Under the pieces are notes generated by a model. It was not told the origin of the DNA. It saw only the letters and a list, made by a program, of their open reading frames with translations, and did not search any database. Source: a virus. Taken from it: a stretch of 64,000 bases of DNA. Position 1 is the first letter of the stretch, and every line of letters begins with the position of its first letter. This document shows, piece by piece, positions 1 to 64,000 of the stretch. The stretch spans positions 46,390-110,389 of IMG/VR virus record IMGVR_UViG_3300017605_000140, one strand, 5' to 3'. A program made the translations under genes and the position numbers.

Positions 1-246
1 AGGTATGTTGGACCGGCGTTTGGTAGACTGGGGTGCGGTACGTACAGAGACTACCAGCATCTGTATAAGCATAATAACCCCAGTAATCCCTAACACATAT
101 CTATAAGGTTCCGGAATTATCCAGGATAAATAACTGATACTAGGTACTATACCCAGATGAACCAGCCAATCAGGAGCTTGGTTTATCCGGTTTCTTATAA
201 ATTCCCAAGCCCATAATGTGATAAATACAGAAACAATGAAATGCAT
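1..246 (-). CDS. Holin-like small membrane protein (3' end outside window)
   Basis: The frame opens with an ATG at 244-246, preceded on the minus strand by a GAGGGAG ribosome binding site, and stays open for all 82 codons to the left edge. The protein has hydrophobic stretches at about residues 3-15, 28-44 and 50-68, with charged residues (KRR) near the visible end. It is the last visible gene of the leftward late block, after the tail fibres, where many phages place lysis genes. A holin is the natural guess, but no family motif is diagnostic. Other small membrane proteins remain possible. The missing C-terminus and following genes would help decide. Confidence 0.6.
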   Translation of the reverse strand, partial: MHFIVSVFITLWAWEFIRNRINQAPDWLVHLGIVPSISYLSWIIPEPYRYVLGITGVIMLIQMLVVSVRTAPQSTKRRSNIP

Positions 247-329
247 GAAACTCCCTCGTTGTTGGAAGTTCCACTCTACCACACCTTGACAGATCGTGGT
301 ACCTTTGGTATACTTTCTTTTATAAAGAA

Positions 330-366
330 AAGAAGAGATATATAGATTATCTATATATCTCTTCTT
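330..366. terminator. Bidirectional hairpin terminator
   Basis: A perfect 18-bp inverted repeat (330-347 with 349-366) lies between the fibre gene and the small membrane gene. It is flanked by a 15-bp direct repeat of TATACTTTCTTTTAT at 309-323 and 369-383, so T-rich tails follow the stem on both strands. Confidence 0.75.
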
Positions 367-379
367 TATATACTTTCTT

Positions 380-2779
380 TTATTTTATAGGTAAAGCAAA
401 TTCTAATTTATAGTATTCTCCTACAGGTAATACAGATTTTATAGAATTATTTAAATTAAATAATTTATCTGCATACTTTTTATAATAGTAAGATCTACAC
501 ATATTAGGAGTTCCACCAAATTCCCAGTGGTAATCAGGAGAAGCAAAACCACCATCAAAGTATCCGCTATACATATCTGTTTCTTCTACAAGAATAGAGT
601 CTATCCAGAAAGAATAAGGAGCATGAGAGATATCTGTGAACTTGGTAAAGAAATAAAAATTGTAATCCTGTAACCCTGTTGGAGGAACAGTATAAGTAGT
701 CTGTACTCTAACCCAATTACCATCTATATTCTCTGGATTAGAGGCTTTTGTAGTATTTGCACTTATACCTTGTACACCCAAAAAGTTACCGTCATAGAAG
801 TTCATATATACATCTGGACAGTTAGGACCCTGCATAATCCAGGCACTTATAGTGTAAGTATGTCCCGACTTAAGTCCTTGTACTATAGGATAGGAACCGC
901 CACTTATCTGAAAATTGTTGGAAGCACCTAACATGGCGTTAGACGTACCAGTAAAGGTACCGCTAGGTGCTGCAACAGAAACACGCATAGATCCCGTGGA
1001 TTTATATCCAATAGCACCGTCCCAAGACATTGTTACTGGATTAGGAGTACCAGAAGTTCCTGTGTTAGTCTGGAACCATTGGTCAGTTCCTGTGTTAAAG
1101 CCACTATTGATAGCGTAGTTAACACGATCAGCTTTCACATTTATATTAGCTGTTTTTGGATGATTGTATTCTGTATAAACTTCAGTACCATACAATGAAG
1201 CACCAGTTATTGAATGGTTGCTAGTGTACACTACTTCCCCGGTAAAACCTCCCGGAGTATTTACTACTGGAACTACTGCTGCCCATACAGCGTCATTAGG
1301 TACCGCAATTTCATATACATTACCTATTTGCCAAACATTGCCACCAGGATGTGTGTTCTTGTTAGTAATAGGATTCTGAAGATAAGTACTTTCAGAAAGT
1401 ATATTATAATCCTCATCATAAAAAATAAAACTAGCGAACCAACTGGTGTTAGCTCTAGAAGTAGATAAGTACACACTTCCGAATAGATTCTCCGCTGCTG
1501 CAAAAGTGTATTTTACTGGCATGAGAGCAGAGAATTGTGGAAGGATAAAATATCCAGAAGTTCCATCACCTAAGGTAGTGACAGAAGAATTACTGACAAT
1601 CTTACCTGAATACTGACCAGTCAACGCTAAATCCGTACTTTTAATTACTGAGGTAACCCCTATTCCTGGTGAATAACAGCAGATATCTGAATAGATGGAT
1701 GCAGTAAGAGAAAGTCGGTTGTTAAGACCAGAAGTTTCTTCTACTTGAGCATTAGTAAATATATTCTGGCTTCCGTCAGGAACATTACTTACCCGGTATT
1801 GAACGTCTGCATAGGTGGCAGGTTGCCAATAAGTTCCATCTCTGTAAGCCATGGGAACAGTCTGTGGGAATGAATCGTTAGACCAATCCGCCATAGAAAT
1901 AACGGTAGCTCCCATAAAATCAACATTGGCAGCGCTATTCCATGACGTGGTAATCAAAGGGTCTACTGCTCGTATAGTAGCCGGGACAAAAGAAAAATCA
2001 GTAAGTCCACCTTCGGGAAGAGTGGATATAGCTCCGAAATTTGCACGTATATTAGTTTCCGCATTTATACTAGCAGACAAAGCATTAGGATCACTTAAGT
2101 TAACTTGACCATTGGAGGCTGTAGTAGCACTAGCCCTACCAGATAAAGCTAAGGTATTTCCCGGTAAATTTATGTTAGATATGAAAGCTTTATTCCCTGG
2201 AGAATCAAAACCTGTAAACCCTGAGAAAAAAGTGACAACTACAGAAGAAGCATCCCAGGTATAGGGAACACTTCCTAGTTCTGTCCAGGTAAATCCGTCT
2301 GGTGAAGTATCAAAACGAAATACTAAACGGTTATCATTACGTATTCTCCAGTAAGCATGCGATACAGAATTATAGATCGGTAATGCTGGGCTCGCTAATG
2401 TTATATTCCGGTTGTCAGATACATACGCTTTAAATTGTCCAGCCGGACCGATAGACATTTCTACATAATTATGTTCGTCTTGTTTGATAACTAATGCTGT
2501 TTGTACTGAATCTCCACCAATTAAGGCAGGAGTAATTTTAGCAAAGAAAGAGCTGTATTCAATAGTGTAAAGAGAAGCACCTACATAGCTGGGAGTAGAG
2601 GTTGCTTCTACAAAAGTGAGCCCGGTAGCTGGATCAATTCCAAAACTTCCACTGTTAGTATTCCACTGTGGATTAAGTAGTTCAGAGCTTCCTCCGTAAC
2701 CCCCGTCGCCAAACCCAAAAGCACCAAAGCCGTCAGGGAGAAAAATATCCGTAAGTGTGTTGATATTAGGATTTGCCAT
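380..2779 (-). CDS. Tail fibre / minor tail protein with carbohydrate-binding-like domains
   Basis: A 799-residue late structural protein. Residues about 40-210 look like a concanavalin/LamG-type beta-sandwich (NYVEMSIGPAGQFKAYVSD). Residues about 560-760 resemble the CBM4/9-type jelly roll frequent in actinophage tail proteins, ending with SILVEETDMYSGYFDGGF and a W-x-F-G-G-T-P motif. It probably binds a cell-surface sugar. The ATG directly abuts the stop of the upstream tail gene (2780), so translation is probably coupled. Domain assignments are from pattern recognition only. Confidence 0.75.
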   Translation of the reverse strand: MANPNINTLTDIFLPDGFGAFGFGDGGYGGSSELLNPQWNTNSGSFGIDPATGLTFVEATSTPSYVGASLYTIEYSSFFAKITPALIGGDSVQTALVIKQDEHNYVEMSIGPAGQFKAYVSDNRNITLASPALPIYNSVSHAYWRIRNDNRLVFRFDTSPDGFTWTELGSVPYTWDASSVVVTFFSGFTGFDSPGNKAFISNINLPGNTLALSGRASATTASNGQVNLSDPNALSASINAETNIRANFGAISTLPEGGLTDFSFVPATIRAVDPLITTSWNSAANVDFMGATVISMADWSNDSFPQTVPMAYRDGTYWQPATYADVQYRVSNVPDGSQNIFTNAQVEETSGLNNRLSLTASIYSDICCYSPGIGVTSVIKSTDLALTGQYSGKIVSNSSVTTLGDGTSGYFILPQFSALMPVKYTFAAAENLFGSVYLSTSRANTSWFASFIFYDEDYNILSESTYLQNPITNKNTHPGGNVWQIGNVYEIAVPNDAVWAAVVPVVNTPGGFTGEVVYTSNHSITGASLYGTEVYTEYNHPKTANINVKADRVNYAINSGFNTGTDQWFQTNTGTSGTPNPVTMSWDGAIGYKSTGSMRVSVAAPSGTFTGTSNAMLGASNNFQISGGSYPIVQGLKSGHTYTISAWIMQGPNCPDVYMNFYDGNFLGVQGISANTTKASNPENIDGNWVRVQTTYTVPPTGLQDYNFYFFTKFTDISHAPYSFWIDSILVEETDMYSGYFDGGFASPDYHWEFGGTPNMCRSYYYKKYADKLFNLNNSIKSVLPVGEYYKLEFALPIK

Positions 2780-5173
2780 TTATAGTGCTCCAGTTGCTGA
2801 GTATTTTTGTATAAGACCAACTTTTCCAGCACCTGAAGTACCTGGTCCTGTTCCTGATGACAACGCTAAACGTGTGAGATTTCCATCACCAGTACGCGCA
2901 TACTTATAAACAGTTATATTAGTTTCAGCATCTACCACAATACGATCTCCATTAGACAAGCGTGTCCAAGAAGACAATAACGAGTCTACTCCAGCCGTAA
3001 CTTTACGTAAACTTGTTCTAGTAACATAATAGAAATTATTAGCGTTTATCCACGCAAAAACTACTCCATGAGTTTTATGCGCTGAGTCTGCATAATCAGT
3101 AGAAAAAGTCACGCATACACGGCCGTTAGGTACGTCTGGATCAATTAACGCATATACATAAGTGGTAGTTCCCGCTAGCGTCTGATTAACAGATGCCATG
3201 CCATAACTACTTCTCCACAGATTAGCTGTCCCAGGAGTAGCTACCCAATTGCCACTGATAATAGTTCCATCTGTCTGTGCATTAGCTAAACTAGACTCAG
3301 AGGTACCGTTAAGATTAGTATAGTCATTTACAAAGCGCGCAGTGAAACCTTCTGATCCAGCATTATATCCTGTGTAGTCTATAGCAGTATTATTTATCAA
3401 ATTCCCTAATTTATCGTAGAAATATACCAATGATTCCGCATTCGCGGCATTAACATTATTAGAAAGTCTTGACCAGAATCCTGAAGATACTACAGTTTTC
3501 TGTGCGGGTGATATAAAAGCCCAGGAAGAGTTTGAAGAATAAAAACCTGAAGGTGCCATATTCACATTATCAAGTACAGATACATACACTATCCCTAGGT
3601 ACTGGACTTGTTGTCCAGAAGAATACTGTTCAGCCGGATTCCAGTACGGTATCTGTGGAATAACTATACCGTCTTTAATAATATTTGGTCTGTCGGAAGT
3701 AGTGTAATAAAAGGGCTGCCAGAATGTTTGGTTACGCCCGGGAGTAATAGCGCCATAAGGTGTTCCTGGTCCTGATGGTTTTACTGCTCTGTAGTAGTAA
3801 CCATCTGTATATAAAACATTATTGTTGATAACGTAGTTTACTGCCGCAGAATAATTAGGAGTAACTATAGGAGCAGTTGAATCAAGATTCCATACCCCAG
3901 TTCCTATATTATTTGTCTGCGTTATACTTAGCGCATGCCAATTGTGCACAGAACTATCTGTAGGGTGAGGTAATCCAGATACTGTGCCACCAGCGGCAGC
4001 AGTAGTCCCAGATATTCCAGCGACACCCCAGGAAGATATTTGTGATGTTGCTGGATTTCTATAAGTAACCGAATTAAGCGCTCCTGAAATTAGGGTCCAC
4101 CAGGTATTACTGCTAGTTGTCCCAGATGGAGCCTGTGAAAGACCTGAAGTTTGCACATTAGCGCGATAGTCATAACCGTTATACTGCACTAAATCTGGTG
4201 GACCTATGCTGTTAAAGTAAGTAGAAAATTGACTCCACTGGTCAAGCACAGGATGAACAAAAGCAGTTTGATCAGCAGTATTGTACATATTAGAACTATA
4301 AGTAATCTCGGAATCCCAACCAGTTAACTCAGCTATAAGATTATGAATACTCTGAGATTGGCCTTTCATTCTATAGTTTACTGTTGCATTTTTTATTCTT
4401 TGACGACGTTGTTGAGGTGTTGACAGATAATTAGTAGCTATACCTAGTTGCTGACCCAGCATATCTAAATTAGCAGCAGATACAGTATCAGGGTTGTTAT
4501 TCTGTAAGTAGCTATCATAACTAGCTTTCGCTGTATCCAAGCCAAAACCGAATACTGACAGATAATGCTGAAGTGCTGGATTATCTATGGAGGCGCTATT
4601 AAAAGTATCCGACGTAGAGATCTTATAAGGTTGTGGTGTTCTGTCATACAGCATAAAGCCATAACCCTGATCTCCCAGGGCAAGAGTGGCAGTATTACCT
4701 GCCGGTAACCAGGTAGGGACATAATTAGTAGATGCCCAAAAGGATGATCCAGCAGTGGGAGTATGATTCAGATTAGAATTTTGAGTACTCGACCAGTACA
4801 TACCGTTATAAAGTACTTGGCTGTTAGCCAAATAAGCAGTACTTGAGTTCCAGTCAGGCGCCTCTAAGGTAATAAACATAGAGTAGTAATAGATAGTGCC
4901 AGGAATTAAATTGGTGTCTGCATAAGTGCGAGACATAGTGGATGGAGTAATTTCCTGTATTAAAATACCTTCTTCTGCCGTTGTAGGAAATCCGTACACA
5001 CTTCGTACAAGGTGCATTAATTTCCAGGCAGTGACATTAGGAGATGCCCACGTTAAAGATATTTCACTATAGTTACTTTGCGAAGCTACAAAAGGAGAGA
5101 CACTGTAATCTTCTTGCTGTGAGTATCCATAGGTATCTACACCATAAATATCTATTCCAAAACCCTTGCTCAT
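2780..5173 (-). CDS. Tail protein I-like baseplate protein fused to fibre domains
   Basis: A 797-residue protein. The N-terminus (about 20-110) is fibronectin type III-like. Residues about 195-320 match the phage P2 gpI / tail protein I pattern, including LDMLGQQLGIATNYLS and an R-Q-R-I-K segment. Several W-N-x-x-x-x-Y-x-x-G-x-x-V-x-Y motifs (for example near 125 and 550) look like small chitin-binding-type modules. This would link the baseplate wedge to receptor-binding fibres. The ribosome binding site is AGGAGA, and the gene sits just downstream of the wedge genes, as gpI does in P2-like phages. Confidence 0.8.
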   Translation of the reverse strand: MSKGFGIDIYGVDTYGYSQQEDYSVSPFVASQSNYSEISLTWASPNVTAWKLMHLVRSVYGFPTTAEEGILIQEITPSTMSRTYADTNLIPGTIYYYSMFITLEAPDWNSSTAYLANSQVLYNGMYWSSTQNSNLNHTPTAGSSFWASTNYVPTWLPAGNTATLALGDQGYGFMLYDRTPQPYKISTSDTFNSASIDNPALQHYLSVFGFGLDTAKASYDSYLQNNNPDTVSAANLDMLGQQLGIATNYLSTPQQRRQRIKNATVNYRMKGQSQSIHNLIAELTGWDSEITYSSNMYNTADQTAFVHPVLDQWSQFSTYFNSIGPPDLVQYNGYDYRANVQTSGLSQAPSGTTSSNTWWTLISGALNSVTYRNPATSQISSWGVAGISGTTAAAGGTVSGLPHPTDSSVHNWHALSITQTNNIGTGVWNLDSTAPIVTPNYSAAVNYVINNNVLYTDGYYYRAVKPSGPGTPYGAITPGRNQTFWQPFYYTTSDRPNIIKDGIVIPQIPYWNPAEQYSSGQQVQYLGIVYVSVLDNVNMAPSGFYSSNSSWAFISPAQKTVVSSGFWSRLSNNVNAANAESLVYFYDKLGNLINNTAIDYTGYNAGSEGFTARFVNDYTNLNGTSESSLANAQTDGTIISGNWVATPGTANLWRSSYGMASVNQTLAGTTTYVYALIDPDVPNGRVCVTFSTDYADSAHKTHGVVFAWINANNFYYVTRTSLRKVTAGVDSLLSSWTRLSNGDRIVVDAETNITVYKYARTGDGNLTRLALSSGTGPGTSGAGKVGLIQKYSATGAL

Positions 5174-5192
5174 TTACTCTCCTATTGTTGAA

Positions 5193-5894
5193 CTATAAAC
5201 CAATTATTGTATTTGGATTAAAAGGTAAAGCTGGTGGATCACGATGATATGTAACAGAACAAAAAGCGCTACCTACTAGAGGAGATGTGTAACAATCTTG
5301 TCGCACGTACATTCTTACTCCTGTACCTTTTGTCCAAGGAGCGGTGAAGGACGCTGATTGGTAAGCGGCTTTCTGCCAGCCAATAGGAAAAAATCCAGCT
5401 TGCGCTACCAGGTATGGGGCGCTCCCTATGGCAGTAAGACCAATTTTTAATTCACCGTTTCTATTGAATACTGGTTGCTCGTTATCATGAGGAAGACTAT
5501 CAGAACGCCATCTCATAAAAATGTCAAAAGTGTATACTCCTGAACGTGGGCACGTTATAGTGGCTCCTCCACCCCACATTTGACTAGTATCCATAGATCG
5601 TGTTGTCCAAGTTACTGGAGCATCATCACCTGCGTAGGCAATTTCAAAATTATGAGCTGCTACGCTGACAAAAGGATTAGCAAGTCCTTGTCTTACAGAA
5701 GAAATTCTAGTACTTACATCAGACCAAGAATAAGACCTGTTATCTATAGTTTCTTTATTAGGATTTATACCTAGTGTGTTCTGCACTGCTTGAATTTCAT
5801 CATAGGATACGTTTACATCAGCAGCTTCTACAAGTTCAGTAAAGTCCTGTCTGTATGTAAATTTTTTAACAGCGGATGGATATACAGCTACCAT
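5193..5894 (-). CDS. Minor tail protein with jelly-roll C-terminus
   Basis: A 233-residue protein. The N-terminus (MVAVYPSAVKKFTYRQDFTE) resembles the trimeric start of actinophage minor tail proteins. The C-terminal 150 residues look like a C1q/TNF-type beta jelly roll, a common receptor-binding fold. Its start has an AGGGAG site. It lies between the wedge gene and the gpI-like gene, consistent with a short baseplate-attached fibre. Confidence 0.65.
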   Translation of the reverse strand: MVAVYPSAVKKFTYRQDFTELVEAADVNVSYDEIQAVQNTLGINPNKETIDNRSYSWSDVSTRISSVRQGLANPFVSVAAHNFEIAYAGDDAPVTWTTRSMDTSQMWGGGATITCPRSGVYTFDIFMRWRSDSLPHDNEQPVFNRNGELKIGLTAIGSAPYLVAQAGFFPIGWQKAAYQSASFTAPWTKGTGVRMYVRQDCYTSPLVGSAFCSVTYHRDPPALPFNPNTIIGL

Positions 5895-5906
5895 ATTTAC
5901 TCCCTA

Positions 5907-7433
5907 TCAGGTTGCCGTTACATTGATTATTATATTTCCAGCAGTAGGTAGCTCAAATACTCTCATGAGAATATCAGCAGCTCCGGATTGTATAGCGTCA
6001 CTGCGGACAAATAGTGGAATACTTACGTACTGTACTCCAGGAATATTATACAGGGCTGAATAAACTGCGCTTAATGATATTCTTCCACCAAGAGAAACAT
6101 TACTTGGAGCAAATAGATTCTGTATGGCCTGTGTGGCTAAAGTTTGTATAGACAACGGACTATAACGAGAGCTGCAACCTATAATAACAGGACTGGACAC
6201 AGATCCCACATTTATAGGTACCAATGTCGCAGCAGTACAGGTTACTACTGTTCCTGCTAAGGCGAGAGGTTGCAGATACGCTGTTACAGTGTCTAGCGTA
6301 GCTTGGTTTGGCAAAGTATTTCCGGAGCCAGTTATATACACTGTTATATTAGTGTATAGATTGGCTACAGCTTTTGCTTGGGAAACAATGGGAAGTGACA
6401 TGGCTAAGTTACCAAAATCTTCTAAAGTAACCGCACGTTGCTGAGTAGTAAACGCTCTTGGAGCGTTTACGCGTATCTGGTCAATAGTCTCTGCTGCTGT
6501 GCCACCTGTTGTAGCGGATGAACCTGAAATAGTTACACCCAGTATAGGAGATGCTATATCTACTATAGAGTTAGCAGACAGATTACCTATAATTCCCCCA
6601 CCTACACGGTAATTAGCATAAATATTTAATCCTGAAGAAGGAACCGCACCATTTATATTATCTCCAAAGTGAATACTTACTACTCCGGAAGCATCAACAC
6701 TTTCTGACCAAGAAAGGCTAGAAGAATTAGCTTGCTGTAAAGAATCGACTTTATTCCAGGCGAGTACAGGATCAATTCCACTGGTACCTGGAAACGCAGG
6801 GTTTTGTACATATACAGTTATAGAGCCACTTACTACAGGATTATTGGTTAACGAAAAAGTTTGTAAATCAGAACCATCTGAAGTACCTAAGAGTTCAGTA
6901 GTAATATCATAAGGTGCTGCTGTAGAGTTTCCTATTGTAAATACCGAAGATCCTTGTGTAGCCCCTTGAACTACTGGAACGGTTACAGTGCCACCGTTAG
7001 CAGGAACAGTAGCTGCTTGAGTCGTTTCAAATATAATGGGACCATTAATACTGGATACGTAGTTAGTAGTTACTTGGGTGGCCGCTGGAACCTCTACAGC
7101 GGGACCAGGATTAGCACTTTGAAAAGTAGTTGTACCCGTAGAAGCTAATGCTTGTCCAGGTGTGTACCCCAGTAGAGCTGCTAACTGAATAACAGAAGAT
7201 AATTGTGTAGCAGTACCTATATAGGCTTCTCCTACTATACGATCTCCATAATAAGATAGTACATCCAATTCCCTGGCTAAAGATTCCAAAAGCATAACTT
7301 CAAGACTACCAGGATTTTGGTTAGTCCATTCAGGGAATGCTGTTGTAGCAAAGGTTAACATAGAATTAATAAAACCTGTGTAATCTTTGCTCGTATAGTC
7401 TATAGCTGGTACACCATTATTAACTACCGCCAT
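5907..7433 (-). CDS. Baseplate wedge protein, gpJ/gp6-like
   Basis: A 508-residue member of the baseplate J family (P2 gpJ, T4 gp6). The N-terminal YTSKDYTGFINSML, PGSLEVMLLESLARELDVLS and the later IDQIRVNAPRAFTTQQRAVT segment are typical. It builds the wedges around the hub that trigger sheath contraction. It overlaps the gp25-like gene by 14 nt, the usual gpW-gpJ coupling. Confidence 0.9.
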   Translation of the reverse strand: MAVVNNGVPAIDYTSKDYTGFINSMLTFATTAFPEWTNQNPGSLEVMLLESLARELDVLSYYGDRIVGEAYIGTATQLSSVIQLAALLGYTPGQALASTGTTTFQSANPGPAVEVPAATQVTTNYVSSINGPIIFETTQAATVPANGGTVTVPVVQGATQGSSVFTIGNSTAAPYDITTELLGTSDGSDLQTFSLTNNPVVSGSITVYVQNPAFPGTSGIDPVLAWNKVDSLQQANSSSLSWSESVDASGVVSIHFGDNINGAVPSSGLNIYANYRVGGGIIGNLSANSIVDIASPILGVTISGSSATTGGTAAETIDQIRVNAPRAFTTQQRAVTLEDFGNLAMSLPIVSQAKAVANLYTNITVYITGSGNTLPNQATLDTVTAYLQPLALAGTVVTCTAATLVPINVGSVSSPVIIGCSSRYSPLSIQTLATQAIQNLFAPSNVSLGGRISLSAVYSALYNIPGVQYVSIPLFVRSDAIQSGAADILMRVFELPTAGNIIINVTAT

Positions 7434-7839
7434 TAGAAGTCACCTCTGTTATCGTTCCTCCGATTTGAATGGTTACAACATCTGCTATAGCTCTAACAGT
7501 GGAAGCTTGTAGAACTGGAGCGTAATTCACCTTTACTTTTGCTACACCATTATTTGATTCATTAGTTTCAGGAGTAACAGATAAAGTTTGTATACCTGGT
7601 TCATACGTATTTAGCTGCTGTGTAACTAAACCACTTAGTTCAGTAGCTATAAATTTATTATTGGGATCAAACAATATTCGTGATAATGGTAGGCCCATTG
7701 TGGCACGCATGGCTCTCTGTCCCACTTCAGTAGATACAATTGCGTCTACCCGTTGCTGTACTTGAATACTAAGGTCAGTTTCTACAGCTACTGCACCATT
7801 TTGTAGAACAGTAAAAGGAATACTTAGTTGTGAGCCCAT
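7420..7839 (-). CDS. Baseplate wedge protein, gp25-like
   Basis: A 139-residue protein of the gpW/gp25 family. VQQRVDAIVSTEVGQRAMRA followed by GLPLSRILFDP and a C-terminal beta region is the signature. It joins the wedge to the sheath base and nucleates sheath assembly. It lies next to the gpJ-like gene, as in nearly all contractile phages. It is not expected to be a lysozyme despite old family names. Confidence 0.9.
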   Translation of the reverse strand: MGSQLSIPFTVLQNGAVAVETDLSIQVQQRVDAIVSTEVGQRAMRATMGLPLSRILFDPNNKFIATELSGLVTQQLNTYEPGIQTLSVTPETNESNNGVAKVKVNYAPVLQASTVRAIADVVTIQIGGTITEVTSNGGS

Positions 7840-7862
7840 AAAATTATCCCATATCGTAGTGG

Positions 7863-8093
7863 CTAAACGCTATTTGCAAAATAAAAAGGTTTGGTAATAT
7901 CTCCGCCGCTAAAGCCTATCCATACTGTAGAACCAACTAAGGGTGTAGGCATTGCTGGATTAACTGGTTCAGCTTGTCTTATTTCAGCTATCCCGGCTAT
8001 CTGAGGACATTGAACTCTTATTTTTCCTGAACCTGAAAGATCTGTAGTTGATGTTACTAAGGATCTATATAAAGCATCGTATCTATGTTGCAT
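7863..8093 (-). CDS. Small baseplate spike protein, gpV/gp5 OB-fold
   Basis: A 76-residue protein with the GKIRVQCPQIAG and GSTVWIGFSGGDITKPFYFA pattern of the OB domain of phage baseplate assembly protein V / gp5. It lacks the long beta-helix needle of larger relatives, so it is probably only the OB collar or is completed by another tip protein. It overlaps the hub gene end by 11 nt. Confidence 0.8.
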   Translation of the reverse strand: MQHRYDALYRSLVTSTTDLSGSGKIRVQCPQIAGIAEIRQAEPVNPAMPTPLVGSTVWIGFSGGDITKPFYFANSV

Positions 8094-9324
8094 ATACCGT
8101 AGCTCCCGTGTTCGAAGAACGCCAGCGTCCTCCTATTAAAGCTGCTGGAATGTTCTGTGTTATTACGGATGTATCAGAAAATGTGGTGGTATTTGCTGTG
8201 TATATTTGATCACGCACTAACTCTACATTAGTAGCGTAAGTAACGTCTATCTGGCTACCAGTAGGGGCAGCCTTAGTTAAAGTATGTGTAGCACACTGCA
8301 CTAACCATATTCCCGCATCATTCACTGGGATAGTAGTTCCTACGAGATTCACTAAAGTATTAGGACGAACTCTGGCATCTCCTCGTAGATCTGCGTTAGC
8401 AGTATTCCAGTATAGATTTCTAAAGTAATCCCCGGTAACTTTTTGTGTAGCTTCATAATATGATTCAGCCGGTGCTTCATTATAATACTTAGTTATTGAA
8501 GGAGCTAATGGAACTGAAGAATTTTCTGAAGAAGGCGTTACTGGTTGAATAGTAGACTGTATTAATGTATTAGTATAAGGATTTAGTCCTACAATATTTC
8601 TATTAGCGACAATTCCTCCATCAGGAGTTATAGTACCTACTACAGGAGTGAAGCTTCTTATAGTGTCCCACAACCCTGGTTGATTATATGACCAGAACTG
8701 TGGGACATTTCTTGTATTACTTTTATCCAGAATTTGCTTGGGATTAATAAAGTATAAGTCTGTGTTATCTATATAAAATCTAAAACCTATTTCTGATGCT
8801 AACTGTGAAATAAATTTAAAGTCACTAGTATTTTGAAGTCGGTAGTCAATTGCTGATACATACTTATGGATAATACCTCTAAAACCATTCTTATTTGCTA
8901 TACTACCTGCCATAGTGGAAGGGCTTGTATGCTTCCATGCAGTGTTATTAGTGGATTGCATTACTTGAGATGTTCCAGTAATCGTATACTGAACAGTTGT
9001 AGTAACTATATTATTATATCCGGGATCAGTACCGCTTCGTAAAAGTTTATAAGAAGCTACATACCCTAGAAAAGGAGAAATATAATGAGGTCTTTGGCCA
9101 TAGTTAATTTGAACAGGTGTCTGTTCTTTTAAATACTGCCAAGTGTTACTAGCACCTGGAGTATTAGTGCCTATATTCTTCCCCACATATACTACATCAA
9201 GTAGAGCTATCGGGTGCGCATTAGTTTCCTGGATAATTTTAACACAAGGAGTGTACTGAGGTAACGGTATATTACCATTAGTAATTACTTCAAAATACGG
9301 CAAGGAGGGTGAGGAATTAAGCAT
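8083..9324 (-). CDS. Baseplate hub protein, gpD/gp27-like
   Basis: A 413-residue protein in the hub position between the LysM-like and OB-fold genes. Segments such as SDFKFISQLASEIGFRFYID and ADLRGDARVRPNTLVNLVGT match the phage late control D / gp27 fold, which forms the ring joining spike to tube. Starts and stops overlap with both neighbours, indicating a tightly coupled baseplate operon. Confidence 0.85.
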   Translation of the reverse strand: MLNSSPSLPYFEVITNGNIPLPQYTPCVKIIQETNAHPIALLDVVYVGKNIGTNTPGASNTWQYLKEQTPVQINYGQRPHYISPFLGYVASYKLLRSGTDPGYNNIVTTTVQYTITGTSQVMQSTNNTAWKHTSPSTMAGSIANKNGFRGIIHKYVSAIDYRLQNTSDFKFISQLASEIGFRFYIDNTDLYFINPKQILDKSNTRNVPQFWSYNQPGLWDTIRSFTPVVGTITPDGGIVANRNIVGLNPYTNTLIQSTIQPVTPSSENSSVPLAPSITKYYNEAPAESYYEATQKVTGDYFRNLYWNTANADLRGDARVRPNTLVNLVGTTIPVNDAGIWLVQCATHTLTKAAPTGSQIDVTYATNVELVRDQIYTANTTTFSDTSVITQNIPAALIGGRWRSSNTGATVYAT

Positions 9325-9598
9325 TAGGTACTCTTATCTGAGTACCATTTTTTAATGTACTCCAAAATAATATCTCAGGATTAACATCTGCTATTCTCCA
9401 CCACTGAGTTTCATCGCCATATGCTGAGTGAGCTAGATAATCTATACGGTCCCCATTTTGCCAAGTATAGGTACTTATACTATAAGTTGTTGCTTTATCT
9501 GGAGGAGAAATTAATATAGTAGCTCGCACAGTTCCAGTAGGATCAATAATAGGAGTTACTAAATTATCTGCATAACGGCTGAACTGACTTATAGACAT
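9317..9598 (-). CDS. LysM-like baseplate protein (gp53/gpX type)
   Basis: A 93-residue protein whose C-terminal half (TYTWQNGDRIDYLAHSAYGD, then WWRIADVNPEI) is a LysM-type fold as found in T4 gp53 and P2 gpX. In contractile systems this domain acts as structural glue between hub and wedges rather than binding peptidoglycan. An AAGGAG site precedes its ATG. Confidence 0.85.
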   Translation of the reverse strand: MSISQFSRYADNLVTPIIDPTGTVRATILISPPDKATTYSISTYTWQNGDRIDYLAHSAYGDETQWWRIADVNPEILFWSTLKNGTQIRVPNA

Positions 9599-9607
9599 AA
9601 TAACTCC

Positions 9608-10399
9608 TTAAGAAAGCGGTGTCCCAATACTGCTAGCTATACTACTAGTAGCTACTTGAGACATTACAGTGAATGATACATCTACGGCACAACGTGATGG
9701 AACCATATTTGAAGCAAAATGGGTCCATGTCACATTTTGTCCGCTTATATATCCAAAGTAAGATAGTGCACCCTTGGAACTCTCTCCGAAATAAAGATTA
9801 GCTGGTACTAATTGCATAGGTCCCTGAACAACATTAGTAACTTTAGCAGGATTTATAGCTGGAGGGGCTGCTTGTCTTTGTGTATTAGTCTGTACTTGAG
9901 TTATATTTATACCCAATAAATTATAGAAAGCTTCCACATCAACACGTGCCCCATATGTTCCTGCTAACGTTCCCACATAACCAGAATCCCATAATTCAAA
10001 AGTACGATCAAATAACAAAGAAAAAGAGATAGTAGTATTTAAGCTAGTAGCATATGACCCCGGGTCATCTGGTCTTCTGGCGTAAGCTGGAAGAACTCCG
10101 CTGTTTAAGTCAATAGATCTACTTTCAGAAATAGTGGAGGGATTATAGAGAAAATTAACCTTATACTGTATATTCCCACTAACCCCTCCAACACCTGCGC
10201 CAGCTACAATTATTCCCCTGTATATATTTCCTACTTTAGAGCTAAAGTTTTTCCTAATTGTGGGATTAGTAGCAGTATTAGCTCCACCTACTGTAAGAAT
10301 ATTAGGATGGAATGTTGGATTCTCAAAAACTGTTATTCCTGGTTTCCCGCTGAGTGTGGGATATATAGTACCATTTATAGGCTCAATAGGAAAAGTCAT
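9608..10399 (-). CDS. Tube-like baseplate adaptor (contractile injection tube-domain protein)
   Basis: A 263-residue protein containing YKVNFLYNPSTISESRSID, which resembles the tube domain of Afp7/PVC7-type adaptor proteins. It lies directly before the LysM-like gene, as in contractile injection systems. It should sit between tail tube and hub. The ATG overlaps the tape-measure stop (TAATG). The family assignment is by motif and context. Confidence 0.65.
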   Translation of the reverse strand: MTFPIEPINGTIYPTLSGKPGITVFENPTFHPNILTVGGANTATNPTIRKNFSSKVGNIYRGIIVAGAGVGGVSGNIQYKVNFLYNPSTISESRSIDLNSGVLPAYARRPDDPGSYATSLNTTISFSLLFDRTFELWDSGYVGTLAGTYGARVDVEAFYNLLGINITQVQTNTQRQAAPPAINPAKVTNVVQGPMQLVPANLYFGESSKGALSYFGYISGQNVTWTHFASNMVPSRCAVDVSFTVMSQVATSSIASSIGTPLS

Positions 10400-13383
10400 T
10401 ACTGTCCTATCTGTAGATTTTTAATACGAAGTTGTTCATTCATAGAGTCTACTATCAGCTTACCAGTTAACTTAGCATCAATAGAAGAACCAGAATATCC
10501 AGACGGAAGATTAACATTTATATCTCCGAACTGAACAGTAGTACCTGATGAACCTTTAAGGTTAGGATTAAAGGTATTATTCAAAAGAGTCTGGCGAATT
10601 GTTTCCGCTTGTTGAGCAGGAATAATCATTTCACCTTGGTGAACTGTGGCCTTTTGATCCTTGTCAATATTCCAAGCACCAGCCGCATACCAATTATTTC
10701 TCTGGTGGAAAGACCAAGCAGCATTAGGACTATGGTATCTGTTGTCAATATAATCCATCATCCAACGAAGTTGGGTTTCTCCGTTGGTCTTCCAGTCCGA
10801 TCCCGCACTAGCGTATTTACCAGGTGGAAGAGCCTGTGCCAATCCGTAAGCACCTGAGCTAGGATTAGTAGCTTTAGGATTCCACCCCGCTTCGGACATT
10901 TCCAGAGAGTTAAACGCTCCCCATTGACCTGCCCACCCTCTTTGTGCTAATAATTTTTTAGCATAAGCTTGTAGGGAAGATACCTTGTTACTACCAGTTC
11001 CTTTTACATTTCCCGTAGGATTAGGGTTTCCGGATGTATTGGCAGCACCACTAGAAGCGGCTGTAAGACCTACCGACCCACCACCAGTGGCCCCACTTAG
11101 TGAACTCATCAGAGCCTCTAATTCAGAAGTTCCTTTATAGCTACCAATATCCCCACCAGATTTAGACTGTTGGTTATTAAGTGTGTCAGTGTTTGAACTA
11201 TTCTCATTTAACAAAGAATTCATATTACCTACAGATCCCAGAATTCTTCGAGCGTTAGTAAACTCTCCAGGCTTAAATGACCGGATACGAACATTAGCCC
11301 CCGTATGGGGAGCCTCAATAACTTTTCCACCACCTATAGCCATAACAACATGATGTGCGGGGTTACCGTTGAACAGTAGATCTCCTGGCTGTACTTGGTC
11401 GGTAGGTACTGGCTTTCCCTGCTTTTGCTGATCAGCAGCAGTACGAGGGAGTTTTACACCCGCTTTGCCATAGGCCCATTGTATAAGACCAGAACAATCC
11501 CACCCATTAGGGCCAGTGCCTCCCCACACATAAGGATCACCTAGTTCTTTTTCTGCAAAACTAATTACTTGAGCAGCATTCGCACCACTGTTAGTACCCG
11601 TAGCTCTTATAGATCCACCACTACCACCACCAGTAGCACTATTACTAGAACCTCCGAATATACTGGTTAACTTATTAAGACCCTTTTTACCCCATTTTGC
11701 CCCAGTAGCAATTTGTCCAAATGGGTTGAGCACGTTCATTGGAGAAGTAAGAGCTTTACCAGCAGCTTTTCTATATATATCAAATTGAGACATATTAGCT
11801 GTTACTTTATCATCAGCATGTAAGCCTAGATAAGCTGCACCCGCCGCAGCAGTAACACCTAGTCCAGCTAATCCAGTAGTAGCCGCACCGCTTATTCCGG
11901 TAGCACCAGTTCCTGGTACACTCCATACACCATTAGCGCCTTGTGTGGCGGATAACAATCCATTAGTAGCGCCTGTACGAGCAGCACCTCCGCCGCCCCC
12001 GCTGAATAGCCCACCTAAACCGCTTAGAAGGCTGCCTCCGCCCCTGAAAAGTCTAGCAGCACCAAAGAGACCTACCCCAGCTCCAAAGGCGTTACCGAAG
12101 CCACTGAGGGCATTTGAGAAGGGTGCTGCCCAACCGGCTCCGGTACCAATAGCCTGATCCAAATGTGTTGTCTTTAAGAAGGCTGTAAGAGCATTGCTGA
12201 ATTTATTCACTGCTTTGGTAGCACTGTCAAACGCAGGAGCAAGACTATTAAGAATATCATTCTGACGTGTAAGTCTTGTGGCATTCAAATTTCTCTGATT
12301 TTCAAACATAGAAGAGCCCATACCAGTAGTTTTAGCTAACTGATTTATAGCACTTTTATCTCCTGTACCAGCTTTTTCTAATAAATTATAATATCTGGAA
12401 GAAGAAATACCCTTATTCTGGGAGACTACTTGTCCCCTAATAATATTCTGATATTCCTGAATAGTATTCTGGTTCCACCCCATAGCCTGACCAAAATACT
12501 GAAGATTTACATTAAGACTTCCACCCTGAGATAAAGAAGCATCTAATTGTTGGGGATTAATACGTTGATTACCAAAAGTTCTGGAATATATAGACTGAGC
12601 AATATTGCTCATAGTGTTTTTCTTACCACCAGCAAGAATAGGACTTGCCAAACCTAAAGCAGGGGCTACCATGGTAGCTCTGGCACTGAAGGTTTGCTGT
12701 GCTGCGGTTGCTCCGCCTGTAGCTCCCAAGGTAGGACTAGCATAAGCAAAGGCATTAGCTTGACGCATACCTGAAACAAAGGCAGGATTAGCTTGTCCAT
12801 TAAACTGGGAGTTTCCAAAAGTATATTGGTTAACATACGCGGCTCTGGCAGCATCTGTAGCATTTAGTGCTGCATAGTTATTATTGAATGCTAAAGCTCT
12901 AGCTGTCTCAGCCGGTCCTCGAAAACCACCAGTAAATCCACCAGCAATAGCAGACTGAGTACCATAAAAATCCATCTGCATATTTGTGGACATATTCTTA
13001 TTGGCGTAACCCGTCAGTCCGGAAAGAACCGCCGCAGTAGCTCCCAATCCAGCAGAGAGTCTAGAGTTTCTTCCTAAGGGACCAAAAGCTCCGTTACCTC
13101 CATTAGGAGACATACCACCGAAACTGCCACCACTGAAGTTTCCGCCACCGCCGTTAGTAGAGTAGCTGGATCTATTAGAACCAGAATTCCAGAGAATACC
13201 CATGGTACTTCCACTAGAACCCGCAGCTCTGTTAGCAGCACCTGTCATATTACCAAAACCGGTGGACAATCTTCCTACATCAGAAGTAAGTCTTCCAATA
13301 TTGGTAGTTAAAGAATCAACCGCTTGTTGAAGACCATTGGTCCCAAGCAAGCGGCTGGCTCCTATATTATTCTCATCAGCCAT
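10399..13383 (-). CDS. Tape measure protein with NlpC/P60 and transglycosylase domains
   Basis: A tape measure of 994 residues. I place the start at the ATG 13381-13383 behind AGGAGATATTG rather than the TTG one codon earlier. The N-terminus is Gly/Ser-rich, and hydrophobic segments lie near 420-530. An NlpC/P60 endopeptidase domain covers about 600-715, with catalytic Cys near 633 (GWDCSGLIQWAYG) and His near 678 (PAHHVVMA). A lytic-transglycosylase-like domain follows at about 805-905 (EMSEAGWNP, SGAYGLAQALP). The enzymes probably cut the cell wall during genome injection. Length determination and wall degradation are combined in one protein, as in many phages of Gram-positive hosts. Confidence 0.9.
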   Translation of the reverse strand: MADENNIGASRLLGTNGLQQAVDSLTTNIGRLTSDVGRLSTGFGNMTGAANRAAGSSGSTMGILWNSGSNRSSYSTNGGGGNFSGGSFGGMSPNGGNGAFGPLGRNSRLSAGLGATAAVLSGLTGYANKNMSTNMQMDFYGTQSAIAGGFTGGFRGPAETARALAFNNNYAALNATDAARAAYVNQYTFGNSQFNGQANPAFVSGMRQANAFAYASPTLGATGGATAAQQTFSARATMVAPALGLASPILAGGKKNTMSNIAQSIYSRTFGNQRINPQQLDASLSQGGSLNVNLQYFGQAMGWNQNTIQEYQNIIRGQVVSQNKGISSSRYYNLLEKAGTGDKSAINQLAKTTGMGSSMFENQRNLNATRLTRQNDILNSLAPAFDSATKAVNKFSNALTAFLKTTHLDQAIGTGAGWAAPFSNALSGFGNAFGAGVGLFGAARLFRGGGSLLSGLGGLFSGGGGGAARTGATNGLLSATQGANGVWSVPGTGATGISGAATTGLAGLGVTAAAGAAYLGLHADDKVTANMSQFDIYRKAAGKALTSPMNVLNPFGQIATGAKWGKKGLNKLTSIFGGSSNSATGGGSGGSIRATGTNSGANAAQVISFAEKELGDPYVWGGTGPNGWDCSGLIQWAYGKAGVKLPRTAADQQKQGKPVPTDQVQPGDLLFNGNPAHHVVMAIGGGKVIEAPHTGANVRIRSFKPGEFTNARRILGSVGNMNSLLNENSSNTDTLNNQQSKSGGDIGSYKGTSELEALMSSLSGATGGGSVGLTAASSGAANTSGNPNPTGNVKGTGSNKVSSLQAYAKKLLAQRGWAGQWGAFNSLEMSEAGWNPKATNPSSGAYGLAQALPPGKYASAGSDWKTNGETQLRWMMDYIDNRYHSPNAAWSFHQRNNWYAAGAWNIDKDQKATVHQGEMIIPAQQAETIRQTLLNNTFNPNLKGSSGTTVQFGDINVNLPSGYSGSSIDAKLTGKLIVDSMNEQLRIKNLQIGQ

Positions 13384-13420
13384 CAATATCTCCTAAGTTA
13401 CTTTATTACTTTTAATTATA

Positions 13421-13648
13421 TTACCTATAAGGCATTCCACCAAAAGTAACCCCTTCACCAATGGATCTAGTAATGACTTGATTTGAATTGTTGAGTTGGT
13501 GCACTCTTTCGTATTCTTGTTCTAGCTTATAGACGTATCTATTAACCCAGTGTTTACGCTCTCTGTAGGTTAATTTTTTAGATTCAGAAATAGGCCAATT
13601 AAAAGCTTCTACTAACTGTTCATAATCTTTATACAGAATTTGGTAATC
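13421..13648 (-). CDS. Tail assembly chaperone C-terminal extension, reached by frameshift
   Basis: After the UGA ending the upstream chaperone at 13647-13649, the +1 frame is open for 75 codons with coding-like content (YEQLVEAFNWPISESKKLTY, and a charged helix near KLEQEYERVHQL) and stops at TAA 13421-13423. It has no usable ATG, GTG or TTG near its beginning. The overlap ends in CAG GAA CUC UGA: AGGA just upstream of CUC-UGA resembles the +1 frameshift site of prfB (release factor 2). Position between tube/chaperone and tape measure is exactly where phages place the frameshifted chaperone. A -2 shift would reach the same frame. Confidence 0.75.
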   Translation of the reverse strand, partial: DYQILYKDYEQLVEAFNWPISESKKLTYRERKHWVNRYVYKLEQEYERVHQLNNSNQVITRSIGEGVTFGGMPYR

Positions 13649-14510
13649 AGAGTTCCTGAAATAGGATACCCACGTTTAGTGGGACAAGAACCTCACCCTC
13701 GCAAGAAGAGCATTGTGCAACTACTTTATCGTATCTGGGACCAGGCTGATTATTATAAATGTAATCCTGTAAAGTCTTACGGTCAGCAAGTCCTAGTTTC
13801 TTAACATCACTTAAACCTTTAGAAAGTCTTTCAGTACCATCAGGTTCTATAAATGACAGTACACAAAAAGCTAACGTTAAGCTATTCATCTCTGGAATAG
13901 TCAATTGACTTTTGAATATGTCATTCTGAACTGCACCAGTAGGGAACTGTACACGGGCTTTACGTCCCTTACGTATATCCACAAGAAAATCGCGTACTTC
14001 TGGATCAGCTAATTCCTGTACAGGAATATCTTTCAGATTAAGTGTTAAATCATTAGATTCCCCACAACTCTCACAAGCTACACCAAACAGTTCGAACTCA
14101 TCCCCGAAAGTTGCACGTCTTATACCTAGCATTAACATATCCAGGTCACCCTGTAATAAGGAATCTAAGATATCAGTAGATATTTCAGTATCCCCAATAG
14201 CCACAGTACCGCATTGTAAAAGAGTGCTTACATACTTTGCAGGATTATTAGAGGTTCTAGCCTTGGCAAGTTTTTCCTCATGTTCCCCAGTTAGTTCCTG
14301 AATTTCTGCTTCACGTACTACCCTGTTATCAAGTAATAATCCTGCGGGAAGTTTTATAAAGGTATCAGGTAGCTCACCTATTACTGGCACAGGATTAAGA
14401 GAATGAAGAACTTTCTTAGTAAGAGCATTTAAATCTGATGATGCGGCGTTTACAACTTGACCCTCAACATCATCAAAAGTCATAGAATATTCGGGCTGCT
14501 CGTAATCCAT
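13647..14510 (-). CDS. Tail assembly chaperone / T4 baseplate-like zinc protein
   Basis: A 287-residue protein that resembles the T4 gp26/gp51-related family, placed just upstream of the tape measure as a tail assembly chaperone. Two CxxC pairs (ACESCGES near residue 150 and AQCSSCEGE near 267) probably bind zinc. The final codons overlap the +1 frame of the extension at 13421-13648. The ribosome binding site is AAAGGA. Confidence 0.7.
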   Translation of the reverse strand: MDYEQPEYSMTFDDVEGQVVNAASSDLNALTKKVLHSLNPVPVIGELPDTFIKLPAGLLLDNRVVREAEIQELTGEHEEKLAKARTSNNPAKYVSTLLQCGTVAIGDTEISTDILDSLLQGDLDMLMLGIRRATFGDEFELFGVACESCGESNDLTLNLKDIPVQELADPEVRDFLVDIRKGRKARVQFPTGAVQNDIFKSQLTIPEMNSLTLAFCVLSFIEPDGTERLSKGLSDVKKLGLADRKTLQDYIYNNQPGPRYDKVVAQCSSCEGEVLVPLNVGILFQEL

Positions 14511-14589
14511 ATTAGGTTTCCTTTAGTAGTTCGGGTTCGTTCTATCTTAACTATTCTACAACATGGGGATATATAACTCTAATTAGAAC

Positions 14590-15165
14590 TCAAAAAGAAA
14601 CCCCGTTTAAGCCAATAGAGCTAGCTAATTTGAAATCAAAACCTTCATGAGCAAGACTTAGCTGCTGCATAAGAACAGCATTCGCACCAGCGTCTAAATC
14701 AGAGAATGCTATGGAAGTTGGCCATGCATTGTAAATTCTGTAAATAGCCTTTACAGGAACTTGCTTGGTAGTTACCGGGTGGTCTAATACCATAACATCA
14801 ATAGTTGCGCGGAAATCCTGTCCAGGAGATCCTGTACCTGTTCCCTGCATAACAGTGAATAGTTCTCTCATCCACTGCCACATTGGGCCAGAACCTACAG
14901 CAACACCCTGAGATAGGGTAATAGGTGCAAAATCACTCTGACCAGGCATCTTCTGAGTAGTGGTATTCATTCCACCCTCACGATATGGAATTACTTCAGT
15001 GGTTATATTCAGCCCACTAACAGTCATGAATCCCATAGTGGCAAAACCACGAATATGCGGATGCATGATATTAACATTGAACTTAAAGTTTCTTAATGGG
15101 TCTGTAGCTAAATGGGCAATAGAGGGAGTTGCCTTAGCTATAGGTGCTGCGATTGATGTAGCCAT
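14590..15165 (-). CDS. Tail tube protein (gp19-like)
   Basis: A 191-residue protein with the tube fold pattern DPLRNFKFNVNI, FMTVSGLNITTEVIPYREGG and a conserved SDLDAGANAVLMQQLSLAHEG region, as in T4 gp19-like tail tubes. It polymerises as the inner tail channel. It lies directly downstream of the sheath gene, the usual sheath-tube order, with AAGGAG before the ATG. Confidence 0.9.
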   Translation of the reverse strand: MATSIAAPIAKATPSIAHLATDPLRNFKFNVNIMHPHIRGFATMGFMTVSGLNITTEVIPYREGGMNTTTQKMPGQSDFAPITLSQGVAVGSGPMWQWMRELFTVMQGTGTGSPGQDFRATIDVMVLDHPVTTKQVPVKAIYRIYNAWPTSIAFSDLDAGANAVLMQQLSLAHEGFDFKLASSIGLNGVSF

Positions 15166-15178
15166 TTAATTAATCTCC

Positions 15179-17077
15179 TTAGGCTGTAGTTGTTGTAGAA
15201 GCAGCCATCTGGTTAATATCAATTACTACGAACTCAGCGGGACTATTAAGAGCTAATCCTACTTGTACGTGAACTTCTCCAGCGGCGATTGTAGTTGGCG
15301 TGTTATTTCCAGAATCACATTGCACAAAGTATGCTTGATCAGCAGTATCACCTTGAAGAATTCCTTGTTGCCAAGCTCCTTGTAGATATTGCGTAACTAC
15401 TGCGCTAAGTGTAGCCCATAGCGTTGGATTATTATTTTCAAATACCGCGAATTGGGTAAGCCCAGTAAGTGTGAATTGAATATTCATTAAGGTACGCTCA
15501 ACTGGAACGTAGCGGCTAGGCAGATTAGTCAGTAATGTTCTAGCACCCATAACACAGAAACCATAGCTGGAAATATTACGAATAATATTTACACCATTAG
15601 AGTTAAGAGAATCAAGATTACTATTCTGGAAAGCTAGTTCAGTTCCCGCTACCCTCTGCAAAGGAATAGTTACTCCAGCCGGGGCCTTCTGTACACCGTA
15701 TAAACCATCAGTACTGGAGTACAAACCTAGTACCGCTCCGCCTGGAGGAAGAGTTCTGGTAGCTCCAGGAGTTGTAGAAATAGGATCTGGTACTTGTACC
15801 CAAGGACCATATAGAGCTACTGAAGAAGAAGGAGTTAGCTGGGAATTTCCTACTACCATACGTAGGTAAGTATCCACAGTAGCTGCCTCATTAGGGGTAA
15901 CTCCATCAGCACCTATAGTAGCTCTTGGAACGTCTACTACAGCAAAGAGATTAGGCTGAGCTTCTGTGTATGCAAGAATAGGATTAAGAATAGACGTATC
16001 TGAAACACCGGGAAGATTTAAATCAATATTTCCCTGGATAGTAGATAGTTTCTGTGTAGCAGTAAGAAGGCTAGGCGTCGCTACTCCGTCTGATCCCCCA
16101 GACAAAGCTGTAGGAGCTTGAGTCTGTGGAGTAATAGCAGTATTCCACGTTGAGTAAGAACCTAGATCCACTGCCTGAATATACTTAGATCCAAGTAATG
16201 TTGAGTTAAGCATAGATACGGCATACCGCTGGTCTGTACGATTCATTGTTACGTCGAGGAATCTCTCAACGATATTAGAATCTGCTGTTCCCCCATAACG
16301 TACTGTAAGATTAAATCTTCCTGTACCAGTTACGCTGTCAGTAATATCTACATACACATTATTACCCCAGGTACCAACAGATACACAGCTAAGCTTAAGT
16401 ATTGGTGTAGGTGTTCCTGTGGTGTTGTACAGAGGAATAGGAGTCATAGGAGTATAACTACCGTTATCAGTAAAAGTAACAGTAGGGGCAGTAACAGATG
16501 CAAGTAGCAGAGGTGTACCTAGTACGCCATCAACTGTTAGATTACGTCTATATACTCTATAAGAAGTAGCAGTGGCTACCGCTGTCCAGTTAAGAACAAC
16601 GTTATTTGTAACTGTAAGAGTTTGATTTGCGATTGCTTGTACTGGAATACCACCATTAGTTTCACCAGGGGATTTAACAGCGGTTACTGTGTACTCGTAA
16701 GTGTACGAAGGAGTTGTAGTTCCTCCAGGAGTAGCGGTAACACCAGTAGGAGGAAGAATTCCACCAGTACCAATCTCACGGTCATTTAATGTTTGAGTAG
16801 CTGTTATAGCATCAGCAGCAGCAGCTCTTACTACATAGCACTGATTACCGTTATTAGTAAAGTATTGCCATACCGCGAAAGGTAGCAAATTGGCTGCTGT
16901 ACCAAATCCCCCGTAAATATTGAGAAAGTCATTCCAGCTTTGAATAAGAGTAGGCTGTGTAGGTCCTTGAGTATGGACACCTATAAAAGCAGCCGTAGAT
17001 TGTCCCGGACTAGTTTGTCCTGTAGACAGGGGAGTCAAGGATGTATTTACATATACACCAGGACGCTGATAGGTCAT
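15179..17077 (-). CDS. Contractile tail sheath protein
   Basis: A 632-residue sheath protein. The start YQRPGVYVNTSLTPLSTGQT and the C-terminal domain (RNISSYGFCVMGARTL, then YVPVERTLMNIQFTL) are characteristic, and prove this is a contractile-tailed phage. Residues about 110-215 form an extra fibronectin/Ig-like insertion (ATSYRVYRRN) into the sheath, likely exposed on the tail surface. The ribosome binding site is AGGAG. Confidence 0.95.
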   Translation of the reverse strand: MTYQRPGVYVNTSLTPLSTGQTSPGQSTAAFIGVHTQGPTQPTLIQSWNDFLNIYGGFGTAANLLPFAVWQYFTNNGNQCYVVRAAAADAITATQTLNDREIGTGGILPPTGVTATPGGTTTPSYTYEYTVTAVKSPGETNGGIPVQAIANQTLTVTNNVVLNWTAVATATSYRVYRRNLTVDGVLGTPLLLASVTAPTVTFTDNGSYTPMTPIPLYNTTGTPTPILKLSCVSVGTWGNNVYVDITDSVTGTGRFNLTVRYGGTADSNIVERFLDVTMNRTDQRYAVSMLNSTLLGSKYIQAVDLGSYSTWNTAITPQTQAPTALSGGSDGVATPSLLTATQKLSTIQGNIDLNLPGVSDTSILNPILAYTEAQPNLFAVVDVPRATIGADGVTPNEAATVDTYLRMVVGNSQLTPSSSVALYGPWVQVPDPISTTPGATRTLPPGGAVLGLYSSTDGLYGVQKAPAGVTIPLQRVAGTELAFQNSNLDSLNSNGVNIIRNISSYGFCVMGARTLLTNLPSRYVPVERTLMNIQFTLTGLTQFAVFENNNPTLWATLSAVVTQYLQGAWQQGILQGDTADQAYFVQCDSGNNTPTTIAAGEVHVQVGLALNSPAEFVVIDINQMAASTTTTA

Positions 17078-17111
17078 TAATATCTCCTAGCTAACTTATA
17101 ATTATGGATAA

Positions 17112-17732
17112 CTATACTACAGGTGGAAGAATAGCAATAGAATCCACAACTTTAGTAACCTTTGAATAGGCATCAATTTCAACAGGTAGTAATTCTGTTG
17201 AAACTCTTACAGTATAAATTGTGTGAAAAATTCTTTTTCCATCCGTATCATGTGTACTTTGTCTTTCAGGACCAGATAAAAGATCTAGTCTGCGTACTGT
17301 GCCATCTTCTGGAATAGCTAGATATCCATGTCTGACATTAAGAAAATCTGGTCCAGATAATACCGCAGAAAGAAAAGTAGAATGTTTATTATTTCTGGAT
17401 AATACTTCTATCTGATAATCAATATTATACGGTATAGGAGTAAAAGCCCAATAAGGACTTTGTGTAACATCTTCCATGGTATCAGTTATCCATTGATTAA
17501 AATTCTCTGGAGTATACGGAAGCTGGAACCATCCCGAGTGCGCTCTTTCAGGATCAAAAGATAAACCTACATTAGCTATGACAATAGATGGATAAGTAAG
17601 ATTAGTAGTTTCTACATCCGCATCTAGCCATATAACCTGTACAGGTCTTCCAGTATCCGGGGCATTAACATCCTGGACAACTAAATTTTCAAATTTAGTT
17701 TTCATAGCTCTGTCTTCATTAAAGATGAACAT
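17112..17732 (-). CDS. Tail completion / terminator protein
   Basis: A 206-residue protein immediately upstream of the sheath gene, the position of tail terminator or head-tail completion proteins (T4 gp15/gp3-like). The central segment WAFTPIPYNIDYQIEVLSRN fits the tail-completion fold. The start is the ATG behind AGGAGA at 17737-17742. An internal Met at residue 10 is a weaker alternative. Confidence 0.6.
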   Translation of the reverse strand: MFIFNEDRAMKTKFENLVVQDVNAPDTGRPVQVIWLDADVETTNLTYPSIVIANVGLSFDPERAHSGWFQLPYTPENFNQWITDTMEDVTQSPYWAFTPIPYNIDYQIEVLSRNNKHSTFLSAVLSGPDFLNVRHGYLAIPEDGTVRRLDLLSGPERQSTHDTDGKRIFHTIYTVRVSTELLPVEIDAYSKVTKVVDSIAILPPVV

Positions 17733-17743
17733 CTGTTCTCCTA

Positions 17744-18640
17744 TTAAGCTGTTTCAAATACTCCATGAAAACGTATAGTTTGTCCTGCTGTTGCGGCTGT
17801 CCAAGAAGAACCAGCTATACCAGATGAACTTAGTTGGGTTAATCTTGGATCGGAAGATGAGGTAGCGCCGAATAATGTCATAGTATTCGCTCCTTGGCCA
17901 TAACTTGCTACAAGAGCTGACCGCACTGTTCCAGCTATTACCACTTGTCCCGATCCTCCAGAACGTGTTACTCCAGCAGTGTTATTAAAGGGCATAGTAA
18001 ATGTATAATTACCTGAGCCATAAGTAGTAGTTGTACCACTAGTAATAGTTATTTGAAAAGTACAAGTTTTACCGATTAGTGAGTAACTACTACTTATTGA
18101 TCCATTGCCTATATCTGGGTCAGTAACCGCACCTGTCCAAAGTACTGGATAACTTGTCCAAGCTCCTGTAGAAATATTATTAAATGTCGGAGAACCAGTA
18201 AAGTTTTTAATACCCGCCACTGTCTGATTTGTTGTAAGATCAACAAAATTTTTAGTAGTACTTCCTGTACCACCTTGAGCAATTGTTATTGGAAAAGCTG
18301 GTATCTGACTCCATACCGCAGCACCGGTTGCTGCATCCGCGCATACGTACACTACGTTTGTTGTGGTATTAAACCATGTGGAACCTACGGAATATCCCTG
18401 AGTTTGATCACTGTTTACAGTAGGATTAGTAGTAGCTGTCATATTAGAAAAAGCATTAGCTAAACCTGTCAAATTTAATGCCGCTCTAGCTGCCGGGACA
18501 TTTGTAAGATCCGACAGGTTATTAGCCTTTTGTAATGATGAAGCTGACGCATTAGTAGTATTATTATCTAGTTGTGTTAATGCGAGATTTAAAGGACTAT
18601 CCCAATTAGGAGTGCCCTTAGCAATAGGTACATAAGTCAT
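17744..18640 (-). CDS. Tail fibre protein with shared QGGTGST module
   Basis: A 298-residue fibre. It begins like the adjacent spike (PIAKGTPNWDSPLNLAL versus PIRGQANWDITNNDALL) and contains TIAQGGTGSTTKNFVDLTTN. That module also occurs in the proteins at 18650-21508 and 29152-31197. The C-terminal 120 residues are a beta-rich, Thr/Ser/Gly-rich knob, probably the receptor-binding tip. Confidence 0.7.
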   Translation of the reverse strand: MTYVPIAKGTPNWDSPLNLALTQLDNNTTNASASSLQKANNLSDLTNVPAARAALNLTGLANAFSNMTATTNPTVNSDQTQGYSVGSTWFNTTTNVVYVCADAATGAAVWSQIPAFPITIAQGGTGSTTKNFVDLTTNQTVAGIKNFTGSPTFNNISTGAWTSYPVLWTGAVTDPDIGNGSISSSYSLIGKTCTFQITITSGTTTTYGSGNYTFTMPFNNTAGVTRSGGSGQVVIAGTVRSALVASYGQGANTMTLFGATSSSDPRLTQLSSSGIAGSSWTAATAGQTIRFHGVFETA

Positions 18641-18649
18641 TTAATATCC

Positions 18650-21508
18650 TTAAGGTTCAATTAACATCCACGCAACACTACTAGTGTCAGTCGCAGAAGA
18701 GCTAGTAATAGTAAAGCTCGTACCATTAACTCTAGAACTTACGCGAAGGAATCCGACAGTGCCTCCACCATCAAGTTGAGAGGTTAAAAAGATTCTACTG
18801 TTTGATGTAACTGCTGCGACTGACACAGTAGCGGTTCCCGCTACCAGCGCAACCGATCCTGATAGACGTGTAGCTCTCCATGTTCCTCCGTGTCGTACAT
18901 AGAGATTGTTGCTAGTAGTATCTACGGCTAAAGTTCCGTTTAATTGTCCGTGAGAGAACGAAGCATCAGATGGTACGCCAGCTACAGAGGCTGTTACAGG
19001 ATTACCGGCGAATCTGGTAGGAAGAGTTCCACCAAACTGTGAACCATTTCCAGAAGTACAATTTCGGATATTAAAATCTGCGGTACTGGAAGAAGAAAAG
19101 AAGATATGGCTTCCAGTTGGGGCTGTAACATAATTACCTGTTACGCCGCTAAGATCTGCTGTACTTCCCGCACCACTGAATAGTAGAACACCAGAGTTAA
19201 TAGTGGCTACACTTCCGTTGGATATTAGTACATCATGTAAACCAGACATCTGAGCAGACCACGTTATTATTGTCTGTGGTGTAGAGTATCCAGAAAAGAA
19301 GTTTCCTGCATAGCAATATAGATTATTTACCCAAATAGCTTTTGCAGAGTCATGAACAAATAGGTGAGAACCACCACGGAGAAGAGAAGATTCCATCTTA
19401 CAGTTTGTTATATAAATACCATTAGGATTATTAGTGTTTCCGGTACCCTGCTCTATTCTTAAGGCACCGTTACTGAAGTTTTCCCAACGACAAGAATCAA
19501 ATACAATTTGATTAGTAGTATCAGCACTGAAACCGAAACCTGAAGCGGCAGCCGAGTTTCTTAGCCAAACTGCTGGAGTCACAGAATCTGCGGCACCGAA
19601 AGAAGATTCAAACTGGCAGTTGTAAAATCTTGAATCCCAGAACTCTACAGCATCAATCAATACATCATTATTAGAAGTAAAGAAAACTTCTCGGAACATA
19701 TTATTGTCCGAGTAGTATGTTCTCAGTACAGCGCCAGTTTGGTTATTACCATTAAGAGTAATTGCTTGAATACCAGCGTATCTATTGTGTGTAGCACCAC
19801 TAGGATCAGTAGAAGGACCTGACATATCAATTAAGATACCGTTACCATTCTTTCTGATCTGACTTACTCTTCTACCATCTCCAGTAAGACGTACATTACT
19901 AGGAAGTGTTAGACATACACCAGATACAGGTGTCACTGCGTATGTGCCGGGTGGTAAGTAAACCTCTCCACCACCAGCAGCACTGGCCGCATTAATGGCA
20001 GCCTGTATGGCAGCTTGGTCATTCGTGCTGTTGTTACCTACAGCCCCATATACCGGGTCCTTAACATTGTATACTCCCAGAGATTTTATAACATCTCCAG
20101 AAGCTACTGTGCCAGAAATTGTTCCTACGTTGAGTACTGCGGCTCCGCCTAGACCTAGGTTAGTTCTGGCAGTAGTTGAAGAAGCCAAATCAGAAAGGTT
20201 AGAAGCCTTTTGTGCAGCCCCAGTAATTCTGCTGTCATCTCCTGCGGCTACTGTACCAGAAGTAGTTCCTATATTAGCGGTGGCTGCCGTTCCTAATGCT
20301 CCACCCGGGATTACCGGAGTAGCGGAGAAAGTCTTCACACCCGCGATAGTCTGTGCTGTAGTAAGATCAACAAAATTCTGTGTAGTTGACCCTGTTCCAC
20401 CTTGGTTTACTGGTAAAGCGGATGCTAGGTGTGTAGATACAACAGTCGGACTTGTGGCTGTTCCTGCTAGATCCCCGGCTAGTTGTACAATTCCTGTACT
20501 AGAACTTGTGGCTGCTACAGGAATTTGTCCGAATGCAGCAGCGTCTGTTGAAGCTGTACCGTTTGCTACATTGATAAGTTTTTGAGTATTCATATCTACT
20601 GAAGCTGTTGGAGCACTCATCTGATCTAAACGATTTGCACGAATAACAGAGTTTACGTTAGAAGTACTAGCGAGAGTAGGAGAAGGGTATGAGCCTGTTA
20701 GATCACCTGAGGCTGAACCACTGGGCGGCAGAGTGGCAGGAATCTGCCCGAAAGCTGCTGCATCTGTTGCTACAGTTCCATCAGCCAGTGAAGTTAATTT
20801 TTGACTGTTCATGCTAACTGAAGCTGTAGGCACAGCCATCTGGTCTAGTCTATTAGCGCGAATAATTGAATTTACGTTAGCTGTAGCAGATAAAGTAGGT
20901 CCGGGATATGTTCCTGTTAAATCTCCAGACGCAGAACCAGTAGGGGGAAGTGTAGTAGGAATCTGCCCAAATGCCGCCACATCGTTAGAAGCACTGCCAT
21001 TAGCCACTGCTAGAATCTTGTGGTTATTCATATTAATATCAGTAGTAGGAATATTAATCTGATTCAAAGAAGGCATAGCATGTACGTGACCAGCATCTGT
21101 AGCTAGTCCTGTAGTACCAGCCGCTCTAACACCTAAAGGCTGTATATCAGTAGCAGTACCGTCAAGTTGCACTATTCCCGGAATACTAGTAGAAGCTACT
21201 GGCAAAGTTGGTGTACCGTGAGTGTGATCTGCTCTGGCGTAGCTATTACTAGTTCCTACTGTTGGTGTTTCATCAAATAAAGTTTCTGGAACTACAGAAG
21301 AAGCTGGAGGTATAACTACAGGAGTTTGCCATGTAGCAGTGGCAGGACTAGTAGCTGTAAGGGCATCACCAGAAACAGGAGTACCAGAGACTGTAACCCC
21401 GTTTATCTGCACAGATGCCGCAGTTATAGCGCTTTGTAAATAAAGTAGCGCATCGTTATTTGTTATATCCCAATTCGCTTGTCCGCGTATAGGTAATACT
21501 AGTGCCAT
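18650..21508 (-). CDS. Tail spike with beta-helix depolymerase-like domain
   Basis: A 952-residue protein. The N-terminal half has linker modules: two tandem near-identical repeats of about 72 residues (residues about 150-330, each with GQIP, SGSASGDLTG and ANRLDQM) and the QGGTGSTTQNFVDLTT module. Residues about 470-800 are a right-handed beta-helix / pectate-lyase-like domain beginning YGAVGNNSTNDQAAIQAAI and GGGEVYLPPGTYAV. The C-terminus is a small capping domain. Such spikes usually degrade host surface polysaccharide. Catalytic residues cannot be assigned by eye. Confidence 0.85.
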   Translation of the reverse strand: MALVLPIRGQANWDITNNDALLYLQSAITAASVQINGVTVSGTPVSGDALTATSPATATWQTPVVIPPASSVVPETLFDETPTVGTSNSYARADHTHGTPTLPVASTSIPGIVQLDGTATDIQPLGVRAAGTTGLATDAGHVHAMPSLNQINIPTTDINMNNHKILAVANGSASNDVAAFGQIPTTLPPTGSASGDLTGTYPGPTLSATANVNSIIRANRLDQMAVPTASVSMNSQKLTSLADGTVATDAAAFGQIPATLPPSGSASGDLTGSYPSPTLASTSNVNSVIRANRLDQMSAPTASVDMNTQKLINVANGTASTDAAAFGQIPVAATSSSTGIVQLAGDLAGTATSPTVVSTHLASALPVNQGGTGSTTQNFVDLTTAQTIAGVKTFSATPVIPGGALGTAATANIGTTSGTVAAGDDSRITGAAQKASNLSDLASSTTARTNLGLGGAAVLNVGTISGTVASGDVIKSLGVYNVKDPVYGAVGNNSTNDQAAIQAAINAASAAGGGEVYLPPGTYAVTPVSGVCLTLPSNVRLTGDGRRVSQIRKNGNGILIDMSGPSTDPSGATHNRYAGIQAITLNGNNQTGAVLRTYYSDNNMFREVFFTSNNDVLIDAVEFWDSRFYNCQFESSFGAADSVTPAVWLRNSAAASGFGFSADTTNQIVFDSCRWENFSNGALRIEQGTGNTNNPNGIYITNCKMESSLLRGGSHLFVHDSAKAIWVNNLYCYAGNFFSGYSTPQTIITWSAQMSGLHDVLISNGSVATINSGVLLFSGAGSTADLSGVTGNYVTAPTGSHIFFSSSSTADFNIRNCTSGNGSQFGGTLPTRFAGNPVTASVAGVPSDASFSHGQLNGTLAVDTTSNNLYVRHGGTWRATRLSGSVALVAGTATVSVAAVTSNSRIFLTSQLDGGGTVGFLRVSSRVNGTSFTITSSSATDTSSVAWMLIEP

Positions 21509-21520
21509 GAGGTACCTTTT

Positions 21521-22342
21521 CTAAGATGTAATAATTCCGCCGCCATAACCGTCTTCTCCATAAAATCCTTCTCCATAACCAGTAACGCTAGGTCTTCCAC
21601 CATATTCACCTTCTCCATAACCGCCTTCACCATAGCCTGATCCTGTTGGTGGGGCATACACTGTACTACGTAAAGTAGGAGATATTTGTTGAAGCTCTTT
21701 GCTCATCGCACTAGCAGGTGATGACTGAGTGTAGGTAAGAGGATAAACTCCTCTACCACTATTATACGGATCATACGTTGCATCATTAAGACTAAGTCTT
21801 TGAGAGAATCGTTTATCATTTGGTATCGCGTATTGTGCAAACTGAACGTCATTTACCATTTCATCTGGTTTTACCTGTGTAGCATCTACCGCCACAATTA
21901 TATCCTTCTGCTGAATTTGTCCTAAAATTTGAACGCTGGTTACTCTGAATACCTTAGTGTCATACACAAATCTGTCTTTAAGGTAATTCTGAGTATTTAA
22001 GTCCATACGGTCTAAACCAGCACGTTTTAACTGATCAAAGGATAATGTAATATGTGCGCGGTCATTATAGTAAAAACCGTTCTCGGTATTATCATTATCT
22101 CCTTCTATATGAATAACATGAAGAGCGGGCAGAATATTGGGACCGAAATATACTCTGCCTAATGGTGAGTCTGCCTCACCGTACGTAGGATCAACGCTAG
22201 ATTGATCATAAGCAAATCGAAAATAGTAAACACTGTCGCCAGTCCATCTCTGCCAATCACGAAGACCCTTATAGATTTCGGCTGTTTCAAAATCGACGGA
22301 GAAGCGTCCACCCTTCCACCCTATACGTCCGATTTGAACCAC
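21521..22342 (-). CDS. Neck / head-tail connector protein
   Basis: A 273-residue protein between the capsid genes and the spike/sheath genes, the neck position (T4 gp13/gp14-like role). The start is GTG 22340-22342; the frame is closed just upstream. The last 45 residues are an unusual Gly/Tyr/Glu-rich repeat of GYGEG-type units, reminiscent of the GYGG segments at the start of the fibre at 380-2779. No catalytic motif is seen. Confidence 0.5.
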   Translation of the reverse strand: MVQIGRIGWKGGRFSVDFETAEIYKGLRDWQRWTGDSVYYFRFAYDQSSVDPTYGEADSPLGRVYFGPNILPALHVIHIEGDNDNTENGFYYNDRAHITLSFDQLKRAGLDRMDLNTQNYLKDRFVYDTKVFRVTSVQILGQIQQKDIIVAVDATQVKPDEMVNDVQFAQYAIPNDKRFSQRLSLNDATYDPYNSGRGVYPLTYTQSSPASAMSKELQQISPTLRSTVYAPPTGSGYGEGGYGEGEYGGRPSVTGYGEGFYGEDGYGGGIITS

Positions 22343-22378
22343 ATCCTTTTTCTATAAGGGTCTTCATTAATGATAAGA

Positions 22379-23203
22379 CTATAAGCCCCATTGGCCCCCG
22401 AAAATCTGACTTTGAAGATTACTTTCATCCTCATCACGACTATTGATGGGAGGCAATTGACGACGAGGAAAGTCATAGTCATCATATTCTCTGTCTTCAA
22501 AGATAGGAACAAGACGATTAGTTGTCTTGGATACTCTTCTGATCTTAGACATTTCAATACTGTTAAGTCCGATATTAAGCATGGCGCAAAGTTGATTATA
22601 TCTTTCCGTCATAGCGTCTATTTGCGAACGTAATTGTTGGTAACGCTGACTACGAGGCACTGTAGTCCCGTCTGCGCTCGAAATATCAATGTCGGTACTT
22701 GCATCCGTAGCTAGTGCCCAAAGGGCGTCTACAGTGGCTCTGAGGGCCACCAAGGTACCTTCTATATCTGGCAGGTTAGATAGATCTATAGGTACCGTTA
22801 CATACTTGACAAAACCGTTGGAATCCTTGAATCTAGTTTTTAGTGTTCTACCATTAGTGTGCTGAAGAACTGCGTCACTGATAAAAGCACTTAATTCTTC
22901 ATCAGAGAACATTCCACTAGCTTGACCGGATATTACTAAAGTATCTCCTTGAGGAAGAGGAGAAGGAGCACCAGTAAGAAATATACGGCCTTCCTGGTAA
23001 TTCATAGCATAGTCAGTTCCTTTAACCAAAAGTACCGGAACTTGATTTTTGATCCATGTTACTGTTTCATTCCAGATATTAAAATCTGTAAGGTCATAAG
23101 TGGATACCATACCTGTACCTAGAAATGTATCGGAAAACGGCGCACCAGTATCTCCCAGCTCTACCCGGACTCTGCTAATAATATCTTGCATAGTAAATGC
23201 CAT
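22379..23203 (-). CDS. Head-tail connector protein
   Basis: A 274-residue protein starting MAFTMQDIISRVRVELGD, a typical opening of phage head completion/adaptor proteins. The middle contains an ISDAVLQHTNGRTLKTRF helix, and the C-terminus is acidic and Arg-rich (FEDREYDDYDFPRRQ). By gene order it forms part of the neck ring between portal and tail. Confidence 0.6.
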   Translation of the reverse strand: MAFTMQDIISRVRVELGDTGAPFSDTFLGTGMVSTYDLTDFNIWNETVTWIKNQVPVLLVKGTDYAMNYQEGRIFLTGAPSPLPQGDTLVISGQASGMFSDEELSAFISDAVLQHTNGRTLKTRFKDSNGFVKYVTVPIDLSNLPDIEGTLVALRATVDALWALATDASTDIDISSADGTTVPRSQRYQQLRSQIDAMTERYNQLCAMLNIGLNSIEMSKIRRVSKTTNRLVPIFEDREYDDYDFPRRQLPPINSRDEDESNLQSQIFGGQWGL

Positions 23204-23209
23204 AAGAGC

Positions 23210-23662
23210 CTACTGTTGAGTAAAGGTGATATTAGCAACTGGTACAGTAATAGCCTGATTCTGAGCAGCTAGCACCGGGACATCCCATTGCCATACTGAA
23301 ATTACTTCTCCAGTTGTCCCTGTAGCTGTTGTTACTAGCGCACCAAAGGTTGTGGGAGTTCCCGAACCATTAGTTGCAGTAAACGGACCAAAAGTTACTA
23401 AATTATTATTCTGGATCTGGCTTACACCATTTGAAGGTGAAGAAGCCGCAGTAAACGTTACTACTTGACGAGAATAGCCGGTAGCAGCTAATTCAGTTAA
23501 TTCCGACATCTGAGGATCGGTGGGAATTGCTGCCGTAGTGCTTGGATCTACAGTAAGAAGAGCTACATAACTAGTTGTGGGAGGAGTCCAACCACCAAGA
23601 GCTGTTCCAGTAATCCAGTTTAAAATAGCACGGTCAGTAGTATCTGTTAGGTTACCTGACAT
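23210..23662 (-). CDS. Virion structural protein (TPPTxxYVALLT family)
   Basis: A 150-residue protein with WTPPTTSYVALLTVDPST and GYSRQVVTFTAA, a pattern I recognise from small phage head/neck or decoration proteins. It is entirely beta in character, fits an Ig/adhesin-like fold, and lies in the neck gene group. The precise position in the particle is not known. Confidence 0.55.
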   Translation of the reverse strand: MSGNLTDTTDRAILNWITGTALGGWTPPTTSYVALLTVDPSTTAAIPTDPQMSELTELAATGYSRQVVTFTAASSPSNGVSQIQNNNLVTFGPFTATNGSGTPTTFGALVTTATGTTGEVISVWQWDVPVLAAQNQAITVPVANITFTQQ

Positions 23663-23677
23663 ATATTATTCCTTTTC

Positions 23678-24055
23678 TTAACGGTAACTGCCTTCCCATA
23701 GAAGGCCCTTACTTGCTAGGTGACGTGCTAGATCTAATGGAACTGAATACTTACGACCCTCTTCAAACGTATAATGTTGCCCGGCACCAAAAGTCATCTG
23801 CTCTAAGGTGGTATTAGGAATAATAGTCTTATTAGAAGCCTCTAATTCAATTTCTTCCTCAACGTCTAGATCGTTATTCTGAACAGAAGTTATGGGTCCC
23901 TTAGTGTAATCTACTGGAATATCATTTATTTCTGTTTCAATTTCAGCCATTAAAGAAATTTCTTGGGCACGCTTCTTAAGTTCGGCAGCATTTTCTTTCT
24001 GAAGACGCTCAGTCTCAATACCTGTAAGGTCTCCGACACGCTTGCGAGGGGGCAT
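23678..24055 (-). CDS. Conserved head-region protein of unknown function
   Basis: A 125-residue acidic protein. The C-terminal YTFEEGRKYSVPLDLARHL followed by ASKGLLW is a motif frequent in actinophage genes next to the capsid gene. The N-terminus is basic, then helical. It lies between neck genes and the nuclease insertion. No enzymatic motif is visible. Confidence 0.6.
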   Translation of the reverse strand: MPPRKRVGDLTGIETERLQKENAAELKKRAQEISLMAEIETEINDIPVDYTKGPITSVQNNDLDVEEEIELEASNKTIIPNTTLEQMTFGAGQHYTFEEGRKYSVPLDLARHLASKGLLWEGSYR

Positions 24056-24147
24056 TGTATTCTCCTAGTTATTATCTCAATTATTACTTAAATTATATCT
24101 TAATAGATTTGGGGTTTGGGATTGGTAGTTGTTATGAGGGCTAGGAC

Positions 24148-24177
24148 TTGACAACCCCTATCAGTCTTTGCTACTAT
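24148..24177 (+). promoter_or_regulatory. Sigma70-type promoter for the inserted nuclease
   Basis: TTGACA at 24148-24153 and TACTAT at 24172-24177 are separated by 18 nt. The box pair lies 28 nt before the nuclease ATG and on the opposite strand to the surrounding late genes. Confidence 0.75.
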
Positions 24178-24204
24178 GTACCTAACAACAACGGAAGGTA
24201 CAAC

Positions 24205-24972
24205 ATGTTTGAGTGTGGAAATGAATCCTGTAAGAAAGAAGTAAAACAACTACGTAAGGGTCTCTGCCAAGCTTGTTATCGTAGACATATGCGTAATGGG
24301 ACCACTGATTACCAGACTGTTCCTCCTCTAAGTCCTGATCTCATCATTGAAAAAACTATACCTGAAAACGGCTGTCTTATTTGGCAAGGATCTGTGGATA
24401 AGGATGGATACCCCAGGTATTATGATCCTACTGTGCGAGAAGCTACAGGAGATGGAATTGTAAATGTCCGCCGATGGGTAGCGCAAGCAGAGAAAGGAAA
24501 GATTGTAGAAGATAGTTGTGATAATCGTCTATGCGTAAATGTTCATCATTTACGCATTGCTACTGTTGCCACCGGAAGGAAAACAATGGCAGGAGTAAAT
24601 TCAGTTAAGACACACTGCGATAGTATGCACGAACTTACTGATGACAACGTATACCTACGAAAGAACGGGGCACGATCTTGTCGTAAATGCGCATCCATAG
24701 CCTCCCGACGAAATTTCTTTAAGAGTACATATGGCATTACCGTGGAAGCATTTGAACAGAAAATTATCGATCAAAATTATCTTTGCCCTATTTGCTCAAG
24801 GGAACTTGAGTACGGGCGCCAATCCATGGGAGCAGTTATGGACCATGATCATCTTACACTGAAAAACCGCGATGTTCTGCATTCAAAGTGTAATATTGGC
24901 CTTGGCCATTTCGAAGAAAATATTGAGTTTCTTCTCGGAGCTATCGAATACCTAAAGAAGCATAGTAGCTAG
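24205..24972 (+). CDS. HNH / endonuclease VII-like nuclease, free-standing homing type
   Basis: The start is ATG 24205 behind GGAAGG at 24193-24198; an upstream TTG in frame is the -35 box of the promoter. The 255-residue protein starts with a Cys cluster (CGNESCKK, CQACYRR). It then has an HNH_3-like segment (CDNRLCVNVHHLRIAT, about residue 98-113) and ends with an endonuclease VII-type domain: CPIC, then MDHDH about residue 211-215, then SKCNIGLGHF. It sits antiparallel inside the head operon, with its own promoter and terminator, as mobile endonucleases do. Confidence 0.85.
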   Translation: MFECGNESCKKEVKQLRKGLCQACYRRHMRNGTTDYQTVPPLSPDLIIEKTIPENGCLIWQGSVDKDGYPRYYDPTVREATGDGIVNVRRWVAQAEKGKIVEDSCDNRLCVNVHHLRIATVATGRKTMAGVNSVKTHCDSMHELTDDNVYLRKNGARSCRKCASIASRRNFFKSTYGITVEAFEQKIIDQNYLCPICSRELEYGRQSMGAVMDHDHLTLKNRDVLHSKCNIGLGHFEENIEFLLGAIEYLKKHSS

Positions 24973-24974
24973 TT

Positions 24975-25020
24975 TAGAAAATCCCCTAGGGTCTAGTAAT
25001 AGATTCTAGGGGATTTTCTA
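24975..25020. terminator. Strong bidirectional terminator
   Basis: A perfect 15-bp inverted repeat (24975-24989 with 25006-25020) with further pairing towards a short loop. A-runs and T-runs flank it. It ends the rightward nuclease transcript and also lies downstream of the leftward capsid gene. Confidence 0.85.
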
Positions 25021-25049
25021 TTCCTAAACTACGGTATACTTTATTAGGA

Positions 25050-26087
25050 TTAGTTCGTAGAAGCGATAACCACACTTATGTCCGTTATAAGCCCTAAGCC
25101 CCATATAGCGTACCACGCTAATGCATGCTCTCTTCCAAAGTCGAGAATACCGCCGTCACGTAATTCAACAGGAAGAGAAATAGCGTGACCGAATGCATTG
25201 TCTCCAATAAAGATAGAGTCATAACGGTTAGCATTTCCATTACCAGTAGTAACACCACCAGTTGTAGTATCGGTTGTCCAACCAGTTCCCGCGCCACCTA
25301 CAACATTACGAACCTGAGTAGTTTCGATGAATACTACGTCGTTTAGGCGTCCGATTTCGCCCAAAAGGAAGTTACCTGGACTGGCATACTTAGTCATTTC
25401 GATAAACTGAGGATCGTTACGTAGCCAACGGCTTTGATGAGGATGGACAAAACAGACATAAGTCTCTCCTAATCTGGGGACGTTTTTTGTCGCAAGTGTT
25501 TCGACTGCGTCGTATACAGTCTGAGAAGTCAAATTGAAATCTCCAGTCATAGAAGCATTAGAGCTTCCTACTGTACCTACGTTGTAGTAGACCTGGTTGT
25601 TAAGTGGCCCAGCATCCTTCTGGTAACCAAATAGCTGAGAAGAAGCTTGTAGCAAGGTGTTTCTTGCACTAATGTCAAGGTATGTTGCCATGTTACGGCC
25701 TAGAAGACGTGAGGCAGATGCCATTACGTCATCAAAGGAAGCATTCAGAAGAAGCTCAGAAACAGCTACAGCGAAACCTTGTTCAGCTACAGTGATACTG
25801 AACTGAGAAGCTGTAAGAGGAGCTGTCTGCATACGGATACCTTCAACAAGCTGACTAGCCTGTCCTAGGTTGTTATAACGCATAAAGTTAATAGTAAGAC
25901 CAGGAGTAACGCCTAGCTCTGTCTTCTTTACAGCAAATTGCTCAAAACGTAAAATAGGCATTGCTTGGAACAAAATTTCTTTTGACCAGATTGTTTGGAT
26001 AGCTGGAGAAAGAGCCGAACTACCTCCAGGATACGATGTTGGAGCACCTGAGATATTCGGTGTGCCCGTAATTGCTGAACCAGCCAT
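25050..26087 (-). CDS. Major capsid protein
   Basis: A 345-residue HK97-fold shell protein of the N4 gp56-like type. LGVTPGLTINFMRYNNLGQA, EGIRMQTAPLTASQFSITVA and VAVSELLLNASFDDVMAS give the family pattern. Its position just downstream of scaffold and portal confirms it. The ribosome binding site is AAGGAA. Confidence 0.9.
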   Translation of the reverse strand: MAGSAITGTPNISGAPTSYPGGSSALSPAIQTIWSKEILFQAMPILRFEQFAVKKTELGVTPGLTINFMRYNNLGQASQLVEGIRMQTAPLTASQFSITVAEQGFAVAVSELLLNASFDDVMASASRLLGRNMATYLDISARNTLLQASSQLFGYQKDAGPLNNQVYYNVGTVGSSNASMTGDFNLTSQTVYDAVETLATKNVPRLGETYVCFVHPHQSRWLRNDPQFIEMTKYASPGNFLLGEIGRLNDVVFIETTQVRNVVGGAGTGWTTDTTTGGVTTGNGNANRYDSIFIGDNAFGHAISLPVELRDGGILDFGREHALAWYAIWGLGLITDISVVIASTN

Positions 26088-26147
26088 ATTTATTCCTTAA
26101 GTATTGTATGGGTTCGGGCACTAGCCGTACCCAGTGTGTTATTAAAC

Positions 26148-26966
26148 TTAACCGAGGATTCCTCGGCTTCTTTGTGCTTCACCTGACGCTATACCATATT
26201 CCTGACGAAACTTCATATACTCTGGCATAGACATATTGTCTATGTCTTCTTTAGTATATTGCTTCTGACCCATGGCACCATCAAGAGGACCTAGAGCTGT
26301 ATAACCAGTAGGTGAAACTCCTGGTGTTCTCAATGTCTGCTGCTGTCTTGCTTGCGCTACTTCTTCTGCAATAGACTGAGTAGCAATTTTTGCTTGTGCT
26401 ATAGCATTATCGATTTGTTCTTTAGTTTCCCCAGAAATAAAGTTGTGAAACTGGGGAGCAATATCAGCAGCATTACTCTGTAATTGGACACTTCTATATT
26501 CCAGAAGCTCATTGTATGCTCGCTCTTTATCAGCTATAGCACGCTCGGCTTCTCTTTCAGACTGTAGCTGTGCGAAACGGGATTCCCAAGTATCATTGGT
26601 TTCCTTTAGCTTACTCTCCAGAAGAGCCTTAGCAGACATCTCTTCTTCGCGCTTCGCTTGTATTGCAGCGTCCTTTTCAGCTTGCTTACGTTCGACTTCA
26701 GCAAGTTCCTGTGCCTTTTGATCCTGAATTTCTTGAAGAGTCTTCTGCGCAGAAGACCACTGAGTCTTTAATGACTGAATTTCAGTATAAAGCTTGTCCT
26801 TTTCTTCCTTACGTGCTCTAGCAATATCTTCCGCAGAAAATATTTGTTCTCCAGTAGCACCATGCTGAAAAGCTGCTGGGGAAGGAATAGGACTTTGAGC
26901 ACCATTACCTTCAGGATTTGGGGACTCAATTGATGTCACCAAACCAGGTTGTGTCGGAGTTGCCAT
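26148..26966 (-). CDS. Capsid scaffold protein
   Basis: A 272-residue protein with a long charged coiled coil (about 45-165, rich in Glu, Lys, Gln and Ala). The disordered N-terminus is Pro-rich and the short C-terminal part contains MPEYMKFRQEYG. It lies between portal and capsid, the standard position of a scaffold. No protease motif is visible. Confidence 0.85.
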   Translation of the reverse strand: MATPTQPGLVTSIESPNPEGNGAQSPIPSPAAFQHGATGEQIFSAEDIARARKEEKDKLYTEIQSLKTQWSSAQKTLQEIQDQKAQELAEVERKQAEKDAAIQAKREEEMSAKALLESKLKETNDTWESRFAQLQSEREAERAIADKERAYNELLEYRSVQLQSNAADIAPQFHNFISGETKEQIDNAIAQAKIATQSIAEEVAQARQQQTLRTPGVSPTGYTALGPLDGAMGQKQYTKEDIDNMSMPEYMKFRQEYGIASGEAQRSRGILG

Positions 26967-27037
26967 TTTTATATCTCCTAAAATTTAACTTGATGTTTTC
27001 CGAATATGTCCCGAATAAATTAACTTGAATATTTACA

Positions 27038-28747
27038 TTAATTGTCGTCTGTAGGAAGCTGTCTTGTACCTAACTTTGTACCGTACGCATTTACTACTGC
27101 CTCGCGTAACGCATCCATAGAACCAGCACCATCAAGACTTTGTAGATCTATTTTATTGATAGTACCTGGTCCACCTGAAGGTGCCTTAGTATTTCCTTCA
27201 GCATCTTGTTCAGGTTCTACTGGAACTGAAGTGCCATCAGGTTGTGGAACCATTCCAGTAAGTTCAGCGGTCACAGAATCAATCTGTGTTCGCAGCATTC
27301 GAAGAGCCCCATCACGAATAGCATCTTCGTGTAGCTCATCATAGATTTCTTGCAACTTATCGTCTGGGAACTGTTCTCCCATTTCTTTCAAAGCACCTCT
27401 GCGGCTTTCTAGATCCATGTTCATCATTGCAGCAATCTCATTCAGCTTTACTAGCTTATCTACTGGCAGAGGTGACGGCCAATCAATATCACTGAAATAA
27501 ACTAACGGATCTGCTGGATCAACCACTAAGGGCTGTCCTTCTTTAAAAACACCCTCAGTAGAAGGATCGTATAAAGTGGCTTCTGGTTCAAAAATAAATA
27601 AAGTACGTAAAGCTAGTTCATTTATTTTTTGTAATCCCTTACCATATTGTATCTTCTTTAGCTCAAACTTTTGCATAAGGGGGTAAAACTGAATAGCAAG
27701 AGCCACACCAGATGTATTAGAAATAGGTTGTGATTGTCCTAAAGCTGATTCCGGAACTCCTGTCATTTCATGCATGGCTACCTTAAGAGTATTAAGAACT
27801 TCAAGGGGACCCTCTAGCTCTACACCATTCTCAAGGTTATGAATGTCTACATCTTTATTGCCTATACTCCATACGCGGTTGGTTCCTTTCTCAAGCTGAG
27901 AAGGCTTCGCACCAATAACTACTGTAATGGGAGCTGCGTGATAATTAACAATATCAGCAATATCAGTAGCAGTTTCATTATACTGACGATTAAGAGTAAT
28001 TAAGTCCTGTACATCCGACATTCCCCAAGGAGAACCAGAAGCGGGATGATTAGCGATATGCACAATAGGTATAACACCTAAAGCATTGGGTCGCTCATCT
28101 ATTAGCTCATCATTAACAAATTCTCTAATAGTATCAGAACGAATTAACTCGGTGTAAGTATACACACTTCGAGTACCTTCAGTATTAGTTCCCCAAAAGC
28201 GATATTTAAGTTTGAATTCTAGCAACCTATCCCTATCATGTGGATGCCAGGTTGGAAAACAATATGCTGAATTAAGGGGAATAATACGTACACGTCCAGG
28301 ATGATTATTACCGGCCGAATCTACCCATGCTGGTTCATAAGCCACTTTAACAAAAGAATCTCCAGAGACGCCCCCTTGTTGACCCATTTCCCAAGTTACG
28401 GCTTTCATATTATTATCCTGTTGCCATATTCTTTTCAATAAGGCAGGAATAATATGATCGTACTCTTTTATGGTGTCAAAGGAGATACCTCTGGAGAAAC
28501 AAAAGTTATTAATATAATCAGCAAAAGCTTTAACGTAATTAAAGGTTAATTGAGGATCGCCAAATTCACGACGAGTTCCCCAATGATGCCCTAGGTACCA
28601 TGCCCAGTACTCTGCGTATCTGTTAAGGCGGGGACCATGCATCTCAAACTCTTCATCGGAAAGCTCTACTAAACCTAGCGGCGAAATCGCAATAGCTAAG
28701 TCTGAGGCAGCAGCTCTCATTGAAGGGTTGTAGAACGTCATTGACAT
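27038..28747 (-). CDS. Portal protein
   Basis: A 569-residue portal. Features include YAEYWAWYLGHHWG, LTFNYVKAFADYINNFCFSR, a central LGVIPIVHIANHP followed by SDVQDLITLNRQYNETATDI, and the C-terminal helical region with EMTGVPESALGQSQPISNTSG. It forms the DNA gate at the capsid vertex. The acidic C-terminal tail is variable. The SD is GGATG. Confidence 0.9.
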   Translation of the reverse strand: MSMTFYNPSMRAAASDLAIAISPLGLVELSDEEFEMHGPRLNRYAEYWAWYLGHHWGTRREFGDPQLTFNYVKAFADYINNFCFSRGISFDTIKEYDHIIPALLKRIWQQDNNMKAVTWEMGQQGGVSGDSFVKVAYEPAWVDSAGNNHPGRVRIIPLNSAYCFPTWHPHDRDRLLEFKLKYRFWGTNTEGTRSVYTYTELIRSDTIREFVNDELIDERPNALGVIPIVHIANHPASGSPWGMSDVQDLITLNRQYNETATDIADIVNYHAAPITVVIGAKPSQLEKGTNRVWSIGNKDVDIHNLENGVELEGPLEVLNTLKVAMHEMTGVPESALGQSQPISNTSGVALAIQFYPLMQKFELKKIQYGKGLQKINELALRTLFIFEPEATLYDPSTEGVFKEGQPLVVDPADPLVYFSDIDWPSPLPVDKLVKLNEIAAMMNMDLESRRGALKEMGEQFPDDKLQEIYDELHEDAIRDGALRMLRTQIDSVTAELTGMVPQPDGTSVPVEPEQDAEGNTKAPSGGPGTINKIDLQSLDGAGSMDALREAVVNAYGTKLGTRQLPTDDN

Positions 28748-28809
28748 TTAGTTACATCCTATAAATTCACCGAATTAATATCTTTGTATATAGACTACCA
28801 TAATTTATA

Positions 28810-29142
28810 CTATATTACGTCACCTACCACAGTGATATAAACTGTACGGCCTGCTCCTACCGCAGCAATACCCAGTACTCCCAATACAGCCAGGGTATTG
28901 GAATATGCTATACCCGCTACGGTAGAGGTAGTAAATGTAGATATAGAAGTACTTGCAGCATTTGACAAAGTGTTATTTGGTGCTATTACTGTTGCATGTA
29001 CGGTATGTACATGGGTTAATCCTGCATCGCTTATATCAACACTAAAAGTTCCGTCAGATGCAGTAGTAGCCGTAGTATGAAGTAAAATAGGTTCCATTGT
29101 AAGATTTCCAGACTGGTCACTTACATAGAAATTAAAAGCCAT
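28810..29142 (-). CDS. Small putative virion protein
   Basis: A 110-residue beta-rich protein (GTFSVDISDAGLTHVHTVHA) with a hydrophobic C-terminal half. It lies between the portal gene and a fibre gene and may be a fibre or head-decoration component. No clear family. Confidence 0.45.
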   Translation of the reverse strand: MAFNFYVSDQSGNLTMEPILLHTTATTASDGTFSVDISDAGLTHVHTVHATVIAPNNTLSNAASTSISTFTTSTVAGIAYSNTLAVLGVLGIAAVGAGRTVYITVVGDVI

Positions 29143-29151
29143 CTTGTATCC

Positions 29152-31197
29152 TTACAGAGTAGCAAATTTATACGCAGGAACAAATGTAGCCTGAGATACG
29201 TTATTTAATGCTGTAGCATTCTTTAATGCAATTATATAACCTATTAATGCTGCTCTACTATCTACATCAGGATTAACAAGAAATTGTTCTGTCTCTATAC
29301 CAGATAATCCGCCAGCTAAACCACTTGTATAGTCTGCTTGCCCATACTGAATGATAACCTGAGTTCCAGTGGAACCTGTTGGCAGTAAAAACACTCTATG
29401 TACCGCAGCATGGTTATTAGCACTTAACGCAGTTATAGTACCTGCATTATCCCAGTTAGCAACATCAATAGTAGTTCTTGTAGCGGATTGCGAATTTGTA
29501 AGTTGAGTTACGTATCTAAAGGTAACCGTAGTTTCAGAAGGAGTAGTTAATCTATTTGGATCATCTGCACCGTTTATAGCATAGCCAATACCCTGACCGA
29601 ATAAATTCCCAGCACTCTTATTGATATTTAAATTTGCGCCATTAGGGGTAATTATATTTCCTGATACAGTGAATATTCCTAAAGCATCTATTAATCCTGT
29701 AAGTGCTACAGTTGGCTGATTAAGAGGAATTGGTGCCGTAAAAATATTATATAAAGCTCCTGTACCAGTTGTGGACCAAGTAATGCCTAATTGAATATTT
29801 TGTCTACGCTGCACTCCTGTAAGGGCAGTTGCCTGTGAACTTATTACTCCCGAGCTGTTGGCAAACCAGTAGTTAACTACACGAGTAAGAGCAGCACCAG
29901 ATAAAGTTACTGTTTGTGCTGCAATAGTAACAGGAAGTATGGTAGGAGTTCCTGGTACAGTTACATAATCAACTATGTAACAGGTAGCTTGTGTAATATC
30001 AAATGCTGCAACATTACCACCATTCTGAGTCATTACGCCACCAGTTAATACTCCCGTACTAGCAAAGTATGGAAGAACTCCCCACGATGATGCAGAAGAA
30101 GACGAGGCAGTAATTTGTTGCCCAAAAGCCGGTGTTCCCGTAACAGTTACGCCATTTACCTTAGATACTGTAGGCCCAGGATATGTTCCGCTCAAATCTC
30201 CTGAGGCTGAACCACTTGGTGAGAAAGTAGTAGGAATCTGCCCAAAGGCAGCAGCATCTGTTGCGGACGATCCATTAGCAAGGTTAGTAATTTTTTGGCT
30301 ATTAAGATTTACTGATGTAGTAGGTGCATTAACCTGGTTAAGCGTTGGCATTGTATGTACATGCCCGGCATCCGCTACTTGTCCTACACTTCCGGCTGCT
30401 TGGGTTCCTAGCGGCGCCACGTTGCCCGCTGTGACGTTAACATTCTCGGTAGCTGATGTACCTAGTTCTAAGCTTGTTCGGGCTCCAGAAGCTGTTGTAG
30501 CCGCTGTACCTCCGTTGGCTAGAGATACTGGAGTAGTCAAACTAATAGTATTACCTACGGCTGTTAATCCAGTACTTACAGCAGTAAAACCAGGATTTGA
30601 GAACTGTGTCCAGGTGATAGGAGTAGTACCTATAGTATAAGGTCCACCAGCTATTACCGCCCAGCCTGATCCAAAATTAGTATTACCAAAATTTGTAAAG
30701 GTAGCAGAACCTGATATTTCTGTTGCTTGATCCATATCAGTAGCTCTAGTAAGTACGTATGCTACAGATACTGTTCCTAAAGTAGTCACAGTATAAATAC
30801 CGTTATTAGCTGTAGCTGTTTCATTCTTAACAAGAATACGATCATTAAGAAGAACTGTATAACCATCAACAACTAATACCCCGGGAGCTGTAGCTGTTAA
30901 AGTAGCACCTACTCCTAAAGTACCGTTGTTATATGTATTAGTAGGTAGGGATGCGGCAGTAGTAGCTGCTACAGACAGCCTTACCACAAATCCGGCAGAA
31001 ATACCATCAGCATATAATTTAGTTACTGCATGATTACTGTTTGTTGGGGAAGGCACTGTTAAAGTACCCGTAAATGTCTTGTCACCGCCAACAGATTGAT
31101 TAGTAGTAGTGTCTACAAAATTCTGAGTAGAACTTCCAGTGCCACCTTGATTTACTGGCAAAGGATTAGGAATTGAATTAAAAGAACCTCTAGCCAT
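29152..31197 (-). CDS. Second tail/head fibre sharing modules with the spike
   Basis: A 681-residue fibre in the head-gene part of the operon. It starts PLPVNQGGTGSSTQNFVDTT. It contains NQVNAPTTSVNLNSQKITNL and GQIPTTFSPSGSASGDLSG, nearly the same modules as in the spike at 18650-21508. The C-terminal part has VFLLPTGSTGTQVIIQYGQA and a distinct beta-rich tip. Gene placement before portal suggests a head fibre or a second receptor-binding protein. The start overlaps the upstream stop (TAATG). Confidence 0.7.
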   Translation of the reverse strand: MARGSFNSIPNPLPVNQGGTGSSTQNFVDTTTNQSVGGDKTFTGTLTVPSPTNSNHAVTKLYADGISAGFVVRLSVAATTAASLPTNTYNNGTLGVGATLTATAPGVLVVDGYTVLLNDRILVKNETATANNGIYTVTTLGTVSVAYVLTRATDMDQATEISGSATFTNFGNTNFGSGWAVIAGGPYTIGTTPITWTQFSNPGFTAVSTGLTAVGNTISLTTPVSLANGGTAATTASGARTSLELGTSATENVNVTAGNVAPLGTQAAGSVGQVADAGHVHTMPTLNQVNAPTTSVNLNSQKITNLANGSSATDAAAFGQIPTTFSPSGSASGDLSGTYPGPTVSKVNGVTVTGTPAFGQQITASSSSASSWGVLPYFASTGVLTGGVMTQNGGNVAAFDITQATCYIVDYVTVPGTPTILPVTIAAQTVTLSGAALTRVVNYWFANSSGVISSQATALTGVQRRQNIQLGITWSTTGTGALYNIFTAPIPLNQPTVALTGLIDALGIFTVSGNIITPNGANLNINKSAGNLFGQGIGYAINGADDPNRLTTPSETTVTFRYVTQLTNSQSATRTTIDVANWDNAGTITALSANNHAAVHRVFLLPTGSTGTQVIIQYGQADYTSGLAGGLSGIETEQFLVNPDVDSRAALIGYIIALKNATALNNVSQATFVPAYKFATL

Positions 31198-31499
31198 TAT
31201 TGCTGCACCTCAATTGTAAAAGGACAGTTAGCTGAAGATATTAATCTTATCTCAGTAGTAGAAACTACGCCAGAGCCTGGCTGAGTAGCTGGTTGTAGAT
31301 TTTTAACAGCATCCTGCCAGCTCATAGGAGCTACAAAATGACAATCATCTGCGCCTATTACAGGATCTACCTTATCAGTTCTAAACCAAAGATCAGTAGA
31401 CCCACGATTAATCACCTCAACGGTTGAATGCCAGGAGGTAAATATTACAGTAGTGACTGTACTAGCCGTAATAGTTCCACTTTGTGTGTGAACGGCCAT
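31197..31499 (-). CDS. Small beta-sandwich virion protein, paralogue 1
   Basis: A 100-residue protein (EVINRGSTDLWFRTDKVDPV and IGADDCHFVAP). It shares the pattern of an RG...WxRTD...P-x-x-ADD core with the gene at 31578-31880, and more weakly with that at 32077-32460. These may decorate the capsid. No known enzyme motif. Confidence 0.55.
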   Translation of the reverse strand: MAVHTQSGTITASTVTTVIFTSWHSTVEVINRGSTDLWFRTDKVDPVIGADDCHFVAPMSWQDAVKNLQPATQPGSGVVSTTEIRLISSANCPFTIEVQQ

Positions 31500-31524
31500 A
31501 CTAATTCCGCCTTATATGTGGGGT

Positions 31525-31566
31525 ACTTCTGACACTACGCGGATTATTGTTACTTCAGTCAGAAGT
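31525..31566. terminator. Intercistronic hairpin
   Basis: A perfect 9-bp inverted repeat (ACTTCTGAC 31525-31533 with GTCAGAAGT 31558-31566) lies between two paralogous small virion genes. It could attenuate transcription or protect mRNA ends. Confidence 0.5.
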
Positions 31567-31577
31567 GTAAATATTAT

Positions 31578-31880
31578 TTAAGATGCATATACTGTAAAAG
31601 GTATAGCAGTATCTGAAACTAACTGAACACTTGTTCCACTAATAGATCTAGTAACGGGTTCTTGAGAAAGTATTCCGTTTGGAAAAGTAACTGCTTGCCC
31701 TGGTAATACTGGATAATTATCATCCGCTAGAATTACTGGCTCGACTCCATCAGTACGCAACCAGATAGTTCCGGAAGTACCCCGGTGAATAACTGTAATA
31801 TTTGCTAAATACTGAGGAAAGTTAACAAGAAACACCGTATTAATTGTTAGAGTACTTGATGTCGCTCTACTTGCAGCCAT
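31578..31880 (-). CDS. Small beta-sandwich virion protein, paralogue 2
   Basis: A 100-residue protein with ITVIHRGTSGTIWLRTDGVE and PVILADDNYPVLPGQ, clearly related to the gene at 31197-31499. The duplicated pair suggests two related surface or decoration subunits. The SD is AGGAAT. Confidence 0.55.
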   Translation of the reverse strand: MAASRATSSTLTINTVFLVNFPQYLANITVIHRGTSGTIWLRTDGVEPVILADDNYPVLPGQAVTFPNGILSQEPVTRSISGTSVQLVSDTAIPFTVYAS

Positions 31881-31888
31881 AGTTATTC

Positions 31889-32074
31889 CTATCTCATATT
31901 AACGACCGCAGTAGTCTGATCTACCGGATACTGTTGTTTTATATCTGGGCGCGTTGGTATAGTCCCTCCGCTTAATCCAAATGTTCTTAAAGTATTCTTA
32001 TACTGTGGGTCGTACATAAAATTACTCGACAGTTCCTTAAAAGAAGAAGTTCGTCTATCGTGGAAAACTGTCAT
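31889..32074 (-). CDS. Small late protein, unknown
   Basis: A 61-residue polar protein (MTVFHDRRTSSFKELSSNFM). It lies between two paralogous beta proteins, in the same strand and operon with close spacing. Function not recognised. Confidence 0.5.
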   Translation of the reverse strand: MTVFHDRRTSSFKELSSNFMYDPQYKNTLRTFGLSGGTIPTRPDIKQQYPVDQTTAVVNMR

Positions 32075-32076
32075 TA

Positions 32077-32460
32077 TTAGTAAATTACGTTTGTTCCCGG
32101 ATCTTCAACTACAGACACATTATAAACTAGTGGCTGATCCGAAATAAGATTAACCTTAGTCTGGGAAGTAGCGAAAGCAGGAACAGCAGAAGGATCTGTA
32201 GCTAAAGGAGTTGTAGTTGTAAGATCAGGTAACGGTAGACGATTCTTCAAAGCCAGCGTTACAGTAGCGTTAGCTCCAACACTTACAGTTGTTGTGTCAG
32301 CTCCACCTAAAGTAGGAGTAGTTCCGTCAGTAGTTACGGATAGTCTACCTGCGGTAGCTCCGTTAGTTACAGTTACAACTACAAACTTTTCCCAAGATGT
32401 AAGTGTTAAAGGTGCAGCGGTATTAGCAGTAAGAGTACCGTTCACAGAATGTACAGCCAT
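32077..32460 (-). CDS. Small beta-sandwich virion protein, paralogue 3
   Basis: A 127-residue protein (TSWEKFVVVTVTNGATAGRL, SVTTDGTTPTLGGADT). It follows the same layout as the 100-residue paralogues: initial strand, a TDG...P...GAD core and a final NLISDQPLVYNV strand. It is probably a third member of this family with a longer loop. Confidence 0.5.
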   Translation of the reverse strand: MAVHSVNGTLTANTAAPLTLTSWEKFVVVTVTNGATAGRLSVTTDGTTPTLGGADTTTVSVGANATVTLALKNRLPLPDLTTTTPLATDPSAVPAFATSQTKVNLISDQPLVYNVSVVEDPGTNVIY

Positions 32461-32488
32461 AGTTCACGTCCAAAAATTATTAGTAGAA

Positions 32489-32749
32489 TTACTTAGTAGC
32501 TGTCTTAGGCTTAGTAACCTGAGATACAGCAGTGGTTACTTCAGAACGAAGTGTTTGTGCTACAAGCTCCACCTGTGAAGCCGCAGCGTGAATATCAGAA
32601 GCAACAGCTTCCTTAAACACATTCTCTACTGGTGCGAGATGTATATGTTGAAAAATAGATTCTAGCTTAGTTACAAGGACATGAAGATCTCCTTCAACTT
32701 TTCCCTTTATCTCAGCCAGCTTTGCTTCTAATTCAGTGAATACAGTCAT
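32489..32749 (-). CDS. Small helical protein, unknown
   Basis: An 86-residue, almost wholly alpha-helical protein (LEAKLAEIKGKVEGDLHVLV) with a basic C-terminal tail (KPKTATK). It is closely coupled to the 32752-33189 gene: the two are 2 nt apart. It may be a minor capsid component or an assembly factor. Confidence 0.5.
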   Translation of the reverse strand: MTVFTELEAKLAEIKGKVEGDLHVLVTKLESIFQHIHLAPVENVFKEAVASDIHAAASQVELVAQTLRSEVTTAVSQVTKPKTATK

Positions 32750-32751
32750 TA

Positions 32752-33189
32752 TCAGTCCGTTACAATCGCGCCGTGTAATCTTTCATAACGCCCGCCGCTG
32801 CGGTCTACTTGCTCAAAACGTCTAGCAGCATTTGTATCAACATTCACACCATGCATAAAGTCTCCAGTCATACCCGCAGAGTCAATCCAGGCAGCGGAAC
32901 CTAAATGAGCACGCTCGCGCATAGTTTCAGCAGCGGGCTTCTCGAATACATTGAGGTTATGGTTTGGTCGTCCTGGAGCTGTACGATAACCCTGCATTGC
33001 TCCTAACTGAAAATCACTGGGAACATCAGTGTCAGTCGCAATACCCTCTTCAAAGCGCAAAGGGCCGCGTCTCTCTGGATTAGCGCCCATCTTAGCTTCG
33101 TAATTAACTGCGCCGCGATCTCTTTCCGCAAATCTTGGAGCAGGGGCAAGCTGTACAGCGCGACCTGCTTCCTGGTACATTTCAGCCAT
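32752..33189 (-). CDS. Conserved head-region protein, unknown
   Basis: A 145-residue Arg-rich protein (PNHNLNVFEKPAAETMRERA). It lies between the terminase and the small virion genes, a position conserved in tailed-phage late operons. No enzymatic motif is recognised. The SD is AAGGAT. Confidence 0.5.
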   Translation of the reverse strand: MAEMYQEAGRAVQLAPAPRFAERDRGAVNYEAKMGANPERRGPLRFEEGIATDTDVPSDFQLGAMQGYRTAPGRPNHNLNVFEKPAAETMRERAHLGSAAWIDSAGMTGDFMHGVNVDTNAARRFEQVDRSGGRYERLHGAIVTD

Positions 33190-33240
33190 ATTATATCCTT
33201 AATAGTAAGTCATTATATCTATATAATATCAGGTAATTTA

Positions 33241-34815
33241 CTAACTTCTTCTACGATCGTAAAAAGGGTTATTACTGACCTGTAGTTCTTCCTGAACACT
33301 TTCTGGAATTACACTTAATGCTATAGCTAAAGAATCACAATAATCATCATGTGCGTTAACTTCTTTAGGAGCTTCCGCCAGCATATAAGGTCCTTCAAAC
33401 TTTACCTGAAGATCTGACATCTGCTGAATAAAGTTTCTGTATGTTCTCAGCTTAGTAGTCTTAGCATGGGCAGGCCAGCCAATTTTTGGGGGATTTCTAT
33501 CCAGCATTTCCCGCAGATACTTCCACCTGTCCGATTGAGCTGGTCTCTGTGAAGATATATCCACAATATCTATATGGGGTAATAGTACACGTAGCCGGGA
33601 TATGAAAAGATCTCCCATACCTCCTGAATCAACTCCTATAGCCCATACATTATATTTAGATACAAATTCCACAATGCGATAATACTGAGACTCCCAGTCA
33701 TGCCCCTGAAGATCCAGCCAGTTAAGTATTCTAGTGTTATAGTAGCCAAATTCATCTCTGCTATCCCAGTCAACAAATAGCGCTGTAACAACAGTACTGT
33801 CTATCTTTCTTGCTGGATCAATTCCCATAACAATAGGAGTAGTGTAATAACTCTTGACAGTTTCCATAGACTTATCCCCAAGCTGAGTTAATCGCTCGGA
33901 GGTCGTGAACATTCCTTTTTCCAGTAGCCACATCAGACGGAAAGAAAGCTTGAACTCATCAGATTCCTCTCCCATCTTAAGCATATCTCGCGCGGCACCC
34001 TTTTTATAGTCTTCAGACCATTTTCCTACTTCTTTATAGTCTGCCTGAAAATGGTTAGTTCTGGCACCTCGTTTTAAAGCCTCTCTTTTATTATCCTGAA
34101 TTTGCCGGTAGAAGACACCCTTCTGATAAGTAGGTGTACCAGTCATTACAAAAGTACCGAAAGTAGAGGCAAGCATGGGAGATATTGACTTATCTACTAC
34201 TTTTTGGTCCGCTACTTGTGCCTCATCTAAAAGAACAATATGATAAGTCTTTCCTTCAATAGAAGCTCTGGGGTGTGCGGTTTGTCTTCTTACCAGGGAA
34301 CCACACTTCTCCAGAGTAATTTCTGAACCTCTGCCTTTTATTTTTTCGTCAATATCAGAGAGGATGGCCTGCGCTCGTTCAGAGGTAAGCATAGAAACAA
34401 TTCGGGAAAATAGAGTTTTAGCCATATCATCTACCGGAGCAAAGGCGCCTACCCATACACCCTCTTTATATCTGTCCAACCACTCGTTAAAAGGAGACAC
34501 TTTTGCTAATCTTGGAAGCATTATCATCAAAGTGGCAACAGTAGCCGCTACGGCTTCAGTCTTTCCCGACTGTCGGCTGAATAGCGCAGTAACAGTAGCT
34601 CCATCATTAATAATGACAGATTCCATAAATCTAGCAGCAAATGGTTTTTGATAGGGGCGTAACGGGTGTCCTGATAATTCATCTGCAAATACAAGAAGTC
34701 TAGATACTAACTCATCAATCCATGCCTGAGAACTAGGATCTAAATCTATTTTAGTAGTGTTATATGCTTCTAACTCTTCCTCGGTTAATTCATCTAAATC
34801 AACATCAGTATTCAT
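33241..34815 (-). CDS. terL: Terminase large subunit
   Basis: A 524-residue packaging motor. Walker A is FSRQSGKTEA (about residue 82-91) and Walker B is HIVLLDEAQ. The C-terminal RNase H-like nuclease shows acidic residues in GIDPARKIDSTVV and GVDSGGMGDLF plus a late DDYCDSLA. It cuts and pumps DNA into the capsid. No small terminase was recognised in the window. The SD is AGGAGA. Confidence 0.95.
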   Translation of the reverse strand: MNTDVDLDELTEEELEAYNTTKIDLDPSSQAWIDELVSRLLVFADELSGHPLRPYQKPFAARFMESVIINDGATVTALFSRQSGKTEAVAATVATLMIMLPRLAKVSPFNEWLDRYKEGVWVGAFAPVDDMAKTLFSRIVSMLTSERAQAILSDIDEKIKGRGSEITLEKCGSLVRRQTAHPRASIEGKTYHIVLLDEAQVADQKVVDKSISPMLASTFGTFVMTGTPTYQKGVFYRQIQDNKREALKRGARTNHFQADYKEVGKWSEDYKKGAARDMLKMGEESDEFKLSFRLMWLLEKGMFTTSERLTQLGDKSMETVKSYYTTPIVMGIDPARKIDSTVVTALFVDWDSRDEFGYYNTRILNWLDLQGHDWESQYYRIVEFVSKYNVWAIGVDSGGMGDLFISRLRVLLPHIDIVDISSQRPAQSDRWKYLREMLDRNPPKIGWPAHAKTTKLRTYRNFIQQMSDLQVKFEGPYMLAEAPKEVNAHDDYCDSLAIALSVIPESVQEELQVSNNPFYDRRRS

Positions 34816-34859
34816 ATTATTCTCCTAATACATAGCGCGTATACCTTATTGTACCTAAG

Positions 34860-34888
34860 TTGACAGACGTAGTGACACGCGCTACTGT
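34860..34888 (+). promoter_or_regulatory. Sigma70-type promoter
   Basis: TTGACA at 34860-34865 and TACTGT at 34883-34888 with a 17-nt spacer. It lies 31 nt before the rightward membrane-protein gene, divergent from the terminase gene. Confidence 0.75.
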
Positions 34889-34919
34889 TAACTTCAACAG
34901 AACTTACTAGGAGGTAGCC

Positions 34920-35171
34920 ATGGATAACGATATGTTTGACCAAAACTCAGATAATAATCATTTTCAAGAATTTGCACGACCAGTCATAGCAGGTATCATA
35001 GGCAGTTATATAGGTCATAAACTAGATCAGACTAGATTTGGATACTGGTTTAATACTAATACTACAATTGGTATTATATGCTACTGGCTAAAAATACTTT
35101 TTCTTTTGGCAATTATAAGCGGAATTATATTGTTCTTCTATATTTATCTCACTACTCCGGAAGTCGGATAA
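34920..35171 (+). CDS. Small membrane protein, own promoter
   Basis: An 83-residue protein on the opposite strand to the late operon, with a near-perfect AGGAGGT site at 34909-34915. The N-terminus is acidic and polar. A hydrophobic helix (IIGSYIGHKL) and a strong membrane span at about 49-76 (TIGIICYWLKILFLLAIISG) follow. The 3' end overlaps the convergent gene by 20 nt. It is probably expressed early. It could be a membrane-acting exclusion or takeover factor, but function is unknown. Confidence 0.75.
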   Translation: MDNDMFDQNSDNNHFQEFARPVIAGIIGSYIGHKLDQTRFGYWFNTNTTIGIICYWLKILFLLAIISGIILFFYIYLTTPEVG

Positions 35172-35421
35172 ATCTTTCTTCCAAAACCTGTATAGCGGCT
35201 AATAAAGATACTGCACCAACTCGTATATCTTCGGTGTACATAAGGGTCTGATCCGTATTTCTATGGGTCAGACCCTTTCTCATTTCAGTAACATTTTTTC
35301 CTATACCTGTATGGATATTATCTATCCATCGTATTAGCTCAGCATCAGATGTGCTTCGTAACCTGTTGAGTAACCTAATTTTGATTCTTTCATTAGGTTT
35401 ATGTCTCTTAATACTGAACAT
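35152..35421 (-). CDS. Unknown small protein
   Basis: An 89-residue basic helical protein (SIKRHKPNERIKIRLLNRLR). The start is the ATG at 35419-35421 overlapping the upstream TGA (TGATG). The GTG one codon earlier is less likely. No family recognised. Confidence 0.6.
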   Translation of the reverse strand: MFSIKRHKPNERIKIRLLNRLRSTSDAELIRWIDNIHTGIGKNVTEMRKGLTHRNTDQTLMYTEDIRVGAVSLLAAIQVLEERFIRLPE

Positions 35422-35771
35422 CACAAATCCAATACCTCTACTAGTAATTCTTGATCAGATGCCGAAATTTGCTTCTTTATCATATTACGCCGGATCTTAG
35501 CTTTCTCTTCCACAGCTAAAAAGCTCTCAGTGTCCATGTGCCGACCTTGCAGAGCTTCCAACAAGGTTTGCTCCTCTGTACGGTTCGTAGCTCGCCAGAG
35601 ACCCACTACAAAGCCATAGTGAGTGCCTGGCAGACGAACGATGAGTGAGTTGGACCATCTGTACGGTTCGTCAGGCTCATGTGACGGGAAACGGTGTACT
35701 ATTGGCGATTTTTTCTGTAATCGGATGCTGTGCACGAATAAGGGTCCTATTGAATGTACCGAATAATACAT
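35421..35771 (-). CDS. Unknown protein
   Basis: A 116-residue protein with a beta-rich first half (SNSLIVRLPGTHYGFVVGLW) and a helical charged C-terminus. It is coupled downstream to the gene at 35152 by TGATG. No motif recognised. Confidence 0.55.
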   Translation of the reverse strand: MYYSVHSIGPLFVHSIRLQKKSPIVHRFPSHEPDEPYRWSNSLIVRLPGTHYGFVVGLWRATNRTEEQTLLEALQGRHMDTESFLAVEEKAKIRRNMIKKQISASDQELLVEVLDL

Positions 35772-35774
35772 ATC

Positions 35775-36239
35775 TTATGTTAATCCTCTCGAATACGGAT
35801 GGTTGTTCAGTGTGGTATTTATGTATCTACCAGGAGAATTAGTTCTCTGGAACTTCCACCAAACTGATGGCGGTACTTTGTAGTAAGTATAATACTCACC
35901 ATCCCTGAATTTTATTCTTAATGTCTGACTACGTTCATCATATCCCGCAGCTAATGTTCTAGGTCGTCCAGGATTAATAGTAGGTGTTGGCTGGTAAGGA
36001 AGTAACGGCTTGTCGTCTCCCTCTATAGCCATTTCAATTTCTTGGTAGACATGCAGGTCAGTCAGTCTGTCTGCCTGTGTCTTTGTAGCATTCAAATCTA
36101 ATACTGAACTTGCGGGATTTGGTGCGGATTGAGGATTATCCGAACCTAGAAAAGTTCTATCCCATGCTGAACCGGCTCTACGCTGCGACCGTACAGGAGT
36201 TATAGGGGGAACTCGGTTAACTGGTTTTCTTCTTACCAT
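35775..36239 (-). CDS. KTSC-domain protein
   Basis: A 154-residue protein. The C-terminal 60 residues (AAGYDERSQTLRIKFRDGEY, then YYKVPPSVWWKF and SPGRYINTTLNNHPYS) match the KTSC domain, a small module found in phage and bacterial proteins with unclear function, sometimes linked to RNA metabolism. The N-terminus is basic and disordered. Confidence 0.7.
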   Translation of the reverse strand: MVRRKPVNRVPPITPVRSQRRAGSAWDRTFLGSDNPQSAPNPASSVLDLNATKTQADRLTDLHVYQEIEMAIEGDDKPLLPYQPTPTINPGRPRTLAAGYDERSQTLRIKFRDGEYYTYYKVPPSVWWKFQRTNSPGRYINTTLNNHPYSRGLT

Positions 36240-36256
36240 ATTTTCTCCTAAAACAA

Positions 36257-36297
36257 AAATACCCTAACCATAGTTATCATACATGGTTAGGGTATTT
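36257..36297. terminator. Bidirectional hairpin terminator
   Basis: A perfect 15-bp inverted repeat (36257-36271 with 36283-36297), flanked by A-rich and T-rich tracts. It separates the 36306-36659 gene from the KTSC gene, so it may partition the leftward block. Confidence 0.8.
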
Positions 36298-36305
36298 ATT
36301 TTTAA

Positions 36306-36659
36306 TTATCGACGTCTACGTGTAGCCTTAGGCGCTGTTACTGTTTCTGGAATTTCGGTCTCTTCAACAGTAGTTGCCTCAGGAATAAAACTTTGAAAAG
36401 ACTGTACATGGCCGGTCTTTTCCAGTACTTCTTCTGGGGCATGCCCTGTTTCAGTACCTACAAATTGAGGCATTACACCTACTGCTGGTTCTACCCACAA
36501 ACCATGCTGGTTACGGTATTGTTCAGGATTTATGCCAGAAGCTCTCTGTACTTCAGGATGAGGAAGCTGGTCTTCTGTAAAAGTCTGACCAGGAACTCCC
36601 TCATCATGTACCCAACCATGTGTAGACTGAGCTGTCCAGCCTGTATTACCTTGTGTCAT
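36306..36659 (-). CDS. Unknown protein with basic tail
   Basis: A 117-residue protein rich in Thr, Glu, Gln and Pro and apparently mostly disordered. It ends in KATRRRR, a possible nucleic-acid-binding tail. The SD is AAAGGA. It is the last gene before a strong terminator. Confidence 0.5.
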   Translation of the reverse strand: MTQGNTGWTAQSTHGWVHDEGVPGQTFTEDQLPHPEVQRASGINPEQYRNQHGLWVEPAVGVMPQFVGTETGHAPEEVLEKTGHVQSFQSFIPEATTVEETEIPETVTAPKATRRRR

Positions 36660-36668
36660 ATTAGTCCT

Positions 36669-36926
36669 TTAATTATTAAGCACAGTCCAACCGGGCTCAA
36701 ATTCATCATTATCTATACCATTATAGCTATGCGGGCAGTCCATTCCTGGTTGAATATGTACCCCATCCACATAGGTACAAGTAGATACTATATAAGGTAA
36801 CTCGTCCCCTAGTTGTCCTAGCTCGCTATTAGGTGCTGCTTGTCCACCATGGAAAGTCCAACTTTCTTCTGCCCATACAGAACCCGCGTCTTGTACAGGT
36901 CGGAAGAAAGAAACACCATCAGTCAT
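36669..36926 (-). CDS. Unknown small protein
   Basis: An 85-residue acidic protein with two aromatic-rich stretches (SVWAEESWTFHGG) and two Cys. It overlaps the 3' end of the MazG-like gene by 8 nt, indicating translational coupling. Function unknown. Confidence 0.55.
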   Translation of the reverse strand: MTDGVSFFRPVQDAGSVWAEESWTFHGGQAAPNSELGQLGDELPYIVSTCTYVDGVHIQPGMDCPHSYNGIDNDEFEPGWTVLNN

Positions 36927-37329
36927 TAATAAAACTCAAATCTGGAATAGTATAGCTTGGAGGCTTTAAAACTTTACCGTGCCCGTTACGGTGAACTGTT
37001 CCATCAGGCCATACCTTGCCCATATTAGACTGATGCACCTTCTGAAAAACTTCCTCAAGAGGAATATTCAACTCATCTGCTGTACCGTATACAACATAAA
37101 GGAGATCTGCTAATTCCTTAGCCAGATGCTCTAGAGATTCTTCAACAGAATATGAAGTATAGCCAAAATGTGTTCGCTCTAGCCGCTGTAAAGCATCTTG
37201 AACTTCTTCGAACTCTTCAGCTATAAACAGACTTCTTCTGTCAATTTTATCTTCCAGGCTGTCAGAACTCTGATTTGATGCAAAAGTGCTGTGAAATTCT
37301 TTAAGATTTTCCATAGGTGTATAGGTCAT
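36919..37329 (-). CDS. MazG-like nucleotide pyrophosphohydrolase
   Basis: A 136-residue all-alpha NTP pyrophosphohydrolase. IAEEFEEVQDAL and KELADLLYVVYGTADELN supply the paired acidic (EExxE...ExxD) metal site. FQKVHQSNMGK and GKVLKPPSY are typical of phage MazG-like enzymes. It may hydrolyse non-canonical dNTPs or lower (p)ppGpp. The start overlaps the miniprotein upstream (ATGA). Confidence 0.85.
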   Translation of the reverse strand: MTYTPMENLKEFHSTFASNQSSDSLEDKIDRRSLFIAEEFEEVQDALQRLERTHFGYTSYSVEESLEHLAKELADLLYVVYGTADELNIPLEEVFQKVHQSNMGKVWPDGTVHRNGHGKVLKPPSYTIPDLSFIND

Positions 37330-37415
37330 TCACTATCATCCTTCTTTTCTAGTTTACACCAACCAGTACCATCACAAGGACCTGGCCACTCTCCGCAGTC
37401 ACAATCACTGGCCAT
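37326..37415 (-). CDS. 29-residue Cys-rich miniprotein
   Basis: ATG at 37413-37415 overlaps the phosphoesterase stop (TGATG), and its TGA overlaps the MazG ATG (ATGA), so it is translationally locked between two real genes. The peptide begins MASDCDCGEWPGPCDGTGWC. Four Cys (5, 7, 14, 20) could bind one zinc. It ends in a charged tail. Overlaps at both ends argue strongly for translation. Confidence 0.7.
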   Translation of the reverse strand: MASDCDCGEWPGPCDGTGWCKLEKKDDSE

Positions 37416-38509
37416 CAGTATTGAACTCCATCCACTGAAAAATAACCGTCTTGGACTGTAATAAGCCGAGGATATACTCTGTCACCATGAATCTCAAGAA
37501 TACCGAATGCTTGCTGCCAATTAGCGGCTACACCCTTCTTCTTAAGATAATCTGCCTTAGTAAGGTCCATAAAATGACCTACTTCAAGACCTGTAACAGT
37601 ATTCCGTATCTTACCATTGTATCCTGTGCTCTCGGAAGTCATACCTGCCCTGTGAGTGTGCCCGCACACGGTACTGACACCGAACTTACTCTTAGCCAGT
37701 CCGAACGCTGTACGGCCTGCTACAGGGCTCAGAGCACCCTCATCTCCGTGTGCCATGACCCAACCAGGTGTAAGCTCCACAACTTCATCTCTGACGAACT
37801 CTACATCGAATTCATCAAAACCTACAAGATTCTCAATTGATAGGGCTCTAAGCGATTCAAGTCCTGGTGCACATCCTTGAATGTACAACTCAAGTCGGTC
37901 ATCATGATTAGACCGGACCACACGGAATCGTCCCTCGAATACTTCTCTTATACGTTCCAGTATGCCTCGGGAGGTATCAAATCCTGCTTGGAGATCTCCA
38001 GCAAATTCCCCCTTCTTTCCCCGCACCCATCTAGATATTTCTGTAGAATCAGTGAAATCTCCGACTTGTGCGAGTTCATCAGGCTTGTAATCTCCCAAAA
38101 AATCTATAAACTTATTTACCAGCGCAACGTCATGCAGAGGTGCCTGAACATCTGGCATTACGACAATTGTCCGTGCCTTCTTAGGTACAGCTTTATGAAT
38201 ACCCGCATTGTTAGCATATCTCGGTACTGTATGTACCATTCCGTGTACATCCGAATATTCAGGGGCGTGTATTTGCTTACTAAGAGTTCCGCTTTGCACA
38301 GACATTGGAATTGTGGACAAAGTCCCCTCAGAAATAAATCCGTCTGCTCGCCAAGTACGAATCAGCTTCTCGGATACAGAGAAACCCTTTTCCTCTAGTG
38401 CATAACGTACCCAAGTTCTACCTCCGTTCCTGTCATTCAGCAGATCAAAAACACTCTGATCTACTTTAGCCAAATTTCTCAGTTCAACAATACTGCGTAT
38501 ATGCTGCAA
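37415..38509 (-). CDS. Calcineurin-like metallophosphoesterase
   Basis: A 364-residue protein. The metal-binding motifs are MPDVQAPLHD, QVGDFTDS, RSNHDDR, MAHGDEG and CGHTHRAG in family order. The first 90 residues look like a separate helical, possibly DNA-binding domain. The start is TTG 38507-38509 behind a strong GAGGAGG; no ATG lies nearby. The substrate could be nucleic acid ends or a phosphoprotein. Confidence 0.85.
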   Translation of the reverse strand: MQHIRSIVELRNLAKVDQSVFDLLNDRNGGRTWVRYALEEKGFSVSEKLIRTWRADGFISEGTLSTIPMSVQSGTLSKQIHAPEYSDVHGMVHTVPRYANNAGIHKAVPKKARTIVVMPDVQAPLHDVALVNKFIDFLGDYKPDELAQVGDFTDSTEISRWVRGKKGEFAGDLQAGFDTSRGILERIREVFEGRFRVVRSNHDDRLELYIQGCAPGLESLRALSIENLVGFDEFDVEFVRDEVVELTPGWVMAHGDEGALSPVAGRTAFGLAKSKFGVSTVCGHTHRAGMTSESTGYNGKIRNTVTGLEVGHFMDLTKADYLKKKGVAANWQQAFGILEIHGDRVYPRLITVQDGYFSVDGVQY

Positions 38510-38530
38510 TTGTCCTCCTCGTATAGGAAT

Positions 38531-38577
38531 CTGTGTAGTGTAGACTTACGTAACGTAGCACATACTACACTACACAG
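38531..38577 (-). promoter_or_regulatory. Leader hairpin upstream of the phosphoesterase
   Basis: A perfect 13-bp inverted repeat (38531-38543 with 38565-38577; arms CTGTGTAGTGTAG / CTACACTACACAG) sits just before the ribosome binding site. There is no T-run, so it is more likely an operator or mRNA leader than a terminator. Confidence 0.5.
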
Positions 38578-38587
38578 AGAACTCTGT

Positions 38588-39007
38588 CTACCGGCTGTTA
38601 AATAGTAAATCTATTACCGCTATAGTTATAGGAATCATAACCATAGATACCAACCATCTGAACTGAGATTGTCTGGACTTCAGATAATCTTGATGTTCTT
38701 TTTTTCTATCTTCAATTTCTTTTGCTAATTCAAACTGATAACGATTTCGTTCCACTGTGATATCTGATCGCAAGGATTCAAATGAGTGTCGGAGGTCAGT
38801 TTTTAAACTTTCTATATCGTCATCCGCGTTGTCGATTTTCTCATTAACAGTACTAAAACGCATATCTGTGTAATGTTCGGTCTGTACAAGCAGTCTGTCC
38901 AAGCGGCTAGAAAAATCTACAAACCGTGTATCCACGTTTCTCTGTAAACCGTCTAGCTCTCTCTGAACTGCTCCCGACCAATCTGGGGTACTTGATTGTG
39001 ATGTCAT
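38588..39007 (-). CDS. Coiled-coil protein with C-terminal membrane anchor
   Basis: A 139-residue protein (start ATG 39005-39007; an in-frame TTG six bases upstream is the alternative). Residues about 10-110 are heptad-like coiled coil (LDRLLVQTEHYTDMRFSTVN and following). The end is a single membrane span (WLVSMVMIPITIAVIDLLF). It could be a spanin-like or membrane-tethering protein, but it lies far from the lysis end, so function is open. Confidence 0.7.
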   Translation of the reverse strand: MTSQSSTPDWSGAVQRELDGLQRNVDTRFVDFSSRLDRLLVQTEHYTDMRFSTVNEKIDNADDDIESLKTDLRHSFESLRSDITVERNRYQFELAKEIEDRKKEHQDYLKSRQSQFRWLVSMVMIPITIAVIDLLFNSR

Positions 39008-39281
39008 ATACAACTCACTTGGGGCTAGATATTCAAAAAGGTATCATAGCCCTATACCACATATATCAATAATTTCTTCATATAAATAACTCAAATAGTC
39101 TAGATCTTCAGTGGTCTAGTGCTATTTAGATTATAAGGATAGCACTAGACTGGTAAGTAATATAACTACAGTCAGTTACTATTGAATATTAAATAGTATT
39201 TATAAACTCACAGGCATCAATAATACCTATGCTATCAATAGTTTCCTTAATTCCAATGTATGTGGTACAGTTTAGGACATG
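39008..39281. other. Intergenic segment, late block / tRNA array boundary
   Basis: No gene is visible in these 270 bases. They contain a perfect 12-bp inverted repeat, GTCTAGTGCTAT at 39114-39125 with ATAGCACTAGAC at 39139-39150, without a T-run. This is a candidate operator or leader structure for the leftward block. Confidence 0.5.
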
Positions 39282-39333
39282 AAAAAGTCCTTGTCAACTG
39301 ACTGGCCTAACGGCACGGCTATGACAAGGACTT
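39282..39333 (-). terminator. Terminator of the leftward tRNA array
   Basis: A 12-bp inverted repeat, AAGTCCTTGTCA at 39285-39296 with TGACAAGGACTT at 39322-39333, is followed on the minus strand by TTTTTC. It lies directly after the last tRNA (Tyr). Confidence 0.85.
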
Positions 39334-39337
39334 AAGT

Positions 39338-39420
39338 GCGCAGAGAAGGACTTGAACCCCCAGACTCCGAAGAGGACGGCTTTACAGGCCGCAACGCTAC
39401 CAATTACGTGTTATCTACGC
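39338..39420 (-). tRNA. tRNA-Tyr (GTA)
   Basis: Class II cloverleaf of 83 nt with anticodon loop CTGTAAA and a long variable arm. T-loop is TTCAAGT; acceptor pairs GCGTAGA with TCTGCGC. No encoded CCA. It is the last gene before the array terminator. Confidence 0.85.
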
Positions 39421-39519
39421 ATTGACTCCGGAGACCACTCTCCGCCTCCACCCTTATCGGGAGTGCGCAAGCATCCGGTGCATTCCCGAAAGGTGGATTT
39501 TTCTATCCGGGACCTAAGG
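39421..39519. other. Spacer without recognised gene
   Basis: GC-rich spacer between tRNA-Tyr and tRNA-His. Short inverted repeats occur, but no D-arm/T-arm pair is present. Confidence 0.5.
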
Positions 39520-39590
39520 GTGAATGACGGGAATCGAACCCGCTAGTACTTGGACCACAACCAAGTGCCTGACCGTTTGGCTTCATCCAC
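39520..39590 (-). tRNA. tRNA-His (GTG)
   Basis: Anticodon loop TTGTGGT on a five-pair stem (CTTGG/CCAAG). T-arm GCGGG-TTCGATT-CCCGT. A G that could serve as the His -1 base lies at the 5' end. Confidence 0.88.
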
Positions 39591-39597
39591 CATGAAA

Positions 39598-39768
39598 CTA
39601 CTTCTTAGCGTAATATCCCCAGCAGTTATTGGAATGGCTTTCCTCAAATTCAGAGATTCTTTCGCCTAACTTACTTTTATCCTTTAGTTTATATGTTTTT
39701 CTGTAACCGCAGGTGCATATAAACTTAATCTTGTTATCCCATATATCGTACACATATTTAGCATCCAT
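39598..39768 (-). CDS. 56-residue zinc-finger-like protein inside the tRNA array
   Basis: ATG at 39766-39768 behind AAGGAG; stop TAG 39598-39600. The sequence starts MDAKYVYDIWDNKIKFICTC, continues GYRKTYKLKD and ends SHSNNCWGYYAKK. CxC plus a His-x-x-x-Cys give a possible metal site. It is a compact protein between tRNA-Ile and tRNA-His, function unknown. Confidence 0.75.
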   Translation of the reverse strand: MDAKYVYDIWDNKIKFICTCGYRKTYKLKDKSKLGERISEFEESHSNNCWGYYAKK

Positions 39769-39784
39769 TTTTAACTCCTTAAGT

Positions 39785-39857
39785 CCGCCCGCCGAGATTT
39801 GAACTCGAAATAACTCGTTATCAGCGAGTCGTGATTACCAGATTTCACTACAGGCGA
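39785..39857 (-). tRNA. tRNA-Ile (GAT)
   Basis: Anticodon arm ACTCG-CTGATAA-CGAGT. Acceptor TCGCCTG pairs with CGGGCGG using two G-T pairs. T-loop TTCAAAT. Confidence 0.85.
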
Positions 39858-39868
39858 TTATTGGATAG

Positions 39869-39962
39869 CTGAATAATATTAGAGGAGTCGAACCTCAAAC
39901 TCTATCCATAGTTCACCAGATAATAATCTGGTAGCTGATACCGTCAGCTTTAACATATTCAG
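39869..39962 (-). ncRNA. tRNA-like RNA with extended acceptor and irregular anticodon arm
   Basis: It has a D-arm (AGCT-GACGGTATC-AGCT), a T-arm (GAGG-TTCGACT-CCTC) and a variable region of class II length. However, the terminal helix is about 12 bp with one bulge (CTGAATA with TATTCAG, then TGTTA with TAATA). The central arm ACCAG/CTGGT closes an 8-nt loop ATTATTAT. No normal anticodon can be named. It could be a decayed tRNA, a tRNA mimic or a tRNA with an 8-nt loop. Confidence 0.6.
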
Positions 39963-39966
39963 TACG

Positions 39967-40040
39967 TACGCCAAGTGGGATTTGAACCCACAACCGCCAC
40001 CTTATAAGAGTGGAACTCTGACCGTTGAGTTATTGGCGCA
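39967..40040 (-). tRNA. tRNA-Ile (TAT)
   Basis: Anticodon arm CCACT-CTTATAA-GGTGG reads TAT for AUA codons, rarer than the CAT/lysidine solution in bacteria. T-arm GTGGG-TTCAAAT-CCCAC; acceptor TGCGCCA/TGGCGTA. Confidence 0.85.
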
Positions 40041-40044
40041 TAAA

Positions 40045-40156
40045 TAGAGAAATAATATTGTGTCGGGATATATGTCCAGCCATGTTACTGAATCCCCACG
40101 CTGGTTGTCTAATATACACAATCATACGCTGTCCTAGGAGCGTGCTGATTTCTCTA
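40045..40156 (-). ncRNA. Structured spacer RNA with two nested stems
   Basis: Perfect inverted repeats TAGAGAAAT/ATTTCTCTA (40045-40053 with 40148-40156) and ATTGTGT/ACACAAT (40057-40063 with 40116-40122) nest in one 112-nt fold between tRNA-Ile and tRNA-Ser. There is no coding frame and no tRNA arms. Confidence 0.5.
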
Positions 40157-40159
40157 AGC

Positions 40160-40246
40160 GGAAGCTAGGAGGGTCGAACTCCTACGGGCATTACCCCCAA
40201 CGCTTTTCAAGAGCGCGGCCGTCGCCGTCTTTCGGCTGGAGCTTCC
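40160..40246 (-). tRNA. tRNA-Ser (TGA)
   Basis: Class II, 87 nt. Anticodon arm GCGCT-CTTGAAA-AGCGT, long variable arm, T-arm AGGAG-TTCGACC-CTCCT, acceptor GGAAGCT/AGCTTCC. Confidence 0.9.
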
Positions 40247-40372
40247 ATAGCACTACGTTAGCGTTCTCCTGCGGCGTTCGTGCAACCGATCACTTCCTAG
40301 GCTGACAGGCTAACGTTTTTCCCTCACATTGCAAATCTGGTTGCACGTGGATGGAAGGCAGGCATGTGCTAT
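40247..40372 (-). ncRNA. Structured spacer with possible pseudoknot
   Basis: Two perfect 8-bp complementary pairs interleave: 40255-40262 with 40309-40316 (ACGTTAGC/GCTAACGT) and 40280-40287 with 40339-40346 (GTGCAACC/GGTTGCAC). This would make an H-type pseudoknot. An outer 7-bp pair (ATAGCAC 40247-40253, GTGCTAT 40366-40372) could close the fold. It lies between the two tRNA-Ser genes. Confidence 0.5.
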
Positions 40373-40383
40373 GCCTGTGCTGC

Positions 40384-40466
40384 GGAAGATGGAAGAATTG
40401 AACTTCCTCGGGCTTTAAACCCTTACCTCATTAGCAGTGAGGCTGCTAGCCATTCGCTTATCTTCC
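40384..40466 (-). tRNA. tRNA-Ser (GCT)
   Basis: Class II. Anticodon arm CCTCA-CTGCTAA-TGAGG, long variable arm, T-arm GGAAG-TTCAATT-CTTCC, acceptor GGAAGAT/ATCTTCC. Confidence 0.9.
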
Positions 40467-40471
40467 AAAGA

Positions 40472-40547
40472 GCACACTGGCGGAATCGAACCGCTAACCA
40501 ACTGCTTTGCAGGCAGTCTCCGAACCACACAGATTAGGTCAATGTGC
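40472..40547 (-). tRNA. tRNA-Cys (GCA)
   Basis: Anticodon arm ACTGC-CTGCAAA-GCAGT. T-arm GCGG-TTCGATT-CCGC. The D region is long and irregular. Confidence 0.82.
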
Positions 40548-40609
40548 AAGCGCCGGGCCTTTAACCGTTAGGCACGTAGGTACGGGGTATTTCCTACATC
40601 ACCGGCCGT

Positions 40610-40686
40610 GGATTTGTAGCGATTCGAACGCTAGTCCTGAGAAATTCCGCATGCGGTTTTAGTCTCAGTCGAAACCTTCCAAACCC
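40610..40686 (-). ncRNA. Minimal tmRNA-like RNA (tRNA-like domain only)
   Basis: A 77-nt RNA with an acceptor stem GGGTTTG/CAAATCC that carries the G3-U70 pair read by alanyl-tRNA synthetase. The D-like segment GAAGGTTTCGACT replaces a normal D-arm and matches the 5' signature of bacterial tmRNA (GGUUUCGAC). GGAC stands before the T-arm TAGCG-TTCGAAT-CGCTA, as in tmRNA. Discriminator A follows. In place of an anticodon arm, a 6-bp stem (CTGAGA/TCTCAG) closes a 20-nt loop with a tiny CCGC/GCGG hairpin. No tag reading frame, no stop codon and no room for the usual pseudoknots. A normal tRNA is excluded by the lack of a 7-nt anticodon loop. Confidence 0.8.
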
Positions 40687-40694
40687 ATTTAATT

Positions 40695-40775
40695 TTAGTA
40701 AGGTGGTCTTGGACCACTGGGCGGTTTAGGATTATTAGGCCCTGGAAAGGGCTTCGGTGTTTTTGGTGTTGTCAC
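40695..40775 (-). CDS. Possible proline-rich 26-residue peptide
   Basis: From GTG 40773-40775 the frame reads VTTPKTPKPFPGPNNPKPPS and ends with GPRPPY at TAA 40695-40697. The composition looks protein-like, but the start codon touches the 3' end of tRNA-Val and no clear ribosome binding site exists. It may be a gene remnant left behind the tRNA. Confidence 0.3.
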   Translation of the reverse strand: MTTPKTPKPFPGPNNPKPPSGPRPPY

Positions 40776-40777
40776 GT

Positions 40778-40848
40778 ACCCGCAGAGGGATTCGAACCCC
40801 CGACATTCGCCTTGTAAGGGCGGTGCTCTCCCGCTGAGCTATACGGGC
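40778..40848 (-). tRNA. tRNA-Val (TAC)
   Basis: Anticodon loop CTTACAA on CGCC/GGCG. D-arm AGCTCAGCGGGAGAGCA; T-loop TTCGAAT; acceptor GCCCGTA/TGCGGGT. Confidence 0.88.
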
Positions 40849-40870
40849 ATTGCCCCAAAGGGCTTTATAC

Positions 40871-41077
40871 TTACTTCTTACGGCCGAAGAAACCCTTCTT
40901 AGCCGGTTCTGGTGCTGGTGGAGTAGCAGGCTGAAGTTCACGACTACGATAAACTCCCACATCTCGCGGATCATCATTATCAGATACCGCAATACGGTCG
41001 GTAGATGTCTCTGTAGCTACTACAGTACCATCTTTACCCGTAACCGTCACTACTTGATCACCCTTACGCCATCCCAT
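40871..41077 (-). CDS. KOW-like small basic protein
   Basis: I take ATG 41075-41077 behind AAGGAGG as start, giving 68 residues. MGWRKGDQVVTVTGKDGTVV and TSTDRIAVSD form a KOW/SH3-like strand pattern. A Pro/Ala linker and basic end (AKKGFFGRKK) follow. Such modules bind RNA or ribosomal partners, interesting inside a tRNA array, but no function is proven. Confidence 0.7.
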   Translation of the reverse strand: MGWRKGDQVVTVTGKDGTVVATETSTDRIAVSDNDDPRDVGVYRSRELQPATPPAPEPAKKGFFGRKK

Positions 41078-41107
41078 AATATCCTCCTTAGTGATGTTAT
41101 ACAACGT

Positions 41108-41179
41108 ACTCCCGGAGGGAATCGAACCCCCAACCTAGTGGGTAGAAGCCACTTGCACTGTCCGTTGTGCTACGAGAGC
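41108..41179 (-). tRNA. tRNA-Arg (TCT)
   Basis: Anticodon arm AGTGG-CTTCTAC-CCACT; D-arm AGCACAACGGACAGTGCA; T-loop TTCGATT; acceptor GCTCTCG/CGGGAGT. Confidence 0.88.
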
Positions 41180-41302
41180 ATAATAGGATTTTGATCCGGA
41201 ATCCTAAAACCGACTAGCTTATATGTACGTGCTAGAACGCACTCTATGTTTACCGTGTTTATATAGGGACAACCCTCACATAGAAGAACCCTATGTCCCT
41301 GT
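41180..41302 (-). ncRNA. Structured spacer
   Basis: Several short hairpins follow one another here: AGGATT...GAATCCT, CTAGC...GCTAG and AGGGAC...GTCCCT. No gene is seen. It may be an RNA-processing spacer. Confidence 0.4.
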
Positions 41303-41374
41303 GCACCTAGAGAGACTCGAACTCCCAACTTTTTCGTCCGTAGCGAAACGCTCTGTCCATTGAGCTATAGGTGC
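41303..41374 (-). tRNA. tRNA-Arg (ACG)
   Basis: Anticodon arm TTTCG-CTACGGA-CGAAA; D-arm AGCTCAATGGACAGAGCG; acceptor GCACCTA/TAGGTGC. A34 would need deamination to inosine to read CGC. Confidence 0.9.
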
Positions 41375-41382
41375 ATATTTAC

Positions 41383-41922
41383 TTAGACTGTCTGCTGAAC
41401 CAACTTGCTTAACTTCCGCTTGTGTCTGAAGCTTATCAGATACTCTGCCAGGCGTCCAGGGGTTACTAGGTAGGGAGGATACTCTGTCAGAGGTGATCCT
41501 ACCTCGCTGTAGTCCAGTGCTACTAACTGTGAGCATATCAGATGATCAGAATCTTCTACGCGCTTTGCCACTCTAGGATATTTGATTCCTAAACGATATA
41601 GTGCTATCGCTAAATAATCAAGAAAACTATATGGGATACCTTCTTGAAGAATAGCTCTTGTTATGATGCTATTTCGTTGTATATGAGACAGATTAACTAT
41701 CCCTGTAGACCACAGTACAGGACGACCATCATACTTTGCAAGTTCGGATATGAGGGCACCACCCGGTTCAGCTTCAACTATTTTACCATTACCCACGTAA
41801 ATAAAGGCATGTTCATAGTTAGTGAATCCGTCACCATTAAGCCACTGACCAAAGCGTATTAGCTTACCTACGCCGCCTTCTATAGAAACTAAACCGAAGT
41901 CTCCAGGCTCAGGTAAAACCAT
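41383..41922 (-). CDS. YiiX/NlpC-P60-like permuted papain-fold hydrolase
   Basis: A 179-residue protein. The His-containing motif NYEHAFIYVGNGKIVEAEPG precedes the Cys motif DSDHLICSQLVALDY, the permuted order of the YiiX/LRAT-like NlpC/P60 branch. GIPYSFLDYLAIAL between them also fits. It could cleave cell-wall peptides or lipids, and thus be a second wall enzyme or lysis factor. It is isolated in the tRNA array. Confidence 0.75.
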   Translation of the reverse strand: MVLPEPGDFGLVSIEGGVGKLIRFGQWLNGDGFTNYEHAFIYVGNGKIVEAEPGGALISELAKYDGRPVLWSTGIVNLSHIQRNSIITRAILQEGIPYSFLDYLAIALYRLGIKYPRVAKRVEDSDHLICSQLVALDYSEVGSPLTEYPPYLVTPGRLAEYLISFRHKRKLSKLVQQTV

Positions 41923-41943
41923 AATACTCTCCTATTATTAAAG

Positions 41944-42017
41944 TGATCCGACTCGGACTCGAACCGAGGACTCTGAGTTTAAAAGACTCGCACTCTACCA
42001 ACTGAGTTACCGGATCA
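41944..42017 (-). tRNA. tRNA-Lys (TTT)
   Basis: Anticodon loop CTTTTAA on GAGT/ACTC. D-arm AACTCAGTTGGTAGAGTG; T-arm CTCGG-TTCGAGT-CCGAG; acceptor TGATCCG/CGGATCA. Confidence 0.9.
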
Positions 42018-42079
42018 TATACTGTCAGTGTTCTGAGGCTGACCTAATGCATTAAGGTAACTGACACAGCCTTCCGCGT

Positions 42080-42151
42080 GCTCCGTGTCCGACTTGAACG
42101 GACGACCTGCGCTTTAAGAGAGCGCTACTCTACCAACTGAGTTAACGGAGC
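42080..42151 (-). tRNA. tRNA-Lys (CTT)
   Basis: Anticodon arm GCGCT-CTCTTAA-AGCGC; D-arm AACTCAGTTGGTAGAGTA; T-arm GTCCG-TTCAAGT-CGGAC; acceptor GCTCCGT/ACGGAGC. Confidence 0.9.
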
Positions 42152-42287
42152 ATTAATAGATATGACCTGACCTACACCCGAGTTTCACGGTTAACAGGTA
42201 GTAATTGTAGCCTTTGCGCATCTAGGCTGCATAGCATATCTAAGTAGCACTTTCATCGCCTATAGCGAACCGGTATGCCAAACCCGT

Positions 42288-42359
42288 GGACCTAGGGGGA
42301 TTCGAACCCCCAACCTTCTGCGTGCAAAGCAGTTGCTCTTCCATTGGAGCTACAGGCCC
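42288..42359 (-). tRNA. tRNA-Ala (TGC)
   Basis: Anticodon loop TTTGCAC; D-arm AGCTCCAATGGAAGAGCA; T-arm GGGGG-TTCGAAT-CCCCC. Acceptor GGGCCTG/TAGGTCC includes the alanine G3-U70 pair. Confidence 0.9.
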
Positions 42360-42363
42360 ATAA

Positions 42364-42425
42364 ATCTGAAGGATTCCCCCAACTCCCCGAATTTCACGGA
42401 TCTTAGCCGACGTGCACCTTCAGAT
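42364..42425 (-). ncRNA. Hairpin RNA downstream of the Ro60 operon
   Basis: A perfect 9-bp stem, ATCTGAAGG 42364-42372 with CCTTCAGAT 42417-42425, closes a 44-nt interior. It lies between the zinc-ribbon gene and tRNA-Ala. No tRNA arms. Confidence 0.45.
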
Positions 42426-42488
42426 CTACAGCTTAGCAGATGTGGCGGTTTTTTCCTAGCAGGCGGTCCGCCAACCGCTGTTAATACT

Positions 42489-42725
42489 TTACCACGTGGT
42501 AGCGAATCTTGCAACTTCTTCTTCAGTCAGCTTACGTCCTACATGCCAACCTTCACAGAAGGCGCAAGGATAGCCTTCCATATCTCTGCTGTACTTTATA
42601 CTTAATTTATCTGCTGATTTTTCCGCTGTAGCTTCTGACTTGTAGTCTACCTTATTACCACAAGTCGCATCAATGCCATAGTGGAGTCCCGCAGCTATGT
42701 GCATTGATATAGCTTCGGGTTCCAT
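42489..42725 (-). CDS. Small zinc-ribbon-like protein coupled to Ro60
   Basis: I choose ATG 42723-42725, separated from the Ro60 stop by one base (TAATATG). The 78-residue product has one Cys in ATCGNKVDYKSEATA and PCAFCEGWHVGRKL near its end: a likely Cys/His metal site as seen in several small actinophage proteins. Direct coupling suggests a partner of the Ro60 protein, or at least equal expression. Confidence 0.75.
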   Translation of the reverse strand: MEPEAISMHIAAGLHYGIDATCGNKVDYKSEATAEKSADKLSIKYSRDMEGYPCAFCEGWHVGRKLTEEEVARFATTW

Positions 42726-42726
42726 A

Positions 42727-44307
42727 TTACCTGTTCTCCCAAGGCCAAGTCTGTGATTCCCCAGCTTCAATCAATGGTATCATCTGAAATCCCTTGTCAG
42801 TCAATCCTCCGAAGGTATGACGCTTCTTCGAACCAGACTCACTGTGCGCTGCTGCGTATCCCTCTAGGTTCCAAGTATACACAGGAACCCTGGCCGGAAC
42901 AACAGCTAGTGGATCACCACCGTAACCATTGTACTGCTCATCGGTGATAATGATAATACGATCATGACCATTGAAGCTACCCCGAACCGCCACATCGGTA
43001 TCAGTGCCTCCCATATCACGGAACTTATTCAGCATAGGCAGAATAGAGTCACCCTTACGGAATGAAACCTTCTCAAATGCGGGACCATTATAAGCAGAAC
43101 CGAACTGAACCAAATCCGCATTCTCAGCACGAAGTGCAAGTGCTGAACCGAAGATAGCAGCCTTATCAGCCATCGTCAACTCAGTGTCAGTACGGTGGTA
43201 GCTGAACATAGAACCCGAACGGTCAACCAGGATAAGCGTACGACCAGTAAGAGACGGAATATTACTGAGAGAAGCATTCAAAGCATCTTCCAATGCCGAC
43301 CCTATCTTCAAGCTACCCTTAGTGGCCTGATAAGCCGCAAGGAATCGGAAAGGAAACTGCTTACTCTTAACAACTTGCTCAGGATCAGCAAGCTTACTAA
43401 GCACCCCATTCAGTACCCTAACACTAACACCGGCATCCTGGAAGTTACGCAGATTGCGAAGTAGTGCCATGTATCCCATATTAGGAATAATAGCTTCCCA
43501 AGCCTGCTTATCCATAGGACCCTGGAGCCATCCTGCCATCGCCTCCCATGTCATTCCGGCTTCACCCAGAAGATTGTTACCCTCGTTGCGCAAAAGCAGT
43601 TCTCTGCGCAGTTCGGGACGGAAACTCACAAGGGTCTCACGATTGCGTATCATCTTAAGAATCTCAGGAAGAACCTCTACATTTCCGTAGCGACGATCCA
43701 GAGCATACTTGAAAAGCTGATTCTGCTTAGAGGATTCCGCAGAAGGGTGTGTCAACTGAATAACATCCGCAAAACGGTATCCCTTAGAATCTGTATCATA
43801 CTTCAGCAGACTGTACTCATTATAGAGCTTCTTTGCTCCATCAGCAACACCCTTCTTCAGGTACGCAGGGAAGTTCTTACCGTACTTAGCCTCGTAGTAA
43901 GCCAGCACCTCTCCAGGCTCATCAGCACGAGCCTGAGAAGCCGCTACGATGGCCCTAGGAGTCCCATTCATGGCCCCAGAGTCGTAGAGTGCCTTAGAAC
44001 CCTCAACAGCCGCTACGATGGCCGCAGAGCGCATGAAGGCATCATTGCGAAGCCAGCCAACAAAGCCCTGGAACCACTTAGGGTCCTGAACAGCCACGGA
44101 AGCACACAGGTTGGTGAAACGATCATCACGGTTCTTGGCAGACTCATAGAAAGTATCCTGACCGACAAAATTGGATACTGCCAGCAAGAACAACTCTGAC
44201 TTGGTATCCCTCCCAAAAGCTGCGCGACCATCATGATTTACAGTCATACCTGTAGTCTTAATAGGAGACTGCACCCCTGTACGAACCGCCCTATTGAACT
44301 TGCTCAT
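42727..44307 (-). CDS. Ro60/TROVE-domain RNA-binding protein
   Basis: A 526-residue Ro60 (Rsr) orthologue. Residues about 15-340 are the helical TROVE repeat ring (SNFVGQDTFYESAKNRDDRF, AIVAASQARADEPGEVLAYY). Residues about 355-510 are the von Willebrand A domain with an intact MIDAS motif DRSGS (about 361-365), a Thr in GGTDTD and ITDE. Ro60 rings bind Y RNAs outside and misfolded RNA through the hole; in Deinococcus, Y RNA tethers Ro60 to PNPase. Four candidate Y RNAs lie immediately upstream. The SD is AGGAGG. Confidence 0.92.
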   Translation of the reverse strand: MSKFNRAVRTGVQSPIKTTGMTVNHDGRAAFGRDTKSELFLLAVSNFVGQDTFYESAKNRDDRFTNLCASVAVQDPKWFQGFVGWLRNDAFMRSAAIVAAVEGSKALYDSGAMNGTPRAIVAASQARADEPGEVLAYYEAKYGKNFPAYLKKGVADGAKKLYNEYSLLKYDTDSKGYRFADVIQLTHPSAESSKQNQLFKYALDRRYGNVEVLPEILKMIRNRETLVSFRPELRRELLLRNEGNNLLGEAGMTWEAMAGWLQGPMDKQAWEAIIPNMGYMALLRNLRNFQDAGVSVRVLNGVLSKLADPEQVVKSKQFPFRFLAAYQATKGSLKIGSALEDALNASLSNIPSLTGRTLILVDRSGSMFSYHRTDTELTMADKAAIFGSALALRAENADLVQFGSAYNGPAFEKVSFRKGDSILPMLNKFRDMGGTDTDVAVRGSFNGHDRIIIITDEQYNGYGGDPLAVVPARVPVYTWNLEGYAAAHSESGSKKRHTFGGLTDKGFQMIPLIEAGESQTWPWENR

Positions 44308-44395
44308 CTTTCCTCCTATAATGTGGTACGTTATTTAGATAAAATAAAACCCCTCAAGTGCGCCAACGCGGACCAAGGGGAAGATTAGTAAGTTC

Positions 44396-44492
44396 CTAGA
44401 AATAACAATCTCTGGTGTATAGGCACCGTGCCCTAGATGGATTCGAACCATATTATTTCATTTCCAGTGAAGTAACCAGTGATTTTCGCATC
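44396..44492 (-). ncRNA. Candidate Y RNA a (T-arm, no D-arm)
   Basis: The closing helix is AATCACTGGT (44475-44484) with ACCAGAGATT (44407-44416), one mismatch. 5' GATGCG block, TACTTC right after the 5' strand, and 3' tail TTATTTCTAG are shared with the other copies. Inside are a T-arm ATGG-TTCGAAT-CCAT (44437-44451) and an acceptor-like hairpin (44420-44435), but no D-arm. It is adjacent to the Ro60 start. Confidence 0.7.
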
Positions 44493-44568
44493 GGAATTTA
44501 CTAAGATGAAAAATAGATGGGTCGCTCTGCTGAACACCTAGTAACCCATAGGGATGATAGGAATTTAC

Positions 44569-44597
44569 ATACTGCTGTCTCTCACTCTATTTGTCAA
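44569..44597 (-). promoter_or_regulatory. Possible promoter for Y RNA a and Ro60
   Basis: On the minus strand TTGACA (44592-44597) and CAGTAT (44569-44574) are 17 nt apart. The -10 box is weak. Downstream, a 6-bp pair ATGGGT/ACCCAT around 44515-44547 may be another divergent Y-like hairpin. Confidence 0.4.
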
Positions 44598-44609
44598 TAT
44601 TGCTATACC

Positions 44610-44674
44610 CTAGAAAAAGTCGCTCATGGTGTCTTTGATTACCATTAATGTGAAGTAACCATGAGCTGCGCATC
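44610..44674 (-). ncRNA. Candidate Y RNA b (short)
   Basis: Perfect 9-bp closing helix GCTCATGGT (44658-44666) with ACCATGAGC (44622-44630). It has the GATGCG block, TACTTC after the 5' strand and a TTTTTCTAG 3' tail. No tRNA-like module. Confidence 0.7.
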
Positions 44675-44703
44675 GGGTAAAACTTATTAAATTATATTAA
44701 CAG

Positions 44704-44832
44704 CTAGAAATAATCAACTACGGCATTTCTATACCGATGCTCTGCCATTGAGCTATTTACCGATGAGTCGGTAACAGAGGATTCGAACCTCTTGTCTTCG
44801 GTTCCGGTTGAAGTATCCGTAATTTTCGCAAC
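44704..44832 (-). ncRNA. Candidate Y RNA c with circularly permuted tRNA module
   Basis: The order on the RNA is: closing helix AATTACGG/CCGTAGTT (44817-44824, 44716-44723), TACTTC, anticodon-stem-like ACCGA, a 5-nt variable region, T-arm AGAGG-TTCGAAT-CCTCT, acceptor-like TTACCGA closed by loop CTCA with TCGGTAA, two bases, D-arm AGCTCAATGGCAGAGC, one base, TCGGT pairing ACCGA, then the 3' tail TTATTTCTAG. This is a tRNA opened at the anticodon loop and joined at the acceptor end, the YrlA design. Confidence 0.85.
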
Positions 44833-44840
44833 GCTGTCAA
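44812..44840 (-). promoter_or_regulatory. Promoter-like boxes overlapping Y RNA c 5' end
   Basis: TTGACA (44835-44840) and GATACT (44812-44817) with a 17-nt spacer. The -10 box would fall inside the proposed RNA helix, so either the promoter or the exact RNA 5' end is misplaced. Confidence 0.35.
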
Positions 44841-44847
44841 AACTGAA

Positions 44848-44936
44848 TGATAGAAGGGATAAGAACGTTCGTATCAAGATTACTGGGACGTTGTACTCGA
44901 TTACAGCCGCTAGCAGGCTACCCAAACCTTCTATCA
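44848..44936 (-). ncRNA. Structured RNA between Y RNA candidates
   Basis: A perfect 10-bp helix, TGATAGAAGG 44848-44857 with CCTTCTATCA 44927-44936, closes a 69-nt interior with at least one hairpin (AGCC...GGCT). It lacks the GATGCG and TACTTC blocks. It may be another Ro60 ligand or a spacer. Confidence 0.5.
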
Positions 44937-44948
44937 AGTTTACGGTGA

Positions 44949-45026
44949 CTAGAAATAATGATAAAAGTATTATAAACCCCATTTTCGGTGGAGTATTTTC
45001 ATTGAAGTATCTCTTATCTTCGCATC
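44949..45026 (-). ncRNA. Candidate Y RNA d (no tRNA module)
   Basis: Closing helix GATAAGAG (45011-45018) with CTTTTATC (44960-44967), GATGCG block, TACTTC and tail TTATTTCTAG as in the other copies. Inner pairs include CTCCA/TGGGG. Located 10 nt downstream of tRNA-Asn, so probably co-transcribed and processed. Confidence 0.7.
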
Positions 45027-45035
45027 GTCACAAGC

Positions 45036-45107
45036 TCGCCCACCTGGACTCGAACCAGGAACCGTCGCATTAACAGTGCGAAACTCTGCCAATTGAGTTA
45101 TAGGCGA
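45036..45107 (-). tRNA. tRNA-Asn (GTT)
   Basis: Anticodon arm TCGCA-CTGTTAA-TGCGA; D-arm AACTCAATTGGCAGAGTT; T-arm CCTGG-TTCGAGT-CCAGG; acceptor TCGCCTA/TGGGCGA. Confidence 0.9.
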
Positions 45108-45184
45108 ATACGGTCACTGTAGCTCTCGCGGTAATGACCTTGTGTACTACATATACTACCAGAGGTTGTTAGGCTCTGTCAAGC

Positions 45185-45254
45185 ACGCCCTGTAGGAATC
45201 GGACCCACGCTTAGAGGTTTGGAATCTCTCGCACTACCATTATACTAAGGGCAT
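45185..45254 (-). tRNA. tRNA-Trp (CCA)
   Basis: Anticodon loop TTCCAAA; acceptor ATGCCCT/AGGGCGT; T-arm GTGGG-TCCGATT-CCTAC with the unusual T-loop TCCGATT. Confidence 0.8.
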
Positions 45255-45268
45255 ATTATATTGGACGT

Positions 45269-45350
45269 ACTCCCTGTCGGACTCGAACCGACACGTCATA
45301 AGACACGAGATCCTAAATCTCGCGCGGCTACCAGATTACGCCAAGGGAGC
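45269..45350 (-). tRNA. tRNA-Leu (TAG)
   Basis: Class II. Anticodon arm CGAGA-TTTAGGA-TCTCG; T-arm GTCGG-TTCGAGT-CCGAC; acceptor GCTCCCT/AGGGAGT. Confidence 0.9.
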
Positions 45351-45369
45351 ATAATAACCTGTATTACGT

Positions 45370-45449
45370 ACCCACAGCCGGACTCGAACCGGCACGACCG
45401 AAGTCAACGGATTTTAAGTCCGTCGTGGCTGCCATTTCACCATGCGGGC
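45370..45449 (-). tRNA. tRNA-Leu (TAA)
   Basis: Class II. Anticodon arm ACGGA-CTTAAAA-TCCGT; T-arm GCCGG-TTCGAGT-CCGGC; acceptor GCCCGCA/TGTGGGT. Confidence 0.9.
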
Positions 45450-45517
45450 ATTGCTGACTAGCTACGATTAAGTTGTATACCTGGAGCTTATCACACGTTA
45501 CAACGCTAGTCAAACTA

Positions 45518-45603
45518 GATTCTAGTGAGGATCGAACTCACAAGCAGCCATCAGGATAAAGCGTACACCCTTACCCCACCTGTGTACAGGTTGCCACAGA
45601 ATC
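45518..45603 (-). ncRNA. Second irregular tRNA-like RNA
   Basis: A clear T-arm GTGAG-TTCGATC-CTCAC and acceptor GATTCTG/TAGAATC (extendable to about 10 bp by CTA/TAG) exist. The D region is a 5-bp stem with 4-nt loop (ACCTG-TACA-CAGGT) without a normal D-loop. The central arm (TAAGG-GTGTACG-CTTTA) gives an unconvincing GTA anticodon. Possibly a decayed tRNA or a mimic. Confidence 0.55.
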
Positions 45604-45609
45604 TAGAGT

Positions 45610-45681
45610 ACTCCAAGTCGGACTCGAACCGACAACTAGCGGTACTTGAAGCCGCTTCCTCTACCATTGGGATATTGGAGC
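45610..45681 (-). tRNA. tRNA with anticodon loop TTCAAGT (probably CAA, Leu)
   Basis: Acceptor GCTCCAA/TTGGAGT and T-arm GTCGG-TTCGAGT-CCGAC are normal. The anticodon stem GCGG/CCGC closes with one C-A mismatch. Reading loop TTCAAGT gives CAA, but the variable loop is short, unlike leucine tRNAs. A shifted reading would give TCA. Identity uncertain. Confidence 0.65.
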
Positions 45682-45788
45682 ATTCTCGGTATTAACCGCT
45701 ACCGATGGGCGTAACCGTCACCGTCAGGTGTCTACGGTATTTCCGTAGGAACATTAGCACTATCAAAATAGACATCATAAACTAGAGA

Positions 45789-45859
45789 GCCTCTCCCCGG
45801 ATTCGAACCGAGCACTTGGCTTTACAAGAGCCGCGCTTTTCCCACTAAGCTAGAGAGGC
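45789..45859 (-). tRNA. tRNA-Thr (TGT)
   Basis: Anticodon loop CTTGTAA on GGCT/AGCC; D-arm AGCTTAGTGGGAAAAGCG; acceptor GCCTCTC/GAGAGGC. Confidence 0.9.
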
Positions 45860-45979
45860 ATTACCACTATACAAATTATACTGACACCAGTGGCCCATTT
45901 CAGTAACCCTATCCGAAATTTCTAAGCTTAGGGGGTATATGTGGTGAATAGTTTAAAGACATCACACCTGTCGGTCTTT

Positions 45980-46011
45980 AGAGAATTGCGGAAGGAGGAA
46001 CACAATTCTCT
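45980..46011 (-). terminator. Hairpin after the 46018 gene
   Basis: A perfect 9-bp inverted repeat, AGAGAATTG 45980-45988 with CAATTCTCT 46003-46011, 6 nt beyond the stop codon. It separates this mRNA from the downstream tRNAs. Confidence 0.6.
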
Positions 46012-46017
46012 AGCTTA

Positions 46018-46317
46018 TTACGGCGCTGTTCCCGTAGCCTTAACGATAAAGTCGTTATTATCGTTAATTGTAAAATCAGTAGGAAGCGCAAATGGAGATG
46101 AATTGGTAAGCTGTACAAGGTACTGTCCGTCAGTAGCCCCAGCACCAGGAGTGTTGGCAGCTAAATTAAGAATAGAGCGTACTGTTGTTGGAAAAGTCGC
46201 CCCACTAGTTGTAGGTACTGGGAATACATAAGCATGCCCATCCTGCATAACTGCGGCACGTACTTGATCACCAACAGCTAAAGCGTCAGCCTTAACAATT
46301 GTATATGTGAATGCCAT
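46018..46317 (-). CDS. Unknown beta-rich small protein
   Basis: A 99-residue protein (MAFTYTIVKADALAVGDQVR, then GQYLVQLTNSSPFALP). It is all-beta in character and similar in style to small virion proteins. GAAAGG site. It is an isolated protein gene in the tRNA array. Function unknown. Confidence 0.65.
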   Translation of the reverse strand: MAFTYTIVKADALAVGDQVRAAVMQDGHAYVFPVPTTSGATFPTTVRSILNLAANTPGAGATDGQYLVQLTNSSPFALPTDFTINDNNDFIVKATGTAP

Positions 46318-46561
46318 ATTTGAACCTTTCTAGAAAGAATTACTTTATGCTATAGCAATTCCTAATTGTACCCTAGAAAGATTATTTAGTGGACTGGTGG
46401 TCTCATCCCTCTGCCTGCTTCCGTAATCGTCCAAATACGGAGTATCTTCCACCACGGAGGCCCTACCCGTAACCGCGCCTCTTCTTGCTTGCCAAGCCGT
46501 CGAATAGGTGGCGACTTGAAGCACTCCTACCCAGGATTGGGTATCCTATTACGTGCTACGT
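46318..46561. other. Spacer, no gene seen
   Basis: About 240 bases between the 46018 gene and tRNA-Glu. Short inverted repeats are present (for example GTATTTGGAC near 46430 and GGTATCC near 46548), but there is no tRNA, no long hairpin and no credible reading frame. Confidence 0.5.
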
Positions 46562-46632
46562 ACCCCCACGGAGAGTTGAACTCCGTCTTCAAGATTGAAA
46601 GTCTTGTGTACTAACCGATATACTATGGGGGC
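46562..46632 (-). tRNA. tRNA-Glu (TTC)
   Basis: Anticodon arm CAAGA-CTTTCAA-TCTTG; D-arm AGTATATCGGTTAGTACA; T-arm CGGAG-TTCAACT-CTCCG; acceptor GCCCCCA/TGGGGGT. Confidence 0.9.
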
Positions 46633-46639
46633 AAAAACT

Positions 46640-46690
46640 ACTGATACTTATATATGAAAAACGCGTCTATTCATATAGATCTGTATCAGT
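46640..46690 (-). terminator. Long hairpin followed by T-run
   Basis: ACTGATAC 46640-46647 pairs with GTATCAGT 46683-46690, with an inner ATATGA/TCATAT pair. On the minus strand TAGTTTTTG follows, so it could terminate the upstream part of the array. Confidence 0.5.
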
Positions 46691-46812
46691 AGTATATGAG
46701 AAAGACTCACGCATCCTCTCTCATTGGATCAGCATCAAATAGGAGGGGGATTTTCGTCTTCACCCTAGCCCTTTATCTCAGGCCACGAAATCCTATAAGG
46801 CGTGTTGCTGGT

Positions 46813-46882
46813 GCCGCTACAGGGACTTGAACCCTGTCTATAAGCGTGAGAAGCTTACGTACTACCTATATACGATAGCGGC
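46813..46882 (-). tRNA. tRNA-Glu (CTC)
   Basis: Anticodon arm TAAGC-TTCTCAC-GCTTA; acceptor GCCGCTA/TAGCGGC. The 3' end ACCA is encoded, unlike the other tRNAs here. Confidence 0.88.
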
Positions 46883-46887
46883 ATAAG

Positions 46888-46972
46888 AGTGTAGATTTCC
46901 CGCACGGCCATCTACACTATATCCGGTGCTCGCGGACCGGTTTCTACCTTGGCTCTACATAACCCGGCCAAG
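46888..46972 (-). ncRNA. Spacer with three consecutive hairpins
   Basis: AGTGTAGAT/ATCTACACT (46888-46918), CCGGT/ACCGG (46923-46940) and CTTGGC/GCCAAG (46948-46972) follow one another between tRNA-Asp and tRNA-Glu. They are probably processing or stability elements. Confidence 0.45.
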
Positions 46973-47022
46973 TGGGTGATTATATTCCCCGTGCAGGTTT
47001 ATAATCTTTAAGTTTTTAAAGC

Positions 47023-47094
47023 GCCCCTGACCGGATTTGAACCGGCGACCTACGGCGTGACAAGCCGTTGCTCTCACCACTGAGCTACAGGAGC
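47023..47094 (-). tRNA. tRNA-Asp (GTC)
   Basis: Anticodon arm ACGGC-TTGTCAC-GCCGT; D-arm AGCTCAGTGGTGAGAGCA; T-loop TTCAAAT; acceptor GCTCCTG/CAGGGGC. Confidence 0.9.
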
Positions 47095-47125
47095 ATTGCC
47101 CTTGCGGGCTATTAGTGTTACTGTA

Positions 47126-47428
47126 TCACAGAACTTCTGGCCAGACAAGCTCTGGGGTAATCTCTGTTGCCCGACCATTCTTTACTACAACTCTGGAAAT
47201 ATCTAGCGAAGATTCACCAATACGTTCTATGACTAAGTAACTACTGGGGTACAGTGTAGCAAGTGTTTTTAGGTCTGTCAACCAATCGTACCATTTAACC
47301 GCACCCATAGTAACACCATTATAACTATCCACATACCAGCCTTCGTAGACTCCGGAATTATCATTTAAAACATCGACAATTCCAGTAATATCAGTGTCTA
47401 TCACTGTAAAAGTTGAATAATAACCCAT
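47126..47428 (-). CDS. Unknown 100-residue protein
   Basis: MGYYSTFTVIDTDITGIVDV and GWYVDSYNGVTMGAVKWYDW give an alternating alpha/beta pattern seen in small phage proteins that begin MGYYS. A strong AGGAGG site. Isolated inside the tRNA array. Function unknown. Confidence 0.7.
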   Translation of the reverse strand: MGYYSTFTVIDTDITGIVDVLNDNSGVYEGWYVDSYNGVTMGAVKWYDWLTDLKTLATLYPSSYLVIERIGESSLDISRVVVKNGRATEITPELVWPEVL

Positions 47429-47456
47429 ATTTCTATCCTCCTATAGATATTAAAGC

Positions 47457-47528
47457 TCCGGGAGCAGGAATCGGACCTGCGGAATTCTGATCCAAAGTCA
47501 GAGTGGCCTACCAGCAGACCATCCCGGA
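47457..47528 (-). tRNA. tRNA-Gln (TTG)
   Basis: Anticodon arm TCTGA-CTTTGGA-TCAGA; T-loop TCCGATT; acceptor TCCGGGA/TCCCGGA. Confidence 0.9.
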
Positions 47529-47532
47529 AAGT

Positions 47533-47586
47533 GGGTATGCGCGTTTGGATTCGGATTGCAGCCCTACCAAATCTTCAGGCATACCC
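47533..47586 (-). ncRNA. Compact hairpin RNA between the two tRNA-Gln genes
   Basis: GGGTATGC 47533-47540 pairs with GCATACCC 47579-47586, followed inside by a TTTGG/CCAAA pair. The fold is 54 nt, with no anticodon or T-arm. Confidence 0.5.
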
Positions 47587-47643
47587 TATCACACAGCTTT
47601 ACTAGTATCCGTGCGCTTACTCTTTGCCCTACTTACGCCCTGC

Positions 47644-47713
47644 TCCCGATCAAGGTTACGATCCTCGGTCATCCGCTCCAGAGGCGGAGGTAATTCCATT
47701 ATACGAATCGGGA
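47644..47713 (-). tRNA. tRNA-Gln (CTG), unusual T-loop
   Basis: Anticodon arm TCCGC-CTCTGGA-GCGGA; acceptor TCCCGAT/ATCGGGA. The T-loop reads ATCGTAA rather than TTCGAAT, so the conserved T54 is missing. Possibly poorly folded or a decayed copy. Confidence 0.75.
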
Positions 47714-47818
47714 ATAAGCACAGTCCCGCCATTCTGGTCCTGTCCTAGATTTTGTCAGTCTAGGAGTTGCGGGTTCTGAGGTGACTAATCTCAGCGATTT
47801 CTTCTGCTGTGCACAGAC

Positions 47819-47842
47819 AGGAGATATCCTTGGATATCTCCT
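47819..47842 (-). terminator. Perfect 11-bp hairpin after tRNA-Gly
   Basis: AGGAGATATCC/GGATATCTCCT with a 2-base centre lies four bases beyond the tRNA-Gly 3' end. No T-run, so more likely a processing barrier. Confidence 0.5.
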
Positions 47843-47845
47843 TGA

Positions 47846-47915
47846 GCGATATGGGAGATTCGAACTCCCTCGAACAACTTGGAAGGATGTCATGCAGCCT
47901 ATACATCAATATCGC
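47846..47915 (-). tRNA. tRNA-Gly (TCC)
   Basis: Anticodon loop CTTCCAA on a stem with one T-T mismatch (ACATC/GTTGT). T-arm GGGAG-TTCGAAT-CTCCC; acceptor GCGATAT/ATATCGC. Confidence 0.82.
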
Positions 47916-48019
47916 ATTGGTGGAAAGTCGCGTAGCTGTCTTCAAACCCCTGACATTGCTACCACTTACCTCTCGCGGGGAACGAGCAAAGGTTCCTCAA
48001 TAAAGGCCGGAACATGTGC

Positions 48020-48403
48020 CTAATCTGGTAGTGGACGACCGCAGCCGCCACAAATATTATATGGATTTTTAGGGATGTTAGCCCAGGTATACGGATATCC
48101 CTTTAACGTAACTTTTGAAGGTTCACCATACCCTACATTGGTGTCTATGTCAACTATACGATTTTCACCATCTAATGGGTAGAGAGACAACGCATAACCC
48201 TTATCATTACCCGGATCTTCATCGAAGATATCCTCAAAGATAACATGCGCTAAATACTCAGCATCATTGTAATTACGCTTCGCTCTTTCGGTATCCATAG
48301 ACCTCTTTACTACGGATGGTAATTCTGTTCCATCCCAGTGACTGTATAGATAAATACCTGGATTGTCACCATGATGAATATAAACGTTCGCTCTGTCTCC
48401 CAT
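48020..48403 (-). CDS. Unknown protein with C-terminal CxxC
   Basis: I choose ATG 48401-48403 behind AAGGAGG, giving 127 residues. MGDRANVYIHHGDNPGIYLY and SHWDGTELPSVVKRSMD match a small protein family common in actinophages. It ends NICGGCGRPLPD. Function unknown. Confidence 0.75.
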   Translation of the reverse strand: MGDRANVYIHHGDNPGIYLYSHWDGTELPSVVKRSMDTERAKRNYNDAEYLAHVIFEDIFDEDPGNDKGYALSLYPLDGENRIVDIDTNVGYGEPSKVTLKGYPYTWANIPKNPYNICGGCGRPLPD

Positions 48404-48463
48404 AGTGCCTCCTTGTTGTTGAGGACTAAATAGTACCACGAAAGTTAAGGCTTGTAAAGTGGG

Positions 48464-48536
48464 GGCGCAGGTGGGAGTCAAACCCACTACTTTCCAGCTT
48501 ATGAGGCTGACGAGACATCGTTTCTCCATCCGCGCA
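48464..48536 (-). tRNA. tRNA with CAT anticodon (Met or Ile2), copy 1
   Basis: Anticodon arm TCAGC-CTCATAA-GCTGG. The first acceptor position is an unpaired T1-C72, somewhat like an initiator, but the three G-C pairs of an initiator anticodon stem are missing. The D-loop is irregular. Confidence 0.75.
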
Positions 48537-48537
48537 G

Positions 48538-48609
48538 TGGCTGTACAGAGGTTCGAACTCTGCCAAATACCTTATGAGAGTATTCCGGTCACCAGACCAT
48601 CTACAGCCA
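48538..48609 (-). tRNA. tRNA with CAT anticodon (Met or Ile2), copy 2
   Basis: Anticodon arm ATACT-CTCATAA-GGTAT; acceptor TGGCTGT/ACAGCCA; T-loop TTCGAAC. One of the two CAT tRNAs may be lysidine-modified to read AUA. Confidence 0.85.
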
Positions 48610-48619
48610 TTATAAATGT

Positions 48620-48689
48620 GCCGCCCCACAGACTCGAACTGTGATAATCTGGGCTTCAACCAGAGGCTCTACCTTTGAGCTAAAGCGGC
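48620..48689 (-). tRNA. tRNA-Phe (GAA)
   Basis: Anticodon arm TCTGG-TTGAAGC-CCAGA; D-arm AGCTCAAAGGTAGAGC; T-arm CACAG-TTCGAGT-CTGTG; acceptor GCCGCTT/GGGCGGC. Confidence 0.9.
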
Positions 48690-48764
48690 ATAATGAGTTA
48701 TTAAAATGTTGAGCACTAATATCTATTTATATTGTGAGTGTATACATTTGTGCTAACTCATGGT

Positions 48765-48837
48765 CGGGATGACACGATTCGAACGTGCGACTTTCCGGTC
48801 CCAAACCGGAAGCTCTACCAAGCTGAGCTACATCCCG
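48765..48837 (-). tRNA. tRNA-Pro (TGG)
   Basis: Anticodon arm TCCGG-TTTGGGA-CCGGA; D-arm AGCTCAGCTTGGTAGAGC; acceptor CGGGATG/CATCCCG. First gene of the array in the transcription direction. Confidence 0.92.
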
Positions 48838-48902
48838 TAGCGGGAATATCCAGTAAGAACCAGATACACCCTGTTGAAGGTAAGTTCATTCTACCAGGTT
48901 AC

Positions 48903-49148
48903 TTACTCACTGTCTACTGTACTTCCCAGTGGTTCTGGAGTATCCGCATTCCTGGATTCTACTGTTAACATGATAACTTCATTACTTATCACAGCCAGAG
49001 TGATGTATTCCGGCTGTGATGTTGAATCCCACACTAGTCTAGTGGGAGGCATGTTGTCAAGATCTTCTTTGGATATTTTAAGATATCCACCAAGAGTTCT
49101 GACTGCTGATGCGAGAAATCTAGCAAGTTCCTGTTCAGTTGTCAACAT
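48903..49148 (-). CDS. Unknown small acidic protein
   Basis: An 81-residue protein (RFLASAVRTLGGYLKISKED). Start behind AGAGG. It overlaps the upstream gene (49135-49335) by 14 nt. It is the end of the short leftward operon that begins with the ribbon-helix-helix gene. Confidence 0.6.
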   Translation of the reverse strand: MLTTEQELARFLASAVRTLGGYLKISKEDLDNMPPTRLVWDSTSQPEYITLAVISNEVIMLTVESRNADTPEPLGSTVDSE

Positions 49149-49335
49149 AGGACAACCTCTTCACAGTTTCCTGGAGATGTACTACTGCTTCCTCTAAATC
49201 AGTAATATACACCTTTGCTCCTTCTAAAGCTTCCAGAGTAAGTTCATGAACAAAAAGTTTGTCTTCTTCTGTTTCTACTTGTCTGTGCTTTATAAAAGAA
49301 GAATATATAGAATCATATAATTCATCTGTATTCAT
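49135..49335 (-). CDS. Unknown small helical protein
   Basis: A 66-residue helical protein (LFVHELTLEALEGAKVYITD). It is placed 4 nt after the stop of the ribbon-helix-helix gene, so it is probably co-translated. No family recognised. Confidence 0.6.
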   Translation of the reverse strand: MNTDELYDSIYSSFIKHRQVETEEDKLFVHELTLEALEGAKVYITDLEEAVVHLQETVKRLSYVDN

Positions 49336-49339
49336 ATAA

Positions 49340-49507
49340 TTACTCTGCTACATCTATAATCTTTGAATTTTCCACTACTGCTTCTAATACTCTTCTAATA
49401 TAAACAGTAATACCAAGATCCAAGTTATCTGCTAACTTTTTAAGTTCTTCCAAAGTATCTTTTTCCAAACGGATACTTCTGGATAACTTAGGTGACTTCT
49501 TTTCCAT
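49340..49507 (-). CDS. Ribbon-helix-helix DNA-binding protein
   Basis: ATG 49505-49507 to TAA 49340-49342, 55 residues. The Arc/CopG-type pattern is clear: a basic strand KLSRSIRLEKDTLEELKKL, then helix-turn-helix NLDLGITVYIRRVLEAVVE. It is probably a dimeric repressor, perhaps of its own TTGACA promoter or the divergent rightward genes. The SD is AGGGGA. Confidence 0.8.
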   Translation of the reverse strand: MEKKSPKLSRSIRLEKDTLEELKKLADNLDLGITVYIRRVLEAVVENSKIIDVAE

Positions 49508-49571
49508 CTATTTCCCCTTATAAAAAGAATATACATATCTATATTCTTACAAATTGTTTTCTATAAAAAAC

Positions 49572-49600
49572 AGTGTAACAGATATGTACCACTCTGTCAA
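49572..49600 (-). promoter_or_regulatory. Promoter of the ribbon-helix-helix operon
   Basis: On the minus strand TTGACA (49595-49600) and TACACT (49572-49577) with a 17-nt spacer, 65 nt before the ATG. Confidence 0.75.
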
Positions 49601-49692
49601 ACACAAGTGGTTTGTATATGCTTTTTCGTGGTAGTGCTTCGTCATACACTATGGTACCAAATTTTATTCCTCTGGTCAACAAGATCTACTGG

Positions 49693-49721
49693 TTGTCAGG
49701 GGGTACATTTTCTGGTAGAGT
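49693..49721 (+). promoter_or_regulatory. Possible rightward promoter
   Basis: TTGTCA (49693-49698) and TAGAGT (49716-49721) with a 17-nt spacer, ahead of the small gene and HNH gene. Confidence 0.45.
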
Positions 49722-49770
49722 AGACCCTAGGGTGGAACCAGTGGGGGTACTACTAACAGAAAACTTTAAC

Positions 49771-49935
49771 ATGAACTATAGAAGTGTAAACGATATCAAA
49801 GACAGAGGTCCATGTCTTGTTCCCGGTCATCCGAAGGAACATGATTTGGAACTGGAGTGCTGGACAACTATGAGAAGATTCCTCTTCACAAAGACTTTCC
49901 AACAGTACCTGGAGGCTGTACGAAACAAAGGATAA
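49771..49935 (+). CDS. Unknown small protein before the HNH gene
   Basis: A frame of 54 residues from ATG 49771 (NDIKDRGPCLVPGHPKEHDL, then KTFQQYLEAVRNKG). The start is uncertain: no clear ribosome binding site, and in-frame GTG codons exist upstream. Its stop lies two bases before the HNH ATG. Confidence 0.5.
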   Translation: MNYRSVNDIKDRGPCLVPGHPKEHDLELECWTTMRRFLFTKTFQQYLEAVRNKG

Positions 49936-49937
49936 TC

Positions 49938-50345
49938 ATGGGAAACAAAAATCAGAGTTCTTACTATTCCAAACCATTAGTACGGATACACTCGGATTTC
50001 GATGGTATATGTGCTCTGTGCGGTAAGTATGTGGAACTCAGTGACGCTTCCCGTGATCATATAGTACCACGAGCTTCTGGTGGTGGAAACGAAAGATCCA
50101 ATATTCAGTTAACCCATAAAAGCTGTAATAATCTGAAAAGTGATTCTTTGTACCCTCTGGACTGGAAAAAACGATTAGATATCGGTATTAACATGCCAGA
50201 GGGATACAGATGTATGTACTGTAATTTATTGATTACCCAAGAGCACAAAGACTATCAGTATGTGGATATGATCATACACAAACGAAATGTAGTAGCTTTA
50301 CATTCCTGGTGCAATGAGGAGAGAGTTAAATATGGAAGCTTCTGA
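49938..50345 (+). CDS. HNH endonuclease
   Basis: A 135-residue protein from ATG 49938 behind AAGGAT. A first zinc pair CALC is followed by SRDHIVPRASGGGNERSNIQ and HKSCNNLKSD: a classic HNH (D-H...N...H). A second metal pair CMYC...HSWC follows in the C-terminal half. It could be a homing or packaging-associated nuclease. It overlaps the next gene by 14 nt. Confidence 0.85.
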   Translation: MGNKNQSSYYSKPLVRIHSDFDGICALCGKYVELSDASRDHIVPRASGGGNERSNIQLTHKSCNNLKSDSLYPLDWKKRLDIGINMPEGYRCMYCNLLITQEHKDYQYVDMIIHKRNVVALHSWCNEERVKYGSF

Positions 50346-50502
50346 GCATGTATGGATGCAGATATCCGAAGGACCCGATATGACAATCGGAGATGTCTGT
50401 ATGGGTTGTAGTGACCCCGCTATCGGTAAATGGGTTCCCGTTTCGTTTTGTGATATCTCTAAAGCGAATATGGAGAGTTATTATACTTATGAGTCAGTCT
50501 AG
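50332..50502 (+). CDS. Unknown 56-residue protein
   Basis: ATG 50332 behind GAGGAGAG, inside the HNH 3' end. MEASEHVWMQISEGPDMTIG and CMGC give a small potential metal site. Function unknown. Confidence 0.55.
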   Translation: MEASEHVWMQISEGPDMTIGDVCMGCSDPAIGKWVPVSFCDISKANMESYYTYESV

Positions 50503-50677
50503 AATGCTGGGAAAGCAGCAGCCTTCCTGGTGTCCGATATGTAGAGGTATACCAGGTCCTGACTGTCCCGATTATGGCAGGAATACCAGATCTCGTAAAG
50601 TATATGAAAAAAGGATGTCATATAGGGAGATAGCAGAAATAATTGGTGAAGACCTTGAGAACAGCAGCAGAGATTAA
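50489..50677 (+). CDS. Zinc-motif protein with helix-turn-helix-like end
   Basis: A 62-residue protein with WCPICRGIPGPDCPDYG and C-terminal MSYREIAEIIGEDL, which resembles a helix-turn-helix. The start may be ATG 50489 or ATG 50503 just after the upstream stop. Possible DNA-binding regulator. Confidence 0.55.
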   Translation: MSQSRMLGKQQPSWCPICRGIPGPDCPDYGRNTRSRKVYEKRMSYREIAEIIGEDLENSSRD

Positions 50678-50681
50678 TAAT

Positions 50682-50849
50682 ATGTCCGTAGCAGAATACA
50701 CAATTTTCAGGGAAAAAGCTATCAGATCCGGAATAATTCTGTATACGGAGCCAGAAACTGACCCCTATACATATAACCGGCAAAGATATATAGAAACCGG
50801 GATACACTCTTATCTGGAAAATATGGTTGACGCTATGGAGATGAGTTGA
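50682..50849 (+). CDS. Unknown small protein
   Basis: A 55-residue protein (MSVAEYTIFREKAIRSGIIL). Start ATG 50682, four bases after the preceding stop; an earlier TTG/GTG start would add 12-13 residues. No motif. Confidence 0.45.
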   Translation: MSVAEYTIFREKAIRSGIILYTEPETDPYTYNRQRYIETGIHSYLENMVDAMEMS

Positions 50850-50884
50850 GTGGTGCAGAAATGCTAGTCAAAGAAAGTAAGGTG

Positions 50885-51408
50885 ATGCCAATGTCTAGGC
50901 CGATTATTCTCCTAGACGTAGATTAGGTGGACCCCTGAACCCGTGGAGTGCCCGTAAAGGGCTTCCAGAGGGGTTTACGACGCATCTGATGCGGCCTAGG
51001 GGCTGGGAGATGGGTAAGCCCTTGAAAGTCCGTCTGAGAGCCACTGACGGACTTCGGCTGATGGAACTGGGGTGTGAGATAATCTGGGCTACAGCATGGG
51101 AAGAAGAAGCTAACGACTGGATTGGTCCACATATAGGTCTCCCAGAATTACCATATATCGACTGGAAAGACCGAGATCCCTGGAATACAGAACGTTTACA
51201 CTGGAAAACTAAAAGAATTACCCAGTGGATGAAGGAAAATCGTCCAGGAATTCCTTTTAAGTGGATAGACGATGAAGTTACCAGGAGAGACAGGGACTGG
51301 ATTGAGGAAACTTGCGCCCCTGGTAGTGGAATTCTTCTGGTAAGCCCCAAATATGGATTAGAAGAAGCACATTTCGAAATATTGAAGGAATGGTGTGAAA
51401 ATGCATAA
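50885..51408 (+). pseudogene. HAD-family protein with frameshift in catalytic motif I
   Basis: From ATG 50885 the frame reads MPMSRPIILLDVD and then meets TAG at 50924-50926. In another frame the protein continues GGPLNPWSARKGLPEGFTTH and, from about 50989, 139 further residues (ELGCEIIWATAWEEEANDWI, FKWIDDE, GSGILLVSPKYGLEEAHFEI). Joined, LLDVD + G-P-L-N-P recreates HAD motif I, and WIDDE the acidic motif. The family resembles HAD domains of RNA-repair proteins. Either a decayed gene or a programmed -1/+2 shift. The rest of the frame is well kept. Confidence 0.75.
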
Positions 51409-51592
51409 GGCTTTATTCGATTATCTCGACGGAACTGACATAACGTTGGTTGCTGCGGGTGCCAGAGTACTGGATAAGCAAGCTTTTGCATCTGGTCAGA
51501 TAAGCAAAGAAGCTCTACAGAAGACACTTAACGCATCTGACATAGAGCTTTTCAACCAAAGGAACGAATACAGAGCTAAGGAAGCCAGATGA
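51401..51592 (+). CDS. Unknown 63-residue protein
   Basis: MHKALFDYLDGTDITLVAAG and helical C-terminus. ATG 51401 overlaps the upstream HAD stop; a GTG two codons upstream is an alternative. Function unknown. Confidence 0.55.
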   Translation: MHKALFDYLDGTDITLVAAGARVLDKQAFASGQISKEALQKTLNASDIELFNQRNEYRAKEAR

Positions 51593-51626
51593 GCATATAC
51601 TTCGGAAGGTGTGTACAGGTGGTAGT

Positions 51627-51965
51627 ATGAGCTGGGTAAGTAATGCGATAGTTCTTTTCGGATATGAAAAGAACATACGTGAAAAACTAGAAACAGTAAA
51701 TAATAAACTGGAAGAACTAGACCACAGAAAGCAGCAATTCGTAGAATCCACTGATACTCATAACTGGTACGGCGGCTCCAAATTCATGGAAGCTACAGTA
51801 TGGGCAGCAGCATTCAACCATATATATCTGGAATCTGTATACGAGGCTCTTTTATCCGTTGAATGGACATCGCCAGAAGAACTAAAACTTCTGTGGAAAG
51901 ACGAAGAAGACGACGGGTGGAAAGTGATTACCCAGTCAGATATGAGTATCTATGACAGAACATGA
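51627..51965 (+). CDS. Unknown helical protein
   Basis: A 112-residue protein from ATG 51627 behind AGGTGG. It starts with a short hydrophobic segment (WVSNAIVLFGY), then coiled coil (REKLETVNNKLEELDHRKQQ) and an aromatic-rich second half. No family recognised. Confidence 0.6.
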   Translation: MSWVSNAIVLFGYEKNIREKLETVNNKLEELDHRKQQFVESTDTHNWYGGSKFMEATVWAAAFNHIYLESVYEALLSVEWTSPEELKLLWKDEEDDGWKVITQSDMSIYDRT

Positions 51966-52104
51966 GGTAAGACCAATAAAAGAACCGAACAGACCGATAA
52001 GAAAATGCCCTAGCTGCAATATACGCACATCTTTACAGACCTGCCCCAGTATCCGCTGCCATATGCGGAAAACCATAATAGTAAAAGACGAAGGAAGAAT
52101 ATAA
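51952..52104 (+). CDS. 50-residue zinc-ribbon-like protein
   Basis: ATG 51952 overlaps the upstream gene end by 14 nt; stop TAA 52102-52104. IRKCPSCNIRTSLQTCPSIR then CHMRK gives four Cys in two clusters on a basic background, compatible with a zinc ribbon binding nucleic acid. Confidence 0.6.
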   Translation: MTEHEVRPIKEPNRPIRKCPSCNIRTSLQTCPSIRCHMRKTIIVKDEGRI

Positions 52105-52105
52105 A

Positions 52106-52186
52106 ATGGCCATGTCAATATATACATGTTCTAAGTGCGGTTCCCAGAGCAGCAGAGGTACCTGCCCTAACCCGCAGTGCGAGTAA
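52106..52186 (+). CDS. 26-residue zinc-knuckle miniprotein
   Basis: ATG 52106 behind AAGGAAGA, two bases after the preceding stop; TAA 52184-52186. The peptide starts MAMSIYTCSKCGSQSSRGTC and ends PNPQCE: CxxC-(8)-C-(4)-C, a minimal zinc ribbon. Ends at a strong terminator. Confidence 0.6.
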   Translation: MAMSIYTCSKCGSQSSRGTCPNPQCE

Positions 52187-52187
52187 A

Positions 52188-52225
52188 AATACCCCCTCTT
52201 TCCTTAAAAAGATCGAGGGGGTATT
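52188..52225. terminator. Bidirectional terminator between convergent genes
   Basis: An 11-bp inverted repeat, AATACCCCCTC 52188-52198 with GAGGGGGTATT 52215-52225, with A/T-rich flanks. It ends the rightward miniprotein operon and the leftward pair at 52226-52594. Confidence 0.85.
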
Positions 52226-52399
52226 CTATTTATTCCTCATTGCAGCTTCAGCTCTCTTAGCCTGATAATTACTTTCATTAAAACCGGCTGCCCATAACTG
52301 TGCTACCCGTTTATTCGGCGCCTCACCTATTAACTTCTTCTGTGGTGTATACCATATCTCCTTACCCCTTACAACATAGTCCTTACCATACTGAAACAA
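52226..52399 (-). CDS. Unknown 57-residue protein
   Basis: TTG start 52397-52399 behind AGGAGA; stop TAG 52226-52228. GKDYVVRGKEIWYTPQKKLI then VAQLWAAGFNESNYQAKRAE. Basic helical end. Probably translated with the gene upstream, 21 nt away. Confidence 0.6.
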   Translation of the reverse strand: MFQYGKDYVVRGKEIWYTPQKKLIGEAPNKRVAQLWAAGFNESNYQAKRAEAAMRNK

Positions 52400-52420
52400 C
52401 TGCTGTCTCCTATTTATATC

Positions 52421-52594
52421 CTAACGTCTGTCTATAGCTATAATCCACCACTGCCCTTTGTACTTCTCCACAGTAAGAGTAAGACCACTCCCTATAAATC
52501 CAAAGGATTTCATACCCTTACTGTACTGTTCCAGCGCATTTATAGCGGCTTCTTTAGTTGGATAGCTCTGCATATACTGTTTCTTCTTAGCCAT
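52421..52594 (-). CDS. 57-residue protein from a probable leaderless mRNA
   Basis: ATG 52592-52594, stop TAG 52421-52423. MAKKKQYMQSYPTKEAAINA and LTVEKYKGQWWIIAIDRR form a small alpha/beta protein. No ribosome binding site exists. The -10 box of a strong promoter ends six bases before the ATG, so transcription should start at or next to the start codon. Confidence 0.7.
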   Translation of the reverse strand: MAKKKQYMQSYPTKEAAINALEQYSKGMKSFGFIGSGLTLTVEKYKGQWWIIAIDRR

Positions 52595-52600
52595 AAGACT

Positions 52601-52629
52601 ATAGTAGAGGATCTTTTATTGCCTGTCAA
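52601..52629 (-). promoter_or_regulatory. Strong promoter giving a leaderless transcript
   Basis: On the minus strand TTGACA (52624-52629) and TACTAT (52601-52606) with a 17-nt spacer. Expected transcription start at about 52594-52595, i.e. the A of the ATG. Confidence 0.8.
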
Positions 52630-53069
52630 TACTTATTATACTAATATTTATTACGCTGAGTTACTAAAGTCTATACTTTTACTAGGGAAAAAATGGCTAT
52701 AAACCCTATTTTCGTTACTCTGTGTAGATACTGGCCCAATTTATAGGATACTGTTTTAGAAGAATAAGCATTATCATATTCAGAAAACTAGGCCCACTAT
52801 ATCCCTATATGTCCTTTTTAAAGGTGGGGGGTCCCTATATATGCCTCTATGTCCGATTTCAACCTCTATGTCCCTGTGTGTCCCAGTATAGGCAGATATA
52901 CCTGATATGACATACTATTACCCGCTATTACCCTTATTTCCCCTATGACCTATTGGAGATATATAAGATATTTGCGAAGTATGCACTATATATGGTAGTA
53001 AAGCATAGAAAAGGGCACAATATGTGGATACGAGGGCATATAAGGGGCTATATGAGAGAATGTGGTGCC

Positions 53070-53144
53070 TAGTTGGGGTATATTATGCCTTTCTCTATAG
53101 TTACCTATGTGTACAGATATAGCCTATTTAGTCAGGGTATATAT
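53070..53144 (+). repeat. 75-bp direct repeat, copy 1
   Basis: It begins TAGTTGGGGTATAT, contains CTATAGTTACCTATGTG and CAGATA, and ends TAGTCAGGGTATATAT. Copy 2 starts 119 bp further on. Confidence 0.75.
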
Positions 53145-53188
53145 TCATAGAAGATAGAGTTAGTGGTGTTGTCATAATAATCAATGAA

Positions 53189-53264
53189 TAGTTAGAGTAT
53201 ATATTGGCTTTTCCTATAGTTACCTGTGTTATCCAGATAAGCGATAACTAGTCAGGGTATATAT
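53189..53264 (+). repeat. 75-bp direct repeat, copy 2
   Basis: It begins TAGTTAGAGTATATATT, contains CTATAGTTACCTGTGTT and CAGATA, and ends TAGTCAGGGTATATAT, matching copy 1 in the same order and spacing. Confidence 0.75.
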
Positions 53265-53818
53265 CTGAATGTACACTGATGAGTATTATAGTATGCCATA
53301 GTATATTTACCTTGTATTTATATACTTCGCGCGAAATTTCCCGAAATCTGCCTATACTACGCTGCGCAATGGCATAACGGACATAAGGGGTAGAGCAGTA
53401 TACATACGTTGGTAGTATATGGTTTGCGGGTCTAAGGTATATGTGACTGTGCATAGGGAAGACCATTGCAGGTCAGAAAGTATACCTGTAGTGGTCTACT
53501 CCAATTGGTCTAGTGGTCTAGACATCGACGGAGAGTGAAAATCGCGTGTAAGAGGCTGGGAGAGTAGGGGTGGAGTGGTTGGACACTGGAGAGTCTGGGA
53601 GGCTCTCAGGGAGGCTTGTACGGCTTTCTTGGGTATACGTGTGAGTAGTGTTGACATCCGAAGAGATTTATGGTCCGCCGCGATTTCCCGGAAATTTTAC
53701 CTGGTCTTGGGGTGCTGGGAGTCTTGACACGATGCTGGAGTCTTGAGACAGTCGTGGCAGCAGGAAGAACGGCGCGGGAGAGGGTGGCGAGAGCGGCCCT
53801 TGAACGGAGCTTAAGGAC

Positions 53819-53838
53819 ATTGACAACTGAATGGGTCT
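53819..53838 (+). promoter_or_regulatory. rRNA-leader-like motif, site B
   Basis: TTGACAACTGAATGGGTC resembles the TTGAGAACT-x-AAT-AGTG motif of actinobacterial rRNA leaders and also contains a -35-like TTGACA. It lies about 110 nt before the first gene of the GC-rich block. Compare site A near 60566. Confidence 0.4.
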
Positions 53839-53929
53839 CTCGCCTCCGCAAGAGTCACCCACGGGCTGTACACAGTCCTTGGATGGCTCAGAGCGCATAC
53901 ACTGTGTGCGCTGGAGTAGAGGAGAAACC

Positions 53930-54097
53930 ATGGAATACACCAAAGAGCAGATCACCGAAGCGCGTGACTGGTTGTCGGACGTAGTGGGAGAGAGAATCAG
54001 TCAGGCTGACTACACGCTGCCCCACTGGATCGACAAGCTGTACCCTGGTGGCTGGCAGGCGTTCGTAGAAGAGTGCTGCACCTTCATACAGCTCTGA
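53930..54097 (+). CDS. Unknown small protein, first of the GC-rich block
   Basis: A 55-residue protein (MEYTKEQITEARDWLSDVVG, then GGWQAFVEECCTFIQL). AGAGGAG precedes the ATG. Third codon positions are GC-rich, unlike the late genes. Function unknown. Confidence 0.7.
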   Translation: MEYTKEQITEARDWLSDVVGERISQADYTLPHWIDKLYPGGWQAFVEECCTFIQL

Positions 54098-54114
54098 TAG
54101 AAAGAGAGATGATC

Positions 54115-54279
54115 ATGACGTACAAGATCACTTACCTGGTTGAGGTACTGCGGGCATGCGGAGACCATGACACGGTTCGTGTGGGTGCGTGGAGTGAGGC
54201 CGACGCCAAAGACGTGGCAGAAAGGAACGTACCCGGCTCTAGGGCCATCGCAGTGACAAAGCCTGCCTACAACTACTGA
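54115..54279 (+). CDS. Unknown small protein
   Basis: A 54-residue protein (MTYKITYLVEVLRACGDHDT, EADAKDVAERNVPGSR). A beta-alpha-beta layout. Starts 17 nt after the previous gene. No family named. Confidence 0.65.
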   Translation: MTYKITYLVEVLRACGDHDTVRVGAWSEADAKDVAERNVPGSRAIAVTKPAYNY

Positions 54280-54287
54280 CAAGAGCC

Positions 54288-54330
54288 GAAACGCCCTCAA
54301 GGGCGTCATGGGGGTAGTTCCCCCGTCTGA
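54288..54330 (+). terminator. Paired short hairpins
   Basis: ACGCCCT-CA-AGGGCGT near 54291-54306 and GGGGGTAGTTCCCCC near 54310-54325 stand between two genes. They may attenuate transcription; no T-run. Confidence 0.4.
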
Positions 54331-54361
54331 TGATGGCTCATCAGTGAACAAGGGAGAAACC

Positions 54362-54715
54362 ATGAACATGCACGACGCTGAGTGGACGGTTACGCCGATG
54401 GGCGCGGGAACCATGTACATGACGGAAGGCGAGGTATTCAGCGCGACTGTCTTCTACAACGGTCCCGACGACTTCGCGGAGATCATCTGGAACAACGACA
54501 ACTCGTACGCGGAGACCATACACAGCACGTCCGTATCTCCGTGGTTCAAGGGCTCCGGTGTGTGGCAGGTACTCATGACCGCACTGGAGAACCTTCACTA
54601 CGCGGAAGAGGAAGAGAGTGACGAGTACGGGGACATGTTCGATGACCCGGCGGATGAGCCCGAGTACGCCGACGACTACATGAGGGCGGACAGTGATCTT
54701 ATGTACGAATGGTGA
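54362..54715 (+). CDS. Unknown acidic protein
   Basis: A 117-residue protein starting MNMHDAEWTVTPMGAGTMYM. The last 45 residues are strongly acidic (EEEESDEYGDMFDDPADEPE), which suggests DNA mimicry or binding to a basic partner. GGGAG site. Function unknown. Confidence 0.7.
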   Translation: MNMHDAEWTVTPMGAGTMYMTEGEVFSATVFYNGPDDFAEIIWNNDNSYAETIHSTSVSPWFKGSGVWQVLMTALENLHYAEEEESDEYGDMFDDPADEPEYADDYMRADSDLMYEW

Positions 54716-54810
54716 GACCCTTACCGCTTTATTCGTCCCCGATTAGTTTCGGGGGCGGGTATGGGGGTATGGTTACCTCAGTGGGATTCAACAGGAAACG
54801 AGGAGTGATC

Positions 54811-56250
54811 ATGCGTAAGGTCAAGCTCACAAAGGTCATGGTCGCGGCGCTCCGTGGCGTCACGTACTTGGAGGATGGGCGGATGATCCTCCCCGCAAAC
54901 ATCGGTGTCAGTACGGCTGTGGCACTAATCAACCGGGGTATCTGCTTGCCGCTCAGTCCCCGCAACGACGACGGAGTACACGCGCTCACTGTCCAGGGTG
55001 TCAGTGCATGGGCGACAGCCAGCGAGGAAGACTCGTGGAACGGCTGTACGGTGTCTGTGGACGACGAACCCGAGCACATGGCGGAGTTTGTCCCTAGCCT
55101 GTCCGGCGTGACGGTAGAGGGCGACGCGGACGTTCCTGCGGTCATCACCACGGCAGACGGGCCGGTCGAGGGTGAATTCGACTACGACGCTTACCGTGCT
55201 GGACTGAAGCTTGATCCGGAGGTACTGGCCATGTACACGGCATACGACGCTCACAAGATCATCACGGAGGCTTCCAAGTTGACAGCCAGCAAGGACGCTC
55301 ACGCCATGCGGCTGAGTGAGAGCGAGGCTTTGGAAGAGGCGTACAGCCACACCGACGACATCACCGACCATGAGAGCGTGTCTTCCTCGCTTGCCCTTGT
55401 GCGGGCGATTCAGGGCGGAGCCATTCCGGTTACTGGAGTTATTCAGGGGCTTCCGGGAATCAGCGGGCTTACTCGCTACCACAACCCTGCATGTGCAGAT
55501 GTCAAGCGGGAAATGAGCAGGTGGGGCCAGGAAATCGGGGATGACCACGATGACGCTATTCATATCGTGGTTTCCTCGGTCATGGATATCCTGGCATTCG
55601 AATTCGGGGATATCGCCAGCTCTACGGCCACGGAGGGCACTCCCGAATGGTGGGAGGAGATCGTGTACGAAGCCAATGGAGAAGAATGGTCCGGAGTCAG
55701 GATCATGCCGTGCCTTTCCCTTCCGATGGGCATGGCTGGTGTGCGGGAACTCGCTGTCAGGAACGGCAGGTTCGAACTCGTCAACGTGCTGGAGAGTGCA
55801 CGGTGTGTCCGGTGCAACGTGCATGGAGACGTGAGCATGCCTGGTAAGACGATCGAAGCGGAGGGGCACGTGTGCGGATTCTGCCTTGCGGTAGAAAAGG
55901 ATGACAGTCAGACATACGCGCCTATGATCCTGTGTGTCCCGTGCGGCACGTCCATTCACGACACTGCGGAATCCCGCAAGGGACACGAGGACTACTGGCA
56001 CAGTGAGAAGATTCCCGCCATCTACAGCACTGGTGAAACCCTGGTCACCAAGGAATACCTCTTGGAGATCATTGTCGATGACATCACGGGTGCGACTGTG
56101 GATCTCGGATGGCACACCTTCACTGTCACCCTTGACCAGGTCCATGACTACAGCATGATCGCTGAGCTGTATGGCGCCCTCAACGGTTCGGGCAAGCCTC
56201 GCCACGGTTGGGGAAGCCTGATCCGTGTCATAGACGTAGACGACGTCTAG
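54811..56250 (+). CDS. Large protein of unknown function with zinc motifs
   Basis: A 479-residue protein from ATG 54811 behind GAGGAG. The N-terminus (MRKVKLTKVMVAALRGVTYL) is basic and helical. Residues about 200-310 are acidic, with a HNPACADVKREMSRWG segment. Near 330-390 lie CVRC, CGFC and CVPC, three metal-type Cys pairs. No recognised enzyme motif. Largest gene of the GC-rich block. Confidence 0.75.
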   Translation: MRKVKLTKVMVAALRGVTYLEDGRMILPANIGVSTAVALINRGICLPLSPRNDDGVHALTVQGVSAWATASEEDSWNGCTVSVDDEPEHMAEFVPSLSGVTVEGDADVPAVITTADGPVEGEFDYDAYRAGLKLDPEVLAMYTAYDAHKIITEASKLTASKDAHAMRLSESEALEEAYSHTDDITDHESVSSSLALVRAIQGGAIPVTGVIQGLPGISGLTRYHNPACADVKREMSRWGQEIGDDHDDAIHIVVSSVMDILAFEFGDIASSTATEGTPEWWEEIVYEANGEEWSGVRIMPCLSLPMGMAGVRELAVRNGRFELVNVLESARCVRCNVHGDVSMPGKTIEAEGHVCGFCLAVEKDDSQTYAPMILCVPCGTSIHDTAESRKGHEDYWHSEKIPAIYSTGETLVTKEYLLEIIVDDITGATVDLGWHTFTVTLDQVHDYSMIAELYGALNGSGKPRHGWGSLIRVIDVDDV

Positions 56251-56432
56251 AACCCTCGTGGGTTCCCCTGTAAGGGCTTAGGGGTACGGGGTAGGTATCT
56301 TCTCCCACCCCTGCTCTGAAAGGCTCTTAGACAGCCACTGGGAGATTTTACCCAAGCTTTACCCGTCAAGGGTATTGACACTCCCACCCCTCTAAGAGAC
56401 GTTGGAGTCTCCACACGAGAGAGGCGCACACG
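56251..56432 (+). other. Intergenic leader
   Basis: 182 bases with short inverted repeats (AACCC...GGGTT, ACCCCT...AGGGGT) and TTGACA at 56375. A GGCTCTTAGACAGCC segment resembles other gaps in this block (57750, 59110, 60290), so it may be a repeated regulatory element. Confidence 0.4.
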
Positions 56433-57413
56433 ATGATCACAGCGGCTGAGATGGTTCGGGTCACCCGTAAGGGCGGCAGTGTCACCCATCTTGCTCTGAG
56501 TGATGGTGTGCCCTCTCTGTGCGGCCGTGTCGCCTATGGCTCCGCTGGTGACTCCCGTCTGTGCAAGACGTGCTCGAAAATAGGGAAGGTGGGAGAGGTT
56601 ATGGGGGAATGGACAGACACCGAAAAGGTATTCATATCCCTGCCCCGTACAAGTGAGCAATGGGAAATGCTTTCTGACGTAATCTCTGATTACGAGGGTG
56701 GAGAGGAAAACAGCGTAAAGCGTATTGCGCTTTACCGTGCCGCTTTGGCTACTCGCAACTACAAGACAACCATTATCACCAATCACAGTGATGCCCATGT
56801 GCATAATGGCGATGGAAGTGTGATAGGTGGAGGAAAAGCAAAACGTCTGACCGGAGCCACAGAAAACCAGCGCATTGCATTGCGCAAAATGGCTGCTTTC
56901 GTTGATTCCCTTTTCTCGCAGCTTTTCGAATTGCAGGGAAAGCCGAAGGACGACGGATCTACGCTGGCCGAAATGACCGACGAATGGTTTGATGGATTGA
57001 AGCGTGATGCCATTGACCAACAATTCAAGATGCTTTCTTCTCTGATTGAGCGTCTTAAGCAAGAGGTTTACACGCTCAAGAATGCCGAAAGGCAGTCTGC
57101 TGTAAAGGAAAGCGGCATTCAGGAAGACGAAATCTTTGTCTTGGATGGTGAGTATTACAAGACAAAGAAGTCCAAGGCTGATAACCTCTACGCAATGCGT
57201 TGGGATGGTGGGGCATGGGACTACGCTTCTGCCAAGGGTGTCATCCGCAAGCTTACCCCTGAAATGCGCGCTACCGCCGAGCAGGCTGCCAAATTCGGGC
57301 ATACATACCATTGCTGTGTCTATTGCTCTCGTGGTCTGACGGACAGTCGCAGTGAGACCGTTGGGTACGGCCCCCGATGCGCGGAGAATTACGGACTCCC
57401 CTGGGGAGAGTAG
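56433..57413 (+). CDS. Protein with zinc-finger ends and DUF6011-like C-terminus
   Basis: A 326-residue protein. Residues about 19-48 have THLALSDGVPSLCGR then LCKTCSK. The middle (130-250) is helical with a coiled coil (FKMLSSLIERLKQEVYTLKN). The end HCCVYCSRGLTDSRSETVGY plus GPRCAENYGLPWG matches the DUF6011 zinc pattern of phage proteins that bind nucleic acids. SD GAGAGG. Confidence 0.75.
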   Translation: MITAAEMVRVTRKGGSVTHLALSDGVPSLCGRVAYGSAGDSRLCKTCSKIGKVGEVMGEWTDTEKVFISLPRTSEQWEMLSDVISDYEGGEENSVKRIALYRAALATRNYKTTIITNHSDAHVHNGDGSVIGGGKAKRLTGATENQRIALRKMAAFVDSLFSQLFELQGKPKDDGSTLAEMTDEWFDGLKRDAIDQQFKMLSSLIERLKQEVYTLKNAERQSAVKESGIQEDEIFVLDGEYYKTKKSKADNLYAMRWDGGAWDYASAKGVIRKLTPEMRATAEQAAKFGHTYHCCVYCSRGLTDSRSETVGYGPRCAENYGLPWGE

Positions 57414-57460
57414 GGGCATCGGTCCCGTGTGTGCTGACAAAATGGGTATCTGAAAGGCTG

Positions 57461-57664
57461 ATGGAAATGATTCTGAATGGATTCTTCAAATGCCCGTGCG
57501 GAAAGCTCCACACGCACGGGGGTCTGACTACCCTCTCTCGCTGCCCTACATGTGGTAGCGACTTGTGGGAGATTGCCGTCATGGGTAACCATTCCTACGC
57601 TACGCGTAAGTTTCACGACATCATGGGTCTTGCTCGGCAGATTGCGCGAGACCTGAACATCTAG
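57461..57664 (+). CDS. Small zinc-ribbon protein
   Basis: A 67-residue protein from ATG 57461 behind GAAAGG. FFKCPCGKLHTHGG and SRCPTCGSDLWE form a zinc ribbon, followed by a basic helix. Possibly a transcription modulator. Confidence 0.7.
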   Translation: MEMILNGFFKCPCGKLHTHGGLTTLSRCPTCGSDLWEIAVMGNHSYATRKFHDIMGLARQIARDLNI

Positions 57665-57771
57665 CCTTACCGCTTTAGGCATCCTGGACGGCTCTCTACG
57701 GGCTTTCCAGGGTGTCTATGGCAGTAGGGACCACCTACAGCCTGAGAAGCTCTTAGAAAGGCATACAGAGC

Positions 57772-57921
57772 ATGTTCAAGATCATAGTTCGTTGGATGCT
57801 CACCCGTAACAATGTCAGTTGGAACGATCCCCGTTGCGGGTGCCTGCGTTCCCCTGATGTGCCCTTCATGTCCCCGTGTCCTGAGGATGATGGACAGCAC
57901 GTATACGACCGGAATATCTGA
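57772..57921 (+). CDS. Unknown 49-residue protein
   Basis: ATG 57772, TGA 57919-57921. MFKIIVRWMLTRNNVSWNDP then RCGCLRSPDVPF and SPCPEDDG. Three to four Cys. The ribosome binding site (AAAGG) is 11 nt away. Function unknown. Confidence 0.5.
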   Translation: MFKIIVRWMLTRNNVSWNDPRCGCLRSPDVPFMSPCPEDDGQHVYDRNI

Positions 57922-57940
57922 CTGAAAGGGGCGACAGACA

Positions 57941-58303
57941 GTGTCTAAGACTTTGAATGACATGATGGAAATTGACTACCCGGTAAGGGTGTCGGAGGAT
58001 GGGAGCCTTAGTTACGCTCCCGTGTATCCCCCTGATCTGTTCATCAATGCAACAAAAGAGGGGGATATTCTGCCAGAGCATGACACGGAAATGATGGCCT
58101 ACGCGGAAACCCAAGGATGGCATTTGCTTACCGGCTACTCTGGGCAGTATTCCTATTCCGGTCCGGTAATGCATCCTTGCGAATATATTGGGGGAGCACT
58201 GGAGGAATATATCATGTCCACCCCCGGAGTGTACGTTGTGGTTGTTCCTTACATGCTGGATAGTGAGGATGTCCCGGGATGGTGCATAGCTGAATTGATC
58301 TGA
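57941..58303 (+). CDS. Unknown acidic protein
   Basis: A 120-residue protein from GTG 57941 behind AAAGGGG (MSKTLNDMMEIDYPVRVSED, EYIMSTPGVYVVVVPYMLDS). Alpha/beta. The frame continues beyond the TGA; see the 58304-58393 entry. Confidence 0.65.
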   Translation: MSKTLNDMMEIDYPVRVSEDGSLSYAPVYPPDLFINATKEGDILPEHDTEMMAYAETQGWHLLTGYSGQYSYSGPVMHPCEYIGGALEEYIMSTPGVYVVVVPYMLDSEDVPGWCIAELI

Positions 58304-58393
58304 TTGTTGCTCAATATCATTTTGGAAGAAATTCCAAAGTGGTATTGTCCGCCAATCAATGAAGTGCATGATCCCAATGGAAAGGACAACTGA
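58304..58393 (+). other. In-frame extension after TGA, readthrough or small gene
   Basis: Directly after the stop of the preceding gene and in the same frame, 29 codons read LLLNIILEEIPKWYCPPINE then VHDPNGKDN before the next TGA. Composition is protein-like. It could be a TTG-started peptide or a UGA readthrough extension. Confidence 0.4.
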
Positions 58394-58395
58394 GA

Positions 58396-58725
58396 ATGCT
58401 TGAGTACAGCGACAACGAAATGAATGTATTCCGTAAAGTACTCGCGGCCGAGAAGTTCGATGAGGTGATCAGCACAACAACCGCTAGGGAGATTGCCTCA
58501 TGGTGGCACTCCCCGGCCTCCCTGAACTCGACTGCTCTTTCCACCAGGGGTATCGTGATGTGCAGTGCACGTCTGGGGGATTTCGCGGACCAGGATGAGT
58601 ACAACAAGGCCAGCAAAGAGCACAAGCGCGCTCTAGAAGCGCTGGACAGGTACCTCACGCACTGCCAGAGTCTCGGGATGGTCCGGCATCTTGCATGGTG
58701 TACCTGTGAGCACTTGGAAAACTGA
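58396..58725 (+). CDS. Unknown helical protein
   Basis: A 109-residue protein (NVFRKVLAAEKFDEVISTTT, KASKEHKRALEALDRYLTHC, CTCEHLEN at the end). Almost all alpha with C-terminal Cys. Function unknown. Confidence 0.65.
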   Translation: MLEYSDNEMNVFRKVLAAEKFDEVISTTTAREIASWWHSPASLNSTALSTRGIVMCSARLGDFADQDEYNKASKEHKRALEALDRYLTHCQSLGMVRHLAWCTCEHLEN

Positions 58726-58741
58726 GAGGGGAGAAATCGAA

Positions 58742-59053
58742 ATGGCTATACCGGATGCCTGGTATAACGAAATCCATAAAGGCCATAAGATAATCTATTA
58801 CACGGTATTCCGTAAGAATGGAATTCCGTACCGCCGCTGTATCACTTGTACTCATAAAAATGAGTATATTGACGATTCAGTGATTGTGCGTGCAATTCGG
58901 GGAGAAAGAGGATTGTCTTTCAATTACCACGAAATGAGGGAAGTGGTGAAGAAGCTTTCCCCGAAAGAATCCGCAAGAGAGATATCCGAGATTCTGGGAT
59001 GCACAGAGCGAACCGTGTTCCGAATCAGAGCAGAACTCAGGAAGCCCCGCTAA
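58742..59053 (+). CDS. Helix-turn-helix regulator
   Basis: A 103-residue protein from ATG 58742 behind GGGGAG. The N-terminal half has CITCTHK. The C-terminal LSPKESAREISEILGCTERT then VFRIRAELRKPR is a good helix-turn-helix. Probably a DNA-binding regulator of the small-gene block. Confidence 0.75.
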   Translation: MAIPDAWYNEIHKGHKIIYYTVFRKNGIPYRRCITCTHKNEYIDDSVIVRAIRGERGLSFNYHEMREVVKKLSPKESAREISEILGCTERTVFRIRAELRKPR

Positions 59054-59156
59054 GAGCCTTGCATGGCCTAGGTAGAGGAACTCCCCACCTAGCCCGTGTT
59101 GGACGCTTAGAGAGCCACACAGACCCCCTCTAGGCCCTAGTGAGAGGTACACCGAG

Positions 59157-59396
59157 ATGTATGCATGGTTCTACAACCAGGACGAAGACACCTACGAGTA
59201 CGGTTTCGAGGGATATCTTGCTCTGATATCCAAGGATTCCTTCGGCAATTGGGAGTTTGGTGTCTTCCTGGCCGGGCGTTGGATAGCGCGTGAGGGTGGG
59301 TTCCGCGTGCTGGAATCTGCTATGGTCGGAGCGTCTAACGCTATCTGGGATGATTACAATGACAGTGTGACTGTACTGGACTTCTGTGGAGCCTGA
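59157..59396 (+). CDS. Unknown aromatic-rich protein
   Basis: A 79-residue protein (MYAWFYNQDEDTYEYGFEGY, FGNWEFGVFLAGRWIAREGG). Beta-rich. GAGAGG upstream. Function unknown. Confidence 0.65.
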   Translation: MYAWFYNQDEDTYEYGFEGYLALISKDSFGNWEFGVFLAGRWIAREGGFRVLESAMVGASNAIWDDYNDSVTVLDFCGA

Positions 59397-59422
59397 CAGG
59401 CTGTAAGGGTTGACCAGGGAGA

Positions 59423-59451
59423 TTGACAGTTATGGTTTCCCTGGTTATACT
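59423..59451 (+). promoter_or_regulatory. Near-consensus sigma70 promoter
   Basis: TTGACA 59423-59428, 17-nt spacer, TATACT 59446-59451, at a sharp fall in GC content. It probably drives the gene set from 59627. Confidence 0.85.
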
Positions 59452-59464
59452 CTTCTTTTATAAA

Positions 59465-59565
59465 GAAAAACATATATGCTTGTTTATAATTGAAATATAT
59501 ATATACTTTTTATTCTCCTTTATAAACAAGCATACATTATTTATGTATACCTCTTTATGTTTTTC
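59465..59565 (+). promoter_or_regulatory. Long structured mRNA leader
   Basis: Two perfect stems nest: GAAAAACATA/TATGTTTTTC (59465-59474, 59556-59565) and TATGCTTGTTTATA/TATAAACAAGCATA (59475-59488, 59521-59534). They lie between the promoter and the first start codon. Candidate for mRNA stabilisation or regulation. Confidence 0.7.
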
Positions 59566-59626
59566 TATGGAATACAAAAATATTTCTGTATTCTTTAGTT
59601 ATACACAATAGAGGAGAATATGTGTA

Positions 59627-59812
59627 ATGGAATACACAGAAATAACCATACGGTTTATTGATGGAACATATCTCACATGTAAAGTAACAGAAGAAAGCAT
59701 ATACACTCTTATTGATAACGTAAACACTGGAAATACTTACGTACTACTGGCTAATAATAAAACTGTGGTAATCAATACTAGAAATATCACTACTATTTCA
59801 TACACTGCGTAA
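59627..59812 (+). CDS. Unknown small beta protein
   Basis: A 61-residue protein (EITIRFIDGTYLTCKVTEES). A compact beta pattern, GAGGAG site. Its TAA overlaps the next ATG (TAATG). Codon use is very AT-rich, unlike the block to its left. Confidence 0.7.
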   Translation: MEYTEITIRFIDGTYLTCKVTEESIYTLIDNVNTGNTYVLLANNKTVVINTRNITTISYTA

Positions 59813-59922
59813 TGCCCGGAATTACTATTAATGACTTAATAGTTGTTTTAGGTATTCCCCTGGTTATCATTATTGGTTTTCTGTTCTGGATTCTTATTTA
59901 TGGAACAAAGGGAGATAAGTAA
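59812..59922 (+). CDS. 36-residue single-span membrane protein
   Basis: MPGITINDLIVVLGIPLVII then IGFLFWILIY and a KGDK tail: one membrane helix with a positive end. Both ends overlap neighbours as TAATG, so translation is coupled. Confidence 0.7.
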   Translation: MPGITINDLIVVLGIPLVIIIGFLFWILIYGTKGDK

Positions 59923-60224
59923 TGCTCTCATATCCTATTTACGGTTGCGAAATTACCAGTGTTCATTCTCCTCACCTTTTGGTGCATAAAGGTGTTTGGG
60001 TCCGGTGTGAAGGACTGGACGCTCCCCTTATTACAAAGGAGGACACAGAAATGGCTTCTACAGGGGCTGTAGAGCTTCCTACGATACGGGCTACCGGAGT
60101 AGGTCAGTACATGCTCACAGGGCTCTCAGAGGCTCACCTAGAGCGCTTGCGCGAAGCTCTTGACAGGGTTGCACTAGAGGACACAGCAGGGATAGATCTA
60201 CAACGGGCAGTCTACGACTACTGA
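59922..60224 (+). CDS. Unknown protein
   Basis: A 100-residue protein (CEITSVHSPHLLVHKGVWVR, LTGLSEAHLERLREALDRVA). ATG overlaps the upstream stop; an internal ATG after AAAGGAGGACACAGAA at 60051 may be an alternative start for the GC-rich second half, which reads like a separate gene. Confidence 0.6.
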   Translation: MLSYPIYGCEITSVHSPHLLVHKGVWVRCEGLDAPLITKEDTEMASTGAVELPTIRATGVGQYMLTGLSEAHLERLREALDRVALEDTAGIDLQRAVYDY

Positions 60225-60619
60225 CTGACCTAGGAACGGCCGTTAAGGGGTCTGTATGACTCTCTAGCGGCCGTTCTGGCATGTCAGGGTATCTGAGGCT
60301 GTGCCGACACAGCGAGGCTCTCAGACAGGCATACAGAGCTTGTCACAGAGAGTAGCTAAAGATCTTGAAATCACTACTCTGGGGTGGTAGACACAGCATC
60401 TAGGCAAAGGTAATGTTCTACCTGTCAGCAAGGAACGGCCAAGACGGACAGCCCCTAGGGCCTAAAACGAGTCGAGGCACCCGGAGTTGACCTAGCGAAA
60501 GCTAGTTTGACAAGCAAGACGGCAAGTGCGAGACTTCTACACGAAGCAATACTGTTACTTGATAATTGAATAGTGGGTCATGCTAACTAGGCAGTTTTAA
60601 AGCTACTGGAATTCCAGAA
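60225..60619 (+). ncRNA. Non-coding, strongly structured segment
   Basis: 395 bases without a gene. GAACGGCCG/CGGCCGTTC forms a perfect stem near 60232-60272. CTAGC-GAAA-GCTAG (60492-60505) is a tetraloop hairpin. TTTGACA follows at 60506. At about 60564-60586 TTGATAATTGAATAGTGGGT resembles an actinobacterial rRNA leader. It may be a stable RNA or antitermination leader. Confidence 0.5.
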
Positions 60620-60928
60620 ATGGGAAAATCCATGTTTGAGCAATTGGTAAAGCGTTTCTCTACCCTTGATGGTGTAGTATTCGAGAATCTTTCGGATGAT
60701 TACACAACTCATTGTTGGGTGAGTTTTCCGAATGGTTATTTCTTTTCGGCTATTCGAAACCGTGGGGAATACGGGTCTGAATATGGGCTTATAGATATTG
60801 CTGTATACGACAGTGAAGATAAAAACATCACGCATAAGGTATTTCCCGAGTATCACTGGGGTCGCATGAGTTGGACTGACGTAGTGAGCTACGTCGAGAA
60901 AACCGCCGCACTTCCCAAAGTGCCCTGA
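60620..60928 (+). CDS. Unknown protein
   Basis: A 102-residue protein (MFEQLVKRFSTLDGVVFENL, GLIDIAVYDSEDKNITHKVF). The start could also be ATG 60632. Alpha/beta, no motif. Confidence 0.65.
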   Translation: MGKSMFEQLVKRFSTLDGVVFENLSDDYTTHCWVSFPNGYFFSAIRNRGEYGSEYGLIDIAVYDSEDKNITHKVFPEYHWGRMSWTDVVSYVEKTAALPKVP

Positions 60929-61025
60929 GGTAATTTAACAGGTATTCCAGTAACTTTATAACTGCCTAGTAAGTATTTCTCTCCATATTGGCTGATCCTA
61001 AAATCACTGAATCCTGAAAGGGTTC

Positions 61026-61325
61026 ATGATGGAAAAAGAAATGTATGAGCGCGTCAATAACGGAATCGAGTTTCTTAACTCGTACTTCGGAATCCTTGAC
61101 GCGTGGATTAACCGAGTTGATCTCGAAAAGTTGGATATGCACAGTCTGAGTGACTGTATTGTAGGCCAAATCTTTGGGTACTACAAGTATTCCCTGTGGT
61201 GCAGTGAAGAAGACATAGAGTATTGCTCTGGTCATCCTTACGGGTTCGATGATTCGTCTGGTCGGTACACGGAATTGACCGAAGCATGGATTGTTGTTCT
61301 GTCCAATCTCCGGACAACGCTGTAA
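61026..61325 (+). CDS. Unknown protein
   Basis: A 99-residue acidic, mostly helical protein (MYERVNNGIEFLNSYFGILD, SLWCSEEDIEYCSGHPYG). GAAAGGG site. A TGATG-like double ATG leaves the start uncertain by one codon. Confidence 0.65.
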   Translation: MMEKEMYERVNNGIEFLNSYFGILDAWINRVDLEKLDMHSLSDCIVGQIFGYYKYSLWCSEEDIEYCSGHPYGFDDSSGRYTELTEAWIVVLSNLRTTL

Positions 61326-61383
61326 CTAGGGAATAACTGACTGGATTCAGTGATTTTAAGGTCAACCAAAAGGAGGTAATAAC

Positions 61384-61587
61384 GTGTGGATTCCGTTCGA
61401 AACCGAAGGTGTATTCGAGTACATCAGCGAAAGTGTGATGATTTATCGTTCTGGGGAGCACGCCATGTATTTGCTAAAGGATTGGGAGCTTTACACGATC
61501 CTAAAGCAATCAGGTGATGAGTTTTTCATCTGGGAAACGAATTTCAGGAATCATGCCGAAGCTCTGAAAGTATTCATATCCCTGTAA
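61384..61587 (+). CDS. Unknown small protein
   Basis: A 67-residue protein from GTG 61384 with an excellent AGGAGGT site. WIPFETEGVFEYISESVMIY then beta-strands; fits a small folded domain. Function unknown. Confidence 0.65.
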   Translation: MWIPFETEGVFEYISESVMIYRSGEHAMYLLKDWELYTILKQSGDEFFIWETNFRNHAEALKVFISL

Positions 61588-61607
61588 GTAGTATAAAAGG
61601 AGGAAAT

Positions 61608-62009
61608 ATGTCTATTGATCTCACGATAGAGAATGTCATTGAGGCTCTGAAGGAAGCTGTAGCGGAAAAGGGTGAGGAGTACGTATACGTCAATAAGTAC
61701 GGACAATCCGCCCTCGATGATGATGGATATCCCTCCGGAATTTCCTGCCATTACCTAGATTTGGACAGCAATCCCAGTTGTATTGTTGGGAATGTGCTGT
61801 ACCGTTTGGGAGTACCCTTTAATGAAATGTACGACAATGGCGAGGATTCATCTGCTCTGGTTAAAAGACTTCACCAAGAGGGTGTAATAAGTGCAGTGCA
61901 ATTGGGGGTTCTCCCTATTCTGTACACTGCCCAAGGTATGCAGGATATGGGGGCTACCTGGGGAGTAGTACTGGAAAAAGCCATAGCTTTCGATGGTAAC
62001 ACCGACTAG
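61608..62009 (+). CDS. Unknown protein with C-x-x-G-N-x-L-x-R-L-G segment
   Basis: A 133-residue protein. NPSCIVGNVLYRLGVPFNEM resembles the CxxGxxxxxLG core of small phage proteins of the DUF6197 style, shared with the next gene (GRCATAQAAQRLGVG). AGGAGG site. Confidence 0.65.
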   Translation: MSIDLTIENVIEALKEAVAEKGEEYVYVNKYGQSALDDDGYPSGISCHYLDLDSNPSCIVGNVLYRLGVPFNEMYDNGEDSSALVKRLHQEGVISAVQLGVLPILYTAQGMQDMGATWGVVLEKAIAFDGNTD

Positions 62010-62072
62010 CAGGTTTGCATCATTCTCACTATGTGAGAGTGGTGTTATCCGACTAGTTGAGAGGGAAATAAA

Positions 62073-62483
62073 ATGATCGATTATACGCCGGGAATGATCG
62101 ACTACGCTGCCCGGGTGGCAAAGGGAATTGCCTTGTTTGACGAGAAGTGGCCTGAGTGGTGGGTTGAGGGAGTCGGCATTAACGTCGATATCCTGGATAT
62201 CTCCGATGGTGGGCGTTGCGCTACTGCCCAAGCGGCACAGCGTTTGGGAGTCGGCCACTACTGGTTGGATGGCGCTAGGTATCTCGGTTTGACTACTTCG
62301 GAGGAAGGCACCTACATACACCATGGTTTCAATGTGGAAAATGGTCCAGATGAGTATGACGGAGATAGGTATGTTTCCCCGATTGATTGGGAAAACTACC
62401 GTGCCAGTGAGGCTCTGGATTTGCTGAACTACTTGTGGCGAAATGCTGTTATGGAGCGACGGAACGCTGCGAATAACACGTAA
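62073..62483 (+). CDS. Unknown protein, related core
   Basis: A 136-residue protein (AARVAKGIALFDEKWPEWWV, CATAQAAQRLGVGHYWLDGA). Similar layout to the 61608 gene, probably a distant paralogue. GAGAGGG site. Confidence 0.65.
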   Translation: MIDYTPGMIDYAARVAKGIALFDEKWPEWWVEGVGINVDILDISDGGRCATAQAAQRLGVGHYWLDGARYLGLTTSEEGTYIHHGFNVENGPDEYDGDRYVSPIDWENYRASEALDLLNYLWRNAVMERRNAANNT

Positions 62484-62572
62484 TTCGATTTAAGTCATAG
62501 CCGGAAATCCTTTCCTTGATGGAAATGTGTTCCGGAAATGGCTTTGACCGAATTACTAGAAAGGAATCGGTT

Positions 62573-62713
62573 ATGGTAATTGCTCGTGTTCTTATGCTGC
62601 CGTTTGTGTGGGCATTCTTGGCTATTATGGCAGTGCTCATGCTAGTTACTGGTGGACTCAACTGGGCTGTTTCTGGTAATCCTTACCAAATTCGCCTCAC
62701 AATAGGGAAGTGA
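62573..62713 (+). CDS. 46-residue membrane protein
   Basis: ATG 62573 behind GAAAGGA. MVIARVLMLPFVWAFLAIMA and VLMLVTGGLNWAV form a membrane hairpin or one long span. Function unknown. Confidence 0.65.
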   Translation: MVIARVLMLPFVWAFLAIMAVLMLVTGGLNWAVSGNPYQIRLTIGK

Positions 62714-62721
62714 GAACAGTA

Positions 62722-62823
62722 ATGAATCCGTTTGCAGCAGTAGCTCTGACTTTTGGAATCTTTGGATTCTCTTTTCTCTTGGTCGCGGGAATTTACTGGT
62801 TGGTGTACAAAGTTTTTGTATAA
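62722..62823 (+). CDS. 33-residue membrane protein
   Basis: ATG 62722, TAA 62821-62823. MNPFAAVALTFGIFGFSFLL then VAGIYWLVYKVFV: one membrane span. It follows the 46-residue membrane protein by 8 nt, so the pair may work together. Confidence 0.6.
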   Translation: MNPFAAVALTFGIFGFSFLLVAGIYWLVYKVFV

Positions 62824-62862
62824 TACGTCAAGCCCTAGCGGGATTGCATGGAAGGGAAAATA

Positions 62863-63057
62863 ATGAGTAATGAACCGACTGATTGCCGCTCCCCCGAAGG
62901 AATTACAGAGGGGTTGGTGGATTCCGCGATTGGGGTTGTATGGGCCCTAGCATCAGGATCGTATGACCTTACACTGGATAATGTGAAGGGTGCTTTGCAG
63001 GACCTTTTCGAATCTCCTGAACTTGAAAAACTTCGAGCAGCAGCATACGCGGACTAG
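62863..63057 (+). CDS. Unknown small acidic protein
   Basis: A 64-residue protein from ATG 62863 behind AAGGGA (EPTDCRSPEGITEGLVDSAI, DLFESPELEKLRAAAYAD). Helical. No motif. Confidence 0.6.
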   Translation: MSNEPTDCRSPEGITEGLVDSAIGVVWALASGSYDLTLDNVKGALQDLFESPELEKLRAAAYAD

Positions 63058-63136
63058 TGGGATTGCATGGAACCTAGAGAGATGCTAGGTTCTGTGTTGT
63101 TCACCTAGACAGTGGTGACTGACGGAAGGAAGAACA

Positions 63137-63520
63137 ATGAGTGTCAAGGCTCTTAGCGTGTTCGCGGACAATGGCAAGATCACTGTTCACTCTAGCCAGT
63201 GCTCTCATGTCGTGCGTGACTGGCGTAAGTACGGAACTCCTGTTGTCCAGTACGCTGAGTCTCAGATGGGTGCTATCCGACAGCTCAAGAGCGCGGGAAT
63301 CCGCATCGACTCTCTCCGCATCATGGGCTGCACAGAGCTTCCTGAGGGTTTCTGGAGCCGTACGCCGAGCGGTGAGCCCCTTCGGCTCTTGAGCACTGAG
63401 ACAGGCGCTGTACGGGCCACACGTAGGCTCGAAAGGCTGGTTGTTGAGGAGATGCGTACCGCCATCAACGACATGTCTCCCTACCTGCGTGAGATGCTGG
63501 GGCTTACCCGGCAGAGCTAG
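63137..63520 (+). CDS. Unknown basic protein
   Basis: A 127-residue protein (SVFADNGKITVHSSQCSHVV, RATRRLERLVVEEMRTAIND). Basic, alpha/beta, GGAAGGA site. GC-rich codon use like the 54-59 kb block. Function unknown. Confidence 0.65.
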   Translation: MSVKALSVFADNGKITVHSSQCSHVVRDWRKYGTPVVQYAESQMGAIRQLKSAGIRIDSLRIMGCTELPEGFWSRTPSGEPLRLLSTETGAVRATRRLERLVVEEMRTAINDMSPYLREMLGLTRQS

Positions 63521-63605
63521 AGGGGTTGTGTCGGGCCTAGGCAGTAGTCTAGACTCGGCACTGTCCACCTAGACAAGGTGGCGGAATGAGTAGGGATGTT
63601 GGGTA

Positions 63606-63860
63606 ATGGACTTTGACGTGAGCCGTGCAGCGTTGCGCGAATTTGCAAAAATGCGGGATGCTAGTAAGCACCTGAGTGTTGATGTGGGTGTAGAAGTAAG
63701 CTATCTCTTGGGTCAGTTCATGGACTACGAAACAGTCACACTTAATTCCGGCATTGTGGTTTCCGTAGCAAGCGATGACCATGTGATTGTTCTGGACGAC
63801 GTGACAAACAGCCTTTACCGCGTTTCCAAGCCTAGGATAACTGTCACCCCAAACAATTAA
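63606..63860 (+). CDS. Unknown small protein
   Basis: An 84-residue protein with a helical first half and a beta-rich second half (VVSVASDDHVIVLDDVTNSL). Weak ribosome binding site (GGGT). Function unknown. Confidence 0.55.
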   Translation: MDFDVSRAALREFAKMRDASKHLSVDVGVEVSYLLGQFMDYETVTLNSGIVVSVASDDHVIVLDDVTNSLYRVSKPRITVTPNN

Positions 63861-63881
63861 ATTTCATTATTAGGAGGAAAA

Positions 63882-64000
63882 ATGGACCCCATTATTGCTG
63901 AAGAACTGGCTACCCGACTGGAATCGGGCAAGTATCCTCAAGGAACATGTGCCTTGCGAAAGGATAACGATGAATTTTGCTGCCTCGGTGTTCTGAGTGA
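63882..64000 (+). CDS. Partial gene, DUF6197-like phage protein
   Basis: ATG 63882 behind AGGAGG; frame open to the right edge (39 codons). ELATRLESGKYPQGTCALRK then EFCCLGVLS is the typical start of a very common actinophage protein of unknown function. C-terminus lies outside the window. Confidence 0.7.
   Translation, partial: MDPIIAEELATRLESGKYPQGTCALRKDNDEFCCLGVLS

Follow-up and report, generated by a model that had tools for sequence, protein, structure and literature searches.

The closest described counterpart of the RNA analysed here is that of mycobacteriophage DS6A, listed in the accessible text of PMC4131195 as a "TLD only" tmRNA, consisting of the tRNA-like domain (TLD). The same text relates that a TLD-only molecule similar to that of DS6A strongly inhibits tmRNA when expressed in E. 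coli (Mao 2009, via PMC4131195, PMC11915505), reportedly independently of alanine charging, and that titration of SmpB was suggested (PMC4131195). A 2025 tmRNA database restates the DS6A inhibition; of its 97,179 sequences, nine are classed as "standard, no CDS" (PMC11915505). In tmRNA, the G3-U70 pair is a main identity signal for alanyl-tRNA synthetase (AlaRS) and is completely conserved, and the region of the D-loop motif interacts with SmpB (PMC3985003). A Thermus TLD was crystallised with SmpB as a construct in which 25 nt of the 5′ end and 34 nt of the 3′ end are joined via a UUCG loop (PDB 2CZJ; PMC3985003).

The element described below is of the same kind as the DS6A RNA, to which we liken it by published description. 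The kind is therefore already known from DS6A, and the statement in the initial annotation that no phage RNA of this form had been described falls with the "TLD only" entry in the accessible text of PMC4131195. What is new is the size of the family, its covariation, its independence from tRNA arrays and its invariant G3-U70 pair.

A 78-nt tmRNA-like gene beside tRNA-Val

The window, the whole 64,000-nt stretch of DNA that was analysed, corresponds to bases 46390-110389 of a virus record of 110,389 bases. Since this record encodes terminase, tail-sheath and tail genes and is syntenic with isolated Streptomyces phages, the element is phage-encoded. The relatives of the record are the Streptomyces phages LuckySocke, Alone3, GiJojo and pSt2308. 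ARAGORN called 28 tRNA genes on the record. The element lies on the minus strand, as do both of its neighbors: upstream, tRNA-Val(tac) (40776..40848; ARAGORN), whose placement before the element is kept in Streptomyces phages; and downstream, a tRNA whose sequence gives the anticodon gca for Cys (40471..40547), which ARAGORN missed and RF00005 scores at 31 bits. A covariance model found only one such element in the 110-kb record; the other match there, at 26.5 bits, is a tRNA-Ala. Elsewhere in the window, between two tRNA-Ile genes, a weak match to the tRNA-Sec model at 39873-39959 (minus strand; 28.4 bits, below threshold) is probably a class II tRNA, with a long variable arm, that ARAGORN missed.

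From G1 (40686) to A73 (40609), the gene reads 5′ to 3′ GGGTTTG GAA GGTTTCGAC TGAGA CTAAAA CCG CATG CGG AATT TCTCA GGAC TAGCG TTCGAAT CGCTA CAAATCC A. CCA is not encoded at its 3′ end. The initial annotation had the right place, 40610-40686, but its length of 77 nt omitted A73 at 40609; the gene is 78 nt long and occupies 40609..40686 on the minus strand. Its 7-bp acceptor stem pairs GGGTTTG (40680..40686), which holds G3, with CAAATCC (40610..40616), which holds U70 and is followed by A73; both strands are assigned from the sequence and the family alignment. The tmRNA D-loop motif GGTTTCGAC (40668..40676) stands without a D stem, and a D-loop GGNTTCGAC lacking a D stem is a feature of tmRNA. 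The P2 stem, defined by covariation, is formed by TGAGA (40663..40667) and TCTCA (40638..40642), and is followed by GGAC (40634..40637), the tmRNA signature that precedes the T-arm. The T-arm, TAGCG-TTCGAAT-CGCTA (40617..40633; sequence and family alignment), is perfect. The spacing from GAC to GGAC is 30 nt.

Each of the features that had initially been read from the letters, namely G3-U70, GGTTTCGAC in D-arm position, GGAC, a perfect T-arm and a 6-bp stem with a 20-nt loop, is present in the sequence; the stem has 6 bp when C19-G50 is counted. What had been missed is that the loop also contains a small hairpin, CCG-CATG-CGG (40647..40656), which caps P2 at the site of the mRNA-like part of full tmRNA and is conserved and covarying in most family members.

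When run on a short stretch of sequence, the bacterial tmRNA model RF00023 aligned to the element end to end (model positions 1-374), with 11 nt taking the place of 303 positions of the model. The score of 33.0 bits (E=2.7e-12) is below the gathering score of 47 bits; Rfam at the gathering threshold did not report the window element, and ARAGORN made no call at its place in the window. Model R2, a covariance model made from other viral sequences alone, none of them from Streptomyces phages, gave the element 84.8 bits (E about 1e-18). With RF00023, the copies in LuckySocke, pSt2308, BRock and Alone3 scored 57.1, 61.0, 64.5 and 36.8 bits, respectively, and the GiJojo copy also exceeded the gathering score (relatives above it: range 57-64.5 bits). 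Matches to RF00023 were found in 40 phage records, 38 of them over the gathering score, and the over-threshold matches are all 66-83 nt long. The mitochondrial tmRNA model RF02544 had no match in the Rfam scans. The element is no tRNA by its parts: it has no D stem, no anticodon and a 20-nt loop, and the tmRNA model outscores the tRNA model. The mRNA-like domain, with its tag reading frame and pseudoknots, is absent. The end-to-end match to RF00023 and the family comparison support the identity initially proposed from the letters, the tRNA-like domain of tmRNA with an alanine-type acceptor and no tag frame.

In other records, ARAGORN miscalls the element: it reports a tmRNA whose tag is implausible at L072:5905-6228, tRNA-Glu at L091:8486-8576 and tRNA-Arg at L125:1899-1981.

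Family size, covariation and lack of a tag frame

The proposed identity implied that the element would recur in related phages with its G-U pair and GGTTTCGAC kept. We found it, in synteny after tRNA-Val, in five isolated Streptomyces phages (LuckySocke, Alone3, GiJojo, pSt2308 and BRock), and both the pair and the motif are conserved in relatives. None of the five records annotates the element as RNA. In GiJojo, a hypothetical protein, gene 44 (L006:6002-6244), is annotated over the RNA; this annotation is probably spurious where it overlaps the element.

Our first search pattern, GGTTTCGAC-(10 to 40 nt)-GGAC-(4 to 6 nt)-GTTCGA, matched at least 120 viral contigs. Stricter patterns, which were counted in full, left G3 free and fixed U70; the first pattern fixed neither. 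By length of the gap, the stricter patterns matched 65 contigs at 30 nt, 93 at 31, 64 at 19-29, eight at 10-18 and 11 at 32-50, and a GGATTCGAC form of the pattern matched 31 viral contigs. Because contig counts fall sharply above a gap of 32, chance matches are unlikely. Combined, the stricter patterns yielded 272 viral contigs with 177 distinct elements, 174 of which have an acceptor stem of at least 6 bp.

Every one of these 174 elements has G-U as pair 3-70, while acceptor pairs 4, 5 and 6 range over GC, CG, AU and UA with compensation, and P2 pairing in the same set is far over that in shuffles. The acceptor lies outside the first search pattern, and nearly all of the matches listed for that pattern have G3-U70 and A73; pair 3-70 is G-U in 88 of 90 elements among them, and the remaining two are mis-framed by small indels. 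When only sequence anchors were used to place the pairs, 81-89 of 89 elements had a canonical pair at each of P2 positions 1 to 5, compared to about 35-40 in shuffles. In a fitted alignment, which is biased towards structure, 96.3% of cells pair versus 63.8% when shuffled, and the covariation score is 0.77 versus 0.15; the anchored test (P2, T-arm) is free of that bias. Since single-sequence folding of the window element only mildly beats shuffles (z -1.8), the structural evidence is comparative. Acceptor, P2 and T stems covary across the family and, judged by this comparison, the element is under structural selection.

What lies between the P2 strands differs between two classes. In the main class, an A-rich bulge is joined there by a small hairpin of variable sequence (CCGCAYGCGG, CCGCUUGCGG or CGC-GCAA-GCG). 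In the short class, of 63-67 nt, P2 is merely capped by a tiny loop, such as GCGA in L061 and L133. There is no space for a tag here, because the region between the P2 strands is reduced to a capped stem. Among the matches listed, a GCN codon followed by an in-frame stop within the molecule is absent from 62 of 90 distinct elements. As read from the sequences, a tag frame is impossible in most members.

We also noted variation at the 3′ end and in related RNAs. A C follows A73 in about 91% of the 174 distinct viral elements, and the full CCA is encoded in 51 of them; retention of C74 may serve 3′ processing. Two records contain, close to the normal element, a second TLD-like one that has diverged and whose altered T-loop has no TTC (L051:5-81 and L133:592-668); the L133 copy also lacks GGAC, and model R1 scores the two at 42.4 and 26.4 bits, respectively. 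The Microbacterium phages Quenya (L152:4939-5027) and Dismas (L158:1939-2027) contain an unannotated TLD-like RNA of about 89 nt adjoining tRNA-Gln, with G3-U70, a diverged D-loop and no GGAC, which may be a further variant of the element. Some distant blast matches are full-length tmRNA, permuted tmRNA or diverged RNAs. Two Salinibacter phages (L153 and L154:2657-3032) have a full-length tmRNA that is not annotated as such (RF00023, 80 bits), and the Synechococcus phage S-CRM01 has a permuted tmRNA (L156:1980-2152; 82.5 bits) that is unannotated in its record.

As a general account, carriage as a passenger of tRNA arrays is rejected: for 64 of 84 distinct viral elements, the sequenced locus contains no tRNA. 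A host gene in a virus bin is likewise rejected: bacterial genomes seldom carry the element, and the bacterial copies examined have phage-type genes, such as those for terminase, exonuclease or helicase, beside them. The strict pattern had nine matches in bacterial species genomes, three of which are ordinary permuted cyanobacterial tmRNA and six of which score as the element, and model R1 matched four of 395 genomes of one actinobacterial class. Plasmids searched for the element gave no match.

In the 40 phage records with the element, many of which are fragments so that absence is only indicative, we found no SmpB and, with RF00023, no full-length tmRNA. By contrast, bacterial genomes carrying the element encode SmpB in nine of nine cases and full-length tmRNA in eight of nine. 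Since no SmpB was found in the phage records and the bacterial carriers have their own SmpB and, in eight of nine cases, tmRNA, the RNA would act on host machinery.

Candidate functions during infection

The element is homologous to tmRNA, has a selected structure and no tag frame, and comes from phages in which we found no SmpB. We propose, with a probability of roughly 0.6, that this phage gene encodes a TLD-only tmRNA without a tag, which competes with host tmRNA and blunts trans-translation in infection. Host tRNA-processing enzymes would release the RNA from the transcript of the tRNA cluster; it would then receive CCA and be charged with alanine by host AlaRS via G3-U70 and A73. Host SmpB and EF-Tu would bind the charged RNA, which would then compete with the tmRNA of the host, both for SmpB and for the vacant A site of non-stop ribosomes. 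With no resume codon, tag or stop codon to offer, it would leave the nascent chain accepted or blocked but untagged, and the end effect would be blunted trans-translation. The steps of processing, charging, SmpB and EF-Tu binding and delivery to non-stop ribosomes are modeled on tmRNA biology (PMC8012679). The initial suggestion that a tag-less RNA could act as a decoy is plausible, with outside support from the inhibition caused by a similar TLD-only molecule.

Of the alternatives, the one that survives best is a tag-less rescue device, although we consider it unlikely. Here, the charged RNA and host SmpB would take the nascent chain, the SmpB tail would clear the mRNA, and release would follow via ArfB or peptidyl-tRNA hydrolase. 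The gain, as proposed for tag-less mitochondrial tmRNA, would be freed ribosomes and truncated phage proteins that are not tagged for proteolysis. The invariant G3-U70 pair suits a role that needs charging; mitochondrial tmRNA without a tag frame is still conserved together with SmpB and is thought to be helpful (PMC11915505); and a survey of 3,213 Actinobacteriota genomes found arfB in 2,245 (PMC11633108). But the sole experiment on such a molecule that is reported in the accessible text of these sources is one of tmRNA inhibition (PMC4131195, PMC11915505). A phage release factor completing the rescue is rejected, as no member of the RF-1/ArfB family was found among 19 phage records.

A pure sponge for SmpB (or AlaRS or EF-Tu), for which ribosome entry would never be needed, accords with the charging-independent inhibition and the SmpB titration proposed in the accessible text of PMC4131195. 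We regard it as improbable, since the G3-U70 wobble is fully conserved while adjoining pairs vary, which would be unexpected if charging were irrelevant. Because the published inhibition reportedly needs no alanine charging, a plain SmpB sponge does not explain the invariant pair; were the RNA only a sponge, G3-U70 should drift to G-C or A-U like its neighbors, and a charged, ribosome-entering RNA is favored. The pattern suggests that charging matters in nature and that the RNA probably does more than titrate SmpB. From these sequence comparisons, we would rank inhibition of trans-translation above tag-free rescue, and rescue above a pure sponge.

The RNA might instead serve as bait for a host defence directed at tmRNA or at RNAs that resemble tRNA. 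CoCoNuT defence systems contain domains similar to SmpB, and their predicted targets are translation RNAs (PMC11090510), but no link of these phages to hosts with such systems was seen, and the broad spread of the element better suits a universal target such as SmpB, and we think a bait role very improbable.

Least credible is that the element is a decayed tmRNA, the remnant of an attachment site or an unusual tRNA whose D-arm has degenerated: ssrA does serve temperate phages as an attachment site and ARAGORN does label some of these elements tRNA, but over 174 sequences the domain retains its two halves, with compensatory changes, whereas attP would copy only the 3′ part, and the element has no anticodon, no D stem and a better score with the tmRNA model than with the tRNA model. 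An ssrA attachment-site remnant is rejected, as both ends are present and co-evolving, and so is a permuted two-piece RNA with a hidden partner, as a single RNA carries the two strands of the domain. We looked through the rest of the genome for a full-length tmRNA of which the element could be a decayed copy, and found none; decay, which the initial annotation had named as an outcome that would undo its reading, is rejected as well, the element being kept at the same place in five Streptomyces phages.

Inhibition of host trans-translation remains our preferred reading, and the family, which is strongly conserved in phages, most likely jams the host ribosome-rescue system. A broader generalization, which we hold only tentatively, is that TLD-only tmRNAs are a large phage-specific family that depends on alanine charging, and that they enter non-stop ribosomes, take the nascent chain and jam or re-route rescue rather than merely soaking up SmpB.

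Comparison with described tmRNAs and TLDs

The accessible published record names one phage, DS6A, with a TLD-only tmRNA; 177 distinct elements on 272 viral contigs, together with those of five isolated Streptomyces phages, turn a one-phage curiosity into a widespread phage strategy. The family offers a clean test of whether and how phages interfere with trans-translation. Its invariant G3-U70 pair predicts that charging is needed, whereas the published overexpression work, as described in the accessible text, found no such need.

Like the "TLD only" ssrA of DS6A, the element is phage-encoded and has little beyond the tRNA-like domain and no tag coding sequence. It differs in belonging to another phage and host group and in the small P2 hairpin that is conserved in the window element and most relatives. 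With bacterial tmRNA (RF00023), which acts with SmpB, it shares the G3-U70 acceptor, A73, GGTTTCGAC, P2, GGAC and the T-arm, but it is 78 nt long compared to about 360 and lacks the mRNA-like domain, tag frame, resume codon and pseudoknots. The full-length tmRNAs of Streptomyces phage Annadreamy and Salinibacter phage SRUTV-1 are likewise phage-borne, and that of Annadreamy lies within a tRNA cluster; unlike the element, they are about 300-376 nt long, keep the middle part and are presumably able to tag.

The tag-less mitochondrial tmRNAs of jakobids and oomycetes also have a tRNA-like domain minus the tag reading frame, and the plastid tmRNAs of Mallomonadaceae, of about 65 bp, likewise have no tag reading frame (PMC11915505). 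These RNAs are organellar, however; the mitochondrial genes are usually permuted, and the window element is not matched by the mitochondrial model. The Thermus construct (PDB 2CZJ) is man-made and without CCA, but in size and architecture it is near-identical to the natural short class of 63-67 nt, and such an RNA binds SmpB. The tag-less phage RNAs are natural counterparts of the construct that was crystallised as a TLD with SmpB.

Follow-up and report, generated by a model that had tools for sequence, protein, structure and literature searches.

The question raised by this locus is what kind of RNA is encoded just upstream of a Ro60 gene in an actinophage, where a circularly permuted tRNA had been recognized inside a longer helix and read as a phage Y RNA of the bacterial YrlA type. 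All positions below refer to the window, i.e. the whole stretch of 64,000 nucleotides that was analyzed, taken from a virus record of 110,389 bases whose relatives are the Streptomyces phages BRock, GiJojo, pSt2308, and Alone3, and whose hosts are likely Streptomyces-like soil bacteria. The window contains 28 tRNA genes, all on the minus strand and spanning 39336-48837, and both the Y RNA array and the Ro60 ORF described below sit inside this cluster. Outside the BRock group, blastn returned only tRNA-Asn matches. In three of the other loci a manA RNA motif (RF01745), slightly under its gathering score, was seen amid tRNA-Lys genes (L001 6734-6897, L004 6761-6993, and L005 4467-4699).

The whole element, Y RNA c, also designated “Y2”, occupies 44699..44838 on the minus strand and extends six bases past each end of the span originally proposed (44704-44832). 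Within 44838-44699 all the parts listed in the original prediction were found in the order given there: an outer stem is followed by a Ro60-site stem and, innermost, by the permuted tRNA. The outer stem of 6 bp (GACAGC/GCTGTT), which the original span had missed, has its 5' strand GACAGC at 44833..44838, pairing with 44704-44699. The 5' strand of the putative Ro60-binding stem (44817..44832) consists of GTTGCGAA, represented by GATGCGNAG in the orthologues, and the 8-nt helix strand AATTACGG, and the enclosing 8-bp helix is formed by 44824-44817 with 44723-44716. Then comes the conserved ATACTTCA (44809..44816), whose TACTTC is present in the array elements, and the 3' half of an anticodon-like stem, ACCGA (44798..44802). 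A variable loop of 5 nt, AGACA, leads into the T-arm AGAGG-TTCGAAT-CCTCT with a canonical TTCGAAT T-loop (44776..44792), followed by the acceptor strands GTTACCGA and TCGGTAAA joined by CTCA (44756..44775), the dinucleotide UA, the D-arm GCTC-AATGGCA-GAGC with GG in its loop (44739..44753), a single A, and the 5' half of the anticodon-like stem, TCGGT (44733..44737), as aligned among the 12 orthologues. At its 3' end (44699..44723; all features on the minus strand) the element is closed by CCGTAGTT, the partner strand of the Ro60-site stem, followed by GATTATTTCTA and the outer stem, with the TTNCTA end that is common to the array elements. The suggestion that the CTC of the acceptor loop is the usual tRNA 3' trailer of these phages was unsupported (28 of 280 tRNAs).

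For quantification of the pairing, the proposed structure was counted on an alignment of 12 orthologues, one of them from the window and the remaining eleven from other phages. In total 98.3% of the cells were paired and 21 of the 35 pairs had changed on both sides, with two-sided changes in 62 cells. Five pairing measures were computed, and none of them was reached by any of 500 shuffles; with the partners shifted by 1-3 columns, the pairing fell to 37-57%. Two-sided changes were found in 7/7 acceptor pairs, 6/8 pairs of the Ro60-site stem, 4/5 of the anticodon-like stem, 3/5 of the T-stem, and 1/6 of the outer stem, where 98.6% of the cells were paired and a single pair covaried (GC/AU); the Ro60-site stem and the T-stem were 100% paired. 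The D-stem is invariant and is the sole helix that does not contribute covariation. When no structure was supplied, RNAalifold recovered the same fold from the 12 orthologues. Loss of the module pairing was thus not seen in the related phages, which have retained it through numerous compensatory changes.

The tRNA character of the inner part was examined by reordering the modules as in a tRNA, with one fixed placeholder loop, and scoring the result with ARAGORN. All 12 un-permuted sequences were called as tRNAs, against none of the 12 in native order and none of 1200 block shuffles, while chimeras with halves exchanged between phages were called in 60 of 132 cases. The tertiary partners of a tRNA are also present, since U8-A14, T54-A58, and the D-loop GG each occur in 12/12 and the R15-Y48 pair in 11/12 orthologues, one of them with A-U replacing G-C. 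When the permuted order was cast as a strict descriptor, this matched the 64-kb window, its 28 tRNA genes included, at Y RNA c only, and gave 9 matches in total in 3310 dinucleotide shuffles; because it was drafted after the site had been seen, these counts serve as support and not as a blind test. The single-sequence energy fold is better than that of shuffled sequences (z -2.56), and in the minimum-energy structure both enclosing stems are retained along with the acceptor and the D-arm, but the T-arm strand is paired otherwise. We take the case for the proposed fold to be carried by the alignment and not by the energy.

The word “textbook” in the original prediction was nevertheless too strong for the window copy, which deviates more than most of the twelve. 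It has a G.A mismatch at the junction of acceptor and T-stem and an A15/A48 combination with no Levitt pair, both unique among the 12, and it carries GTTGCG in the Ro60-site stem where all other orthologues have GATGCG. As it lacks one acceptor pair along with GATGCG and the Levitt pair, the window copy may be weakened, or the deviations may be tolerated.

A search with the YrlA covariance model, as had been proposed, produced a full-length match (model positions 1-114, window 44823-44714) to Rfam YrlA (RF02553) of 29.3 bits (E 4e-4, 801 bases searched), which stays below the curated gathering score of 69 bits. Most of the orthologues likewise gave a match below the cut-off, those listed scoring 33-38 bits, and the corresponding scores were 31-47 bits in Gordonia, Arthrobacter, and other Streptomyces phages and 31-44 bits for Streptomyces-type chromosomal elements. 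All examined actinobacterial cases fall below it. Y RNA c is not a member of RF02553 by the cut-off and is a YrlA-class Y RNA by its anatomy; the curated Rfam cut-off misses the tested actinobacterial branch. With respect to anatomy, the acceptor, T-, and D-arms are permuted, a Ro60 ORF starts approximately 390 nt downstream, and the terminal stem of the RNA and its motif are conserved and covary, this stem being from position and precedent the putative Ro60-binding site. There is no readable anticodon loop, as a functional tRNA would have, and the anticodon-like stem is open. The full-length YrlA match, the kept pairing, and the adjacent Ro60 gene all support the original reading, and Y RNA c is almost certainly a YrlA-class Y RNA that is encoded by the phage and mimics a tRNA. 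Like YrlA of Salmonella Typhimurium (RF02553), from the tRNA-like class of Wolin and co-workers, it has the T-arm, acceptor, and D-arm in this order inside a terminal stem, adjoins a Ro60 gene, and matches the model in full length; unlike YrlA it is phage-borne, one of four Y RNAs, and below the Rfam gathering score. The YrlA operon further has rtcBA, whereas no RtcB was found in the phage record.

The model R1 was built from the 12 orthologues, and its match to Y RNA c (44691-44847) of 148 bits was obtained with the window sequence included in the model. Further relatives were the Arthrobacter phage Atuin (130.8 bits), Quantum (72.4 bits), one IMG/VR locus (77.2 bits), and VanLee, Neville, Rabbitrun, JustBecause, and Frankenweenie, and all R1 relatives lie close to Ro60. 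Among the chromosomal Ro60 loci of Streptomyces and related bacteria, 48 of 50 had at least one R1 match within approximately 600 nt upstream of Ro60, frequently as two consecutive matches. These Streptomyces/Kitasatospora Y RNAs resemble the phage RNA in matching R1 (mostly 30-76 bits) and in lying shortly before a Ro60 gene, whose product is 50-54% identical to that of the phage, but the exact GATGCG..TACTTC motif is absent in 77 of 80 loci, and there are one or two matches in each locus compared to 3-5 elements in the phages. The pattern GATGCGNAG-N(5,14)-TACTTC was also tried on viral contigs and discarded as too unspecific, the matches listed being mostly single ones. Public “tRNA” calls overlap R1 matches beside Ro60 in GiJojo (tRNA-Arg), Alone3 and LuckySocke (tRNA-Ser), Frankenweenie (tRNA-Pro), and VanLee (tRNA-Arg), the overlapped annotations being located at L002 4555-4629, L004 4568-4641, L005 2274-2347, L011 2245-2335, and L007 2165-2236; such annotations next to a phage Ro60 gene probably represent Y RNA fragments. 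In phage JustBecause an RNA ligase gene (L010 1729-2481) is found immediately upstream of Ro60, near the Y RNA match.

The neighboring ORF (42727..44307, minus strand, 526 aa) is a Ro60 orthologue with TROVE and VWA domains. It matches Pfam TROVE with E 2e-18 and the TROVE protein 9l5y in the PDB with E 2.5e-26; the Pfam VWA_2 match is weak (E 3e-4) and below its cut-off. The ORF has a TROVE domain, a VWA domain with DxSxS, and the conserved histidine that are expected of a Ro60 protein, and H187 and DxSxS are invariant across 10 phage Ro60 proteins. In the human protein H187 has a role at the Y RNA contact (PMC4030889), and the phage position is presumably equivalent. The identity is 64-69% to the nearest named phages, 65-77% to the best IMG/VR loci, and 50-54% to Streptomyces chromosomes, and the arrangement with Ro60 beside the array is kept in the relatives.

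Y RNA c is not alone. In this group of phages the interval between tRNA-Asn and Ro60 contains 3-5 elements, amounting to 55 elements in 13 loci, which have in common G(A/T)TG(C/T)G ... TAC(N)TTC ... TTNCTA along with an outer stem that matches. The array in the window has four elements, d, c, b, and a, all on the minus strand. Y RNA d (44945..45031; R1 51.8 bits, outer stem GTGAC/GTCAC) has the same stem motif with a plain stem-loop insert, and Y RNA b (44606..44679; R1 48.9 bits), with orthologues in 11 other loci, combines it with a short insert; no tRNA arms were seen in either. Y RNA a (44393..44496; R1 29.5 bits) has the stem motif with a T-arm and a short acceptor hairpin but no D-arm, according to the consensus fold of the reduced form. 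The second slot, occupied by c, holds a permuted tRNA in 12/12 loci. In the fifth slot, that of a, the permuted tRNA with D-arm is found in BRock, GiJojo, pSt2308, Alone3, L014, and L016, and it is reduced to the T-arm and the short acceptor hairpin in the window, L017, L018, L019, and L025; L015 has T-arm and acceptor, with the D-arm not clear. Across the arrays the inserts range from full permuted tRNAs through a minihelix of T-arm and acceptor to plain loops.

Between the Y RNAs and Ro60 there is a terminator-like hairpin, CCCCTT..GAGGGG with a T-rich tail (44341..44380, minus strand), which was not flagged by the short-loop scanner and has equivalents, differing partly in sequence, in the 12 loci read. 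A AACGTACCAC box is located at 44323-44332, approximately 15-25 nt upstream of the Ro60 start, and CGTAC(C/T)AC is found in 12/12 loci read between the last Y RNA and Ro60, where it is perhaps a regulatory site. The gap between d and c (44848-44936) could form a long hairpin of AACTTGATAGAAGG with CCTTCTATCATTCAGTT, and the spacer sequence differs in the relatives. In L017 a tRNA-like sequence inside a longer stem TTGGTAAGTCG/CGACTTACCAA lies at 4331-4440, between tRNA-Asn and the Y RNAs.

Before the function is considered, three other explanations of the site have to be weighed. Y RNA c is crossed by an open reading frame of 92 aa (44982-44704, minus strand), and the site might in principle be protein-coding. 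The ORF has no Pfam match, no conserved protein in the same frame was seen in the relatives, the stretch just upstream of c varies between the relatives read, and the base changes follow the helices, and we regard the ORF as spurious and a coding function as hardly conceivable. An accidental fold, arising where the 3' half of one tRNA gene lies beside the 5' half of another, gains some credit from closely packed tandem tRNAs that weakly match R1 (33.7 bits for L004 2932-2994 and 42 bits for L017 6825-6906). Y RNA c, however, reaches 148 bits and is enclosed by the Ro60-site stem, its orthologues covary in all variable helices, and it is the only match to the strict descriptor in the window, which makes chance or decay extremely improbable; tRNA-gene junctions consisting of 3' half, spacer, and 5' half (L004 2890-3039, L017 6790-6937) are on the other hand a possible route to the permuted module. 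In red algae, permuted tRNA genes are processed into tRNAs, and a gene of this kind yielding a real, charged tRNA would fit the 3' half preceding the 5' half, the short joining loop at the would-be tRNA ends, and the tRNA calls for the un-permuted modules. It would not fit the lack of an anticodon loop, the stem instead opening toward a long second helix by way of linkers that vary in length, nor the enclosing stem that is common to sister RNAs without tRNA arms, nor the adjoining Ro60, and bacteria are not known to have the splicing endonuclease used for permuted tRNA genes, so that this explanation is very improbable as well.

More serious is the view in which the tRNA-like end acts not as a tether but as a decoy or competitor, occupying tRNA-acting enzymes such as the anticodon nucleases that cleave tRNAs of phage-infected cells, or modifying enzymes, while Ro60 merely stabilizes the RNA. 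The array lies within a phage cluster of 28 tRNAs, the module offers no anticodon loop that could be cleaved, and for Salmonella YrlA, which the anticodon nuclease does not cleave, Hughes et al. suggested a role of the tRNA-like domain as competitive inhibitor (PMC7790460). The precedent with biochemical support is nevertheless a tether to PNPase (PMC8394870), and the Ro60-site stem is kept with covariation, for which a free decoy would have no need; we consider the decoy unlikely.

The reading that we prefer is that of a Y RNA working together with Ro60, and its identity and Ro60 partnership taken together, leaving PNPase aside, are very probably correct. We infer that Y RNA c is transcribed, and we predict with good confidence that it binds the phage Ro60. 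Bacterial Y RNAs are modular, the terminal stem holding Ro60 (Rsr) and the tRNA-like end binding PNPase, and their D and T loops are modified by DusA and TruB (PMC8394870, PMC7790460); U55 of the T-loop and one D-loop uridine are found in the sequence of Y RNA c. By analogy the terminal stem, GTTGCGAA...TTATTTCTAG with the 8-bp helix, would be the handle by which the phage Ro60, whose gene follows immediately downstream, holds the RNA. The far end folds as a permuted tRNA elbow with T-, D-, and acceptor arms natively arranged and opened at the anticodon stem. This elbow would be the effector-binding end, bringing a protein that handles tRNA or structured RNA to the Ro60 ring. By precedent the effector would be the host exoribonuclease PNPase, a partner that we propose tentatively, at somewhat less than even chances. 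No protein with an RNase PH domain was found in the phage record, which leaves the host as the source of any PNPase partner. The proposed tether between Ro60 and an exoribonuclease resembles the Deinococcus radiodurans Y RNA in RYPER, the Rsr-Y RNA-PNPase complex (PMC8394870, PMC7790460); in RYPER the tethered enzyme is PNPase, whereas for the phage Y RNA c this partner is a proposed one.

The sister RNAs a, b, and d would probably dock on the same Ro60 and present other inserts. YrlB is a Y RNA without a tRNA-like domain, and b and d, as stems devoid of tRNA arms, are similar to it, whereas the phage set differs in having four tandem elements, one of them with a T-arm/acceptor minihelix only. 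In Salmonella, YrlB accompanies YrlA in the operon rsr-yrlBA-rtcBA (PMC7790460). It is possible, although we would not favor it at present, that these actinophages use a diversified set of adaptors, in which 3-5 Y RNAs with a constant Ro60 handle and differing inserts, among them two permuted tRNA mimics that evolve separately, couple one phage Ro60 to several different host proteins in the course of infection. No description of an array of up to five elements with graded inserts was found in a literature search that did not include the main bacterial Y RNA papers, and this absence is no proof of novelty. Phage Y RNAs were reportedly described already by Chen in 2014, and the Y RNA class itself is known. 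What the array adds is a graded series of full mimic, minihelix, and no mimic on one handle, which lets the purpose of the tRNA-like end be asked. Collectively, the covariation confirms that a tRNA-rich actinophage owns a Ro60 together with a tRNA-mimicking Y RNA, the same module as is found in its likely hosts.
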